Below, in pieces: positions 1-64,000 of a DNA stretch of 64,000 nt (position 1 is its first letter; each line of letters begins with the position of its first letter). Source of the stretch: Symbiodinium natans (taxonomy: Eukaryota > Sar > Dinophyceae > Suessiales > Symbiodiniaceae); NCBI GenBank assembly GCA_905221605.1, contig CAJNDS010002839.1:142501-206500 (forward strand), read 5' to 3'. Position numbers and translations under genes: made by a program. Under the pieces are notes generated by a model. That model was given only the letters and a program-made list of their open reading frames with translations, ran no database searches and was not told where the DNA came from.

Positions 1-284
1 TTGCAATGAAGAGGCTTTAGAACCAGAAACTAGGGCGCGACGTGGGAGACTGAGGCTGGCCAGCAAAGCGAGCTTTACCAGGCGCAGCGAAAAGGCTCAG
101 TCCAAAGGCAGGGGCGAATGCCCAGACAGACGCTCAAGACAAAAGGAAGAAGTGAAGTGGAGACTGAGGCTGGCCAGCGAAACAAGTTCGATGAGGCGGG
201 AACAGCTCAGTCCGAGGCGCGCGGACGATGACCTGAGGAGTGCCCGGAGAATGGGGGGACAAAAGCAAAAAAACACACACACAC

Positions 285-675
<391 letters not shown>

Positions 676-2207
676 GCATAGGGGGGGATAGGGACCCGAA
701 AGGAGCGCCACCAGCTACGCACGCCGGCGTCCAGGTGCACACTCGCCTTCCGGGAGCAAGGCACTGTCACCCCACGGGGCAGCAAGCAGGAAGGGAGGAG
801 GTGCTCTTCGGCAGCAGGGAGAAGCTGCCTTAGTGCCGCCTCCGGGGTCCTCCCCCCTTCAAGTGGCTGCGAGCTGCAGAAGGGGCCCGTGGGCCCGGAG
901 GCTGACAAGACATCATCAGCGTGACAATGACAACGACCCCTTGAAGTTTGACTGCTCCTTCTCGAGTCCATGCTCATTATGCAAGTCAAGAAAATCAGAA
1001 GAAAGCCAGAGGCCTGCATCCCAGTCCACCCCACTGGCGCCATCATCAACGACTCGCGCCTCTCAGAGAGCATTCTGAGGATCCGCAAAGTCCGGTGCGC
1101 AGAGAGCGCTTTACAAAATCAGGAAGCGGCCCGGAGATGCCCTGAGGCTGGGACTTCCGCTGCTGCAGCCGCCGCATTGAGGAGGCCACCGCTCTTCGGA
1201 TCAATAGCAATGCAGTCGCCTCCGGTGCGTCTCTATGCGTCTCCGAGGGAGGCAGGGGGAGGGAAGGGAAGGGAGGGGGAGGCACCTCTGGCCGATGTTG
1301 CATCAGAGGCGGTGCTTGGTGTAGTGCCGCAGCCTTGACACAGAAAAGGTTCGGACTGAGACTTGTACAGCAGTGCGGCTCGCAAGCGCCTCCTAACACG
1401 AGCTTGGCTGCCACTGCTGCTACCACTGGAGCTTTCGCAACCTGGCTGAAGAGCACAAGGCCACAAGGTCACAACAAGGCGCCTGTCGCATGATGTCCTT
1501 GCGACTTGCGTGGGTGCAAGGCACCTTGCGAAGCGCTTCTGCCACGCAGCACTCCAGCTCTGACACGGTGTCGTGGTCTTCGGCCTAAGAAGCACGCCAA
1601 GAAAAAGCCAGCACTCAAAGCAGGCAGACAATCTTCTACAACAAAGAAACCGTGCTTCGCACCTGCAAGACAATGCCATCGGTATGCCAGGCCTTCGGGA
1701 CAATGCAATGCTGTGCACTACTTTGGTGGCTTCTTTCGGACACTTCTCCAGATCCGCGTTTCGCAAAGAGCCTCAAGCAGACCCTCGAGCAGCTGGAGCA
1801 CGCGCCCGCCGGGCACCAGTCCTTTGGCCTTGGTACTGTGCAGACTGAGATTCCAAACCAAGGAACTTCAGATGTGCTGTCACTTGTTTACGTTCCGTCT
1901 CTTGTCGTTGTTGAAATTTTGCACATGACAGCTCGTGCTTTGAGGACCGGACCGTTACAAGCTGGTCGATGCTGCTTTCGACTAACCTCAGGGAAACCAA
2001 ACGAACTACCAATATGACGAACTTCAGACCGAAATGGCACAAACTTCGGACTTGTAGATGCGGTTTCGATGTGGGCGCCCTGCGCCTTTGCGCGCAGCGT
2101 GTCACCCGCTAAAGCAAAGTCCTGCGACGGCAACTTGCTTTCCAGTGCTGAGATGTGGTCATAGCCGCTCTAGCCTATGATGATCAGGCTATACAGGTCT
2201 TCAACAT

Positions 2208-2266
2208 GTGATATATATATATATATACATACACATATATATATATATGTATATATATATATAGAG
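2208..2266. repeat. (TA)n microsatellite
   Basis: Alternating TA with a few C/G interruptions, about 59 bp; the two halves are roughly self-complementary and could extrude as a cruciform. Confidence 0.9.
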
Positions 2267-2397
2267 GCCTAACCAAGGAGAATAGAAGAAGTTGAGTTGG
2301 CGTGGACATGAGTGACGTGAGGAGCTTGACTCCTTGGCTCGTCTGTGCAACTCCAGGGCCAGGTCAATCACCATGAGGCCCTGAAGGTATAGATCTT

Positions 2398-2460
2398 AGG
2401 GTTTAGGGTTTAGAGTTTAGAGTTGAGGGTTTAGGGTTTAAGGGTTTAGGGTTTAGGGAT
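2398..2460 (+). repeat. Degenerate TTTAGGG telomere-type repeats
   Basis: About nine units of TTTAGGG with single-base variants (TTTAGAG, TTGAGGG) in a row. This is the plant/dinoflagellate-type telomere heptamer in an internal position. Confidence 0.8.
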
Positions 2461-4887
2461 GAAGGTGACTTCCACAGCGCAAATGCGAGATGTGGCACAC
2501 ATGGAGGCGACGGTGCCTGCGTGGTTCGTTCCTCCTTCCGTGGCGGAGGGGCCTGGACAAATAAATCGATTTAAAAAATCATATACATATTCAATCATAT
2601 TCATATATGATGGCATCCTTGCAGGTGCACCACATGCTTCTTCAAAGACACACGCGCGTGTGAAGCAGGTAAGCAAACGGCAAATTCTCAACCGCACTCA
2701 TTCCAGTTTGTTGAAGGCCGAGATTGCACAAGTCCTATGGGCCTCCCTACAAGTGCTGAGTGGTGCTTGCTGATGCCCAGCACCTGAGCTGCTTCGGCAC
2801 AGGTCATCTTCGTCGCATCCTGCACCAGATCAGTTGATTAGCACATCTGCAAACAGCCCTAGGCAGCCATCGGCCATGGGCCATCTTAGGTCCTTAGGCT
2901 GTGTCGAGTTTCATAGCAAGCTATCAGGGAAGTCGCACTCTGTGGCGTCGAGGGCATCCGAACAGAGCGTGCGCCTCATCCCCATGTTGCTCCCCCGGCT
3001 GCGCCGGGTGCAAGTTCACAACCTGAGATTTGCTAGGCATCCTTTACAGTTGCCCCGGGCATTCCATTATTCCATTCCCACCTCAACCTGCCATAGACCT
3101 TAGAGAGCCCCAAGCCCTCTTCTCAGGATCCCGCCACTGCCCGGCCTGGAGTGGATAGACCCTTTGAAGAAATCATCTGTGAGCCAGAGCGCAAGGAGCA
3201 AGACCTTCCTTTGAAGCAAGCTCTACGAATATGGTGGTCTCTCACATGTGGGCTTCACTTCGGCAGAAAGGGCAGTTGGCCTTTCACTGCTTGGCCAGAT
3301 GTCCACACTTTGGGATTCCGGCAAAGCAAGCAAGAAGCATTAGCTAGGGACTAACATACAGCGGCACAACATGCCAGACGACTTCGCAGCTTTGTGCTCA
3401 GAGCTCGTCGTTGCTCACTCCACCTGTCGTTTCAGCTGTGGCAACTTAGCGACGCTTAGTGGCTTAGTGCTTGCAATGCCGACAGGAGGCCTCTCGATTG
3501 TTCACGCTACGTCGCCACTACGTTCCCTCGAATCCCTGGCCACACAGCAATGGGTAAGTCATGGCCTCACTTGCGCCTCCACTAGGCTGATGCTCGTGCC
3601 ACTTTCGGATTTGTGCCTTCCGGCCTCGACAATGCGCCTCCGGCGTTCATCGTCCTCCGTCATCCTGGCACGCCAGCATCACTGAGGCTAAAGTAACGGC
3701 CCGGGAAAGGTGTTGGCGCCGGAAACCGAGCCGCTGTGGCCAGGAGAAGTCCCAGCCATGATGGGCACAAAGGGCCTCGGCCACAACAAACAACACGTTC
3801 CTAAGAACACGGTTCCTCTGTTCACGACTCTTTGTTGTGCAGCCAATGCGCTCGAAGCCTTACTTCATCCCAGCTGTCCCTCTCCACAGACACCTCCACA
3901 ACATGGGGTCGACGCCAAGACCGGATGTCTCTCAGCACCCTCTGCAGCGTCGTAGAGTCGCAGAAACATAATCAGTTCCAGCATGTTCCGGCAATTCGCT
4001 TCGTGGTGTCTCTGTCTCTGCGGTGTGATGGACCTGCCTAAGCCCTGCGGCACGAATAGCCTCGATCAGAGTCTTTGAGGCCTTTCAGACTTGAAGCTAC
4101 CACAGGCCCAGCTTTAAACCAGTCATCCCCGGACGGCACAGACGTTGTCCCCTCCGGACTTCCATGAAGAAGGTGACGATGCTAGCGGCTAACCGCCCGC
4201 AAGCATGAACCGCGAGGGATGTGCAAAGCTGGGTCCTCCATCAGCGACTGAAAAGCCAGAATCCCAAAGCTGATTTCATTCGACCAAAAAGAAAAGAGCA
4301 CATGCGTTTATTCGATCGGGCTTCTGTTGCTGCCGTATGATTTGATAGCGTCTTGAAGGACTTTCGTGCCGGGCCGCAACTCCTGCAATGGAGGGACTGA
4401 AATCTACCACGATAGGTTGGTTGTGCCTCTTCGCCCTTCAGCCCATAGAATCCATCACAGGCGCCTTCCCATCCTGTTGGAGAAATGAGGGAACCGACGA
4501 CAGGAGACCACAGCATCACGGAGCGCAGAGTTCCCCGCCCTCCGCCAGTTTCCGCAGCTGTGCCGGTGTGGCCGGCGAAGCGCCTTCAGCGCCTTCTCAG
4601 GCCACAGCGCACGACGACATGCCACGCCGCATCATGTCAGTTCCCTCCAGAAGAACACGCGATCTAATCGCTCGCCAGGCCTGTGGGAACTGCTACAACG
4701 AGCAGGCGCTGATCATCAGAGTTGCCTCAGCAAAGCTTTGCTGATCTACGTTGTCCCAACGGAGCCAAGCACGCACCAACTTTTGAAGTGCTCGTTGCAA
4801 TACACTCGAACACTCTAACGTCCAACCCGGCCTGCGCTGCTGTCAAACCTCCGTCACAACTGGAGCTCATACTGCCAAACATCTGAC

Positions 4888-6068
4888 TTAAAATGTGCAA
4901 CGATGCGCGGCGCGCTTCCTCGAACCACGCATGGAATGCCCATGCCTACTGCAAATCTTGGTGCAACATGCAGACATGAGAAGAACTGATGCACCTGATG
5001 GCCACGGCGTCTGCACCAGGCAGCCAATACGGTTCTGTCCACTCATGACCTTCCTGCAAGCACGTCCGACAATCAGCCAACGGGCGAGAATAGCATTCCC
5101 TGTCGCTGGAGCACTATACACTTCTTCAGGCATCACATGTGTCCTCTTCCAAAGCCCAAACTTTCCCCCCCAAACCGGAAAACCGTGTTTTTGCATCACC
5201 ATGGCATGCACATGGTGTCACATGGCCTTCTGCTCCCATTCCTCATCTTTCGAAGTGAGGGTGAAGGCCAGCATGCGCTCAGAATCTCCGTTCAGAAGCA
5301 GCTCAGCCGAAACCTCGCTGGCCTCACTGCGACAAAATGTCCCTCCACAGCGCTCTTTGAAGAGTCGAACTTTTGCCAGCGGCCTTGCCGGGAGGCTTGA
5401 GAGATGCCTGGGACCCGGGATGCGAGGAAGTTGTTTTGTCTTGTGCTGCAATCAGATGCAGGGTGACGAAGCTTTCTGAAATTCGTATCGTCTGCTGCCC
5501 ACGACGAACCCACTGCCCACGGCGAACCACTGTATGAACTCTATGACTCCATGACCGTATTCGCCGAAAAAAGTTCCCGGCATGCTACTGTGGCCCCCAC
5601 CGGCAGCAGCTGCGCGCTCTTTTCAAGATCCAGCTGCCAGCCAGCCTGAAGCGCAGTCACTTGCACGGCATCGCAAAGCATCGCATGCCATCAGGTGCCA
5701 TCGCATGACGCAACCTCTCGGAATCCTAAGGCCGAGAAGCCCGAACTCCTGCGACATGTGCAGGGCTGCTGCGTGGCAGTCCGCGTCCAGTCAGCGTGCC
5801 ATCTGCCAGGGATCACATGTAACCCCTTTCCCCAAAGGGAGCCCGCCCCCATCTGCCCTCGGGTCTCTTGCGATGCACCGAAAAGCGAAGCCTTCTGCCA
5901 TCTTTCCAAGCTGCTGCCTTGCATGATGCCCCACATGTGTGAGGATCCGGAGACCGGACAGCCAGGCATTTGATCATGGGCACCGTGGGCCTGGGGCTGC
6001 CGGTGAAGCGAACTAAGGCCTCCGGCAGCAGCTCCGCCCGCAGGGCACTGCAGAAGACCAGGCCTCAC
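4888..6068 (-). CDS. Unrecognised multi-exon gene, partial
   Basis: Three minus-strand stretches read like real protein with balanced charged residues. They are about 6065-5940 (contains LRAELLPEALVRF), about 5400-5222 (contains LFKERCGGTFCRSEASEV and LLLNGDSERMLAFTLTSKDE) and 5191-4888 (contains FGLWKRTHVMPEEVYSAP). The second block ends at a GAGCAGAAG|GC site that fits the GC donors used elsewhere in the window. No domain was recognised, and the three blocks may belong to more than one gene. Antisense frames across 4895-5479 are also open but are poorer in acidic and basic residues. Start, end and exon joins are unresolved. Confidence 0.35.
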
Positions 6069-6668
6069 GGACTCACAGACTCACAGCTGCTCTCTTTTTG
6101 TCCGTGCAAGACTTCAAGAAACCATCTCCCAAATCCACATTTCAAAACCGCAGACTTGTTTCCTTTGTTTTTCCCCCGTGTACCTTCCCTCACTCCTTCA
6201 CAGCTGAACCGCTCACGCGCGTATTAGTGCAGTCTGATCACTGGGGCGGAATGACAAAAGCTGTGGCGACAGCTGCGTGCACTCAGCAACCACAGGTATC
6301 ACATGCTCGCCCACTGCGTCCTTCTTAGCCTACAGCCTGTCGTGCCGAGTCTATGCTGGTTCTGAGAGTCGGGCTTAAGCCTGGTCTTGCCAGCCAGCCG
6401 CAGATGCGGGCATACAAGGTATGGATCTGCCTGGTGCAGAGACGCTTGTACAGAAAGAGGAATGTTCAAAGCTGAAGCATCACGCAGCGCTTTGCTTTTT
6501 CGCTCGGCAATTCTGTCTGAACGACACTGATCGATGCAGATGTGTTGAAGCAAACAGCTGTTCCGGAACACGACAGCTTTCCTGCACACGCTTCAGAAGG
6601 GGTGGAAGGCTAAGGGTTTAGGCTGTGGGTCCAAGGCTTCGGAGCTCAAGGTTGAAAGCTTCGAGATT

Positions 6669-7803
6669 TCAGGCACCATTCTGAGGGATTAAAAAAGGCG
6701 AATTACTAGGCTTCTTATGCATCTTCGCTTCGGGCTCAGGTCTCTTGGGAGGTCTCTCAGAGCGGCTAGTCTGGGCCCTGAGACGTAGAAGCTCAGGTGG
6801 CTGAGCCCATCTTGCATAGGCACCCGTTCCAAGGGAATATTGTTTCGTGATGGTCTTGGGTCCAAAGTAGTCGCATCGAGCAAATCCTGAAGCCATTGGC
6901 TTCGGCTGCTGGGTGCAAAACTGAACTTCGATTCTCCACTCTTGTTTCAGGAAGCAACTCGACTAGCCCTTGAGTGGAGCCGGAGAAGCATGCTCCACTC
7001 ATCCGCCTCCCAGACTTGGCTAGCCTCGCAATAGCGGCCCAGCCGGTCGCCTTCTCTGCCAGGAAGAAGAATGAACCCTTTAAGAATGAACGGTCCCTGC
7101 TCGCTGGTGCAGCAGGCAAGCCACTTATCTGATCTCTCACCGTCCGGCGCCAGCTTTTGCCCTTGCGCAGGCCTAATATGGCTAAATCGTCTTCGGCAGT
7201 CTTCCGATCCGAGGCGCTTTTCTACAGGTCCTGCTCCTTTGCCTCTTGTACGGCTTCGCCCGCGTCCCGGAACAGCGGCGAAGGCATGGCTTTCTCCCAG
7301 TCGGGCTCCAGTTGCTCGCTATCGCTAGCTTAAACTGTCTTCACTTGTCTTCAAGACTATTTCAAGTCCCCTGCATTCCCGAATGAACGCACTGCCCGGA
7401 CCGCTTTTTTATCACAGACTGTTGTTAGAGATCAGTGCGGCCCCTCGCCTGTAAGCATCCTCCAAGTTCTCGGGGAAGTCAGGTCCATTCTTGATTGCCT
7501 GCATCAAAAAGAAGTCCATGCCAGAGGCCCACGAAATCTTCGCAGCGCGCTTGCCTGCATCGCCTCCGACTCTGAGCTGGGGCCGAAGAGCGTCGCATCG
7601 AGGTCCTCAGCCCATCTGACGTGTTTTGGGGCCCAGTCATCAAGTAGCAAGAGATACACCAGGTCACCAAGTGCATCTGGGCTCGGGACCAAGTACCAGC
7701 CTGGTTGGATCCCATGCTCCTGCCGAGATTTCGCAATGGCAAGCACCGCATTTGCACACTTCTTCCGTGCCCAAGTTCGCCCCCCAAGGTCCTCATCATT
7801 CAT
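6669..7803 (-). CDS. Unrecognised multi-exon gene
   Basis: The first good exon begins at or near an ATG at 7803-7801 and reads to about 7520, with the stretches NDEDLGGRTWARKK and ALGDLVYLLLLDDW. A GC donor at about 7520 (CCTCTG|GC) can join in phase to an exon of about 7500-7430 (AIKNGPDFPENLEDAYRR). A third exon, about 7330-7222, reads ASDSEQLEPDWEKAM and ends in TAG at 7224-7222, which could be the natural end. Two further protein-like exons follow: about 7060-6960, with VWEADEWSMLLRLHS, and about 6960-6669, with FGPKTITKQYSLGTG and a basic C-terminus. Those two may be a separate gene. The family was not recognised; the proteins look soluble. Confidence 0.45.
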
Positions 7804-8097
7804 GTTCCTACAGTAGTCCTACAGATAACTCCGAGATCCCCCCAGTGCCCCTGATAAAACCGAGTGCCCCCGAGTGTGCCCGCGTGCCTGGGCCGGGCCC
7901 GGTGCCTGAAATGCTTTCAGGAACATCGGCGCCAGGGGCGAGGACTTCGAGATGCCCAAGAGGAGCTCGTCACCGGCCTTTGCACAAGAATGACTCGACT
8001 GACTGCACCCGGAACCAAAGGCGCGCTAATTGAAACAAAGACCTCCTCCTCCAGACAGCTCTCCAAAAAACACACATTCAACGAGAGAGCTATGAAA

Positions 8098-8240
8098 AAA
8101 GAAAGAAAGACAGAAAGACAGAAAGACAGAAAGACAGAAAGACAGAAAGACAGAAAGAAAGAAAGAGACCGTGAGAAAGAGAAAGAGAAAAAGAGAGAGA
8201 GAGAGAGAGAGAAAAAAAAAACACACACACACAGAATCTC
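8098..8240. repeat. (GAAAGACA)n and (GA)n microsatellite
   Basis: An eight-base unit GAAAGACA is repeated about seven times (8100-8160), followed by GA-rich sequence and a short CA run to about 8240. The Arg/Lys/Glu and Ser/Leu/Phe frames here are simple translations of the repeat. Confidence 0.95.
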
Positions 8241-8407
8241 TTTCATACCAGAAAAAAAGAGAGAGCGAAAGCCACCTTCTCCTTCTTGCCGTACGTCACC
8301 ACGACTTGGCGAGGGCCCGAGGTCTCCTCCTCTATCCACCGCGTACGGGTGACTCATGCTGTGCTGCGAAGCAACTTGAGCAACTTGAGCTCTCTCTCCC
8401 TACTCCG

Positions 8408-8472
8408 TTGGGTTTAGGGTTTAGGGTTTAGGGTTTAGGGTTTAGGGTTTAGGGTTTAGGATTTAGGGTTTA
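8408..8472 (+). repeat. (TTTAGGG)n interstitial telomere tract
   Basis: Seven consecutive perfect copies of the heptamer plus variant copies at the right end. This is the cleanest telomere-type array in the window. It lies 10 bp past the stop codon of the minus-strand gene that ends at 8482. Confidence 0.93.
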
Positions 8473-8481
8473 TTAAGAGTG

Positions 8482-10290
8482 TTAGGGGCACAACGCCAGC
8501 AGAACCGGGTCCTTGGCTTCCGGGCTTTCCGCTTCAGCACCTTTGCGCACGTTCGCGCAGGTCAGTTGGCCGCAAGCAATCCCTCTCCTGCCGCCGCGAT
8601 GCTGCACCACACGTAGCTTTTGGAGTTGGTCCGCCGGTGAAACACCACCTCCTGCAACGAAAAATGCCTAACACGGTCTCTAACTTGAGGAGCCAGCGGC
8701 ATAGTCAGTCATCTCAAAGCATCGTGCTATCTGGGACGTGAAGATAAGAGACTGCTCTGTGGTTGGGACCCTAACAAAGGAAAAGAACCACGAGCTACAG
8801 CGTCCGAACCGAAGCCGCACGTGGGCGGGTGGTGACAGGGCGCAGAGAGGAGAGGGAGCGGACCATGACAGCGTGTGCCAAGCTTGCCTCGCCGCCGGCG
8901 GCTCCAGAGAGAGTCAGGCCATCTTCAGACAATGTTAGAGTCATCTCCTCAACATCGCAAATCACTGGCGCGTGATTTTAAGTCAAAACGGTTTGCCAGA
9001 AGCGTGTGAAAGTAGTGCAGGTCCTCCAGGTCATCTGTGAATGTGCCTGTCGAATCCTCTCGACCACGCGATGTCTTTTCTTGCTAAGGGTTCTTGTGGT
9101 TATTGCATGGGTTCTTCTGAAACTGCCGCACAGCATGCGAAGCAGAGAGCAACGGATGACGTATGGAAACGGGTGGAAAGAGAAGCAGTTGCAGTCTCCT
9201 CCGCATCTGCAGTTCCGGTCAGGGTGCGTGACACAGCCTTGCAATTGCGGCGCAAGTGAAAAGATTGGCGAGCTGGCATCAAGACACATGCACCTGCGAC
9301 TGTACTAACTCGGCCAGGGGACATCGTACGAGCCCTTGAAGTGCTTGCGAAGCGATTGCGTTCCACTTCCTTGGATTTTTACCACCACATGTGTTGCCAT
9401 CAATTTGTACTTAGTGTTGACATTACATTGCTTTGTGACACTGTCGAATGTTCAACGCCTTGGAGATTTAATCATTTTCTTGCGGTTTGGTTCTAGGGCA
9501 CTCCAGTTCAAAAACTCTCCATAAAGCGGTTGCCTCCATGTCAAGCTGCTTGCTCCACTGGTTGATCGACTAATGCGATGTGAGCGGTCTAAGACAAGCC
9601 CTCCCCGCGGAGGTGCATACATGTGCATACATTCTAGCATGCGGTGTGTAACAGACATTTTGGCCGTGAAGCTGGAGAGCCAGATGTCTGCAAGCACCAC
9701 ACCGTCCGAGGAGTGGATCTCCAGAAGGCAGCGGCTGCCAAGACATCTGCTACACCACCTCCACAGAGCGGGGAGCTCTCACACTGCCAAAGCCCCCCAC
9801 AACGCTGCTGCTTCTGGCGTAAAGCACACTTACTCTCATCGCTTCTGCCTCCCTAGGAGGTTCTGCGGCTCTGCAACCTGTGCACACAACAGGGCTGGAT
9901 GGTTCACAGATGTGCACAACCATTTGAGAGCACAAGGATGAGGTTGCCCCTTGCGAGTTGGGTTTGACATGAGCGGCTGATAGAAAGGCTTCCGCCTGCT
10001 CTTGTGTGGCTGCATTTAAGTTGCATTGCATGCTCAGCAGGCACAAAGGAACTACAAGGAAAGATTGCATCCGGGCCGTGCTTACAAACCCGAAACCCAA
10101 TGTTGTTCTTGATACACTGCCACTCCCATCCCTATATTGACCTATCCTATAGAACAGTTGAAGGTACCCGAACTCACACGCTGAACAACCTTGAAGACGT
10201 CCTTGTCCAGACGGCGCAGGCCGTGCTTTTCGGGCGGGCAGACTGCTTCGTAGCGCAAGGTCAGACCGATATGCGGAGCATCTCCGCGCT
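8482..10290 (-). CDS. Unrecognised multi-exon gene
   Basis: Minus-strand exons with good protein character: about 10285-10190 (HIGLTLRYEAVCPPEKHG then LDKDVFKVVQ), about 9700-9540 (ADIWLSSFTAKMSVTHRM, MYAPPRGGLVLDRSHR), about 9035-8950 (DLEDLHYFHTLLANRFDL), about 8932-8800 (EDGLTLSGAAGGEASLAH) and about 8640-8482 (VVFHRRTNSKSYVWCSIAA, then VRKGAEAESPEAKDP). The last ends in TAA at 8484-8482. The 9700-9540 block is the least certain because two frames are open. The gene would begin about 100 bp below the stop of the VIT/vWA gene, in the same direction. No domain was recognised, and more than one gene may be included. Confidence 0.38.
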
Positions 10291-10385
10291 GTACACAAAG
10301 CAATCTCGTGGTGAGTGTCGTGTTGCTGAGGTGTCCCAGGGCTTCTGTATCCTAGGGGCCTCTAAGACCGCCCTAGAGCTGAGCT

Positions 10386-13300
10386 CTAGCTGACGGTGAA
10401 GGTAGCCACCTCCAGCACCCCACTAAAGCCCGCAGGCAATGTGAAGACTTCCATCACCTTCTCTTGAGGCACCCCGGCATTGATCTGTTGGATGATCACG
10501 GTACCTCTCGAAGCACCCATGGCCCCAGTGCTGAAGTACTTCACGCCAACCTTATAGGTTCCCTTCCTCCTGCCCGCAACTATTACTTCAGGACCAAGGC
10601 CTTGTGTCTGATCACTGTAAAGTTGTAGACCCCAAGAGGTCCGCTTGTTGCCGTAGTAGCACTCTCCTCCTTCAGGGTCGATAACATGCAGGTCCACATC
10701 GTTGGCATCTGTCAGCCAGGAGAGAGTAATGCGTAATCCAATGTCAGCACCTCTCTGGGAGTCCACGGATTTCAGGACACCGCCGGAGAACTCCTGGAAA
10801 AGAGGCTTCGTCTTCTCGGAGGCCTCGAGAGAACGCAGGAAGAGCGCGGCCTCTTCGAGGAGCACGCGCTGGACGTCCCCGTAGCGTCCATGGAAGCTGG
10901 CCTCCAGGCCTCTCGCATAGGTGCTGGCCGCGAGCGCGTAGTCCTCCTCCTCCCACGCCGCCATGGCCAGGGCCCGGTAAGTGTTCACGTTGTCGCTGCG
11001 CTCCTCCAGCGAGCGCTGGGCGAAGCGCCGCGCATAGGCCGCGGCCGTCGGGGAGTTCAGGGTGAGCGCCAGCCAAGAGGCCCTCAGGAGCTGCTCTGAA
11101 TCTCTTGGCCGAACTTCTGCGATGGATGTGGCCGCTCGCAAGGCGAGAGAAGCTTGACCCAGATGCATCCCTGCCTTGCTCATGTACTCGAAAGCTAAGC
11201 CATTCGTCGGGTCCCAGGTAATCCATCCTGCGCAGTAATCACGCAATTCCTGCGCACGGCGCTTTGTCCACAGAGCTCCTGCATAACTTGATGCGGTCTC
11301 GCGATTCCTGTCAGTTGGGGGTCCAGCTGCGTGTTTAGCCAAGAGCTTATCTGCCTCTGCAACCGGGCTGGACCATTCTGCTTGACTGGGCAAGAAGTTC
11401 AAGAAGAGCAGGGGAAGGATCAGCAGAAGGTAGAGACGGGCGCTGCTCTGCCTCGCAGCATCACCACTGGCGGCGGACTCCTGCAGCATTGCCCCTTCGT
11501 CGTCAGCTGAGAAGACATCTTCGGTTTCGGACTCCTGGGCACATCTACCAGCATTCTCATCTGCTTGGCACGCAGTGTCGTTCGTGAACGTGCCATTCGT
11601 GCCGTTTGAAGCCGGTGGGCTTGGCAAGTTGGCAGGAGAGAGTGGGAGCGGCAGGGGTGACAGTGTCATATCGGATCGGGGCAGCAGCTGCACCCCCGAG
11701 GAGGTCACCACCAAGATGGGAGATAGCCGATCTTGGGGTATCCCAAAACGAACGTAGTCCGCGTCAGTTTCCAGGACGAGCAAGGCGGTATGTGGAGTCA
11801 TTACACGGCTTGATTCCGAGAGCTGCACGATCTGAAACTCGATCTCCGAAGCAGCAAGAGCGCTCTCTGCAAGCTGACGCTGCGATTCCAAGAGATCCAG
11901 CCGGGCCTTCGTGGCCTCGCGAGAGAGGAGTGAGCCAAAGGAAGCGGCAGATGCCTGAATCGCAGCAGCCGAAAGATTCCTGCCAGCAATCTGGAGTTCG
12001 GGTGCTTTCACTTGCAGACCTGTCTGCCCACCGCTGAACACAATGACTTCATCTCCAAGCTGCAAGTCAGAGAAGACTTCAGGCCAAACCCAACCACTTG
12101 CAGCAGCGGTACTGGCCCTCCTTCCGAGTGGTTCGGTGAGGTCACGCCACGCTTTGGCAACGACAGCATCGACTTCCTTCGATGTCAGAGGAATCTGGAC
12201 AGCTCGCCCGCCTCCCGCAGATGCGACTGCGCGTCCGACAGAGCTGTCATACTTTGACCCAATAACGCCAAGTGAGACCACGCGCTGCTCAGAGGCCTCG
12301 AGGAGCTGGGCGAGCCTTAGGTTCTGAAAGGCTGCGCGATACCTTTAGACACTCAAAAAAAAAAGAACTTGACGGCCCAGGCAATCGGAGTCTCCCAGCA
12401 AAAGGCTACCGAGGGTTGCAAAAGGATGCCCGCCACCCCTGTCGGATCCGGGCCGATCCGGCGGATGACCTCCAGGGATCAATGCAATCCAAGCTTCTTC
12501 GCCGACGATCTCTCCTTGGCTGTCGCAATGAAGTCACTGAGAATCAGCACACCCACAGTCTCCGCAGGCTGCGGGTTCACGTTCGTCTGCACGTGTTGAA
12601 GCAGCAACTCCATGTCCGTGGCTCCCAGCGGATAACGTGCTTCCAGCGCAGCACGGACTGTGCTTCCAAGCTGACTGTCCTTGGGCCCCATGGGCCTGAT
12701 CTCGGCCACCTCGATGTCGAACGCAAAAACCCTGACATCCGCCGAGGGCATGGCATCCAAGAGAGAAGCTATTAGAGGAGTCCGCACAACGAATGAATCT
12801 GCAGTAGAGGCCGATGTGTCGATATAGACCACCCAGCTGGAGGGTGTGAATGGTACACGAGTTGTCACAGCCACATCCTCCCCAACAACATAGGAGGTCA
12901 CAAGATGCCCACCATCCACGGAAAATGAGCTGCTGGCAACGTTTGGATCCCAAACCTCGAGCAGAGCATCAGTGAGAGGCACCACAGGGCCCATCTCCTC
13001 CGCAAAGCGAAGGAGGCCGCCATCGGTGACGCCGCTCACTTGGCCCACTTCGGGTAGGGTGCAGTTGGCGCTGTAGCCAGCGTCGCCCAGCGCCTGCGTG
13101 ACAGCCATAAAGGTGAGGTTCTGTATCTCTGGCAGGCCGGCCATGGGAATCTGCAGCACACGATACATCTTTCTGGCGGGAACTGTGAGGGTGTAGGAGA
13201 GTATGAGGCGCACCACGGCACGGGGCTCGATGGGGAACACCCTGGCTGTGAAGATGTTGCCCTGAGACACAGGCGCAGTGAAAATTGACCGTTGGGGGAA

Positions 13301-14019
13301 CTTCAACTGTACATGTTGGACTGAATTCATGACGCCTCCACATCCGGATGCCAAACTTAACGCAAAAGTCTGCGCACACTGAAGCCTACATATGTATCTG
13401 TATATATATATATACATATATTTATGTATTTATATATCACCCAGCAAGGGGATCAAAGGTCACGCCTGTAAGGGTTGCTCTAGTGCCTGAGGAAGGTGAC
13501 ATCAAGGCACATTGTGAGAGCAATGGCCAAGGTTGGCCGGAGACTTAACCGAGACTGGGTCATTGAGTATATGGAGTCATGAAAGGCATATACGCAGGTA
13601 CCTGTGAATAACCAGAGCAGAATTGGCTCAGGCTGTTGTTATTGAAGTTTCTGCCAACAGTCAGCGAACCGCAGACAGCTCGCATCATGGGAGCCCGCTT
13701 TGCGGTACATTGCTACCTTGAAAGTACGGCACGAAATAGACAAGTATGACGTCTCCGCCTCCTTTTGAAAGGACTCCTGTTTTGAATCCTTTCACGAAGC
13801 CTGCCAGAGTCAGCTAGGATCGAGTAGAGCGTGTTCGGGCCTGGCTCTGCTCCAAGAGTGCCGGATCGCGTGCTTCATGCAGAATCTCTCTGTAGACGCG
13901 CTGGGCTTTGGATCGGTTGACCACTTCTCCCTCCATCAGCTTCGCACCGATTTGCATGGCAAAGCGGCTTGGCATGGCCGGACCATCTACTCCGACTGGC
14001 AAAGCAAAGGAGAACCGGC
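10386..14019 (-). CDS. VIT - vWA - TPR - DUF2135 protein
   Basis: Three exons join in phase. Exon 14019-13841 carries the C-terminal part of a VIT domain (PSRFAMQIGAKLMEGEVV, then DPALLEQ). A GC donor leads to exon 13261-12515 (GNIFTARVFPIEP), which continues into a vWA domain whose MIDAS motif DTSAS is in WVVYIDTSASTADSF. A GA donor leads to the last exon, 12323-10386. That exon finishes the vWA domain and has a hydrophobic segment (LLLILPLLFLNFL) that may anchor the protein. TPR-like helices follow, then a DUF2135 domain (DVDLHVIDPEGGECYYGN). This order is typical of bacterial VIT/vWA proteins, which are thought to be surface or secreted; its role here is unknown. Upstream exons, including the N-terminal VIT strands, were not found. 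The 1.9 kb last exon is very long for this locus. Confidence 0.9.
13399..13438. repeat. AT-rich (TA)n tract inside intron
   Basis: A short TA-dominated run in the first intron of the VIT/vWA gene (intron 13840-13262). Confidence 0.8.
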
Positions 14020-16250
14020 CTCAGTAGGCGGTGGACTGGCGGCAGACTATGGAGGACAGGTGGACGACAGTATTTGACACTCCTGTCACTTGCGTCCCCG
14101 CTATGTCCTGCCACTTGCAACTCTACGCCCTCCCAGAATGTTGCCAAACCTTGGCAGGCATGTGGTATTCCTGCCATGACACCTGAAACCAACCCCGTCA
14201 TCTGTGACTACCTCGTCCTAGTCCAGCCTTTCGGTAAAAAGGGTTTCGGTCTGACCCATTTCTGATGTCTAGTGGCTTTCGGGGAAGGCGGGAACGACAT
14301 CGTGCAAAATGAACAAACACGCACCCACTCGGACATTCACGATTGCTCTTTCACCCAACGTCCACCCCCAGGTGCCCTTGCCCGGCGGCCTCGCACTAGC
14401 GGTTAGAATAGAAGCCCGATACTTCCATGCCTCCAAACCCCAATAAGGCGTGCAAAGCCCTGTAGTGTCGGGGCATGTCGGGGCTAAAAATAGGAAAGTT
14501 TGTATTGCCCACTAAAAAAACCCGGAAGCTCCCAAGACCACCCCTTCAGGTCGAGATGTGCACGGCACTGTGCGGGAGAAGGTGTCTAGCCAGAACATGC
14601 ACCGGACTGTGGCGGGTGCACGATTTTGGTCGACATCAGCACAGCACTGTCAGGAACACGATGATACAAATTGTGCACGGGACTGTTGTGGGAGCATGAC
14701 TGTTGGTGTCTTGGTACCACTCTAGGAAACGCCCTTCAAAGTGATTGCGATTTCCTTGAGGCCGCCACCCGTCATCTGTGACTACACAAGCTTGCTTCCA
14801 AAACGTCTGAGAATGTAAGGAGTCACAAATGACTGGAGCGCCGCGGTGACTACAGATCAAAGCTGTGAGGCATGCTCGCCAACATGAGAAGCACCAAGAC
14901 GGTGACCCTCCATTCTCCGATCTTCTGGATTTTGAAAAACCATCTCATTCTCGACCATTGCGAAGGGTCCAAACAGGGCTGCGCTCACAGCCAGCTTTAA
15001 GAACACCAGCTCCTGGCCATACAATATCTATGCTCTGGATTGCACAGCTGCAAGCAGAAAAAACAGGCCCACTAGGCTACCTAATCTACAACTATCTACA
15101 ACTCGCAAACTGCTTCGGGAGCAGCTCATGAAAGCGGGGAACCGCCCTGAAGGCGAGTTCCGGTCCTGTCCCTCCGGATTCTGGAGAGAAACTGCCGGCC
15201 CAGCGGCTGCGCACACCAGAGGCGCCAGCGGCGCCAGCCATGTCAACATACGGCCCCAGAGGCTCCACATCCTACAGCACCGCCGACGAGGTGACCTGAA
15301 CAACTGGCCCCCGACCCTCAAATGGCTGCAGGGGAGCGATGGGATTTCCAAGCATACTGCAAAACACTGCAAGACTGCAAGAGCCCAGTCCAGTGCCTCG
15401 TCGGCAGAAGCTTCCTGAAGTGGCCAGAACATGTCGTTCCTGGCAGAAGCTTTTGCTGCTGTTGAAGAGGCCTACAAAGAGGCCTGCAATCCGCTCACAG
15501 AAAAATTCGCACGCTCATCGAGCCTTGCAACCTCGGCATCATCCAGCAGGAGGCGCCGAAGCATTCCAGGACCCCTAATCGCAGCGTTGCCGATGCCGTG
15601 ATGCTACATGAGTATCTACATGTATCGACCGGCCTCTCCACAACAGTGCCAGGTACATCGGGTAGGCAGCTCAGGAAGCCTCTCATCTTGCATCCATTGA
15701 AAGCCATTCCAGGGCCTTTGTCAAACTTTGCAGCTTGGCGGCTGCTGGTCGAAAGCAGCGCCACGGCTCTGGCACCCAGTCCAGCTGCCCGCCACGTTAA
15801 ACGCGGCTCAGTCAGGGCAAGGTAGTTTGTGCCTGTACCTCAGTTGGGGGAGGTGGCCCCTAGGTCCTAAAAGCACTTGAAACGCGCTACAAGACTATTC
15901 TGTTACAAGTCCTTGTCGTGGAGCGGCCAAGCCTGTGAAAAGCCAACCTGCTCCTACCGGACCAACCACCACGGACCACAACCATGAACCTGCTCTCGGC
16001 TCCAGTTAAGACTTCTGAAGCTGGATCTGGCCTTTCCGAATGCAAGCTAGAAGCCTTGGGGGCTCTGTAGGCTCAGGACATGTACCGCGATGCCGCAGCT
16101 GTCCTCCTGGCACAAACATGCCATGCTTTGCTGCATTCTGGCTCACGCAACAGAATCCAAGCTGAACCCCACAGCTTCCTTGTCCGCCATAGGACCCAAT
16201 GACAGAAGCTGCTCGATCTCTTGGCATTGCTGGTTTAAGTGCAGCACCAC
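14020..16250. other. No assignable gene
   Basis: Upstream exons of the VIT/vWA gene should lie here. One minus-strand frame near 15270-15130 has a Met followed by a hydrophobic, signal-like stretch (MLTWLAPLAPLVCAAAG), but no join to the VIT exon could be shown. A loose family of imperfect repeats is at 14550-14700. Confidence 0.4.
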
Positions 16251-16255
16251 CTCAA

Positions 16256-16564
16256 CTACCAGGCAGCAAGGTGCCCTCCACTCACAGCACTTTTAAGCTG
16301 CTCAAGGGCCAAGCAATGGCTTTCATGTCCGTAACCGAGACAAGTGGCCGCCGAAGTAGCCCGAGGCAGTCCAACACCTTCCAGCCATTGACCCTGTGCA
16401 GATCTCACCACCTCAACTCGCTTTGCGTCTTTTGTCGAGGGGTACATCACACACCGGGCAGTGAATTCCCCAATTGTCCGCATATTCAACTTTGTTCCAA
16501 AATGTTCCAAAATGCGGGGAGGCTTGCTACGTTGCACGAGGAAATGCCATGCGAAATGCTGCAT
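16256..16564 (-). CDS. Possible exon, unknown protein
   Basis: The minus frame contains LNMRTIGEFTARCVMYP and STKDAKRVEVVRSAQGQWLE, balanced in charge and different from the repeat-derived frames around it. No domain was recognised and no splice partners were found. Confidence 0.28.
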   Translation of the reverse strand: MQHFAWHFLVQRSKPPRILEHFGTKLNMRTIGEFTARCVMYPSTKDAKRVEVVRSAQGQWLEGVGLPRATSAATCLGYGHESHCLALEQLKSAVSGGHLAAW

Positions 16565-16989
16565 GCTGCATTAGGTGTACCGACGCAAGGCGCGCGATCG
16601 TAGCGATAGGAAAGCCGATTGAGACCCGACAGCCAGTAGACGAAGGAATTCAAGGACTTTTGTCTCCGGAAGCCATTCTACGTCTTGCCCCAGAGCGGCC
16701 AACAACAGCATCGAAACGCGAGAACATGCGAGAACCCTTCTGCCTCCGCTACATCTGCTCCGCCTTTCTTGCTGTTGCAACCCGAACTTGGAGGAACCAT
16801 CTCTCTCTCTCTCTGGCCCCACCCTCAGACGTGTCTCAGCCCAAGCTGCCTGGGTCCAAGCCTCAGAGGCCTTCGGAACGCGGCACGAAGGCTCGCGCAG
16901 CGCCGTCTGCAGTGCCAGCTTCGCCCACTCGAGCTTGAAAGAGGAGGCCTAGGCACTTTACGCTTCTAACTGGAATGCCTTTGAGATCC

Positions 16990-17310
16990 TTTGAGTGACT
17001 CACAGGACAGAAATCCTGGCATAGCTGCTGAGAGACTCCGTGCTTGCGGAAGATGAGGTCTTTGACGCCGGCTTGCCCAGAAAGCACCTGAGCCGCGAGA
17101 CCGCAGATGCCACAACGGGAGCGTTTCTTCCATGAGGTTGGGTGGAGCAAAGGCAAGAAAGGCCCACAAAGATGTAGCAGGGCCACCTGCTGCGACGGTC
17201 CATTGCATCTGAGTGACATCCATCAGAGTCTCGACTTCGTCCTCTGGCACACCCAAGGCCAGCATGGCTGGCTTGAAGGCTTTTCGACGCACGCAGCCTG
17301 ACAGCGCCGC
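16990..17310 (-). CDS. Possible EF-hand-like exons
   Basis: A minus frame at about 17300-17215 reads RRKAFKPAMLALGVPEDEVE then TLMDVTQM, which has the shape of an EF-hand entering helix and early loop. A second frame at about 17090-16990 reads SGQAGVKDLIFRKHGVSQQL. The calcium loop itself is not visible in one piece, so the assignment is tentative. Confidence 0.3.
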
Positions 17311-18497
17311 GCTTGGAACAAGTGCATCGATGGCAGATATGAATTGATATGTATTGATATTTGCGAGGAGGAGGGAGGATCGGAGGAGAATCAACAGCTT
17401 GACGCAAGGCCACAATTTGCCGTACTGGAGTCGCCACGCAACGTGAGAAAACTAGAAAGACCATCAAAACATGTCGAACAAAAACATGAGAAGATTGAAT
17501 TCAGAATGGCGCGCAAACACCTTTTCACCTTGTGTGCATACCGGATTCCTGGGGAGGAGCCCGACAAAGGCTTGTGAGAGACGATGGTAGAGACATGTTC
17601 CCCGGGACTCGCAATGCCCTCATGCCATGGCATCCCTGCCTTTCAACTCCAAGGCTGCTTTCCAGCCGCCTCGCTGAGGCTCCATGCAGGGGGTGTTGCT
17701 TGCGCTGCTCAGGTGCACGGACGTCACGGGAGCCCGAAACACGAAGCCGGACATGTCGTCCTTGTCATTCATGTGCCAGGATGCATCCTGCAAGGTGCAT
17801 CTGCCGCACAACGGCAGTGCGAGATGACAGCGTCAGAAAACGTGCTGCGCGGTCAAGTACAAGAAACAATGAAATGACACGCAGGCACACAGGCTTTCGT
17901 GGGCTGCTTGAAGAACTTTGCTTACAGCTTCGTCCTCCGTGCAGTAGTATATAATGGCACCAGCTGGTGACCGGTACAAGGAGCGTCTGTTGTGCCGCCC
18001 AGACCATTTGTAGGTTCCACTGCAACGGCCCGCATTGCTGACCTGGGGAGTTTAGGGCTGACGATGATGGCTTAGGAATGCTTCGGGCTTCAGATTGTGG
18101 ATTTGGTTTGCCCGTTTGATGGGTTCTTCCTACAACTTCAGAGATACATACTACTAACTTGTGGGTGAAGAGAAGGTCTTAGAATCTTAGAAGGGCAGAG
18201 GTTTTGCGGTTTTATGAGCGATGGTTTGATCGCTTAGGTTCTCTGCAAGAGTTTAGAGTTTAGGTGTTGGGTTTCAGGTTGAGGGGTTTAGGGCTTGCGG
18301 CTTCAGGTCTCCTAAACCGCGCCTGAACGGTCCAGCAACGGGCCTTCTGCTTGTACTTCTGCGCGGCGACCAGACGCAGCACATGCCGCTTCAGGCTCAC
18401 CTCGCCATGGATCTGGGCTTCCTGCCAGGCTGAGGCACGTGGACACCAGGCCGGCTCAGAACTGGCGGGTTCTTAGTGTCCATTAAAGGGTATGTGT

Positions 18498-18556
18498 GTG
18501 TATGTATATATATATATATACGCATATACATTTATATATATATATATATATATCCC
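18498..18556. repeat. (TA)n microsatellite
   Basis: A TA dinucleotide run with two short interruptions. Confidence 0.9.
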
Positions 18557-18742
18557 TCATTCCCTATTAAGAACCGGGGGGAAAAGTTTAAAGGCTGGGA
18601 TCGGGGTTCCGTCCTTGTAGATGTTGAGCACCCTGGAGTCCCCAACGGCAGGGCAGTCGATTCGGATCCGTCCTTGCCCAGCTCCGGGCCACAAGGCCCA
18701 CTTGTAGCTCTTCCTGAGAGGAACCGCTACACATCCTTGCAC

Positions 18743-19346
18743 TCATTTTAAGCACTGCCGTCTTGACATCTTCCCCCCCCCCTTTTTACGACCTCGTCTG
18801 CTTTTCGTAAGAACTCTCCTTTTGGCCTGCTGCTCACAAATCGGTCCCAGTGGCGGGGGAGGATGCTTGAAGTCTGGCCCAAACTGGAAGGACGCGCGGC
18901 CCCTGAGGGAGATGGCGGGATAGAGGCCCTCGTTGAAGGTTGGCATGTCCTCTTCCAAGACTTGTGGCCTCCACGGCTCGCTCCAGGCCCCGTTGGATGC
19001 AAAGCAGATTGCACGGAAATCGAAGTCCACCACGACTCCCACCACGACTCTTTCGGCCAGAACAGACTGATGTCCGTCCTCGTAATAGACATCTGAGTCT
19101 TTCTTCTTCCAGCTGACATCCCAGGCACAGAGAGGCCCACCCTTCAAGCAAGCACCTCAGAGTCACATGAGTCAGCTGGACTCTATTTCTTCTATTTCTC
19201 CTAATTCTTCTGTACGCTTCTTGCTTGGGCCATCTGAGAGGGCTACCGTGCATGCCATCGACGCCACAGCTGTACTCATCGTCGCCGATGCCGCTGGTGG
19301 ACTGCACGCCGGGCAGGCACTGGAACAGGTCGCTTGCCAAGCCAAC
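18743..19346 (-). CDS. SPRY domain protein, partial
   Basis: Exon 19346-19247 reads VGLASDLFQC and DDEYSCGVDGMH, the conserved early part of a SPRY domain (RVGW...DE+.+G.DG). A GT donor (CACG|GT) joins in phase 1 to the exon starting at 19155, which reads CAWDVSWKKKDSDVYYEDG, then VVGVVVDFDFRAICFASNG, then YPAISLRGRASFQFGPDF. Together these cover most of a SPRY domain, a protein-interaction fold. A basic tail runs to a stop at 18743, though a GC donor before it (GAGCAGCAG|GC) could continue the gene. The N-terminal strands of the domain, and any other domains, were not found upstream, where the microsatellite begins. The upstream DUF3626-like gene could be the same transcript, but nothing shows it. 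Confidence 0.85.
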
Positions 19347-19794
19347 CTGCAACAAGCTCTGCGAAGCTCAGCGGTGCACTTCAGCCAAGCAAACGGGGCA
19401 GCTACCAGATCGGAGGACGCTTTTCTCATTCACCCACATACGAAAAAGATCTGCCATCAAATTGCGAGGAGTGAACTATGGAGCCATGTGTAGCATAGCC
19501 AGAGGTTGAAGGGCAAAGCAACGATGACGCTAATGTGATTTTAAGCGTACCTTCACATCATGATGTGATTTGCACTCGGCATCACTGTCCCGCAGCAACA
19601 TGTAACTTCTTCTCATCATGGACCAGAGATGACCAGAGACAAGCTTGCAAACACGACGCGCCTGGGGCAAACTGCACTCTTCGATCAATTCGACCTCGAA
19701 GAAGAAGCAACCTTACATCTCAGGTGCCAGATATTGCAAAACGAAGGAGACCCGCCACCTCTGCTCTGCGTTTTTTGATCTCCTCTACGGTGTC

Positions 19795-20440
<646 letters not shown>

Positions 20441-20610
20441 AAACATTCCGTGCCAGGACACCCGCCTTGCGCTTCAGCTGTGGGAAGCCGAAGCTCACCC
20501 ACTGTTGTGTCGGATCCTCGGTGCTGCCTCGCAGAGGCCACAATCATTATGACCTTCGAACCTCTTCAGTATACTCATTGCACCCTTCCGATGCAACCTT
20601 TGCACCCATG

Positions 20611-22565
20611 TCATGACGGCGCATGGGCGGTGCCTCGCAGAAGCCTTGGTGCCTCTGAGCTCGGGCGTGCAGGGGGTGCCGTGGCAACGTCCACCAACTT
20701 GCGGATCTCCTCATCTTCGTACTCTTCCAATACCTCAGCTTGCGCGTTCGGGTGTTGGGGCATGGGGCGTTGGGCATTTACGAACACGGCGAGCAAAGGT
20801 TCGGCCTCCGGCCGACAGGCTTTGGGAACAAGCAGACCAGGATCCATCACGGCCCACACACACCCCTCCCCTATGAAAGCTGGTTGCTAAATGCTGCTAA
20901 GTTCTTTTCAACCTCATGTACGCCACGGGCTCAAAGTTGCGGGTTTACAGGTCAGTTGCTCTCTGGTCTTTTTCTCGTCCCGTGGCTTTGGCCGGCCAAG
21001 CTGCCAAGATGGAACGCACAAGCGCTTACAATGAGAAAAACAAAACAAAAAGGCTCTACGGATCAGCCAGGCACATGTGCGTACTTGTCGAGCACTGCCA
21101 GCCGAGAGCCTGCCAAGGGATGCCAAAGACGAGGCAAAAATCGTTGCAAATCACCTCAACCTGCACTACTGCGAAAGTTTGCTCCAACAAAGTGCAGCAC
21201 TGCGGAGGCTAGAGTTTTTTTACATGCATGGTTCGTCCACACTCCCCCGTCACTCCCACTCGGCCTGAGATGCCTCCAGAATCCTCAGGGGCGAAAGTGC
21301 ACCGGAGCCGAACATCCTTGAGGACCAGGTAGGAATCACCGTATTGCAAGGCGGGCTTGCAACCTTCAAAGTCGTTCGTGACCTCAGCGTTGCAGATGCA
21401 TTCCTTGCCGAGGGGCTGGTCGCACTCCCAAAAGTTTAGATCGCCTAGTCAGCTGACCACGCAGTCCCTTACGGGAGCCTCTGCAGACAGCAACCATGAC
21501 GCGTTGGACCGTGGACTGGGCTTGGGTCATGCTGGGCTCACGGTACCATGTTTTGAGGGGTTCGGGTTCCCTGTGAAAAGGGACTGGGCCTACCGGCTCA
21601 GCAAGCGCTGAAGTATTCAGTATCCCTGCTCTGCCATCGCTCCAAGTGGCGTTCAAGGCTCCATACTTGCATCGCTCGAAAGGCTTGGCGTCGTCATATG
21701 CATCCCCAAAGAGGTCTCGCTCCCACGTGACGCGTGTCTGATTGCCTTAAGCAAATGAGGCGCAGAGGTCTTAATCCAAGAACCCCATGAACGAGCTAAG
21801 ACTGCTTTGCCAGATTTTGCCAGGTGGCCCTCATCGATGGCTCCGTACGAGGTCTTGGTCTCAAATTGGCTCCTATTGGCAGAAGCAGCATCCGGGAATG
21901 TCACGGAGGGTCTTCAGATGAGGGTCTTCCGATGAGGTCCCTGGAATGATCTCCTGTAGTACTCGTCGGACTCCAAGAACCGGCCCACAGTGTCAATATT
22001 GACATGAATAATGACAGGCGCGAGATCTTGTATCCAGCTCAACACAGCCTGGCAGCTTCTGGCTCCCGTCCGGCACGTCACGTGCTGCATGCTATGCATG
22101 ATACCGTGGGAGAATGATGCGGATGTGGCCTGCAACTCCTTGTCGCTGAAGCCCATCTTCTGGAAGCGCTCGAGAACCCTCGGTTCGGCTTCCTGCGAGT
22201 TGCCCCCACCCCATGTGCCCCGATGATCAACGATCCCAGATTATGCGGATCAGCATGGGGCTTGGCGTCCTCGTGGCTGGCCGCGGCATGAGCTCGAATC
22301 TGTGCCAAGGCCCGGCGCTGGCAGCTCGTCAGGCGGCACACCTTTACAAAGAGAGGGTCACTGGGTGGGCTGAAACATGCCCGACACTCATACAGGGGGA
22401 AGGGGGAGGTGGAAGCCGAAACATTCGTTCAACGCGGACCCGGCACGCGAAAGGCAAAATGAAAAGAGGATGAAGGCTGTAAGTTGGCTGTAAGTTGGCC
22501 TCCCGCATCTCAGAGGCTGGGAAGATGGAGTCCCAGAAGGGCTGGTCCTCCTCGTGGATGCCCAC
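20611..22565 (-). CDS. DUF3626-like protein
   Basis: Seven short exons plus a last partial one were read. They are 22565-22500 (FWDSIFPASEMRE), 22341-22270 (LTSCQRRALAQIRAHA), 22192-21954 (MGFSDKELQ, LAPVIIHVNIDTVGRFLE), 21872-about 21830 (SQFETKTSYGAIDE), 21737-21651 (WERDLFGDAYDDAK, CKYGALN), 21382-21274 (YGDSYLVLKDVRLRCTFAPE), 21109-21075 (SRLAVLDKYAH) and 20733 onward (VLEEYEDEEIRKLVD). SQFET, WE..LFG.AYD, KYGALN, YGDSYLVLK and R.TF..DS fit what I recall of DUF3626, a family of unknown function. Donors are GC, GA and GT. The first exon of the gene and the exact C-terminus (after about 20660) are unresolved. The AIDE to WERD join does not close in phase, so a small exon or another boundary is missing there. 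Confidence 0.83.
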
Positions 22566-22844
22566 CTTTCAAGCGGAAATAATATGACCCGAACCCCCAT
22601 CGCACAGGCTCCTCCAATTGAGCCTGTACTCGGTAATCCCCTCATTTGATTCTGAAACCCCCCTAATATAAGAGATCAGGGTGTAGGGTTTGAAGTCAAA
22701 GGTTTTCGGACAAGGGGTTGAGGCCAAGGGTCAGGTTCTAAGGATTCAGGGCTAAGGGTATAGAGCTTGCAGGTTTTACGGTTTAGAGTGTACAGCTTAG
22801 GGTTTAGCATTTCGGGCTCAACCCGCAAACTGAAACCTTCAACT

Positions 22845-22885
22845 CCTCCCTCCCTCCCTCCCTCCCTCCCTCTCTCCCTCTCTCA
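22845..22885. repeat. (CCCT)n microsatellite
   Basis: CCCT tetranucleotide run with a CTCT end, between the EF-hand gene and the DUF3626-like gene. Degenerate TTTAGGG-like sequence lies immediately left, at about 22680-22815. Confidence 0.9.
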
Positions 22886-23141
22886 TTCCCTTTGGGTTGA
22901 AGGTTTGGGATTTCAACGGGGGTAAACCGAACATGTATAATATTAAGGGATTGAGGGCGTTAGGCAATCTCCTTAGGCAGTAAAGCTTAAACCCAAAAAC
23001 AAATCCCCATTTTCCTGACCTGAGAATGCCAAAAGCGAAAGAAAGCCCCTTTTCTTTCGCCAGATCTGGATTTACATATTGGTGGGTGTGGGAGGTTTGG
23101 GGGAAACGGTTGCTCCCAGCATGGAACACGACGTGTGCGAT

Positions 23142-24676
23142 TTAAGTTTGCGCCGCCTCGCGGAGGGCAGCAGCCACCTCGGCATCCTCCTCCGTGCTGA
23201 CGATCCAGTGCGCCGGAACGCAGGTCTTGCGTCCACCCCTCGAGAAGAGATGAGAGAAAAAAACCCCGAATGTCCGGTCCAGAACATGAAACCGCAAACA
23301 ACGCTCATCCTGCCTTAAAAACTCCAACTGCACCTCCAGCTGAGAGGGGGCGGCGATGTCCTCCTCTCCTTTGAAGTGCACGCCGATGACAATCGCCTCC
23401 TCCGCCTGTTCTGACTTCTTGCGATCAGGTTTCGTGCCAGCCTCAGTAGTGCAAGACAGCATGTGGCACAGCAACAAAGGCACGACCGCCGTACCGCATC
23501 TGGGCAGCATAGTAGTGACTCCGCACGCGCGCTCCGACTGCCACACCGGCAAGACTGGCGGCATCGCGGCGGGTGCTCGCGACCTGAGATGCGCATGCGG
23601 TACATGCGGCACCGGAGACTTGAGAGAAGTTCGACACCTGCTGCCGACGCTGCTCGAAGAGCCGCTGCACCTCAAAGAGCACGTAGCACACCGCATCACG
23701 CAGCGGGACACCATGCAGCACACCGCAGCACACCATGTAGCACACAGCACACGCCCACTTCTCGTCCGAGGCCAGCTTGCAGCAAGAGAGAGAGAGAGAG
23801 AAGAAAAACAAAATCCCACACAAAATCTTGAATCGTTGAATGTGTGCACTCTGCAGTCGGGGCGCTCCGCCCATGCGGCCCACGAAATCCTGGAACTCAT
23901 TCAAGCTGATGCTGCCTGGGCCAGGCTCTGCTAGGCTGTGCGAGGAGACACAGCAGCCTCTGAAGCCGCAAGAGAGGTTGGAGAGTTGACTTGGGATCAG
24001 GCCATCGGCGTCGTGGTCCAAGTCCTTCGGATCCACGTCAAAGCCAAGATAGGCTGCCAGTCGCGCCAGCTCACGGTCATCCAGGTGATCCGACCTACTA
24101 GTATAGGGGGCAAATCTGCTCCTAAACCCGGAAGGTGCTGAAAATGTAAAACACTCTTTCGAGGTACATGTTTCGCCCAAGATCCAGAACCGCACTTACC
24201 ACTGCTGAGGACACTGAGGGCCGTTGGGCCGGGGCCCTTGCCGGTCCACATCGAAGCGGTGGAAGGCCGTGTCGATGCGCTGCCGATCCAGATCGAGCCC
24301 TCAAGGCGTGCTGACTCACAGCGACACGACACGGGCCACATGCGTGAACGCATGTGAAAAGTGCTGTTGCGCGCGGATAGGAGGAAGAAAGGGTGACCCC
24401 AGCTGCTGCTCAGGCACCACGCTTGATTCGTTCCATGCAGGCCTTGCAATGTGCGAAGGTCAAGCCTACTTGGAGCACATGGAGGGGGCCTCATGTGAAC
24501 TTGTGCTCCTATGCAGCACAATATGCCAGATTCATACGATGATTCGTCAGTTTTCATCTGATTCCACAGCGAACCCAGACGCATTGAACACCCTCGAGGA
24601 GCTCTTGAGAAGCTCGCGAAGCTCCCTCTATCGCGCTCTCTCTGGCCTTCGCCTCCGCCGGGTCGCTCACCAACAC
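23142..24676 (-). CDS. EF-hand calcium-binding protein
   Basis: Exon 24299-24242 reads RIDTAFHRFDVDR. A GC donor joins it to exon 24094-24003, completing a first EF loop with Asp at 1, 3, 9 and Glu at 12 (DVDRSDHLDDRE), then LARLAAYLGFDV. A second GC donor joins that exon to the one starting at 23915, completing a second canonical loop (DHDADGSISLNE) followed by FQDFVGRMGG. An upstream exon at about 24676-24594 (VSDPAEAKARESAIEGASR) is helical and charged. Downstream exons 23441-23314 (EEAIVIGVHFKGEEDIAAP) and 23238-23142 (RKTCVPAHWIVSTEEDAEV) join through a GC donor and end in TAA at 23144-23142. The stretch about 23750-23460 probably holds another exon (VQRLFEQRRQQVSNFSQ). Apart from the EF-hand pair, the protein is unrecognised. 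It is likely a calcium sensor or adaptor. Confidence 0.82.
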
Positions 24677-25149
24677 CTCTGCCCAAAAAGAACAGAATGC
24701 AAAACAATGGGAACCTCATGGCGCGTAGTATAGGTTTCTGGGCGTAGGAAAGGTTTCTGGCACCCCCAGTGGCTGATGCAAAGTACCCTTCCTTGAAGGC
24801 TATTCTTGCGCAATTCTGATGTTCAGTATATGCGTTCCATCGCGGTGGTCTCGTCTAACCTAGCCTTCACATCCGCCCCAAATGGTTTTACTCACAGTCC
24901 TGCTGCGCTTGCGAATTATGTCTCCAGGACCTGCTCTTGCTCATTGGACTGTCCACATCCAGGAAGCCCTGAAGCATCCTTAAACCAACTGCTCGCATGT
25001 GCTCACTCCACTACCCGATAAATCCCACGTGATTCAAGTAGCACAAGAACATCTCAAGATATATGAGGGTTTGAGAGCTTGAGCGCTTGAGCCGCCACCG
25101 ACTGTTCTCATGGCAGCCTGCGCGCCTGCGCGCAGCGGCTCACCCAGCA

Positions 25150-25290
25150 ATGAAGAGGGTGCCGGCAGTGGGCCGTAGCCGGGTTCAGGAAGGTGTGCTT
25201 CTGCACCAGGGCCTGAAGAGTTTCGACGACAGGACGATGCTTTTCGGAGGGATCGAAGGCGTGGTGTGCGCTTGCCTGAAGCTCGCTCGC
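25150..25290 (-). CDS. Unassigned exon
   Basis: The minus frame reads ASAHHAFDPSEKHRPVVETL then QALVQKHTF after a plausible CAG|G acceptor. It lies between the ankyrin gene and the EF-hand gene and could be an early exon of the latter. Not recognised. Confidence 0.3.
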
Positions 25291-25416
25291 AACACCAGAG
25301 GCAGGACCCTCTCCTAGACGAAGTGCCTTACCAGCGTGCTTGCACTTACAAGATAGTCTTACTCGCCTCGAAAAGTCATTTCCATTGCTTCGTGTTGCAG
25401 AACGCTTCACTATATG

Positions 25417-28400
25417 TCAAAAGCAGCTTTCTTGCCCAGCTGCGGCATCTGCAGCAGGAAGCGGATCCACATAGCTTCTGGGTGTCTCATTTGTGCTTGC
25501 CCCCGGCAAAGGTGGACCAGGCAGAGCCACAGGCACCACCGAAGAACCTTCGGCAACTTCCTCCGGCTTCTTGTCTTCGGCAGCGGTCTTCGCAGCCCCC
25601 GCTTTGCTTTCATCAGTAGGCGCAGGTGATGGCTTTGATTCTACACTTGCAGACGATGGTTTCGCCTTAGTGTCCGCCTCGACAACAGCCTCCGGCTTCT
25701 TGTCTTCGGCAGCAGACTTCGCAGCCTGCGCTTTGCTTGGATCCACAGGCGAAGGGGCTGGCTTTGATTCTGCACTTGCAGACGATGGTTTCGCCTTAGC
25801 ATCCGCCTCTGCAACAGCCTCGGGCTTCTTTTCTTCGGCAGCAGACTTCACAGCGCCCGCTTTGCTTGGATCAACAGGCGCGGGCGCTGGCTTTGAATCT
25901 GCGCTTGCAGACGATGGTTTCGCCTTGGCATCCGTCTCTGCAACAGCCTCCGGCTTCTTTTCTTCAGCAGCAGACTTTGCCGCAGACTTCGCAGCCTCCG
26001 CTTTGCTTGGATCAACGAGCGCTGGTGCTGGCTTTGATTCTGGACTTGCAGACGATGGTTTCGCCTTAGCATCCGCCTCTGCAACAGCCTCGGGCTTCTT
26101 TTCTTCGGCAGCAGACTTCACAGCGCCCGCTTTGCTTGGATCAACAGGCGCGGGCGCTGGCTTTGAATCTGCGCTTGCAGACGATGGTTTCGCCTTGGCA
26201 TCCGTCTCTGCAACAGCCTCCGGCTTCTTTTCTTCAGCAGCAGACTTTGCAGCAGACTTCGCAGCCTCTGCTTTGCTTGGATCAACGAGCGCTGGTGCTG
26301 GCTTTGATTCTGGACTTGCAGACGATGGTTTCGCCTTAGCATCCGCCTCTGCAACAGCCTCGGGCTTCTTTTCTTCGGCAGCAGACTTCACAGCGCCCGC
26401 TTTGCTTGGATCAACAGGCGCGGGCGCTGGCTTTGAATCTGACGATGGTTTCGCCTTGGCATCCGTCTCTGCAACAGCCTCCGGCTTCTTCACTTCAGCA
26501 GCAGACTTTGCAGCAGACTTCGCAGCCTCCGCTTTGCTTGGATCAACGAGCGCTGGTGCTGGCTTTGATTCTGGACTTGCAGACGATGGTTTCGCCTTAG
26601 CATCTGCCTCTGCAACAGCCTCGGGCTTCTTTTCTTCGGCAGGGGTCTTCGCAGCGCCCGCTTTGCCTTCATCAGGCGCAGGTGCTGGCTTTGCTGCTGC
26701 CGCTGCAGCTGCTGCCCCTACTGCTCCTGCTCCTGCGGAGGATGGCTTAGCTGTGGCATCTGCCTCTGCAGCAGTTCTCTCTGCACCGGTCTTGCTATCG
26801 TTTGGTCTTCCAACATCTCGCTCCGCATCCGGCCACGAAGACCTTCATCGGAAAGACTGGAATATGTGCAACACATGCACAACTGACACAACTGCAAAGC
26901 TTCCTCTCTTAAGTGTGGACAGCTGTTCCATGCTGTTCCCCAGCACGCGCCTCAATTGCTCAAGGTCCACCGCTCGCAGAAGCATCGCGACGACGTCCAG
27001 GGCACCTTGAGAGCCCCCCAAATTTTCTGAAATCGGCATCTTCAGAGAGATCTTAGTCGCTTATGCTCCCACATTCTTTGTCCCCAGCTGGCCTGCTTGC
27101 ACTGCGTAGTACAGCGCCGGGCGGCCGAAACCATCCACCTCCGACAAGGGATGCGACGTGCCCAAGAGAGACAATTTGGGACCCAATATGACCCAATTTG
27201 GGAGCCCGGGCCTGGCTGGCACTGCATCGCCTGTCTAGCAGCAACTGGAGGATCTCCGATCTCGACTTCTCCCCGGGATTTCCCATGGCATAGTAAAGAG
27301 CATTGCGATCCTGCGCATCCTGGCAGGCACTCGCATGCTCACGCAATCAGCAGCACACTGATCTGCATATATCTGCACTATGCAGTCTGACCTTGAGCAG
27401 GGTGATGTCCAGACTGCTCTGGAGAAGGATGCGGACAGTCTCGGGATCGTTGCAGCACGCCTCAGCAATTCAAAGCACTGAGATTTACACCGCAGATCTG
27501 CATGAGCATCATGAGCACAGCCGAGCTGCTAGATGGAAAGCATTCCTTGGCTTCACACGCCATGTTAATGATGTGAATGACATGAATGCATGGGAAGTCT
27601 GTTAAAATGGTGTAACATTTGCCAACTCAAGTCGAGACACCGGCCCTTCTGGTCGCTCTGCTGGGGCCGAGCCCGCTGCTGAAGGAGGCTACGCACGACT
27701 GCCCGGTGCCCATGCAGAGAGGCCATGGCCAGCGCCGTGGCACCGTTGCCTCGCAAGAGAAGACCCTGCAACATCTGCAGCAAGATTCTTGAGAGGGGGG
27801 GAGGGTGGAGAGGAGGAGGAGGAGGTGGGAGGCACTTCGCAGAGCCTTCCACCGCATGCACGTCGGCGCGGCGCTTCAAGAGAATGGCGCACACCTCCCG
27901 CAGACAAAGATGTTCTATGCATCGTCCTACATAGAAACCCCTTTCAAGGAAGAACCCATTCACCTTGAAGGAAAATTGAAATTGTAGTTCGGGTTCTGAA
28001 TATGTGCGTCCATACTGCTAAAATTTACGAAAGGTGGGGGGCGACTCCATATTGACTCCTCTTCCTGTCGCAGTTTCGGCCTCGGCATGCCCATGCTTGG
28101 CAGCGCAGTGAAGCGGCGTGCGGCCCTTTTGCTCCCGGGTTTCCAGGAGATCCGCAACCACAAGGTCCCCTTCATACTCAAGTTGTGTGGCGTGCTCCAG
28201 CACCCCCTGCACTTGCACAGCATCACCTGTCAGGTGACGGTTGCAACAGGTGTCACGGAACATGATGGAACATGCCAGCCCTCTTCCTGCCTCGGGCGGC
28301 CGCCGCCAAGAGCGCCTGGCCCAGCACCGACGCCGCGTCGTGGCGAAGCCGCTCGGAGGGCTCGAACTGTCTACGTCCTGCCACTCTCACACGCACTCAA

Positions 28401-28420
28401 ACTCTCGTTCTGCGACTTTG
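25417..28420 (-). CDS. Ankyrin-repeat protein with long Ala/Lys/Pro/Glu repeat tail
   Basis: Exons rejoin in phase across ankyrin repeats. They are about 28390-28291 (LGQALLAAAARG), 28226-28081 (GRTPLHCAAKHGHAE), 27894-27846 (VCAILLKRRADVHAVEG), 27749-about 27640 (NGATALAMASLHGHRAVV), 27460-27392 (CNDPETVRILLQSSLDIT), 27319-27212 (RNALYYAMGNPGEKSR, EILQLLLDRR), 27138-27093 (VDGFGRPALYYAVQAG) and 27005-about 26904 (ALDVVAMLLRAVDLEQL). Five of six solved donors are GC. The exon below (about 26826-25417) encodes about 450 residues of 45-residue KKPEAVAE-type repeats in pairs of 270 bp. It joins in phase by a GA donor, but the ankyrin frame could instead stop at 26845, so the tail may be a separate gene. 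Ankyrin repeats imply protein binding; the tail should be disordered. Confidence 0.85.
25640..26690. repeat. 135/270 bp coding tandem repeat
   Basis: The tail exon is made of 135 bp units of two alternating types, giving a 270 bp higher-order repeat. Frame shadows recur exactly 270 bp apart (25866, 26136, 26406), and neighbouring pairs are almost identical. One copy near 26440 lacks four codons. This indicates recent unequal exchange. Confidence 0.9.
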
Positions 28421-28849
28421 ACTGCACAACTGTCGAAGTCTGAGATGAACGAACAGTGAATCTCTGAGCACTACCGCAGCTATCAGCATTGAAGCTCATT
28501 GAAGCGCAGCCTACCATGCCTACCAGAATCAAGCTTCCTTGCACGCATTTTGCTTGAACCTTCCTTGCGCCTTCCATGCTTGTTGGTGGCAGCCTACTTC
28601 ACGGAAATTGGAGCCCATCACGTCCGCGTGGCCACTCGTCTCCCACCAGTCTCCCGAAAACTTCCGTTCATATTTTCATAGGCTCAGCACACACGGCAAA
28701 TCCCCCGACTTGCGATTCGTCAGTTGTTTTTGCTCTCCTGGCTTAGCTGACCACTTCGTAATTTTCAATCTTGGTATAGTTATTCCTCTTCCGTCTTCAC
28801 ATGATTCATGGTCGCAGTTCGTGTCGGAGTGCTTCCCTTTGCTCGCTGA

Positions 28850-28854
<5 letters not shown>

Positions 28855-28885
<31 letters not shown>
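28855..28885. repeat. (CT)n microsatellite
   Basis: A CT dinucleotide run. It makes an Arg/Glu run in the minus frame of the neighbouring exon and is probably just past the end of that exon. Confidence 0.9.
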
Positions 28886-28886
<1 letters not shown>

Positions 28887-28924
28887 CTGGGCTCTTTTTA
28901 CATTTCTGGGATGCATTGATATCA

Positions 28925-29585
28925 ATCTCAAAGACGCTTCTCCCAGCTCTGGAGTCTCTGGAGTAGTGCGCTGCAGTAGTCCTGTGTAAGGATCCCAGGA
29001 GACTGTGAAGAGGGGCGAGTCCGAGAGGTCGCGGCATTCGCCTTGTGGCGATTTGTCAAGGGTGTGAAGTTCAAACTTCCGGTCATTCCTGTCATTCCGA
29101 TCTCTGCGAGTCTCGTTCCTTTCGTTGAGAGCCGCGGACCGGCTGTCCACCAATAGGGGACTGGAGGGTCGTGAAGGGCTCCGAGGGCTCTGGCTGCCCC
29201 GGCCCCGGCTACGACTTGCCTTGCGGCTTGCATTGCGACTTGCCCGCGCCCCTATCGCCCCTCTCTGAAATGACGGGGTTCGGCTCGCGCTTCGTTCGCG
29301 AGGCCCGTTCCAGAACTTCTGCCAGGGCACCTCCCCCGGTGCAGGGAGCCTGCGCGACGGGGACAGCGACCGGGACTTCGAATGGAACCGGGCAGAATGA
29401 GCAAATTTCCCAGATTGCCCAGTCTCGGCCAGCTGCGAGGGAAGTGACGGCAGCAGGTCGCGCTGCTGCTCAGGCAGCAGCTCGCGCTGCGACAGACGCA
29501 GCTGCCGCACCAAATCCACTGGTGTCCGTCGCTGGATGCCCGGACCCAGCACTGCATTGCCCAAGACGGGTATTCCGTCCATTGA
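28925..29585 (-). CDS. Ser/Arg-rich protein exon, unknown
   Basis: A long minus frame, opening after a possible AG acceptor and with an ATG at 29582-29580. It begins MDGIPVLGNAVLGPG, passes through a Gln/Leu helical stretch, and becomes rich in Ser, Arg and Pro (KSRSLSPSRRL, SQSPRSPSRPSSP) followed by RNDRNDRKFEL. The composition resembles SR-type or other disordered nuclear proteins, but there is no RRM in view. The true end is probably before the CT microsatellite at 28885. It lies 0.5 kb upstream of the ankyrin gene in the same direction and could be its 5' part. Confidence 0.5.
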
Positions 29586-30189
29586 CTATGTACACGGGCT
29601 GTAATGGCACGGCTCGGCGACCACCAGAAGGTCACCGGCTGTGTTGAGGCGAATATGCAACAGGTCGAGAGATGTCCAGCGCTCTGGCAGAGGATCTGAT
29701 AGGCAATTGGCCAAGATTTGTGTGCGCAGGCTTGTGGCCAGTTACACCAGTTTGCACTGTGCTGCTTACTCTACCCTTTTTCGCTCTGGAAGCACAGGCG
29801 AGCCTGGCGAGTGGCCCCTCCACGCCTTCTCAGCACCGGACATGAAGTATCACCACAAGGTCACGGAATGCAAATGCACACAAAACATATAGCGAACGAC
29901 AAGCAAACTAAATTCTACATGCAATATACCCGCGAAGACAACACACCGCAACGTAGCTTCCTTACATTCTTCTCTTCCCATGTCCATGCTAAAGTCCTGT
30001 CATGTCCTGTCACGAGTCACATCACGTTATTGAGACGAATGCTAGTCATCATGTGGAAGGCCAGGAGTGACAAATGGTGCAGCGATGAATTCTGTGCTCG
30101 TTACCGGGAAGGCATCCGTCTTCCACGTGGCGGCTACAGCCGAGCAGTCAGGGAGCAAGAAAGAAGTCGTACTATCAACAGAACAGAGT

Positions 30190-30368
30190 AATAGTAATGA
30201 TCATAATAACAGTTGTAATAACAATTATAATAACAATAATAATAACAATAACAAAATAATAATAATAATAATAATCAAAAATCATAATAACAATAATAAC
30301 AAAAATAATAATAATAGTAATAACAATAATAGCAATAATCATAATAATAGTAATAATAATAACAATAC
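30190..30368. repeat. (AAT/AAC)n microsatellite
   Basis: A trinucleotide run of AAT with AAC, CAT and AGT variants over about 180 bp. The poly-Asn frame is a repeat translation. Confidence 0.95.
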
Positions 30369-30504
30369 CTGTAAGTCACTCAACAGCCCGGGCACGGCCA
30401 CGGCGCAGCGCCGTTTGACGGTTGGAGGCCCCGTGCGTAAAAACACCTTTTTTCTGCGCATCCAGGAAACGTCTCAAAAGGCACACGAGAAATTTTGGTT
30501 GGTC

Positions 30505-30837
30505 TTATTGAGCTGTTGAACACCCAAACGTTGGGCCTGGCCCGGCTATAGCTTCGGCGACCTCCAACAGTGCATTGACGGGATCTATGGGGGCTACCGG
30601 CCCTTGAAACTTGAAATGAGGCAGGGCGCTCAGCTTGACCGAGGGCACCCCCTTCCTGACTCCTTCAGAGCTCAGAAAGGTGCTCGGCACACGATGGAAC
30701 AGACGTGCACATGTGTTCATCCGTCTACGGCCCTGTGATACAGAGGGCAAAGCTGCTTCTCTAAGATCACTTGGATGTCTCGGCTGCCGCGCCCGTGAAA
30801 CGGCCTGGGTCACTGCACGCAGCAAACGGAGCTCTTC
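30505..30837 (-). CDS. Unrecognised protein, C-terminal exon
   Basis: After a CAG|G acceptor at 30838 the minus frame reads EELRLLRAVTQAVSRARQPR, then RMNTCARLFHRVPSTFL, then FQGPVAPIDPVNALLEVAEA, ending in TAA at 30507-30505. The reading is continuous and protein-like for 110 codons, an unusually long exon for the region. No family was recognised. It lies just below the end of the 5-phosphatase gene. Confidence 0.5.
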   Translation of the reverse strand, partial: EELRLLRAVTQAVSRARQPRHPSDLREAALPSVSQGRRRMNTCARLFHRVPSTFLSSEGVRKGVPSVKLSALPHFKFQGPVAPIDPVNALLEVAEAIAGPGPTFGCSTAQ

Positions 30838-31195
30838 CTGACGAAACAAGGTGTTTGATCTGAAACAGTGGGCTCAAAAGCATCACACATAACGTCCAAT
30901 GAGTCCAATGTCTCTATTTTCGTTTCTTGATCACAGGCCCTTCAATCCACTCCAACACACATCTAGTCCTGCCGCTTTGGTCAGGGATGGGCGGCCCTGA
31001 CCAGTCTTCCACATCTACCATGACCTGCGACGCAGTGTGCATGCGAGCCAAGCTCACCACCGAAACTCAACCTAAAGCCCAGCACACGAGGCATCTGGTT
31101 GTGTGAAATGCGACATTACGAGGCGCCTGACGAGCAAAGAGCTTTCGCTGTGAAAGGATTCTGGGTTTCAGCACGTTGTTTCTGGCCCGGCAGGC

Positions 31196-32716
31196 TCAAC
31201 TAGCCTGGCTTCCGATACTCTTCCGACAGATCGGCGCGCCCAAATGTGCCTCGAACTGAGCGAAGACCGGACGATGGTCGGAGCATTGCAGGAAGGGTAC
31301 CTGCACTCTGCATTGCAGTGCATTGCCTCTGGAGCTTTGCAGGGCTACTTGCAATTGCCACGCATAAGTACTTCTGTTGATGACCGCGGGTCACAGAGTC
31401 GTAAGCCAGAGACTTGATATGAGGATCCCGACGCCACAAAATCCGGTCCTGTCGCTCGAATCTGCTAGCACGTGTCGGCCGGTGCCCAGGGACATGGTGC
31501 GACCCAGGGAAGCCGCATCCCAAGTCAGAATGTCTGTCCGTCCAACTCGGTACCCGCTGCTTCTTCGAAGAGTCGTAGATATCCTCACGATGAATCTGCT
31601 GCAACCACACTCCTGGCTGAGAGACTAAGAATTAAAACAAAAGGCAATCAGAGGCTCAGGTTCATGCCGAGTGCTTGTCGAACTTGTAGGTGGGCGGAAA
31701 GTTGATCTCTGCCTGCACACAGAGTAGGCCAAGACATACTCTGACACTCGGAGTTCTACAAACGTCTTCACTGCACTCTCTCCTGAGCATTCTCTCATAA
31801 GTGCTCCAACATCTGACTCTTGAACCATCTTTTGCATGATCTTGAAGCCTCCTCAAAGTCTGGCCAGAAACCAGCAGAACCACTGCCTTCCCAAAGAGAG
31901 GGCTCGAGCTTGGGGGCTTTCCAGGGCACTTTGGGAGCAGATTGCGAGTTCACGGATTTCACGTGAATTCGATCCACATCGGCTTCATGTCGGAGACCCC
32001 TTGAACCCTAAGCCTTGCACGTACCCATGTGACGGTCCGACGCTGTATCTTTCAGTGCCTGGATCGCCCTTCAACAGAGGTAGGAGCTGGTCTTTCGCCA
32101 GGCACTTGTCAAACTGCCTCAGCATGGTGCCATGCAGTGACATACAGTGCCCCAGGGCCTTTTGGCTCTGGAGCGAAGCTCGAAACCCAAGGTCGACACT
32201 TCTCCATGATCCACTCGTCCACTTGGGCACGGCTGGCATCGACACGTGTGTTCAGATCGCCCTGCCAACACTCCAGCATCTTCGACCGTTTCAATCGAAT
32301 GAAGATACATGAAGATCTGAGGGCTGGTGGATGCAACTTCACTCTGAGGGTCTTAGCATGCAGATGACGCAAGCAAGACAGTTTCTCTGGAGGTGAACTC
32401 AAGAGATGTTGCAACCCGGGCCATCACGAACACGCGGTCGTATTCCTCGTGGACGCCTTTCAGGTCCTGGAGTCGCACTCAACTTTGCGGCGCCTGGATG
32501 CCACGGACCGGGTCACTTAGACTCCTTCCGGCTGCGCAGCGGCGAGTCGGCGAGGATGCGGTGCAGGTTCTGCGTCCGCTCCTGTGGGTGTAGGACCCAG
32601 GAGTACCAATCCCACATGAATCTCATCGCAGCATGTCGAACCTTCATCTTGTTCGCATGCGCCGCAAGATGGGCATTCACAAAAAGCATGGTGGTGTTCC
32701 CCACGCGGAAAGACAC
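31196..32716 (-). CDS. Inositol polyphosphate 5-phosphatase, C-terminal part of IPPc domain
   Basis: Ten exons were read: 32716-32642 (VSFRVGNTT, FVNAHLAAH), 32581-32525 (ERTQNLHRILADSPLRS), 32445-32422 (EYDRVFVM), 32261-32203 (GDLNTRVDASRAQVDEW), 32117-about 32068 (FDKCLAKDQLLPLLK), 31840-about 31754 (MVQESDVGALMRECSG), 31712-31668 (INFPPTYKFDKHS), 31583-31539 (IYDSSKKQRVPSWT), 31448-31395 (DRILWRRDPHIKSLAYDS) and 31300-31196 (QCSDHRPVFAQFE, TGA). NAHLAAH, GDLN, FPPTYKF, PSWTDRILWR and SDHRPV are the IPPc signatures. The Asn of GDLN and the His of SDHRPV belong to the active site. The product should remove the 5-phosphate from inositol phosphates or phosphoinositides. Donors are GT, GC and GA. 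The domain starts abruptly at VSFR; its N-terminal half is at 41.7-41.0 kb. Confidence 0.93.
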
Positions 32717-33599
32717 CTTCGCAGTTCTGGCAAAGTCTGCACTCTCAGGTACCTCAGGTCCGATGTGGCAACCTATCTCTCAATGTGTCTCTGGGCTGGA
32801 TGACTCGAAAGAGCAGGCACAAGGCGGACTTTTTTCTCCCCAGGATCAGCCAAGAGCTCCTCAGCTGACCTCGGCGCAAGTCTCCTTTTTTCTACAAACA
32901 CTGAGCATCGTTACCGGAGTCACTAACCACACAACCCTACTCTCAGACGTAAAGCTGTCGGAAGGAAGTCTGCGAAGTTGTGTATGCTCGAGGCTTCAGA
33001 CTTCGACGTTGAGCCATAAATCCCTCTCGACATCCTCACATGGGGAACGTTAAGGACTGCTAGTACACAGCCAACTTCAACCTCACATCTTGCGGAAGCC
33101 CATTGCCAGCCATGGAGCTGGTTGGCCGGGGCCGCCTGTTTCAATGCACCCGTGACTGGGGATGCATATGGGCACAAGCCAACAGAACCTAACTAAACAA
33201 GCAGCACAGAACAATGAACGCTGCTGCAGTAGCGCTGAAGTCAAAAGCCGCGAACAAGCAAACACACCTTCTAAACATCAACCAAAAGCAGTCCGAAACA
33301 AAGCAAACCAGACAAAATGTCAACAAAAAGGGAGGAGGATTATCTGCCAAATTCTTCGGGGGTGGCACTGCGGCATTCTCTGCGGAGAAGGCACTCCAGG
33401 CATGCTCTGCGGGATTCTGTAGGGGCCCAGGGGTACATGGGCTACTCTGTGGGATTCTGGGGTGGGCCCTTAACCGGGATGCCAGAACTCTGGGGGATTC
33501 TTGCCGGATGTGAGAGTAGGAAAGCTGCCAGCTGACGATGAGGAGGTGTGCAGGGGGACACAAAGCCAGGCCCCTTTGTTCGAACAGATAACTAGCTTC

Positions 33600-33905
33600 C
33601 AACACCCGGGTTCGCAGCGGGCAGCCTTGGCCTTGGCCGGCATGCGCCGCACCTGAGCTTCGTGGTCGCTAGTCTCAAAACCTCTCTGAGTGCAACCCGC
33701 TGCCTGGTGTCCAACTGCACCCGGATCCAGGTCTGAGCAGGTTGCAAAACGTATCAACCAGTATACTAAACAGAAGCCACAGTGGAGCACTCCCCCACCT
33801 GAGTCGCTGCTGGTCGTCATGTCTGCCCAGCGCTTTCGTGGCTTCATTGCAGCCGCCTCGCTCGGGGCACAGGACGTCACGATCTCACTGGGAATCAGTG
33901 TCTCG
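33600..33905 (-). CDS. Unassigned exons, disordered protein
   Basis: The minus frame at about 33900-33797 reads SETLIPSEIVTSCAPSEAAA then MKPRKRWADMTTSSDSG and ends at a GT site. A second stretch at about 33690-33610 reads DHEAQVRRMPAKAKAARCEP. Both look like disordered coding sequence. They lie between the two halves of the 5-phosphatase domain. Not recognised. Confidence 0.4.
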
Positions 33906-34290
33906 CTCCCACGTGCCTGCCAGCTGCTCATCGCAGCACCTCCCCCAGAACCTGCCGCAGCACCTCCCGCATCTGCATCGCTGCTCTCCTCCGATGGCAT
34001 TCGGCAAACGGCAGCATCGAGAATACTCGCTGAAGGCGACGGCCTCGTTGCTTTCGGAGAGATCCTCCTCGTTTCGACGAAATGCGAAAAGCGAGACGTG
34101 GGGGCACCACACTTTCTGATATATGCTGTTATGCCTGCAGCAGCACTCTAACATGCACTGAACTCTTCTCACATCTCTACCTCAAAATGCTGAAGGCCTT
34201 GGCTCAGCAGCCCGAGCAGCCCGAGCTCAAGAGGGCTTTATTGAACTTTATTGATTATTGGCAAGGGCTTCGTGCCAAAGTATGGATTCT

Positions 34291-37200
34291 TCAGGATTTC
34301 CGTACAATTCGGCGCCGAGCGAGGCCCCTCTCCTCGCGGAACTCGTTGCTGCTACGGTGGCGAACGTCGAGATCTGAGTCGCTGCCTGAGCCAGCGTCTG
34401 ATTCCCTCAGGCTCTGACAGCAGAAAAGGCCAGGGATGGCCAGCAAGGCTTCCCGATGCTGGTGCCGACAAGGCACTGATCTCATGCCACTTCTTGCCCA
34501 GATGACTGGTGCGCATCGAGGGAACCTCGTCTGCCAACTCGTCCAGCTCCTCACGTCGAAACCATGTCAGGCACACTCCCACACAATTCTTAAATCACAT
34601 TCGTCTCCGCGACATGCCTCAACCACCCTTATCCCCACGCTCCTGGCGCAAGTCCTCTAGCTCCCCGCGGCGGTGGGCACGCAGGAGGCCTGTGTCAGTT
34701 GCCAAACGATGTCTGCCCTTCTTATCCCGCAGGAGCTGGCGGGCCTTTGCGGACTCGGGTGCGGATGCTCTCCGCCTTGAAAATTCAGTACTTCTCTTAA
34801 GTTGCAGAAAGTGGCATGGGGCGAGACACGGGCGAGACATGGGCGAGATGGCGAGACTGTGGCGAGACTAGAGGTCATGCCCCGGCTCCGGCATTCCCAG
34901 CCTGCGTCTCCAGAACCTCGGTCATCTCGCCAACTAGTCGCTCCAACTCGCCAGAGCGCATGGCGTTCACCACCCCGCGCCGCATTCGTGCAGAGATCTC
35001 GCGGAACTGGGCGGCTTTCGCCTCAAACTTCCGCTGAGCAGACTCCATCTCCTCGGCCAAGAATTGGAGCTCCCCCGAGCGCTTCATCTCGAGCAAGCTC
35101 TGGAGAGCACGCTGCTTAGCCGAGCGGCGCTCCTCAAACATGCAGAGAGTAGAGAGCAGCCGTAAAAAAAACATGCGCGATGAGATGTTCGATATGATGC
35201 GGATCTTCGCTGTGCGATGCTTCCGAGCCACGGTCTCGGCCTTGCGCGATGCCGCACCCGAGCCGGCACCCACTTGCGACTCGCTGCCGCGCCGCATCTC
35301 CTGCAAAGCGCAAGTCACAACATCCCACAACTCCAGGAGGGTCACACACACGTGTGCAGGCAGACAATCACATACAATCACACAGAGCCACATACACACA
35401 GCACTCGCTGGACGTGCAAAAAGCTATAGAAAACTGGACCCATCTTGAGATCAAATCTCCTCTGCCAGGTCTTCGAGCTTCCCAGCCCGCTTCATGCGAA
35501 GCAAGCTCTCGAGGGCGCGCTCCTTCAGCCGCTGGAAGTCGTCTGCCTGCCGTTCCACCTCTCCAGGCATCTCTACAAGTCACCGTCGAAGAAACGGATC
35601 GGCACAGGAAGAGAGGACGCTCCGAGGGCTCCGAGGGCTCCGCGAGCCTCCTGCGCCAGGTCACCTGCCACCATGTGCAGCTCGCCAGTTCGGTGCGCCG
35701 TGAGCATGGCAGCTTTGAACTTCTCCTCCGACGTCCCAAAAACCAAGTACAACAGGCCCGGCTTCAGAAACTTCTCTATAAAGTGTTCCTCTCTTTCTTC
35801 TCAAGTCAAAAATCCTTCAGGTTCTGCAGGTCGGATGCGGAGCGCTCCATGTCTTGCTGGTCGCTGCGCAGCTTCTCGAGCAGGGCCTGCAACTTGCCAG
35901 TCCTCCGGAGTTCTCTCACCTAACGACTTAGCGACTTAACGACTCTCTTAAACTCTTCTTGAAAGAGGGACACACTTAACAGGACTTAAGCGCGTGAGGG
36001 ATGGGGTAGATTGCAGGGGGGTTTGTGGGGGCATGCTGGGCCTGTTGGCTTGCAGGAGGCTCCAAAGCGGGGTGCTTCGCTGCACGCCTCCAAGCAAAGG
36101 CCCCCCAATGCCCGCAAGGGGCCATGGACATCAAAGGGAGACTTGCCGCATTCCACTGGGGCCGAGACCACGGCTTTGCAACTGCGATTCCTGTTGAGGA
36201 CAGCCGGTCGCTGTTGCATAGCTTCTTGCATGCACACTTTGGGCCTGGACATCTTGCCGCCAAGCATCCGGCTGCGTCCCATCAGATGAAGGGCGGCCCT
36301 GTACGTCATCTGGGCTTGGGAAGGCTTGAGCATCCTTGGGTCGAGGACACATTGTACAGGTCGCATCACAACGACCACATACGACCACGTCAAAGGCATC
36401 AGAACACGTCAATGTGTCCAAGGCTCCTCATGAGATCCCGAGCCATCTAAGCCCTCACGACCCGGGGCTGCCCCGGCGTCGCCACCGTCTTCGCTGGGCC
36501 GGACTGGCCGCCGCCACGCACGGCCTGAGCCCCACATTTCGGCAACCTCTCGCATCGATCATATTTGGCAGCACACACATTGATCCGGTACTCCAGGGCT
36601 GCCCACGGGAGTCTGTGAGTGTGGCCTGGGACGCGCACAGAAGCGGCGAAATCCAACAGCTGTCATGTTACAAGCTACCCAAGCTACGCAAGCTACCCAG
36701 TGATGCCGAGGCCTCTGTGCTTGCAGCGTCCGTCTTGCTCTCGAAATCCTTTCGAAGTCCATGAAGCTCTCCTCGCCGATGAGCCCGCAGCAGACCTGTC
36801 CCAAGGACGCAGACTACGGACTGCCTGACTGCTTGTGTACACTGCTTGTACTTGTACTTCTTCATCTGCACAATGCTGGCCTTGTCGCAAACGACTGCGG
36901 GTTGTCTCCGCCTGCCATGGCATGTCACCGGTCTTAGTCCATGGCTGCCCCCTTTGTGCCCATCTTTCGCACCAATCGCGAAAGACTGCGCGGGCCTGCG
37001 GGTCGAGGACCTCCATTTCGCGCAGGAGCCGTCCCAAGTCATCCGCTCGGGCAGAGGCGACTCGCTGCGAAGCCCCTTTCAAGTAGGCCGCTGAGGAGAA
37101 GAACTTCGCCTGGGCCAACTCGAGCTCCTGGGGGGCATATGAGAGAGGGCCCCTTACCAAATGGAGAGAGAGAGAGAGCATGGTCTCAATGTCAAGAATC

Positions 37201-38079
37201 CTGCAGAAGCAGCTGCACTCGCCAAGGTTTCATTTCTTTCGAAACGTCTCCTTCGCTTGTAACATCGACATCGCCTGGAACAGTCCATGTAACTTCACAA
37301 CAAGACCTTCTTGCAGCACACTCGACGCTGCACACCGCTGCTGCCTTCTGCATCACCCAGAAAGCTGAACCTTGCAGCACTGTATTGACTTCACAATATT
37401 TCGAGGAACTGCGGATATTCTTCTAAAGGATGTGTCGAGTATTGTCGAGTCCACATGTGAGCACGTCAAGGGGGCATAACACCTCCTTGTGCCGGGCGCT
37501 GAGGACTCGAGACAGTATCATTTCCCACGCATTTTGGGGTCCAGTACCATCCAGAGGAGCACTTAACTGAAGTTGCGACTGCATCGGACTGCTCGAATGC
37601 AGATACTATGAGGCTATGCATTCATTGGCTTCGAAGTGCCCCATCATGGACGACGAGCTCGGGATGCTTCACTTCTGAGCCAGGAGCGTTCGCAAAGACT
37701 CGCTGCGCTCCTGCAAGATTTGTCACGTTAGTACATTTCCTTGCAGGCTTCGCCGTGACTCGTGATATGCATCCATGTGTGCCTTCCCGCGCTTTAGACG
37801 TGCAGTCTCGATGCGCTCGATGAGGTGCTTGAAGCTGCGTTCGTGGGCATCGACCTGACCGATTCAAGACCAGCGCTCTCCCACAACACAGGTGAGCTTG
37901 CAGAAATTTGTAGCAACTTGTAGAGCAAGGTACAAACCGAATCGCACAGATCCTTGCTCTGCCTCTGCAGCAACGTCTCTGCCGGAGGCTTGTAGATGCT
38001 CCAGGTCTGTGGTCTTCGCATGTACTGCATTCACCATGGCAGTCTTCAGCGTCTCCTCCACCAAGCACAATGCCGAGCC
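34291..38079 (-). CDS. Helical-repeat protein (about 40-residue GEL repeat), novel
   Basis: Short exons each carry a helix-turn unit around R-x-G-[EK]-L-x-x-L. They include about 38079-37940 (AVHAKTTDLEHLQAS), 37854-37783 (FKHLIERIETARLKRGK), 37127-about 37000 (ASARADDLGRLLREME), about 36790-36746 (LLRAHRRGELHGLRK), 35919-about 35818 (LRRTGKLQALLEKLR), 35725-35648 (LTAHRTGELHMVAGDLAQE), 35558-35460 (LLRMKRAGKLEDLAE), 35300 onward (EMRRGSESQVGAGSG), 35132-34902 (two units, MKRSGELQFL and MRSGELERL), about 34700-34625 (LLRAHRRGELEDLRQ), 34549 onward (ELDELADEVPSMRT) and a last exon to TGA at 34293-34291 (acidic Ser-rich, then basic). Where exons join exactly (35648|35558, 35460|35300) the donors are GC or GA. 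Spacing between units is 38-41 residues. No known family was recognised. The 5' limit is unknown. Confidence 0.7.
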
Positions 38080-38089
38080 GCCCGGTGAT

Positions 38090-38091
38090 CC

Positions 38092-38143
<52 letters not shown>

Positions 38144-38190
38144 CGATGATGATGATGATGATGATGAGGATGATGATGACGATGTTACGG
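38090..38190. repeat. (ATG)n trinucleotide microsatellite
   Basis: ATG/ACG/AGG triplets over about 95 bp. The minus frame gives a poly-His tract that is in frame with, and directly upstream of, the first helical-repeat exon, so it may be coding. The plus frame gives poly-Asp. Confidence 0.93.
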
Positions 38191-38399
38191 CATATGCGGC
38201 AATAGCATGCTGTCCGGGATCCTCAGAACCCGCCTGCGCTGCCTACAGCAGAGCCGGAGTCCCCAGAACATCACAAGGCTTTAGTGACCAACTCGCAACG
38301 GCGTGGAGGCTTCCCACACTGGCCGTCCTTCAGAGCCGACATGTCTGCATTCGCACGACGTATCTCCTGCAGGCCACAGCCAAGCATGAGATTCCCCTC

Positions 38400-40500
38400 A
38401 CAGCGTGTGTGTCTCTGTGATTGAATTAATCATGGAGCTTCGTGTGGTCTCGGGTGTTTGCTTGGATTTGTTTGGCACCTGTTCGGAAGCGCCGGCAGCC
38501 TTGCCTCGAGTATCTGCCGCTCTTCGCGGTTGACGCTTCGGCGCCGCCATCGCTTGGAGCGTTGCTTCCGAAGGGGGCTTCCTGGCGGGGGCGAGCATCC
38601 AGCTGAATAGTGAATAGTATACTCCGGCCAACAAAACTCGCTGGAGGCAGCAGCGCCAAGGGCCTTCATCGTCGTCATCCGCATCCATCGCCCCCTCTGC
38701 GTGGTCGTCGATTTTCTCGGAGCTCGAAGACCGGCTGAAGATCTGATGCATGATCCCTTAGTCCGGCTTCATCTTCAGAAAGCCAGAAAGCCGTACGAAT
38801 GCACAGTGCCATTCACAGTGCCATTCGGGAACTGTCCCCCAAGGGCTCGACTCGGGGCCTCCAAGCCGGGAGGCAGCCAGGGCTCCTAAAGCAATGCGAT
38901 GCAAACCATCAGACACTTGCCATATCTTGCCATCGCTGTGTCAAACTTAGGTGTGTTAAGGCAGCTCGATTTTCGGAATCCTTGGGCTGAACACCAGCAG
39001 TGCCAAGTCCGGGTCCTCCCGCGCCAGGGAGTCGGGGGCCAATCCTGCGCTCATCAAGTTGGGGACATGGCTGTAGCAAGGCAAGTCAGCCAGGGGCGAC
39101 ACCCTTCCCAGGAGCCGACAAAGGCGTCTCCTTCACCAAGCAGCAACCCTGCTCTGAAAGAGGCCCTACTGGGATTTGGGATTGCACAGCCTGGTGGTCG
39201 GCTTCCCACTTGCGCTCGAGCTGCGCGAGCATCATCTCGACCTCGCCCGAGGGGGGGGGAGATCGACGTTGATACTTCTTGTGCTGAAGAAGCGCTGTGC
39301 CTTGCTCGCACACTCGTCCGCCGGAGGCGAAGAGTGGCCCTTGACGAAGTGAGCTATTGATACAAGTAGCAAATGCTCATGCCATGCCGGATGGACGGCG
39401 GCTTGCGTTGAGATCGCCTCTTATTGACTGACACTGTTGGCGGGGGCCTTCCCTGAAACCACGTCCTGAAATCGTCTCACCACTTACAGGCGAGTTAAAA
39501 CCAGGCCAGCTAAAACTGAAACAGCAACCAGCGATCTCACCGAGCAGCTTCGCGCATGTCCCACAGCTTTGCTGCACGATCGAGCGTTCGGCATCGAAGT
39601 AGAGCCTCGAACCTGCACGAACTCTTCGACCAGACGATGAATCGTGCCACTGAGCAAGGCGCCGAACGCATCCCAGTCAGCCTTGCCTTTGGAACAAGGT
39701 CTTCGGCTCTTCGGGAACAAACATCCCATCAAGGACGCCTGCGAGAGGTGGGCTCAAGTCTCCTTACAAGAACTGTCAGCAAATGCCACCGACGCACCAA
39801 AAACATAATAGAAAAAACTTGGACCCTGGCAGCCACCAATGTCTACCCGACGAGGGCGGCCATCGTAGCCGCATCGAAGGAACACAGCCTTCACCTGAGT
39901 GAGTCCCATGGCAACGTGGAAAGAGTACCCCTCCACAAAAACATGCAAAATCGGAAGAGAGTGGCACAAGATGCGCAGATCTTCGTGAAATCTGGGGAGA
40001 TATGACAGCCTGAAGCTTAAGGGATGTAGTGAGAAGTGAGCTTTCAACTCGTCTTTCTTCCCTTAGCCGAGGGCGCCCACTCCAGCCGAAAAGCGCCTCC
40101 CGCTGCCCGCTTGCCGGGTAGCGGCTGCATCGCCTGGTCGTAGAGCAGCGGCGCACCGAAACCTTACGATGCAGCACATTTTCTGCCGAATGCATTCAAT
40201 ACGGCACTCTGCATGCTCTCAGCTCGGGTCACAAAAAAGACTCTCTGAGGTTTCGGACCCCAGCCATCTTGGACTTCAAAGACTTCTAGGAGCTGACCTT
40301 CATCGACCTCGTGATAACCAGGCACGGCCCAAAGGACACCAGCCATGTACAGCACTGGACATGTGTTTGGGGGCCTTTGCCAGGAGCGCCGACAGCTCTT
40401 GCTGGTAATCTCCGCACAGATCTGCCTTGGAACGTGATGCCGCAATGCTGCAGCACCAGATTGAACCAAAGACCGGCAAGGACCAGCAATCAACAACGCA
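38400..40500 (-). CDS. Unrecognised multi-exon gene(s)
   Basis: Minus-strand stretches with good protein character: about 40440-40360 (KADLCGDYQQELSALLAKAP), about 40350-40170 (VLWAVPGYHEVDEGQLLEVF, PQRVFFVTRAESMQSAVLNA), about 40130-40055 (AMQPLPGKRAAGGAFRLEWA), about 39940-39840 (HVAMGLTQVKAVFLRCGYDG), about 39690-39590 (DWDAFGALLSGTIHRLVEEF), about 39270-39180 (SGEVEMMLAQLERKWEADHQ), about 38745-38660 (SSSSEKIDDHAEGAMDADDD) and about 38600-38410 (ARKPPSEATLQAMAAPKRQP). None matches the IPPc fold. They may be one gene, or the 5' part of the helical-repeat gene. Exon joins were not solved. Confidence 0.45.
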
Positions 40501-40959
40501 GCTGCAGGTCAAGTTGCCTGTATTCTTTTGAATTCTGGTCCAGCACATACGAACTGGCGTCCGGACGCAGGAAGAACGAGGTCATCCTCAATGACTCAAT
40601 GGTCTATCGGAGATGTGGGGTTCGATGCCTTGGAAACACCTTTTGAAACGAAGGCCTGGAAGCCCAGGCGCGACATCACATTGCGAGTGACTTGCACGCT
40701 CTGGTTGGGTAGAAGCACTTCTTAGCTGCTAAGCACCGAACACCTACAACACTTTACAAGACCTTCTCGCACTTAGCAGAAGGAAGTGTAGGCGCCGCTC
40801 AATGTCCATGTAGAGATCTGCATCTAATGCCCCTACAAGAATGGGTGCTTGCGTCTTCTATGCTTTGAGCCAAGCACGTCAGCTTGAGCTCAAAGCTTGG
40901 CTGGAAGCAGGGACCCGCCAAGACCCATGATTCGCCCTGCTGCACTCCGGAATTTGGGC

Positions 40960-41658
40960 CTGGGTGCCACCCTTGTTGCCAACCAGGTTGGCAAAGCCTG
41001 TCGCAACCTGTGTACTGCAAGGGCAGCGCCACCAAGTAGCACCTTCTTTGTCAACAAAACTGCTTGGGCAGCACCGTGCCTGACAGGTTCGCGCTTCCCA
41101 GCAGTATCTCCACAGGGACCGATGGATGAAGACCATGACGTGAATAGCACCTTGGAAAGGTCAGGTCCAGACGCATCTCGTAGTCGAAGGAAATCCCTTG
41201 TCTGTTCTAAGCATTGCAAGTTGGGCTCACCGCTCATATTGTGCGATCCGATCATTCGAAAGTCCTCACACAGCCATAAATCTCAACACCGATGCCATAA
41301 ATACTGGTAATGGCATGCTGGAAACATCTAGCCAAGTCTGCATCAGCTGCGAGCGCACTTGCTATCCCTACGAGGCACTCCGGGTCCTCACCGAGGTGGC
41401 GGCACATCTGGCTCTCCCACCTCGCCTGGGCCAACCGACACGCACAGGCTGTGATCTGCCACATGGTTTCTGTCAAATACTGTTATATATATATATATAT
41501 GTGTGTGTGTGATATATATATATATATATATATATTTTTTTGTTGTAAGTGTGTAACTGTCTCTATTGCATAGATTCGCAAAGGCCTTGCTGGACCATAT
41601 GAGCGACTTCTCGATTGTTCGCTCGCACTCGCAGGTGCCGACGACATAAATGTGGTGC
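40960..41658 (-). CDS. Inositol polyphosphate 5-phosphatase, N-terminal part of IPPc domain
   Basis: Exon 41658-41586 reads HIYVVGTCECERTIEKSLI, the IPPc YVIG-x-QE segment in the variant form with ECERSIEKSL. A GC donor joins it in phase to the exon from 41425 (RWESQMCRHLGEDPECL). Exon 41150-41080 reads AIHVMVFIHRSLWRY; it joins by a GC donor to exon 41007-40960 (VATGFANLVGNKGGTQ), which holds the invariant GNKGG. The join between the 41425 exon and 41150 was not solved. A possible first domain exon (RVFFGVWN) lies at about 42048-42011. The last exon ends CAG|GC in phase 0. The next strands of the fold (VSFR...FVNAHLAAH) are found only 8.2 kb away, at 32716, also in phase 0. No local continuation was found. 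Confidence 0.87.
41484..41542. repeat. (TA)n / (TG)n microsatellite
   Basis: TA run, short TG run, second TA run. It lies in the intron between the first two solved IPPc exons (41585-41426). Confidence 0.9.
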
Positions 41659-42589
41659 CTGCAGCAGGTTGAGCGGACTCGGAAGTTCGGAGGCGCGCCT
41701 TGCGCCTCCTTCCTTGCACCGTTCCACGCATCTGACGACTTGTTTACATCCTTCGGCCTTGGGGATGTAGGCACCCACTGGTTCAAGTTCGCTGGAGCCT
41801 GGCTCAGCTGCGATTCTGCTGGCACTCTGCCTGTGCGTCATAGCGCGGCCGTTGTTCCCAAAGCTGACCTGCCTTCTTGCCGTGCAAATTCCAGACTCCA
41901 CAGAAGAGGCGGACTGCCTCGTGTCGACTGGAGTCTTCCATGAACGGAGCACGTTCCCGAGCTAACAGCCTGCTTGCTGCCACCGCCGAGCGAGGCTACT
42001 TCGGCCTCATCCAGCATTCCAAACTCCAAAGAATACCCTTTCCAAACCAAAGTCGGGAGAATCCCCCGAATCCCCCGCCTCTTCCCAGCGATGGAAGGCT
42101 GTCTTGCTGCTTGGAGAGGCAGGAGAGGTGGGCTCCTCAAGACGAAACCAGGCTGTCGCAATCCTTCCCGGTGCTTTCCGACTCTGAGCTTGGGGCAGGG
42201 ATCGCCACAGGGCTCTCTCCTTCAAATCAACAAAGACAACGGCACAAATCCCGGTTGCTTCAAGGATGTTTCAAAGCCAGGGGGCCTTCAGACGGCGGGG
42301 AGGCATCTTCCACCTCACTGCCCGGAGAGGCTGCCTCATCGGATCATGGATGGTAGAGACGAGCGCCCACGGAACGTTGCGCTATCACGCTTCGCCTGGC
42401 CGATGGCGCCCGGCGGAAGCTCCTTGACAATCGTGCACCAAACAATGCAAGGCCATGCAGGATATTGTAGCATCATCAGCAAGCAGGGCTCATTGTGCAG
42501 TCCTGCATGGCCTTTCTGTCAGGCGACTGCTGCCGGGGCCTTGAAGCCTCCACGTGCACCTGGGGATCACATCTTGGGATCACATGCGA

Positions 42590-43665
42590 ATTGCGTTGGG
42601 AATCGCCCTTCGCCGAACCTCCCGCGCTTTCTCCCCAGCGTCTTCCAGCTCAGCCTGAGCCCGGGCTCCGCTACAAACACGACCCTTTTGGCACGCCAGT
42701 TTTTGGGACTTTAGTGACTCGGACAGTAGGCACAGTTGGGCGAAAACACCGAGGAGGCCTGGGTTTGCCGATCCGGAGGTGTCTCGTCTGGCTGCGCCTG
42801 GCTTGGATACACGGCTTCTGGTTATCAACAGAAATGAACAACAGTTCTTCCGCTCTCAGACTTCACCTGAACGACGTAGTCATACTGCGGAGGCTGAGTT
42901 TCCCCAGCCGCGGGAGCCGGCGCCTGTGGCAGAGTTCTCCATCCAGGTACACTGATCCTTAGGTCCTTGGCTTCATGTCAGAGCTTTGGCAGCGCTTTCG
43001 CACCTTTCGCGTCTTGTCCCGGACAGACTCCAAGCTGGGAGACCTGAGAAGGCCGAGTCATGCTGAGGTGGACGTATGCTTCAGTCTTGGTAACAGCGAC
43101 GTGGAGCAACTCTGATGTCAGTGAATGTATGTAACCCACATTACGTACGTATAACATACAGCTATGCAACTATACGATTTGTATTTTTACTGGGTCGCGC
43201 GTGCTTTCGCCGAATGGCCTCTGAGATGCATCGTCATGGTCGTGCTCTGTGATCCACCCTGACGGCACCTTCGCTGCACACCAAAGGCACTTCGCTCAAG
43301 CAAGCTGTATGTCCAGCCTCATCATCAACATAGACAGCATGCTCCTCCTGCGAGCCAAACAAAGTGGAACTCGCGTACCACTACACGCGGCCACTTTCAA
43401 GAACCCACTGCAGTAAGTCTGCACGAAGATGTTGGGATCCCAATCACACAGCGAGATACAGCAAGATGAAAACACAGCAGCTCAAGGAGTCCACCTGCGC
43501 GCCCGGCAATGCAGACTTCACCTGCCATCTCTCAACCACACGGGGGCCCCGGGCTTTCGTATGCAACCGCACAACAACGGGATAAACAAATGGGATAACG
43601 TAGACCCACTTCCGTCCCACCTCAGAGCTCTCTATGACAGGCTGAGCCACGGCCGCTGCGGCCAT
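42590..43665 (-). CDS. Unassigned exons upstream of the IPPc gene
   Basis: Minus frames at about 43665-43480 (VIESSEVGRKWVYVIPFVYP, RVVERWQVKSALPGAQVDSL), about 42940-42840 (LPQAPAPAAGETQPPQYDYV, VQVKSESGR) and about 42660-42590 (AELEDAGEKAREVRRRAIPN) read as protein. They could be 5' exons of the 5-phosphatase or of another gene. No domain was recognised. Confidence 0.38.
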
Positions 43666-43869
43666 ACGCCGGACGCCGGCCTATACCAGGCTCCCCAATT
43701 TTTAACACGTGCTCTTCTGGGCTTGGCAAGTCGCGCATCACGAGATTCCGGCCTCCTCCAAACTACAATCCAGGCTCACATGAGGGCATTCTGGCTAAAC
43801 GTGCTGCACTCTTATCCTTCAGTGTCAATATCTACCGGAACCACAAGTCAACGAGTGTGCTAACATGAC

Positions 43870-44600
43870 TTGAAAAGAAAAAGTGAATCATTTGTTGGTA
43901 CGTCGTGTCTGCACTTCTGCTCAGCTAGTCTCTGGGCTGAGGGGGGGTGGCTTGTGCCTGGTCACCTTCATGGAACCCGGCCGTTTCTCGGCGGCGAAAG
44001 CTACGGACGACGGTGCCCAAGTTTCGTCGGCACTGCAATCCAATCCAGTACTGAATGCAACAGAAGAGATCAAGCAAAAGCGTCATGCGGCGATACTTGT
44101 CGTGAAGCAAGCTTCCACATCATGGTCCACATCTTGCACTTCTGGCAGTGGCTAGCAGCCGGTGCTACAGGGGCTGTCTTCACCCCATGTGGCAGGGTGC
44201 AATGCCTAGGTCCTAGATGACTGCTTGTTGCTTATGGGATCCGTTCATGTACGCTGCACCTTTGCCCTCTACCGTATGGCACGATGCATTCCAATGAATT
44301 GAGCATTGGGCCTGTCGGGGCCAGAACTTTGCATAGGCTCAGATACCGTTCTTCTCCACCACTACGGCCGAAATACCGTACTGAAGCCATCCTCACATGC
44401 CTGCGTCAGAGACTGAGAGGAGCCCTGTCCGCTGCGAATGGTGCAACCACGCCTTCGTGCTGAATCCAGAAGCATGCTGGCACTGTTGGCTTCATTCGAT
44501 GGGATAAGTATGTTTTGGTTACATTTCTTTTTGGGGAGCGGAGGGAGCTGGGGGAAGCGGAGGGAGGGGGGACGGGGGTGTGGAGGGGGTTTGTGAGGGT
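43870..44600. other. No assignable gene
   Basis: One minus frame near 44100-43970 (MTLLLDLFCCIQYWIGLQCR) is hydrophobic and might be an exon. Nothing else was recognised. Confidence 0.4.
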
Positions 44601-44611
44601 CAGCAGCGGAT

Positions 44612-45000
44612 TCTGAAACTGAAAACGCGCAGATTCGGAAACTGGAAAACCTGATTCGTAACTCGAAAAAGCCTGACTCGGAAACCAGCTGATTCAGGAA
44701 ACTGAGCGCGCGGATTCGGAAACCAGCTGATTCAGCACACTGAAGCGCCCGGATTCGGAAACCAGCTGATTCAGGAAACTGGAGCGCACGGACATGAACG
44801 CTCTCATCCCCCTCCAACGCCCCCTCCCACCCCCCCCACCCTCGCAGTTTCCTGAATCGCACGTTTTCAGTTTCCTGAATCCTGCTGAATCCTGGTTTCC
44901 CGCATCACATCGCATAGTTTCCTGAATCCTGATTTCCTGAATCGCGGGGCTGGTTTCCTGAATCCTGGTTTCCCGAATCGCGTCCAGTTCTGAATCGCGC
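44612..45000. repeat. GATTCGGAAAC / GTTTCCTGAATC direct and inverted repeat cluster
   Basis: From 44620 to 44795 a unit close to GATTCGGAAACCAGCT occurs about ten times in one orientation. From 44845 to 44985 the reverse-complement form GTTTCCTGAATC occurs about eight times. The two arms face each other across a C-rich tract and could form one large hairpin. Confidence 0.8.
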
Positions 45001-45437
45001 TAGGACCGTCTGTGATGAATGCCCTCGATTTCTGCACCTTTTTAGGATTCGCTCACATCACGCAGTTCAGGTTCCAAGCGAAACACAAGCGACATACAAA
45101 CGAGTTCGCCCTTACCCTGGTGCCCTTGCCGTCGTCGTGACCGTCCTGGCTTACCTTTCTGAAGCACAAGTGTCGTCTGGACCTTCTTCTTGCACAGAAG
45201 GGGGTACAGTAGGCATCATCAGCATCATCAGGGGTGCGTTTGGGCATCAATGAGAATCGCGTCCCAATCCAGGCCCGCGTCTTGAGCATCAACAGTTGAG
45301 CAGCATGGGGTCGAATGCAGGCGATGCGCTCTCTTAAGGTTGGGTCGGTTAAGTGGAGCGTTCAGGGCCAATCCTTAATTCTGTGCAGCACTTAGGCCTG
45401 GCACCGCACATGCTGAAACGCCCACGCCTTCGAGAGC

Positions 45438-48400
45438 TAGTCAATCTTGATTGAGCCATAGATACCCTTGACGAACTGGAACGTGCTCAAGAATCCTCAG
45501 CTGCCCCACATCGAAAGAAATGCTGCCCATCCACGAGTGTGCATACACAGAGCTCTCAGCCCAACACCCACCGCGCCACTCACGAGCGCAAAGATGCTGG
45601 ACATGATGCCCATGTACCTGCAGCGATGCATCTTGTGAGCACAACAAAATAATCCCTACCTTTCGCCGGGCCCTGATGTCGGCAGACGCCGCTTCATGCC
45701 CAAACCGTGTTCACAGAAGAGCCAGTGGTGGAGGGGATGCCCGTGAGCCAAGGCTACAAAAGTCGACCAAGGTGCCCAAAGTACATCAGGATGGAGACCC
45801 AGTGCCGAATCTGTAGGCGTGAGTTGAAGTACCTGGCAGGCTTTCAGTGTGCAGTTAGGACAGTGGCGCATGTGAAATCACCGTGCGAGAGCGTGCATGA
45901 TGGAATAAAGGAAGACGTATAGTCCAGAGCTGCCACTCGCTGCAAAGGCAGTCCACCACCACCGGTAATCCTGTCAGACAGAGCTCGCGCAGGCCCCGAA
46001 TTCGGCAATCGGACTCCTTAAAAATCGGCCTCAGAGGTGAGCTGGAAGTACGTCAGGGCTATGGAAATCTCAGCACACGTCACCATGACGATGAGGAGCA
46101 CCAGGGCCAGAAAGCCGAACAAGTAATAGAACCTTCAACATGGCTCAACATGGCTCAACATGGCGCATCCGAAAACCGAAAAGAAGCCCTTGCAGTAGAC
46201 AAGTCTAGACAAGTGGTACATCACCCTCCGGCTCAGGGGCACACTCATGCAGCCAGATCGAAGACATGATAAAAAAGAGCTCTGTGAACCTTGAGGCCAG
46301 GATACACTGACATTTCCCCTCGCGTGGCAGAGGCGTGCTCTGAGCTGCTGGCACAGCACCGAAGGGAAGGATGCCACCCACAAGCGACGTGGCCAAAGGC
46401 TGCATGTACCACGGCCTTGGGGTTCGGGGGCAACTCGGGGCCTGGGAGATGGGTTCTGGCATTTAGTGTTTGGTGAGTTGCGTATGTTGCTTGTGTTTCC
46501 CTTTTGCCTGTAATTTCTCACCCACAATTCTGATCCCTTTGGCTCTCTCTGAGGCCCAGGCTGTTCTGGTATCGCACGTGGAATCTGCAACGGTGAAGAC
46601 GATTGAAAAAACACACCCCGAAAACACTGTGTTTGTTCCAACAACCACCAGATCATGCTTTGACTGTCAGATGTGCAACATTCTGGGTGCAAGCGCTTGC
46701 AGACTCGCCTGGTTCGTCCGAACTGGCAGCTCTATTCGGTCTCTCTTGAATCCTGGCGCTCCAAGTGCTTCACAAGGCCACAAAAGCCAACCAAACTGCC
46801 TTCCAACAACAGATATTTTGGGCGATGTGCATCTAAAAATCGTCACGCTGTGGCTTGGGCAGCTTGGAGCCTGTGTAGGCGCCGAAGAAAACGAGCGGCA
46901 CGGACACTCCAAACCTTCGGTGCTCTCCAGACTTCAGGGATTCGTGTGGGGTTCTGCTAAAGGATTCGAAGTGCTATGCTCGCTGAGAGGCCACAGCACC
47001 AGGATGGCGAACAAGGTCGTGAAGGCCACAGCACCGGAAGACTGCAGGGGCACTTGGAAGCTCTTCGGTTTTCGGGACAGCTGTCCTGATATTTCACCTT
47101 TCTATGCTTGTCTCTGCTCTGCACTACTTTGCAACGGCAATTTCGAATGGGTTCATCCTCGATCTTCTGGGGCGCTACTCAACCTCAGCCAGTTCATGCC
47201 GCATCAAGCCACGGAGCTCCTGCCTACAGGGCCTACGGTATACGCTGATTCCCCAGTTCATTCCAGACAGCAGCGTTCGCTCACGACTGCTCAAGTTGGG
47301 GGCTACCCCAAACAGACGACAGCGCAGCGCGGAAGATGGGCAGAGAACGCCTTCTCGCCCCAAATGCAGAGATTCAAAACGAAGAAGACGATGAAGAAGA
47401 GGCCTGGTACCAATAACAAGCACAATGGAACTGATTTTGTGGAAAGTGAAAACGCGAGATGGGCACGCCTGGAAACAGAAAAGCCTGCATGAAGGTGGTC
47501 AGCTTCCAGCGACCCTCATCTCCATCGAACACCTGAAGATATTCTGAGAAGCACAGAGAGCTGAGGAGACGCGCATCACAACTGATCTCTCACGCCCTGC
47601 CTTGCACAGGCGCGCCGAGGTGTAGCCACCAAGCACGCCCATCAAGGTGAAGAGCAGCATCATAGACTGAAGCAAGCCTCAAGGGGGCGAACATCCGTCC
47701 CCCCCAAAAGGCTTTTCGAGGCAACAGTCCAAGGCGGCAGCTTCCACGGTGCGCGGGCGAGAGGAAACCCAAGAGTGCAAAGATGATTGTCACCTCTCCA
47801 CTTCTGGCGGGTAGCTTTTTTATTCACACTGAAGAGATCTGCAGCACCTTGAAACTAACACTTGGCTAACACTGAGGGGAGCACGACGGACATACCCAGC
47901 AGCTGCATGCCGGAGCCCGTGACGACACAAAGTAGGGTGGAGTACTGCGGCTTGCGGAAAACGTCCCCATGCACAAGCTTCCAACCTGCCGTCTCAAGAA
48001 GAAATGCTGCAAGAAAAAAAGCGGCACAAGGAAAAGGCCACTAAGGGAGTAGCTGAACCGTAGCAAACAGACACAAGAACACTCCTGGGCGGCTACAGGT
48101 TTGTGCCTGTCTCTTCCTTCGCCTCCTCTTCGGTGGGCACCTTCCAAGCGACAGCTGTGCTAACTCAGAGCTGTCCTGGCTGCAGCCTTAGGGCCTATGC
48201 GGCCTACACACGTGTGCGGAAGCGAGTAGGTCCTACAGCCACGATGCCCAACCTGATTGTATGTCGCGATGTCCCTATGCAGGGTGCGCAGGAGGATCAT
48301 GGCGACCATTCCCGACCTAAGTCAGCGAAAACTTTCGGCTCTTCAAGAAGCGAACCCCTGGCTCCAGATGGCGCCAGCTCAGATGCAGGCAAGAAGAGGA

Positions 48401-50485
48401 GAATCATCAGGGAGTTCAGAATCGCAAACCAATGGATCTGGCCCTGCCCTTGCCTCGGAGCAACATGCAACCTGCTCTTCCGCAGTTGCGGCTCGAATGG
48501 GAAAGAGAGTCCTTGTCCACGGCCGATGCTGCTGAAAGAGAATTCTGCAAGGGAATGACTCTGGAACGGCAAGACTGGGCCGACTGCACTTTGAGGTACG
48601 CATCCCAGCGAGATGCCCATCCTTCGTTCTGCGCAAGCGATGTTGCTGAAAGAAGAAACGTGATGTCACGACGAAGTGCAGACAATATCACAAAGTGCAC
48701 AAAGAGTGACTCACGACCAAGGCTTGAGATCTGGACTAACAGGGCTCTCCGTCCAGTGCACAGAGTAGCTGAACCTGCTTGGCCAAGGAAAGGCAGCGTA
48801 TGCAACTGGACGTCAATCGGTGAAGTCGAAACAGGATTGCGCTTGGAAGTTTCGAATTTTGGAATAACTGAGGCAATGACACCACATCGTCTGAGGAATC
48901 CAAGTCAAACGCGACCGCGCTGGTCGAGCAATCTGGCTCTCCACCCTTCCTGTCATCAACAAATGCGCAGCTCGCGAGTACTCGCGAGTCGTGTACGCAC
49001 TCTACACACGGCACAGAGGGCAGAGTAGAACCAAAACCGAACATTAACATCAGCAATTTTCCATTCGATCTCAGCAATGCGAAAAGCACCGGCTGGCAGC
49101 ACGGTGTGGAAGACCGTGGTTCAACCTGCACAGCACAGGGGGACTCTGGACCCTAGGCATACGAAAAGCATTCGGATGATCTAATCTGCTAAGTAGGAGC
49201 TACACAGCGTTCGTGCTGGTGAGCAGGTGCCTGGAAGCCGACGATTCGGAAACCCTCGTACTTTTCTGGATTCGAGTGGTACTCCAAGTCCTGGAATGGG
49301 GCGCGTCTGTTGCGATGCACGTGCAGACATATGACAGCACGAGCCCGTCCAGACTCACATGATTGTGCAAGTAGTACTTGCCCTTCTGCGCAATGCCCAG
49401 TAGGAACCCGTTCATGTACGCAAAATCAGAGCCTGATGGCCGAAGCATGAACACAGGTCTAACTGTCCAACCTTCGCTGGAACACAAGCAAGATGTCTGG
49501 CTCCCACTGCCTGTCTGACTGTACTTGGTGGCGGCTGGAAGGTTGTCAACCATCCAGTTCACCAGGTACTCGTCGGCTATCATGTTCCGGAACTTGTCCT
49601 GCCAAAAATGATTGCCATGCAACTTAACCACTAACGCGAGGCCGCCTCGTCAAGGGCCGAGAGAACGGGGGAGGGGCAGGGGGTCGGGGGCAAGGAGGGA
49701 GGGGGGCGTATCGAGGGGTAAGGGGGGGTGGGTGGGGCCAACAGATTTTCACATCCGCCCACTATGGCGAGCGGCTAGCCCAAACGGCACGTCGTCCGCG
49801 TCTGGACGAACCCATTCCGAGCCAAAAAAACAAACTGGGAGCTACGGAGCCCTCCAGAAAGCTCCAGACCCAGTCCTTCTCCTGCTTGGTTAGAGTCTTT
49901 GAACAAAGTTTCTCACAGGTCTTCTCTTCCATGAACTTGATCTTGTATGCCGATGTCCTTGGGGTGGCCCAACTCTCTTAAGCCCAAACGGCGCTTTGGC
50001 GCCTTGGAGGTGTTCAAATGCACAGCCCAGACGCTCAATGACGTCTCCCATCATCTGCTCACCAAGGTTTTCCGTCGTGGCTTTGACACCATCTGCAGGC
50101 CTGGCCGAGGACGCTAAGCCACTCAGCCGGCAATGCACCTTTGAACTATCCGTACTGTGATGGCAGTTCAGAATCACTGAGGTCCACACGTGCAGAAAGC
50201 CAAGGTGTAGTAGCTGTAAGGGAGCTGTGTCTTTGCCGAAGTCAGCTTGTTTACCTGGCTCATGGCACTCACTGGCTTGCTGTCATGTTTTCATGCTGAA
50301 GTGACGGGCCTTCAGCTCCACCACCTCCTCGCTGCTGTATTCCTGTCGAGCAGCTGAACAGCCATATGTCGGGGGTGGGGCGGGGGGTCCCTGGTGTTCG
50401 CACTTATAACCAGCCCAGTGGGGGCTTACCCGCGGTGCAAGGCCAGGCAAGTAAAGCGCCACTGCTGCATCGAGTAGCAATGCAC
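45438..50485 (-). CDS. Transmembrane 9 superfamily protein (nonaspanin/EMP70)
   Basis: At least 27 exons follow the family from near the N-terminus to the stop. They run from 50485-50430 (LYLPGLAPR), 50224-50190 ([11 protein letters not shown]), about 50100-50037 ([15 protein letters not shown]), 49598-49511 ([13 protein letters not shown]), 49432-49359 ([13 protein letters not shown]), 48628-48590 ([10 protein letters not shown]), 48437-48391 ([14 protein letters not shown]), 47985-47885 ([15 protein letters not shown]), 47793-47745 ([13 protein letters not shown]), 47403-47351 ([12 protein letters not shown]), 46914 onward ([15 protein letters not shown]), 46441-46353 ([19 protein letters not shown]), 46132-46030 ([17 protein letters not shown]), 45970-45882 ([20 protein letters not shown]) to 45495-45438 ([15 protein letters not shown]). 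The lumenal N-terminal domain, nine membrane segments and the C-terminal K-x-D Golgi-retention end are all present. It should act in Golgi/endosomal sorting. Of 22 solved donors, 12 are GC, 9 GT and 1 GA. The signal-peptide exon lies upstream and was not found. Confidence 0.95.
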
Positions 50486-51329
50486 CTTAGCCCCACGTCT
50501 CACACGTTTGACGTTTTCATCTTGCGAATCACCAACATTGAGGATGCGGCCTAAAAGCACTTTCCGAATCATTGCCTCAAGCGATATGAAATGAGATGCG
50601 GCTTGACTGGCGCCAAGAAGTCTGCAACATTACAAGAGTTACACGATGGCCAAGTGATGGAACATGCTCAACCACCGAGAACCCCACAGCACGTAATCGG
50701 CTCGACATCGGCGGCGCATCAACTTTCAGGCTAGCTCGATGCAGTCTCAAGAGCCCTGAGCGCCTGCAGGACCTACCCCGGCAGAGATCGCGACCGGTTC
50801 ACAAAACGAAACATAAATCAGAGAAACCACATTCTGTGCCAGAACTTCACAAGTCATGAACAGATCAACGTGCCCAAACTGGGGCCCAAACCACGATTAC
50901 AAGCACAAACCTTGCCGCAAAACCCCCCACTGGCTTGGCATGCACACAATCCCTGCCTTAGTCCACAAGTGAAAGTGGGACTGCAAAAAGGACCAAAGCA
51001 GACTGAGGGCTCGACCTCTACAAAGACTTGCTACCGCAACAAGGGAGACAAACACAAAAGCTCTCGCACAAGGCGATCAAGGACTGACTGAAAACTTGGC
51101 AAGGATCTGCATCTGAAGCTCCCAATTCTGTGGCACCATCCAGGACGACGTGCCCCGAGTGGGAATAGGGATTCGGCTTTGGGCTCAGGGGGTTGAAGGG
51201 GGCAGGGTTTGGGGTTTCTTTGGGGTTGAACTTCAGCGGCATGTTTGGTCTTGGGTCCACGCATTTTTTGGCCGTCACAAAGAGGCGCGCTCAGGTTCAC
51301 GAACTGGCGAGAGCGCAGGCAGCTGGATG

Positions 51330-51905
51330 CTACAGATGACCATCGCCCAACCAGCGGCTACTCAGTCGTGGCACCAGTGCCAAGACGAGCCAGAAACATG
51401 CCGAAACTCCCATGACTGTGTCGAAAGCCGTGTACAATGCTGGGAAAACTGTCAGCTTCGGGAACCTCGGCACCATAAAGGATATCACAGCTCTCGTGGT
51501 TTGAGGCAGCTGGACGACGATGGACCCGTAAGGGTTGATTGCCCCACTGAAACCATGGCGGGTGCACTTTATCACTGTCTGACCGTTCTCCAAAGCTGCA
51601 TATTGGTGACCGTGCAGATGCTGCCGGCCAATGTTGCTCCAGGTCTCGCTGCTTTCCAGGAGCACGTCGGCCGCACTCAGGGCGCGTGTGACTTGAGGAA
51701 AGTCAGTGTCAAAGCAGATGGTTCCCGTCACAGAGATGTTTCTCGAGGATGCTCTGCCGACTTTGAGAGACTCAACCACTGACGGCGGGCTGTCGCCTGC
51801 TTGGGAGAAAGGAACTCCAGGTTCGTTGGATCTAAGTGTGCAGCATATGATCCTCACGATGAGGCCTCGGCCCCAAAGGCCCTGAACACCAACCACAGAT
51901 ACGAA
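51330..51905 (-). CDS. Carbon-nitrogen hydrolase / apolipoprotein N-acyltransferase-like, C-terminal exon
   Basis: One long exon reads RIICCTLRSNEP, then NISVTGTICFDTDFPQVTR, SAADVLLESSETWSNIG, HLHGHQYAALENGQTVIKC, GFSGAINPYGSIVVQLP. A hydrophobic C-terminal segment follows (FDTVMGVSACFWLVLALV) and a TAG at 51332-51330. The ICFD Cys sits where the catalytic Cys of the nitrilase fold lies. AALENGQTVIKCT...G.INPYG follows the pattern of Lnt-type enzymes (RALE..R.+++.T.+G...+.P.G), and a final membrane helix is usual in Lnt. The Glu and Lys of the triad must be upstream; a minus frame at about 52690-52520 (ITPSKHYRIMMQRVFPAYHG) may be one such exon. The substrate in a dinoflagellate is unknown. 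The exon is over 500 nt, long for this locus. Confidence 0.7.
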   Translation of the reverse strand, partial: FVSVVGVQGLWGRGLIVRIICCTLRSNEPGVPFSQAGDSPPSVVESLKVGRASSRNISVTGTICFDTDFPQVTRALSAADVLLESSETWSNIGRQHLHGHQYAALENGQTVIKCTRHGFSGAINPYGSIVVQLPQTTRAVISFMVPRFPKLTVFPALYTAFDTVMGVSACFWLVLALVPRLSSRWLGDGHL

Positions 51906-52519
51906 CAGGACACAAAACATGCCTTTTCAATCTGAACCTCTGAAGCGGTCAGCCTTCTGCATTCTTCCGACAATGAAGCATTATCGTGCCCTTAGCTAGC
52001 CTCTGGAACACTTCCCCCACCTGGCTTCAGGGAGGATTCGAGGATGGGCACAGGGTGATTCTTGGCGTAGCTCATGACGGTGCCATCCTTCGTTACCAAG
52101 TTGTACCACGACCTGGGGTTTCGGGTTTGGGCTTTAGGGGCTCTGAAGTTTTCGGGGTTCGGCTAAACTGCTTTGTCTGACAAAAGTGAGTTGGAGTTCA
52201 GGGGCAATTGAGGCTTCTGGGATCTGCACTGCTGCAAGTTCATGGTCTAGGAGGATTCGGTCTCGCGTCCTCCTGTCCTACATTTAAGCCACTTGGGATT
52301 CGGCCGAATTTTGCTGTAGAGGAGTCTGTGCTTCCTCGAAGGCCCCCGAAAAACTTTGCAGCAACGAATGGGAGTGGACCTTGCAGATCCTAAGGCTGAG
52401 ATTCGTCGCTTGGCAAAGCTTTCACTGGAGGCCCTGATGAGCAGTCTTTGGGACAGGTGAGAGAGGATCGAGGCAGAATGTGCTGCATGCAGCTGCATGC
52501 AGTGGAGATTACAGCATTA

Positions 52520-53640
52520 CGGCTCGCTGGTGTCTGACTGGGGAGCTGTTGGTTTTTCAACTGCACCATGATATGCTGGGAACACACGCTGCATCATGAT
52601 TCGGTAGTGCTTGCTGGGAGTTATACACTCTGCCTCAAGTGTGGCATTCAGCCGGATGGACAAACTGTTTTCGGACAACATGGCACCACACTTTAAGGAT
52701 TCGGCGCCTGTAGCTTGAAAAAAAGGCCCCCATCTGGTTTGGGTCCCCCTGTGCTGGTGGTGCTTGTTGGGCTGCACACTGCGCACCAACCTCAACGCCA
52801 AATCGCGTCGATTACCTCCAGCCTGTCGGCATCGCTGCGGTTTGACGGTCTGACAAAGCCTTGAACGTGTTTGCGGGCAACTGCACACCGGGCTTCATGG
52901 ACTCGGTGCAATGCTGGCAAAACAGGCGCCGAAAGTAGCTGGGCTATGCTGGCGTGCCCTGTGCTGGGGCGCTTGCTGTGGGACAGGGGATGGAGCATTC
53001 CAAACTGGCGCCATGCCTCCGCATCCACTGATGGCCTATGATGACGTTTTTCTGAAATCCCATGCGCTTTGGGTGAGCGGGGGACCATGCCTTGCTTTCG
53101 TGGTCGTTCGCGGAGTCTTTATGGGTCTCTTTTCATGAAACGTGGTTAGGTTCTGTTCTTGCGAATGATGTTCTAATGAGGAGGCTGAAGATGACTCGCA
53201 CACCCTCTCATGGCCTCATTTCTCATCATCTTGGCTAGTTGAAGCTTTGTTGGGTCCAAATCGCGCACTCACCTAGGAATGGGTTTGCCGGCAAAGCTCG
53301 GGGGCCACCAGACTGTTGGAATCGGCATGACAAATCGCGCTCCCGTCTAGTTACCGTGCATACTTTGTGGCCTTAAGTCCGGCTCCCACCTACAACTCGT
53401 GCCACTGGGGTCCTACCAAGCATTTTTTGCACTTTTGAATCTGTTGAGACGCTTGCTCGCTGCGCAGGAACACTTTGCCACTTTCCTGTCTCTCAAACTC
53501 TTGGAGTGCCTCTTGAAGCCTTGGAGCAGTCTTGGAGTGCTCTGGGATTGGTCTTGATGTGCTCTTTCCACACGCTCTTGAATTTGCCTTACATGTCTTA
53601 CTCTGTTTAGTGTCTGCGCCCGGCATAATTTAATGCACAG
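52520..53640 (-). CDS. Unassigned exons
   Basis: Minus frames at about 53590-53400 (ALQEFERQESGKVFLRSEQA), about 52920-52795 (VHEARCAVARKHVQGFVRPS) and about 52690-52520 (LSENSLSIRLNATLEAECIT) look like protein. The lowest may belong to the hydrolase-like gene below. No domain was recognised. Confidence 0.3.
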
Positions 53641-54712
53641 TTGCCTTCCTTCCTTGCTGAAGCAGAGTACGATCAAAGCCTGAATCTGAGTCTTCTCGTA
53701 GTGCTTCGCCAGCACCTCCTACGTCGGGGCTTCCACGCGTTGGCTTCCCAGAGCTGGCAAAAGGATGCAATCGAACCCGGAGAACCGACAGAAGAAACAT
53801 ACCCTTTGAAATCAACATGCCCTTTCCTGATAGGCTCCAGAAGTAGCACGAAAGGTTGCCGTTGCCAGCTCGCTGTGCATAACCTCCGGGCTTGCCGACT
53901 TAAAGGTTTAGGCCATAGCCCTAGAAGAAGCGTTTCATATTATGGAACACTCTTTGGGGGCTCACATCGCAGGATGCAGAGCACCACGTCTAGAGGGACA
54001 CATCTTCCTCTCAACAGCCAAGTGACAATGGTGTCGCCGGCCTCAAGGCGCCTCTGGGTCTCACCATACCTTTCTTCGCTTCAGGGCAGGGGGGGCTTTC
54101 GCTATTTTGGAGGGTTGTTTGGGCGCCGGTGCATGTCGGCGTAGGGTCGGGTAGGGTCTTTGTGAACTACCCTCAACGCCAGGTCCTTTGCCAACGAAAC
54201 CCTCACTGCAGCGGGCATGCATGTCGTTGACATTGCTGAGACAGCTGATGCGATAGTACTCATCAGGCTGTCCTCCAGGTGGGACGAAGGCTCGTCCCAT
54301 GAACCTTGCAGGGTGAAGCCAAGGTACAGGTCAGGGGTCGGGCTTTGGGTGTTCGCAAGAACTCGAATATGAAAGCAAGAACACCCGAGGAACGCCGTGG
54401 GGGCATAGAAGCGGGCTCCTCCGGCGATGCACAGGAGGAACCTTGACTGCTCTGAAGACAGAAGTCTCTGATCTGAGCTGCAGGGCTCCCAGGTGCCCTA
54501 CAACCCTGAGTCCGATGATCCCCAAACGCCAAAACCCCGGCTTCCGAAATTGGGTGCCTTATTGGGGGTCCCTATTATAAGAGCATCTTACTATTTGGGG
54601 TTTATGTTCTGAGTCCCCTATTTTCGTAAACCCACGTCCCTCGGCCCTCTTGGGTGGAACTCTCCAAAGCATCCTGGCAGCAGAGTGGCCAGGGCAATCC
54701 TGGCAAAGACGC

Positions 54713-54880
54713 AGGGTTTACAGGGTGTATAGGGTTCATAGGGTTTGTAGGGTTTATAGGGTCGATAGGGTTTACAGGGTTTATAGGGTTTATAGGGTTT
54801 ATAGGGTTTGCAGGGTTTAAGCGGGTTTTAGGGTTTAACAGGACTTTCTTCGGGTTAAGAGGGTTTATCGGGTTGATGGT
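54713..54880 (+). repeat. TTTATAGGG nonamer array
   Basis: About 15 units of GTTTATAGG / GTTTACAGG / GTTCATAGG, a nine-base variant of the telomere heptamer, ending in GGGTTTTAGGG. Minus-strand Asn-Pro-Ile frames are translations of it. Confidence 0.9.
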
Positions 54881-54929
54881 TGAGGGCTTAGGATTCTTGA
54901 AAACAAGAAACAAAAAACCCTCTCGCTTC

Positions 54930-57740
54930 AGGAGCCCGGCACCTGAAGCCCTTCTTGGATGTGGGCCGGACGAAGCGATGTGCCCCTGCCGCGGCCAGCC
55001 AGCTCAGGACGAAGGTGAGGCCGCTGCGCCCGAACCAGGCGGCGCACTGTGTGAGGATCACGGCCTGTTTGCAATTAAACCCCCTGAGTCCAACATTCAA
55101 AGTAGACGTCCTCATGAGAGGTACGAGGATAGGTTGAAGTCCAGGATCTCTAAATCCTAAACTCCTGAGACTCTCACCTCCCCCCGCCCCATGATCTCGG
55201 AACATGGCTGAGCATTTTGAAGCTTAGAGCTTTGGGGTGTTAGGGTTTAGGCTTGAGGGCTTGAGGGTCATGATCAAAGTACTCCTTTGCCTCTTCCCCC
55301 TTCCGGCGTGGGGTTTGGGTTTAATGGCCTGGTTTAAGTTAACGCTGCTTTGCACGTTTCATGCTTTCTTCGCAAGAGTTGCCCGGGGGGAGGGGGGGTG
55401 GGCTTGAGACTTGCGGAGGTCTTGTTGAGGGGTTTTTGGGGGGGAGGGGTGATGAACGCGTCGCGTGTATCGAAAAAGCCGCTGAGCACAGTGTTTTCGC
55501 TTCGCGAGACAGAGGCCTTGATGAAAGATATGTTGACAAAGAAGAAACGTCTCTGAAAACCGCACGTGGTGTGCGTCGAAGATGCCGTGTTTTCGCCACA
55601 AAAAAGTCAAGAAAGCAAACAGTTTCAAAACAGGTTCTTCGCACCTGTCGACAGCACCGCCGTGCGCAGCGTTTTCGCACACGCGATCACAAAAGCCTGG
55701 TGGCAGGGGTGACTTTGACCATAGAGAAACAAACACGTCTGAGGATGCCTGCGCCCGTGAAACCCGGAGTTGCCATGTGCAAAACACGCGGATCCGCAAG
55801 TAGCAGAAGTATTTGCTTTCAAGTTCGGTGTTTTCGGATTCTATGGTTTAGGCTTTCAGGGCTTGGGGCTTTAGGACTTGCAGAAGCTTTAACGGCCCCA
55901 ATTCAACCCAAAACATCCCTGAACCCACCATGAAACACAGGGGAGGGGGTGAAGGGGAACACAATGCGGTCTCGGTTGAAACGTCTGTGGGCCTTGGGGT
56001 TTCTCAATCTGTGGTTGAGGGCTTTGAGTAGGGTTCGCGGAGTCTCCTCGGTGACGGACAGTTGCCAAAACACTACCCGTTTTTGCACTCATGCCATGAT
56101 AGATGAGAAGACAACGAAGCCTCGGGTGATAGCACGCTGTTAACCCCCGACCTGGCCAGCCAGGTCGTAGGCAGGGCTTCCAACAGAGCCGATGGGAAGG
56201 AACAGGGAAGACAGGATCCAACTTGGCTGTGCGGTTTATGTGGTTGAGGGTCCAGGGCTTGGGGTTTACGAACGGAGGTGCAGTAGCTCAGCGGATTCTC
56301 GGAGGTTTAAAAGGTGCAGAGTCATATTTTGGCTTAGGGCGGTCGAAGTGATGAAGCCATGTCGGACCCGAGGCACAGGGTGGTGTTGATGCACGGAAAG
56401 GCCAATGTCACAACCCAGTTCTCCGGGTGTCTCTGGACGAGCCAGCGGTGGGCCAAGTAGGCGAGAGACAACGGGATCTGCAGCAGCATACATATCCTGA
56501 GTTCCTTCCTAGACTCCAATAGGCGACACGCAGACTTCAGTGTATGTTTCCCATCATGCCATCATGCACTCTCATCCCCCCAACCGTGAACTAGAGGGAC
56601 CCCCTGTGGGGACCCCAAGATAGAGCCGGAGGTCACCAGAGCAGCATACTCGAGGTAACCCCAGGTAGAAAGGCCCAGCATAAGCCCCACGCAAGCCAGG
56701 GCCGCGAACAAGAGCCACAAGGACTCCAGGCTCTCTGCCAAGACCTGAAGTGCAGCATTTGGGCTATTGACAACCAGAAGAAGGAAGTGAGATGGACTGA
56801 TTGGCTCTCTTCTGGCTGAGGGACACAACAGCACCCCGTGCTCATCGTGCCCATGCCCGGAATCGCCTCACAGGGAGGCGAAACCTCTCAGCCTGCTGAA
56901 CCCAAAGGTTGAGCTTAAACCTAAATTTCAGGTTTTCGACAACAGGCACAACACTGTCTACCAGAGTTTAAAATTCTCGTGCTCATTTCAACCCAGACCC
57001 AACTGAGAGCCTCCAGGTTGGTAAAGAGCTTCGTGAGCATCGCCAGGCTGAACACAAACAGCCGTTGTACGTGACTCCTGGTCTTGCATTTGCAACTTGC
57101 AATGCTGTGTCGGCCCGGCGATTAAAAATTCGGGGATCTGGCAGCTTTCGGTTCAAGGAGTTCAGACTCGGAGCTACTCAGACTTGCTTAGTCAGGGCCA
57201 TGATGGTGTTCTTGGTGTTTCTTTGCTCGGCGATGGTTTTGCTGCGACCTGCCTTACAAGCACTTCGGTCTGTTCTTGACAACATCATGCAACACCGTCG
57301 CACGGACATCATGACAAAGGATTTCTACATAATTGCCAGGGCTCATGCTCCCCCATATTGGACATCCACCCAAGCTTGAAGATTGCAAGCAAGGATCATT
57401 GGGGATACTTTGATCTCCCGGCTGCCAATGGCTCTTCCATTGGGCACCAGATCTCCGACCGCAACCTGCAGGAATGTGGCTCAAACAGAGATTGACGTGA
57501 ATTGCTCCGATGAAGCAGGCTAACTGTAACAACTCAAATTCAGCACCCACCTCAAACGCTTGGGTCGACATTGCAAGAAGAGGCAGAAGCTCAAGCACGA
57601 ACCGCAACAGCTGCAAACAGCGTGGAGCTTCATCAACACCGAAACAACATGCAAGGATGTCTTCACGAGCCACAATTAACCTAAGCAGGTTCAACACTAG
57701 ATGTTCGCCTCCTGAACCTCCTACACAACGACCTTGCAAC
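54930..57740 (-). CDS. Multi-pass membrane protein, possibly channel-like
   Basis: Minus exons with strong membrane character: about 57690-57510 (LLRFVLELLPLLAMSTQAFE, ELLQLACFIGAIHVN), about 57065-56985 (LFVFSLAMLTKLFTNLEALS), about 56775-56625 (ALQVLAESLESLWLLFAALA, GLSTWGYLEYAALVTSG), about 56495-56340 (LLQIPLSLAYLAHRWLVQRH, WVVTLAFPCINTTLCLG) and about 55075-54940 (VILTQCAAWFGRSGLTFVLS). The 56775 exon has the spacing of the pre-pore helix of polycystin/TRP-type channels, but that is a weak resemblance. Exon joins were not solved; 56330-55210 in the middle has no clear exon. This may be one gene or two. Confidence 0.5.
55210..56330. other. No assignable gene; TTTAGGG-like drift
   Basis: Degenerate TTTAGGG-related patches (55225-55270, 55840-55880, 56235-56270) and an open but unconvincing plus frame. 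A motif close to GTTTTCGC recurs four times at 55490-55670. No gene was recognised. Confidence 0.4.
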
Positions 57741-58379
57741 CTCCCTTTGTGTTTCGGCTCCCGAGATTCCTACGCATGGTTCTGCTTCCGGCCATCTTGA
57801 CGCACAAGCTGCTAACTTAAATAACACGTGGGGATACACCATGTCGTTCGAAGCCTCGGCAAACAAATCGAAAACAGCAACGCCTGTACACGTGCTCCCA
57901 TGTCAAAATGGATACAACAAAGCATCACGACGCATCTCAACTGTCCACACTTTTCGCATGCGCTTTTGCACGCGGGAAAGCATACTGTGTTGGTGAACAA
58001 GTACAGTCCAGCAGGTTGCCTTTGGTCCAGGCAGTATTCAACCGATGCCAGTTAAGGAGAACTGCACACAGGGTCAAATACGTCTAGTGCGTGAAAAAGC
58101 AACGGGCGTGGTGGCAGCTGAAGCTGCGAGAAATCCTGGCAGGGTTTCCATAAGGTCATGTAAGCTGAGTTAGGGCCGCACTAAACAACCCAACCTGTCA
58201 CAGGACTGTTGCCTTGACAGTGCGTCCGCGCTCCCTTGACGGTGTCACTCCCCTAGGAGAAAGTCGGCCTCCTCTACAAAATCTGGCATGCCCACAGAGT
58301 AAAGCCCGTCACCACATCATCAGGACAGATCATGCACTTACACAAGCACATCATGTTGCTTAAAAACTTTGAAGTTTGT

Positions 58380-59065
58380 CCCTTAAAACAACGTAACAAC
58401 GTATTTCATTTCTTCGCCAGTTGATCAACCACCAAAAACTAACGACGATAGCACACCAAGCAGCAGAGCCCAATAGCGACGGTGAAAAACAAAATAGGTG
58501 AACCAGATATTGAATTAACAGCTTAAATGACAGTAGATCGATAATATTTAATGCATCATATGTAGATATATCTAATTTTTTTGAACTGTTTTTCTGAGAA
58601 TTTTGAGGTTAAATTTATGAGGGCTTTAAAGCCCAAACAGCTACGCACTTGGATTGTTGATTCTAAACATGTTGCATTCATTGCATAGTCATCTTTCTCA
58701 TCTTCACCCAAATCTTCATATCTAACACTATTCCCATTGTTATCATTATTATGATTACCAATTTGCATAAAAATCATTAGCTCGGCAACATTAAACATTT
58801 TACTATTTTTATTATTATCATTATTATTATTGTTGTTAATTCTATCATCAATGATACAAATTCAACTGTTGTAAAGTCGTCAGTTTCGTTGAATTTTGAA
58901 TCATTGCTGTCGGTATCATGATTAATATCGACATGGAGAACAAAATCGATTCTATTAGCAAATTGCCAATCAGTGTTTATCCAATATTGGATCACATTGA
59001 CCAACAAATGAATTATTTATAAATTGGAAGAATGTTTGTCATTCATTTATTCTCTATCCTGACTC
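58380..59065. other. AT-rich island with minus-strand frames
   Basis: Roughly 70% A+T, against a background a little over half G+C, with sharp edges. Two overlapping minus frames (59007-58777 and 58798-58556) use A/T-rich codons and read like protein (NRIDFVLHVDINHDTDSNDS; VRYEDLGEDEKDDYAMNATC). The first ends in a TAA-rich simple run where the second opens, so a frameshift or intron may link them. No family was recognised. It could be inserted foreign DNA. Confidence 0.5.
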
Positions 59066-59075
59066 CCCTATCGGG

Positions 59076-59684
59076 ATGGTCTCTCAGTATGCCAGGATTG
59101 TTACCCAAATGAAGTTTATGCTGCAGTTGAGTCTCCCCGCAGACCCACTGGGCGATGACGATATGAGCCTACTTGAAGCCTGCCAAACCGCGGAAGACTT
59201 CCCGCTGACTGGCGCGCCCAACACTTGGAGCCTTGTGACGTTTCGGACCTTCCTCATGAATCGCATAGGGTCCCTTAAACGCTTCTTCGGCGCTATCACC
59301 ACGGCCTGCTCCACTGGCCCCACATTTGGGATATGTGTCTTTGTGACATGTCGGGCTTCTGGATTCCTGTTTAGTAGCGAGGCAGGGTTTGCCCGAGCCA
59401 CCTCCTCCTTCACGAGAGGGCTTGGGGCTTTGGTGTTCGTGGCACCGCACTACTCTGATGGTATAGGTGCATGCTTCCAAATGGCGGCCTGCGCAACCGG
59501 GGGCCTAATTGAATGCGCTGAATATGTGCGCACACAAGCCAGCTTGTGGAGCATGGATGGCCCTGGCATTGCAACGGCATTACACAAGCAAGCCTTCCGA
59601 GAACGGACATACTGGATCCCTGTCCGGCCCTTGCCCCTATCTGTTCGGGTCAGAGGCTCTGGCCCATCCAGGTTGGTTCACTGA
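59076..59684 (+). CDS. Open reading frame, strand uncertain
   Basis: A 202-codon plus frame starts at an ATG just right of the AT-rich island (MLQLSLPADPLGDDDMSLLE; TWSLVTFRTFLMNRIGSLKR). An antisense frame (59413-59084) is also open and protein-like. If real it would be the only plus-strand gene in the window. No domain was recognised. Confidence 0.3.
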   Translation: MVSQYARIVTQMKFMLQLSLPADPLGDDDMSLLEACQTAEDFPLTGAPNTWSLVTFRTFLMNRIGSLKRFFGAITTACSTGPTFGICVFVTCRASGFLFSSEAGFARATSSFTRGLGALVFVAPHYSDGIGACFQMAACATGGLIECAEYVRTQASLWSMDGPGIATALHKQAFRERTYWIPVRPLPLSVRVRGSGPSRLVH

Positions 59685-59689
59685 GCAAG

Positions 59690-59845
59690 GTTCGGGGGGG
59701 GGGGTTCGAACCTGGGTTCAACCCAGGTTCGAACTCCCGGCCCTCCGGGGGGGGGCGGGGGGGGGGGCGGGGGGGTGGGAACAACAACATCGAGAACCTG
59801 GGTTTAACCTGGGTTCAACCTGGGTTCAACCCAGGTGCAATTTTT
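59690..59845. repeat. GTTCGAACCTGGGTT palindrome and G-runs
   Basis: A perfect 15 bp inverted repeat with a one-base loop lies at about 59705-59735. Poly-G runs (59695-59704 and 59748-59777) are next to it, and four more AACCTGGGTT / AACCCAGGTT half-sites extend to 59840. It marks the left edge of the tandem unit. Confidence 0.85.
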
Positions 59846-61965
59846 TTCCGAGTTGAGCGAACAAATGCGATCCACCGTCTTGGTGTTTGGGTTGTGAAAA
59901 CCGTGCCTCTGTACTGGCACCACTGATGGCCCTCTTGGCCCTAATGTACAGGGGAGGAAACCACCTCCTCCTAAGCTACCATCCTCTTTGGGATGCTACC
60001 AGAGGTTGTACCTCATGAGAGGAAAGAAACCTCCTGGCAAAAGCTCCTCAGGTTGCTGGTGCAGGGTTGCAACCGTGAGAGAAGGGGCCAGGGGTGTGCT
60101 CTGGCAGTGAGGATGAACCTCAGCTTGCATCCTCTTCGGGATGCTACCAGAGGCTGGTACCTCATGAGAGGTTAGGAACCTCCTGACAAAAGGTCCCTCA
60201 AGGCCTTTGGTGCACTTTGTGCAGGCTGTCAGAGGGAGGCGGTCAGGGTTCCGCTCCGGTAGCGAGGATGGTACCTCTGTGCTATCCTCGCTGGGAGGAT
60301 GCAACCTCCTAGGCTGCTTCAGCTGGTGGTTCCCTGAGTGGGACCAACTCCCAGCGAGGTTCCTCCATGATGTTGCCGAGGGGTCGCGCGAGCCCATAGT
60401 CTGGCGACGGCAACTCATAGAGGACTTTCATGTCGATGAGAGCCTCGACAAAGACCATGTCCATGGTTTTTAATTCCCACAGCAACAAGCTTGCCAGCAT
60501 GGGGATGCTGGCATGGTGGAGGCTGACCCACCTCCTGACTTTGCTGCTCAGGGTGGGTGAGTCTTGGTCAAACCACCGGAAGAACGAGACGAGCCGGGTC
60601 AGGCTGGGGAAGCCGTAGTGCTCTCTGGTGCCCCAGTTGGCCACGTCCAAACTTGTTAACCGGTGGTATTTGGCCATTCCCAGGTACCCCCAATTATGCT
60701 CCCCTTGGTCGCGGGGATGGAGGTACCCCTCCAAAAAACGAAGTCCACACCACAACCAGATCAGAATGCACATCTGGAGGAACGACCCGTCCGGTGTCGG
60801 GCGGACTGGGGCCACCATCCGCTCGACGGTGTAGGCCCTCAGGTCCTGGGCTGGGAGCCCAGGGACCTCGACCTGGAGGGTGAACCTCCGGCAGACCTGG
60901 GGCCAGGAATCGAGGGACAGCGCAAACAGCTCCCACTCGAAGTGGTGGGCATCTTGGGGGCCCACCTTCAGGACCCAGCGGGGTTCCCGGTCAAGGGTAT
61001 ACACCACCCTTGACCCTCCCCGAGCAAGCATGGTCAGGTACCTGATCTTGCCCTGGACCTCATACGAGGCCTGGTCGGGCATCTGGTTGGCCAGGCCATT
61101 ACCTCGACCGCGGCTGCTTGCTTGGAGGATAAGGTTACCTCCCTCGTTGTGGGGCCTGGTGCCCGTGTTAAGGTCTGCCGGGGGCTCCTGGTCCTCTTGG
61201 TCCTGCTCCTCCACTGGGGCAGGCTCCGGACTGGTTTCGGAGGCATCCCCTCCTGAGCTTTGGGCTTGGTCCCATTCTCGGGAGGCCTCCCACCAGCTGG
61301 ATTGCTGCCATCCCTCCCATTCTTCGTGCCCCCATCCAGGGTGGGCGGCACGTCTGGCTGGCGGTGGCATGGGTGGGACCCTTTGGGCTGCCTCGGAGAC
61401 AGCCTGCTGCCTCTGAGCCCTGGCTTTCTTACCCGGCCTGTTCCTCTGCCTCTGCAAGGTGTAGTCATCTACGAACCTTTGTGCCGGGGTCCTGCGTTCG
61501 AGCAGCAACTCTCCCTTGCCTTGGGCTTTGCCGGGCTGCCTGCTCGGAGGAGGAACCTCCCTCTTTCTATTCTCCCAAGCCCTTGCCTCCGGAGGCTGCC
61601 CCTCCCCTGCCGGTGTTGTGGGTGGCAGTTCCTGGTTGTTTCGGCAGGGGCTACATTGGACCCCTCCTGGGTGTCGTCGCCGGTGGGGTGGTGTGGAGCC
61701 TCTGGCTCCGGGGGGCCCCACCCTCCGGCTTTCCTTCTTCACTCTTCACTGGAGCCTCCTGGGCCTCCTGGCCCTGGGAGGGCAGGTCCTCCTGCTTCAT
61801 TTCCGCCATTGCGCACGGGGGGGTTGGGCCCTTCTACTGGCTTGGCTGCCTGCGCTGGCTGAAAAAGGCTGCGGATGGGATTTGTCGTTTCTGGCTTGAA
61901 CTGCGACTTACATCGGGGGTCCAACCCAGGTTCAACCTGGGTTCAACCCGGGTTCAGAACCCGGG
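59795..61965. repeat. Tandem unit, copy 1
   Basis: Copy 1 of a tandem pair. Both copies share, in order, the AACCTGGGTT half-sites, a run of T, a conserved leader with GAGTTGAGCG, two imperfect ATGCTACCAGAGG repeats, the kinase-like ORF antisense, and the end sequence GCGGATGGGATT. Corresponding points are 2142 bp apart at the left and 2003 bp apart at the right. Confidence 0.9.
60309..61809 (-). CDS. Intronless kinase-like ORF, copy 1 (frame broken near start)
   Basis: A single 477-codon frame from 61742 to the stop at 60309. The N-terminal third is Pro/Gln/Arg-rich and disordered. Then come LARGGSRVVYTLDREPRW and VLKVGP, like a glycine loop and lysine strand; HNWGYLGMAKYHRLTSLDVA, placed like the catalytic Asn and metal-binding Asp loops; and an all-helical end (MLASLLLWELKTMDMVFVEA). 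This suggests a degenerate protein-kinase fold. The matching ATG (61809-61807, MAEMKQEDLPSQ) is in another frame that hits a stop after about 50 codons, so the copy is frameshifted or starts later. The absence of introns contrasts with every neighbour and suggests a retro-copied or mobile origin. Confidence 0.65.
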
Positions 61966-63935
61966 TCAGAATCCAGGTTCAATTTTTTCCGAGTTGAGCG
62001 AACAAATGCGATCCACCATCTTGGTGTTTGGGTTGTGAAAACCGTGCCTCTGTACTGGCACTACTGATGGCCCTCTTGGCCCTAAAGTACAGGGGAGGAA
62101 ACCACCTCCTCCTAAGCTACCATCCTCTTTGGGATGCTACCAGAGGTTGTACCTCATGAGAGGAATGAACCTCCTGGCAAAAGTTCCTCAGGTTTCTGGT
62201 GCAGAGGGTGCAAACCGTGAGAGGAGGGGCCAGGGGTGTTCTCTGGCAGCGAGGATGAACCTCAGCTTGCATCCTCTTCGGGATGCTACCAGAGGCTGGT
62301 ACCTCAACAGAGGTTAGGAACCTCCTGACAAAAGGTCCCTCAAGGCCTTTGGTGCACTTTGTGCAGGCTGTCAGAGGGAGGCGGTCAGGGTTCCGCTCTG
62401 GTAGCGAGGATGGTACCTCTGTGTAATCCTCGCTGGGAGGGTGCAACCTCCTAGGTTGCTTCAGCTGGTGGTTCCCTGAGTGGGACCAACTCCCAGCGAG
62501 GTTCTTCCATGATATTGCCGAGGGGTCGCGCTAGCCCATAGTCTGGCGACGGCAATTCATAAAGGACTTTCATGTCGATGAGAGCCTCGACAAAGACCAT
62601 GTCCATGTTTTTTCATTCCCACAGCAACAAGCTTGCCAGCAAGGGGATGCTGGCATGGTGGAGGCTGACCCACCTCCTGACTTTGCTGCTTAAGGTGGGT
62701 GAGTCTTGGTCAAACCACCGGAAGAAAGAGACGAGCCGGGTCAGGCTGGGGAAACCGTAGTGCTCTCTGGTGCCCCAGTTGGCCACGTCCAAACTTGTTA
62801 ACCGGTGGTACTTGGCCATTCCCAGGTACCCCCAATTATGCTCCCCTTGGTCGCGGGGATGGAGGTACCCCTCCGGAAGGCGAAGTCCACACCAGAAGCA
62901 CATCATAATGCACATCTGGAGGAATGAACCGTCCGGCGTCGGGCGGATGGGGGCCACCATCCGCTCGACGGCAAAGGGGGCATCTTGGAGGCCCACCTTC
63001 AGGACCCAGCGGGGTTCCCGGTCGAGGGTATACACTACCCTAGAATGGTCAGGTACCTGACCTCGCCTTGGAGGGCCGGTCAGGCATCTGATTGGCGAGG
63101 CCATTGCCTCGACCACGGCTGCTTGCTCGGAGGACAAGGCTACCTCCCTCTCGGCTGCTGGCCTGGTCCCCGTGTTAGGTCTGCCGGGGGATTCTGGGCC
63201 TGCTCTGCCACGGGGGCAGGCTCTGCGCTGGTTTCGGAGATATCCTCCTGACCTCTCATCCTGTTCCCAGTCTCCACCCTCCGGACCAACGCTCGTCCCC
63301 CCATTGCTGCCATCCTTCCCACAACCAGGGTTGGCAGTGGCGGTGGCCTGGGTGGGACCCTTTGGGCTGCCTCGGAAACAGCCTGTTACCTCTGGGCCCT
63401 GGCTTTCTTGCCCGGCCTGTTTCTTTGTCTCTGCAGGGTGCAGTCATCTACGTACCTCTGCGCCGGGGTCCTGCGTTCCAGCAGGAACTCTCCCTTGCCG
63501 TGGGCTTTTCCGGGCTGCCTGTTTGGAGGAGGAACCTCCCTCTTTCTGCTCTCCCAAGCCTTTGCCTCCGGAGGCTGCCCCTTCCCTGCCGGTGCTGTGG
63601 TTGGTGGTTCCTGGTTGCTTTCCTCCTTCGCCTCGGCAGGGGCTGCATTGGAGGAGGCACTGGCTTGGGAGGGTAGCCCCTCCTGAGTCGGCGCTGGTGG
63701 GGTGGTTCAGAGCCTCTTGCTCCGGGGAGGCCCCACCCTCCGGCTTTTCTCCTTCACTCTTCAGGGCCTCCTGGCCCTGGGAGGGAAGGTCCTCCTGTTT
63801 CACTTCCGCCATTGCGCACAGGGGGGGCCCCTTCTACTGGCTTGGCTGCCTGTGCTGGCTGAAAAAGGCTGCGGATGGGATTAGTTGTTTCAGGCTTGAA
63901 TTGCGACTTACAGCGGGAATCCTTTTTAAAACTAC
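61920..63935. repeat. Tandem unit, copy 2
   Basis: The second copy begins with the half-sites AACCCAGGTTCAACCTGGGTT (split by variants, 61920-61985) and ends after GCGGATGGGATT near 63880. It is about 139 bp shorter overall than copy 1 because of internal deletions. Confidence 0.9.
62450..63812 (-). pseudogene. Kinase-like ORF, copy 2, degraded
   Basis: Starts with an intact ATG at 63812-63810 (MAEVKQEDLPSQGQEALKSE), but that frame stops at 63444. The rest of the homology is in other frames with further breaks. Relative to copy 1 it has lost the Gly-rich loop and about 33 residues between the lysine strand and the VERMVAP segment. The C-terminal part, with the HNWGYLGMAKYHRL loop, is intact in a frame of 62613-63137. 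A kinase-type nucleotide site can no longer form, so it is a pseudogene. Confidence 0.8.
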
Positions 63936-64000
63936 AAGCAGCAGCAAGTTTTTGCGAAACCGTTTGGGTTTTAAGGGACAGCTGGCCGCCACAACCCTCA

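Follow-up and report, generated by a model that had tools for sequence, protein, structure and literature searches.

Our findings indicate that the inositol polyphosphate 5-phosphatase domain that appears split in two in a 64,000-nt stretch of the Symbiodinium natans genome (contig CAJNDS010002839.1, positions 142,501 to 206,500; hereafter the window) belongs to one INPP5E gene, the host, whose 8,243-nt intron 21 houses the guest, a likely independent same-strand gene, and is likely spliced out whole (probability about 0.9). The guest is likely an old gene-within-gene that public annotations have either missed or wrongly fused to the host; that the assembly is wrong here, or the gene damaged, is very unlikely.

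The host was delineated with P0001, the public S. natans INPP5E protein of 511 aa. Spliced mapping, for which GT, GC or GA donors, AG acceptors and introns of up to 9,000 nt were permitted, placed all 511 residues on the minus strand in 33 exons running from 43,665 to 30,813, followed by TGA, and this exact map includes the poorly conserved N-terminal region. The locus divides as follows:

Positions 40960 to 43665, minus strand: INPP5E host exons 1-21, with the start codon at 43665 and the N-terminal half of the phosphatase domain (N-half) ending GNKGGTQ at 40960 (P0001 map, Pfam PF22669).
Positions 32717 to 40959, minus strand: host intron 21, 8,243 nt, with a GC donor and an AG acceptor in phase 0 (P0001 map).
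Positions 30813 to 32716, minus strand: INPP5E host exons 22-33, with the C-terminal half of the domain (C-half) and a C-terminal CCVQ, the next codon being TGA (P0001 map).

The initial annotation, made from the letters of the window, had set the edges of the interruption at 40960 and 32716, both in phase 0 and 8243 bp apart, and the P0001 map agrees to the base, with the donor CCAG/GCCC after 40960 and the acceptor GCGAAG/GTGT before 32716. It had also proposed that the two halves, once joined, form an uninterrupted domain, and this is borne out by Pfam PF22669: the hand-spliced N-half alone matched at 6.4e-12 (46 bits, profile 3-118), the C-half alone at 3.9e-42 (145 bits, profile 121-288), and the joined halves at 7.2e-61 (207 bits, profile 3-288 of 288), which is the complete domain. 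Neither half has a partner nearby, as had been noted, and tblastn with P0001 gave no second good copy in the window among the matches listed. The join GNKGGTQ/VSFRVGNTT is present as such in P0001, and the GNKG motif runs straight into the next strand in 60 of the 62 matches P0002-P0063, the exceptions being P0021 and P0055. Judged by its sequence, the host is an inositol polyphosphate 5-phosphatase with a complete PF22669 domain. Alignment of 16 relatives revealed invariant columns, among them cysteine 508, four from the end, and we take the terminal CCVQ to be a CaaX-like end, as in INPP5E; the INPP5E label itself is provisional. The remaining 31 host introns measure 49-225 nt, and the donors number 19 GC, 8 GT and 5 GA, such that GC or GA stands in place of GT in 24 of 32 on a map that permitted only these three.

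Protein records from relatives bear directly on the fate of this intron in host mRNA. Against the fused gene model P0130, P0002 shows 284 of 284 residues identical in the stretch ending at GNKGGTQ and 203 of 205 beyond it, and lacks the 496-residue guest block between them; in the same manner, P0007 agrees with P0131 in 279 of 281 and 198 of 199 residues, with 649 residues absent at the same point. The contigs behind P0002 do not exceed 1,729 nt, which leaves no room for introns like those of the host beside its 1,467 coding bases, and P0007 comes from a contig of 1,563 nt. Because both proteins match the two flanks without the guest block, an intron with edges as in the window is, on the evidence of these paired records (P0002/P0130 and P0007/P0131), removed precisely and whole in two relatives. 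In S. natans too, donor 40960 would be paired with acceptor 32716 across all guest splice sites, a join that the public protein P0001 carries.

The guest segments, at 40676-33700, fall inside the intron (40959-32717), with the exact guest ends uncertain. The exon map was made by hand, with anchors chosen with splice rules in mind, and contains the following parts:

Positions 33470 to 40676, minus strand: guest gene, with a predicted ATG at 40676 (MSRLGFQ/DDLVLPASGRQF) and an uncertain end between 33700 and 33470 (colinear tblastn with P0131, P0132, P0121 and others; 31 hand-placed segments).
Positions 39541 to 40586, minus strand: exons of the guest N-terminal domain (SGRQFVCAG, DGWGFGAPLLY, GAFRLEW, MFVPEEPKTLF, RFEALLRCRTLDRAAKLW; tblastn and hand-placed segments).
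Positions 36697 to 38366, minus strand: guest helical module 1, diverged, with approximate exon placement (P0132 tblastn, hand-placed segments).
Positions 34476 to 36074, minus strand: guest helical module 2, well conserved (P0132 446-714, E 1.0e-89).
Positions 33799 to 33991, minus strand: guest C-terminal exons with the KPRKRWADMTTSSDS motif (P0132 737-794, E 2.7e-15; P0131 857-898, E 1.0e-4).

The guest, spanning about 40,676 to 33.5 kb, thus reads as an N-terminal domain, an acidic linker, two helical modules and the KPRKRWADMTTSSDS motif. The N-terminal domain, which may resemble SH3, was matched in tblastn by P0133 (55-90 at 40163-40056, E 6.7e-8), P0131 (359-387 at 40163-40077, E 2.6e-5) and P0132 (13-152 at 39906-39461, E 6.8e-10), and module 1 by P0132 (269-378 at 37377-36993, E 2.7e-15; 377-400 at 36798-36727). 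Module 2 shares 90.5% identity with P0125 of Durusdinium trenchii (404-477) across 74 residues. The initial annotation had described a helical-repeat gene and at least one further unknown gene in this interval; both exon sets are colinear with P0131 and again with P0132, each a single protein, and there is therefore one guest gene, two or more being ruled out. Searching eight guest-containing proteins against Pfam at E up to 10 gave nothing above the cut-off except the host domain in P0131 and P0133, no guest relatives were found among viral contigs, and the AlphaFold model of the guest relative P0128 is mostly helical at low confidence (mean pLDDT 49.6). The guest is predicted to encode a helical-repeat protein and is likely an independent gene. 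A transposon or introner origin of intron 21 is disfavored: no inverted repeats of at least 18 nt occur at its ends, and a Pfam scan of the 8.2 kb in the three minus-strand reading frames gave nothing at E up to 1.

A protein search with the helical exons recovered nine proteins among 7,992 scored candidates, including records named S. pilosum, Effrenium voratum, Durusdinium trenchii and Cladocopium goreaui; of five further guest matches, four lie on contigs of 1,233-3,494 nt and one is labelled as a Trinity product. The phosphatase part is absent from eight of the nine (P0122-P0129) and present in the ninth, P0121. No guest-only protein among them is labelled with the genus Symbiodinium, and the stand-alone relatives that carry a genus name come from other genera. 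The UniRef name of P0126 starts 'Inositol-1,4,5-trisphosphate 5-phosphatase', yet its sequence has no such domain, and the name might signal a further fused model among its cluster members.

The initial annotation had suggested comparing gene order in related dinoflagellates, and on doing so the nested order recurs, whole or in part, in five gene models. Nineteen proteins were recovered with a query that joined N-half, guest and C-half, and guest and host parts occur together in 5 of the 142 proteins collected. P0130 (s3417_g6, presumably S. tridacnidorum) and P0131 (symbB, which we take to be Breviolum minutum) have the order N-half, guest, C-half; P0121 (S. pilosum), P0132 (S. microadriaticum) and P0133 (Polarella glacialis) have the guest followed by the C-half, without the N-half, and in these three the C-half begins at the identical exon edge, with VAF or VGF. 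In tblastn, P0131 is colinear with positions 42120 to 31250 of the window, which take in both host halves and the guest, and P0132 with positions 39906 to 30965, covering guest and C-half, the few extra matches of these two being between repeated modules. Matches of at least 26 bits lie within the locus on its minus strand in 25/25 cases for P0130, 20/21 for P0131, 26/27 for P0132 and 26/29 for P0133, with 1 of 21 for P0131 and 1 of 27 for P0132 lying elsewhere in the window. The N-half model P0064 has unrelated residues directly after GNKGSTQ, as expected where a predictor cannot cross the same intron, and P0084, the Polarella N-half model, stops one exon earlier. P0133 contains the guest helical region twice, in near-identical blocks at 270-615 and 649-1001, a duplication or a model artefact. 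The layout is common to gene models of Symbiodinium, symbB and Polarella; if it arose once, the nesting would be older than the split between Polarella and Symbiodiniaceae, a dating drawn from gene-model order in which Polarella shows the guest and the C-half only.

The fused gene models are most likely artefacts of gene prediction: gene finders would either pass over an intron of 8.2 kb or link guest exons to those of the host. All five fused records are of the genome-predicted kind, with ncbi or eukprot gene names, and none comes from jgi, lgn or mmetsp; the junctions into the C-half are preceded by five different sequences in the five models, which fits such chaining. The result would be a recurring annotation error, in which five public models fuse the guest to the phosphatase and those of S. 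pilosum, S. microadriaticum and P. glacialis lose the first half of the domain.

That five gene models are written this way could also be taken at face value, with the guest exons forming an alternative cassette that in some transcripts places a helical domain midway through the phosphatase domain. We regard this as improbable: such an insert would break up the phosphatase core, no two of the five junctions are alike and three of the models have no N-half, no fused record is of the transcript type while 60 of 62 host matches are uninterrupted, and eight guest relatives have no phosphatase part. Less probable still is an assembly join or a recent rearrangement that split the phosphatase gene, which the initial annotation had offered as one of two options. 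The missing partner near either half and the 49-225 nt of the other host introns would agree with such an event, but the same layout occurs in other species' gene models, the splice edges and phase fit exactly, and the window contains no N.

The other option, a giant intron hosting nested same-strand genes, is retained for the nesting, given that the join is found in independent protein records and the order recurs, and amended in gene number, with one guest in place of several. A variant of it, in which the genes are nested and the S. natans guest copy is a decaying pseudogene, is unlikely, though less so than the fused protein. Two protein searches (296-943 aa and 574-1,825 aa ranges, about 8,000 candidates scored in each) returned no S. 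natans guest protein, and module 1 is diverged; against decay, the coding segments stand in order from the predicted start to the conserved C-terminal motif, and module 2 retains its close identity to the D. trenchii protein. We favor the reading of one interrupted phosphatase gene with a single, likely independent guest in its intron.

Dinoflagellate genes lie in unidirectional clusters whose multi-gene transcripts can be divided by spliced-leader trans-splicing, according to PMC11453091 and PMC7245778. Under a mechanism of this kind, host and guest would share one unidirectional pre-mRNA. Splicing of exon 21 to exon 22 over the guest would yield the host mRNA, and the guest mRNA, polyadenylated separately, would acquire its 5' end through spliced-leader trans-splicing to an AG within the host intron; either protein could then come from one pre-mRNA. 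Trans-splicing inside the intron is probably how the guest obtains its mRNA. A more tentative proposal, which we put forward as possible and somewhat doubtful, is that of an ancient interlocked pair, in which the one pre-mRNA would undergo either long cis-splicing (INPP5E) or leader trans-splicing (guest), each excluding the other, and this interlock would have bound host and guest to each other from a time before Polarella and Symbiodiniaceae diverged. The window contains no spliced-leader relict within 3 mismatches of the 21 nt and no copy of the last 12 nt of the leader within 1 mismatch. The sole TTGGCTCAA in the window, which we take to be the 3' part of the dinoflagellate spliced leader, is a 9-nt match at 40873-40865 on the minus strand, in the host intron and 190 nt before the predicted guest start; 0.93 such matches are expected per window, this one was singled out post hoc, and the match does not extend to the longer leader.

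In the minus-strand stretches scanned on either side (53.6-43.7 and 30.8-20.9 kb), the neighbors with Pfam matches lie on the same strand as the host:

About 51.7 kb, minus strand: carbon-nitrogen hydrolase, a sub-threshold match (Pfam).
About 49.6-46.0 kb, minus strand: exons of EMP70 (endomembrane protein 70), the next recognised gene upstream (Pfam).
Near 28.1 kb, minus strand: ankyrin-repeat exon, downstream of the host (Pfam).

Elsewhere in the window, a direct duplication of about 2 kb pairs 59795-60829 with 61934-62971 (94.5% identical over 1,040 columns) and, in its second part, 60947-61917 with 62978-63917 (78% over 1,014 columns), and a tandem array at 25550-26708 consists of long repeat units that overlap a repetitive open frame, with self-matches of 77-92% at many offsets.

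If our interpretation is correct, a same-strand gene within a gene can last across dinoflagellate genera despite gene order that reportedly diverges strongly, and the locus would offer a defined place to study how cis-splicing and spliced-leader trans-splicing share a transcript. Intron-nested genes as a kind are already known; of this conserved, mis-annotated pair, a limited literature search found no description.

Among 5-phosphatases of solved structure, the host shares the catalytic domain over its full length, with OCRL-1 as the best match (PDB 4cmn, 1.8e-40) and the 72 kDa 5-phosphatase (PDB 2xsw) ranking behind it as fourth of 18 solved relatives found by sequence. The host carries the database name INPP5E and shares the cysteine four from the end, yet OCRL-1 scores best among the solved relatives, and the host gene differs from known inositol polyphosphate 5-phosphatases in being broken by a gene-bearing intron. 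Introner-type and repeated introns of dinoflagellates occur in the same genome group, and noncanonical donors are found in the host as well; intron 21 differs from them in that its length comes from a gene and in having no terminal inverted repeat of at least 18 nt. The closest parallel is the set of nested genes in two P. glacialis isolates, for which PMC7245778 gives 4,898 (8.4%) and 3,359 (6.5%) genes nested in introns, with full-length transcript support. The initial annotation had judged a giant intron unusual, which holds against the other host introns, but by these percentages the class is commoner than had been supposed. There, as here, multi-exon genes of a dinoflagellate from this order contain whole genes within their introns. 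The cited passages give numbers and a single example containing many genes for photosynthesis, whereas the guest described here is one multi-exon gene that occupies the same position in one host in several genera and that annotations fuse or omit.
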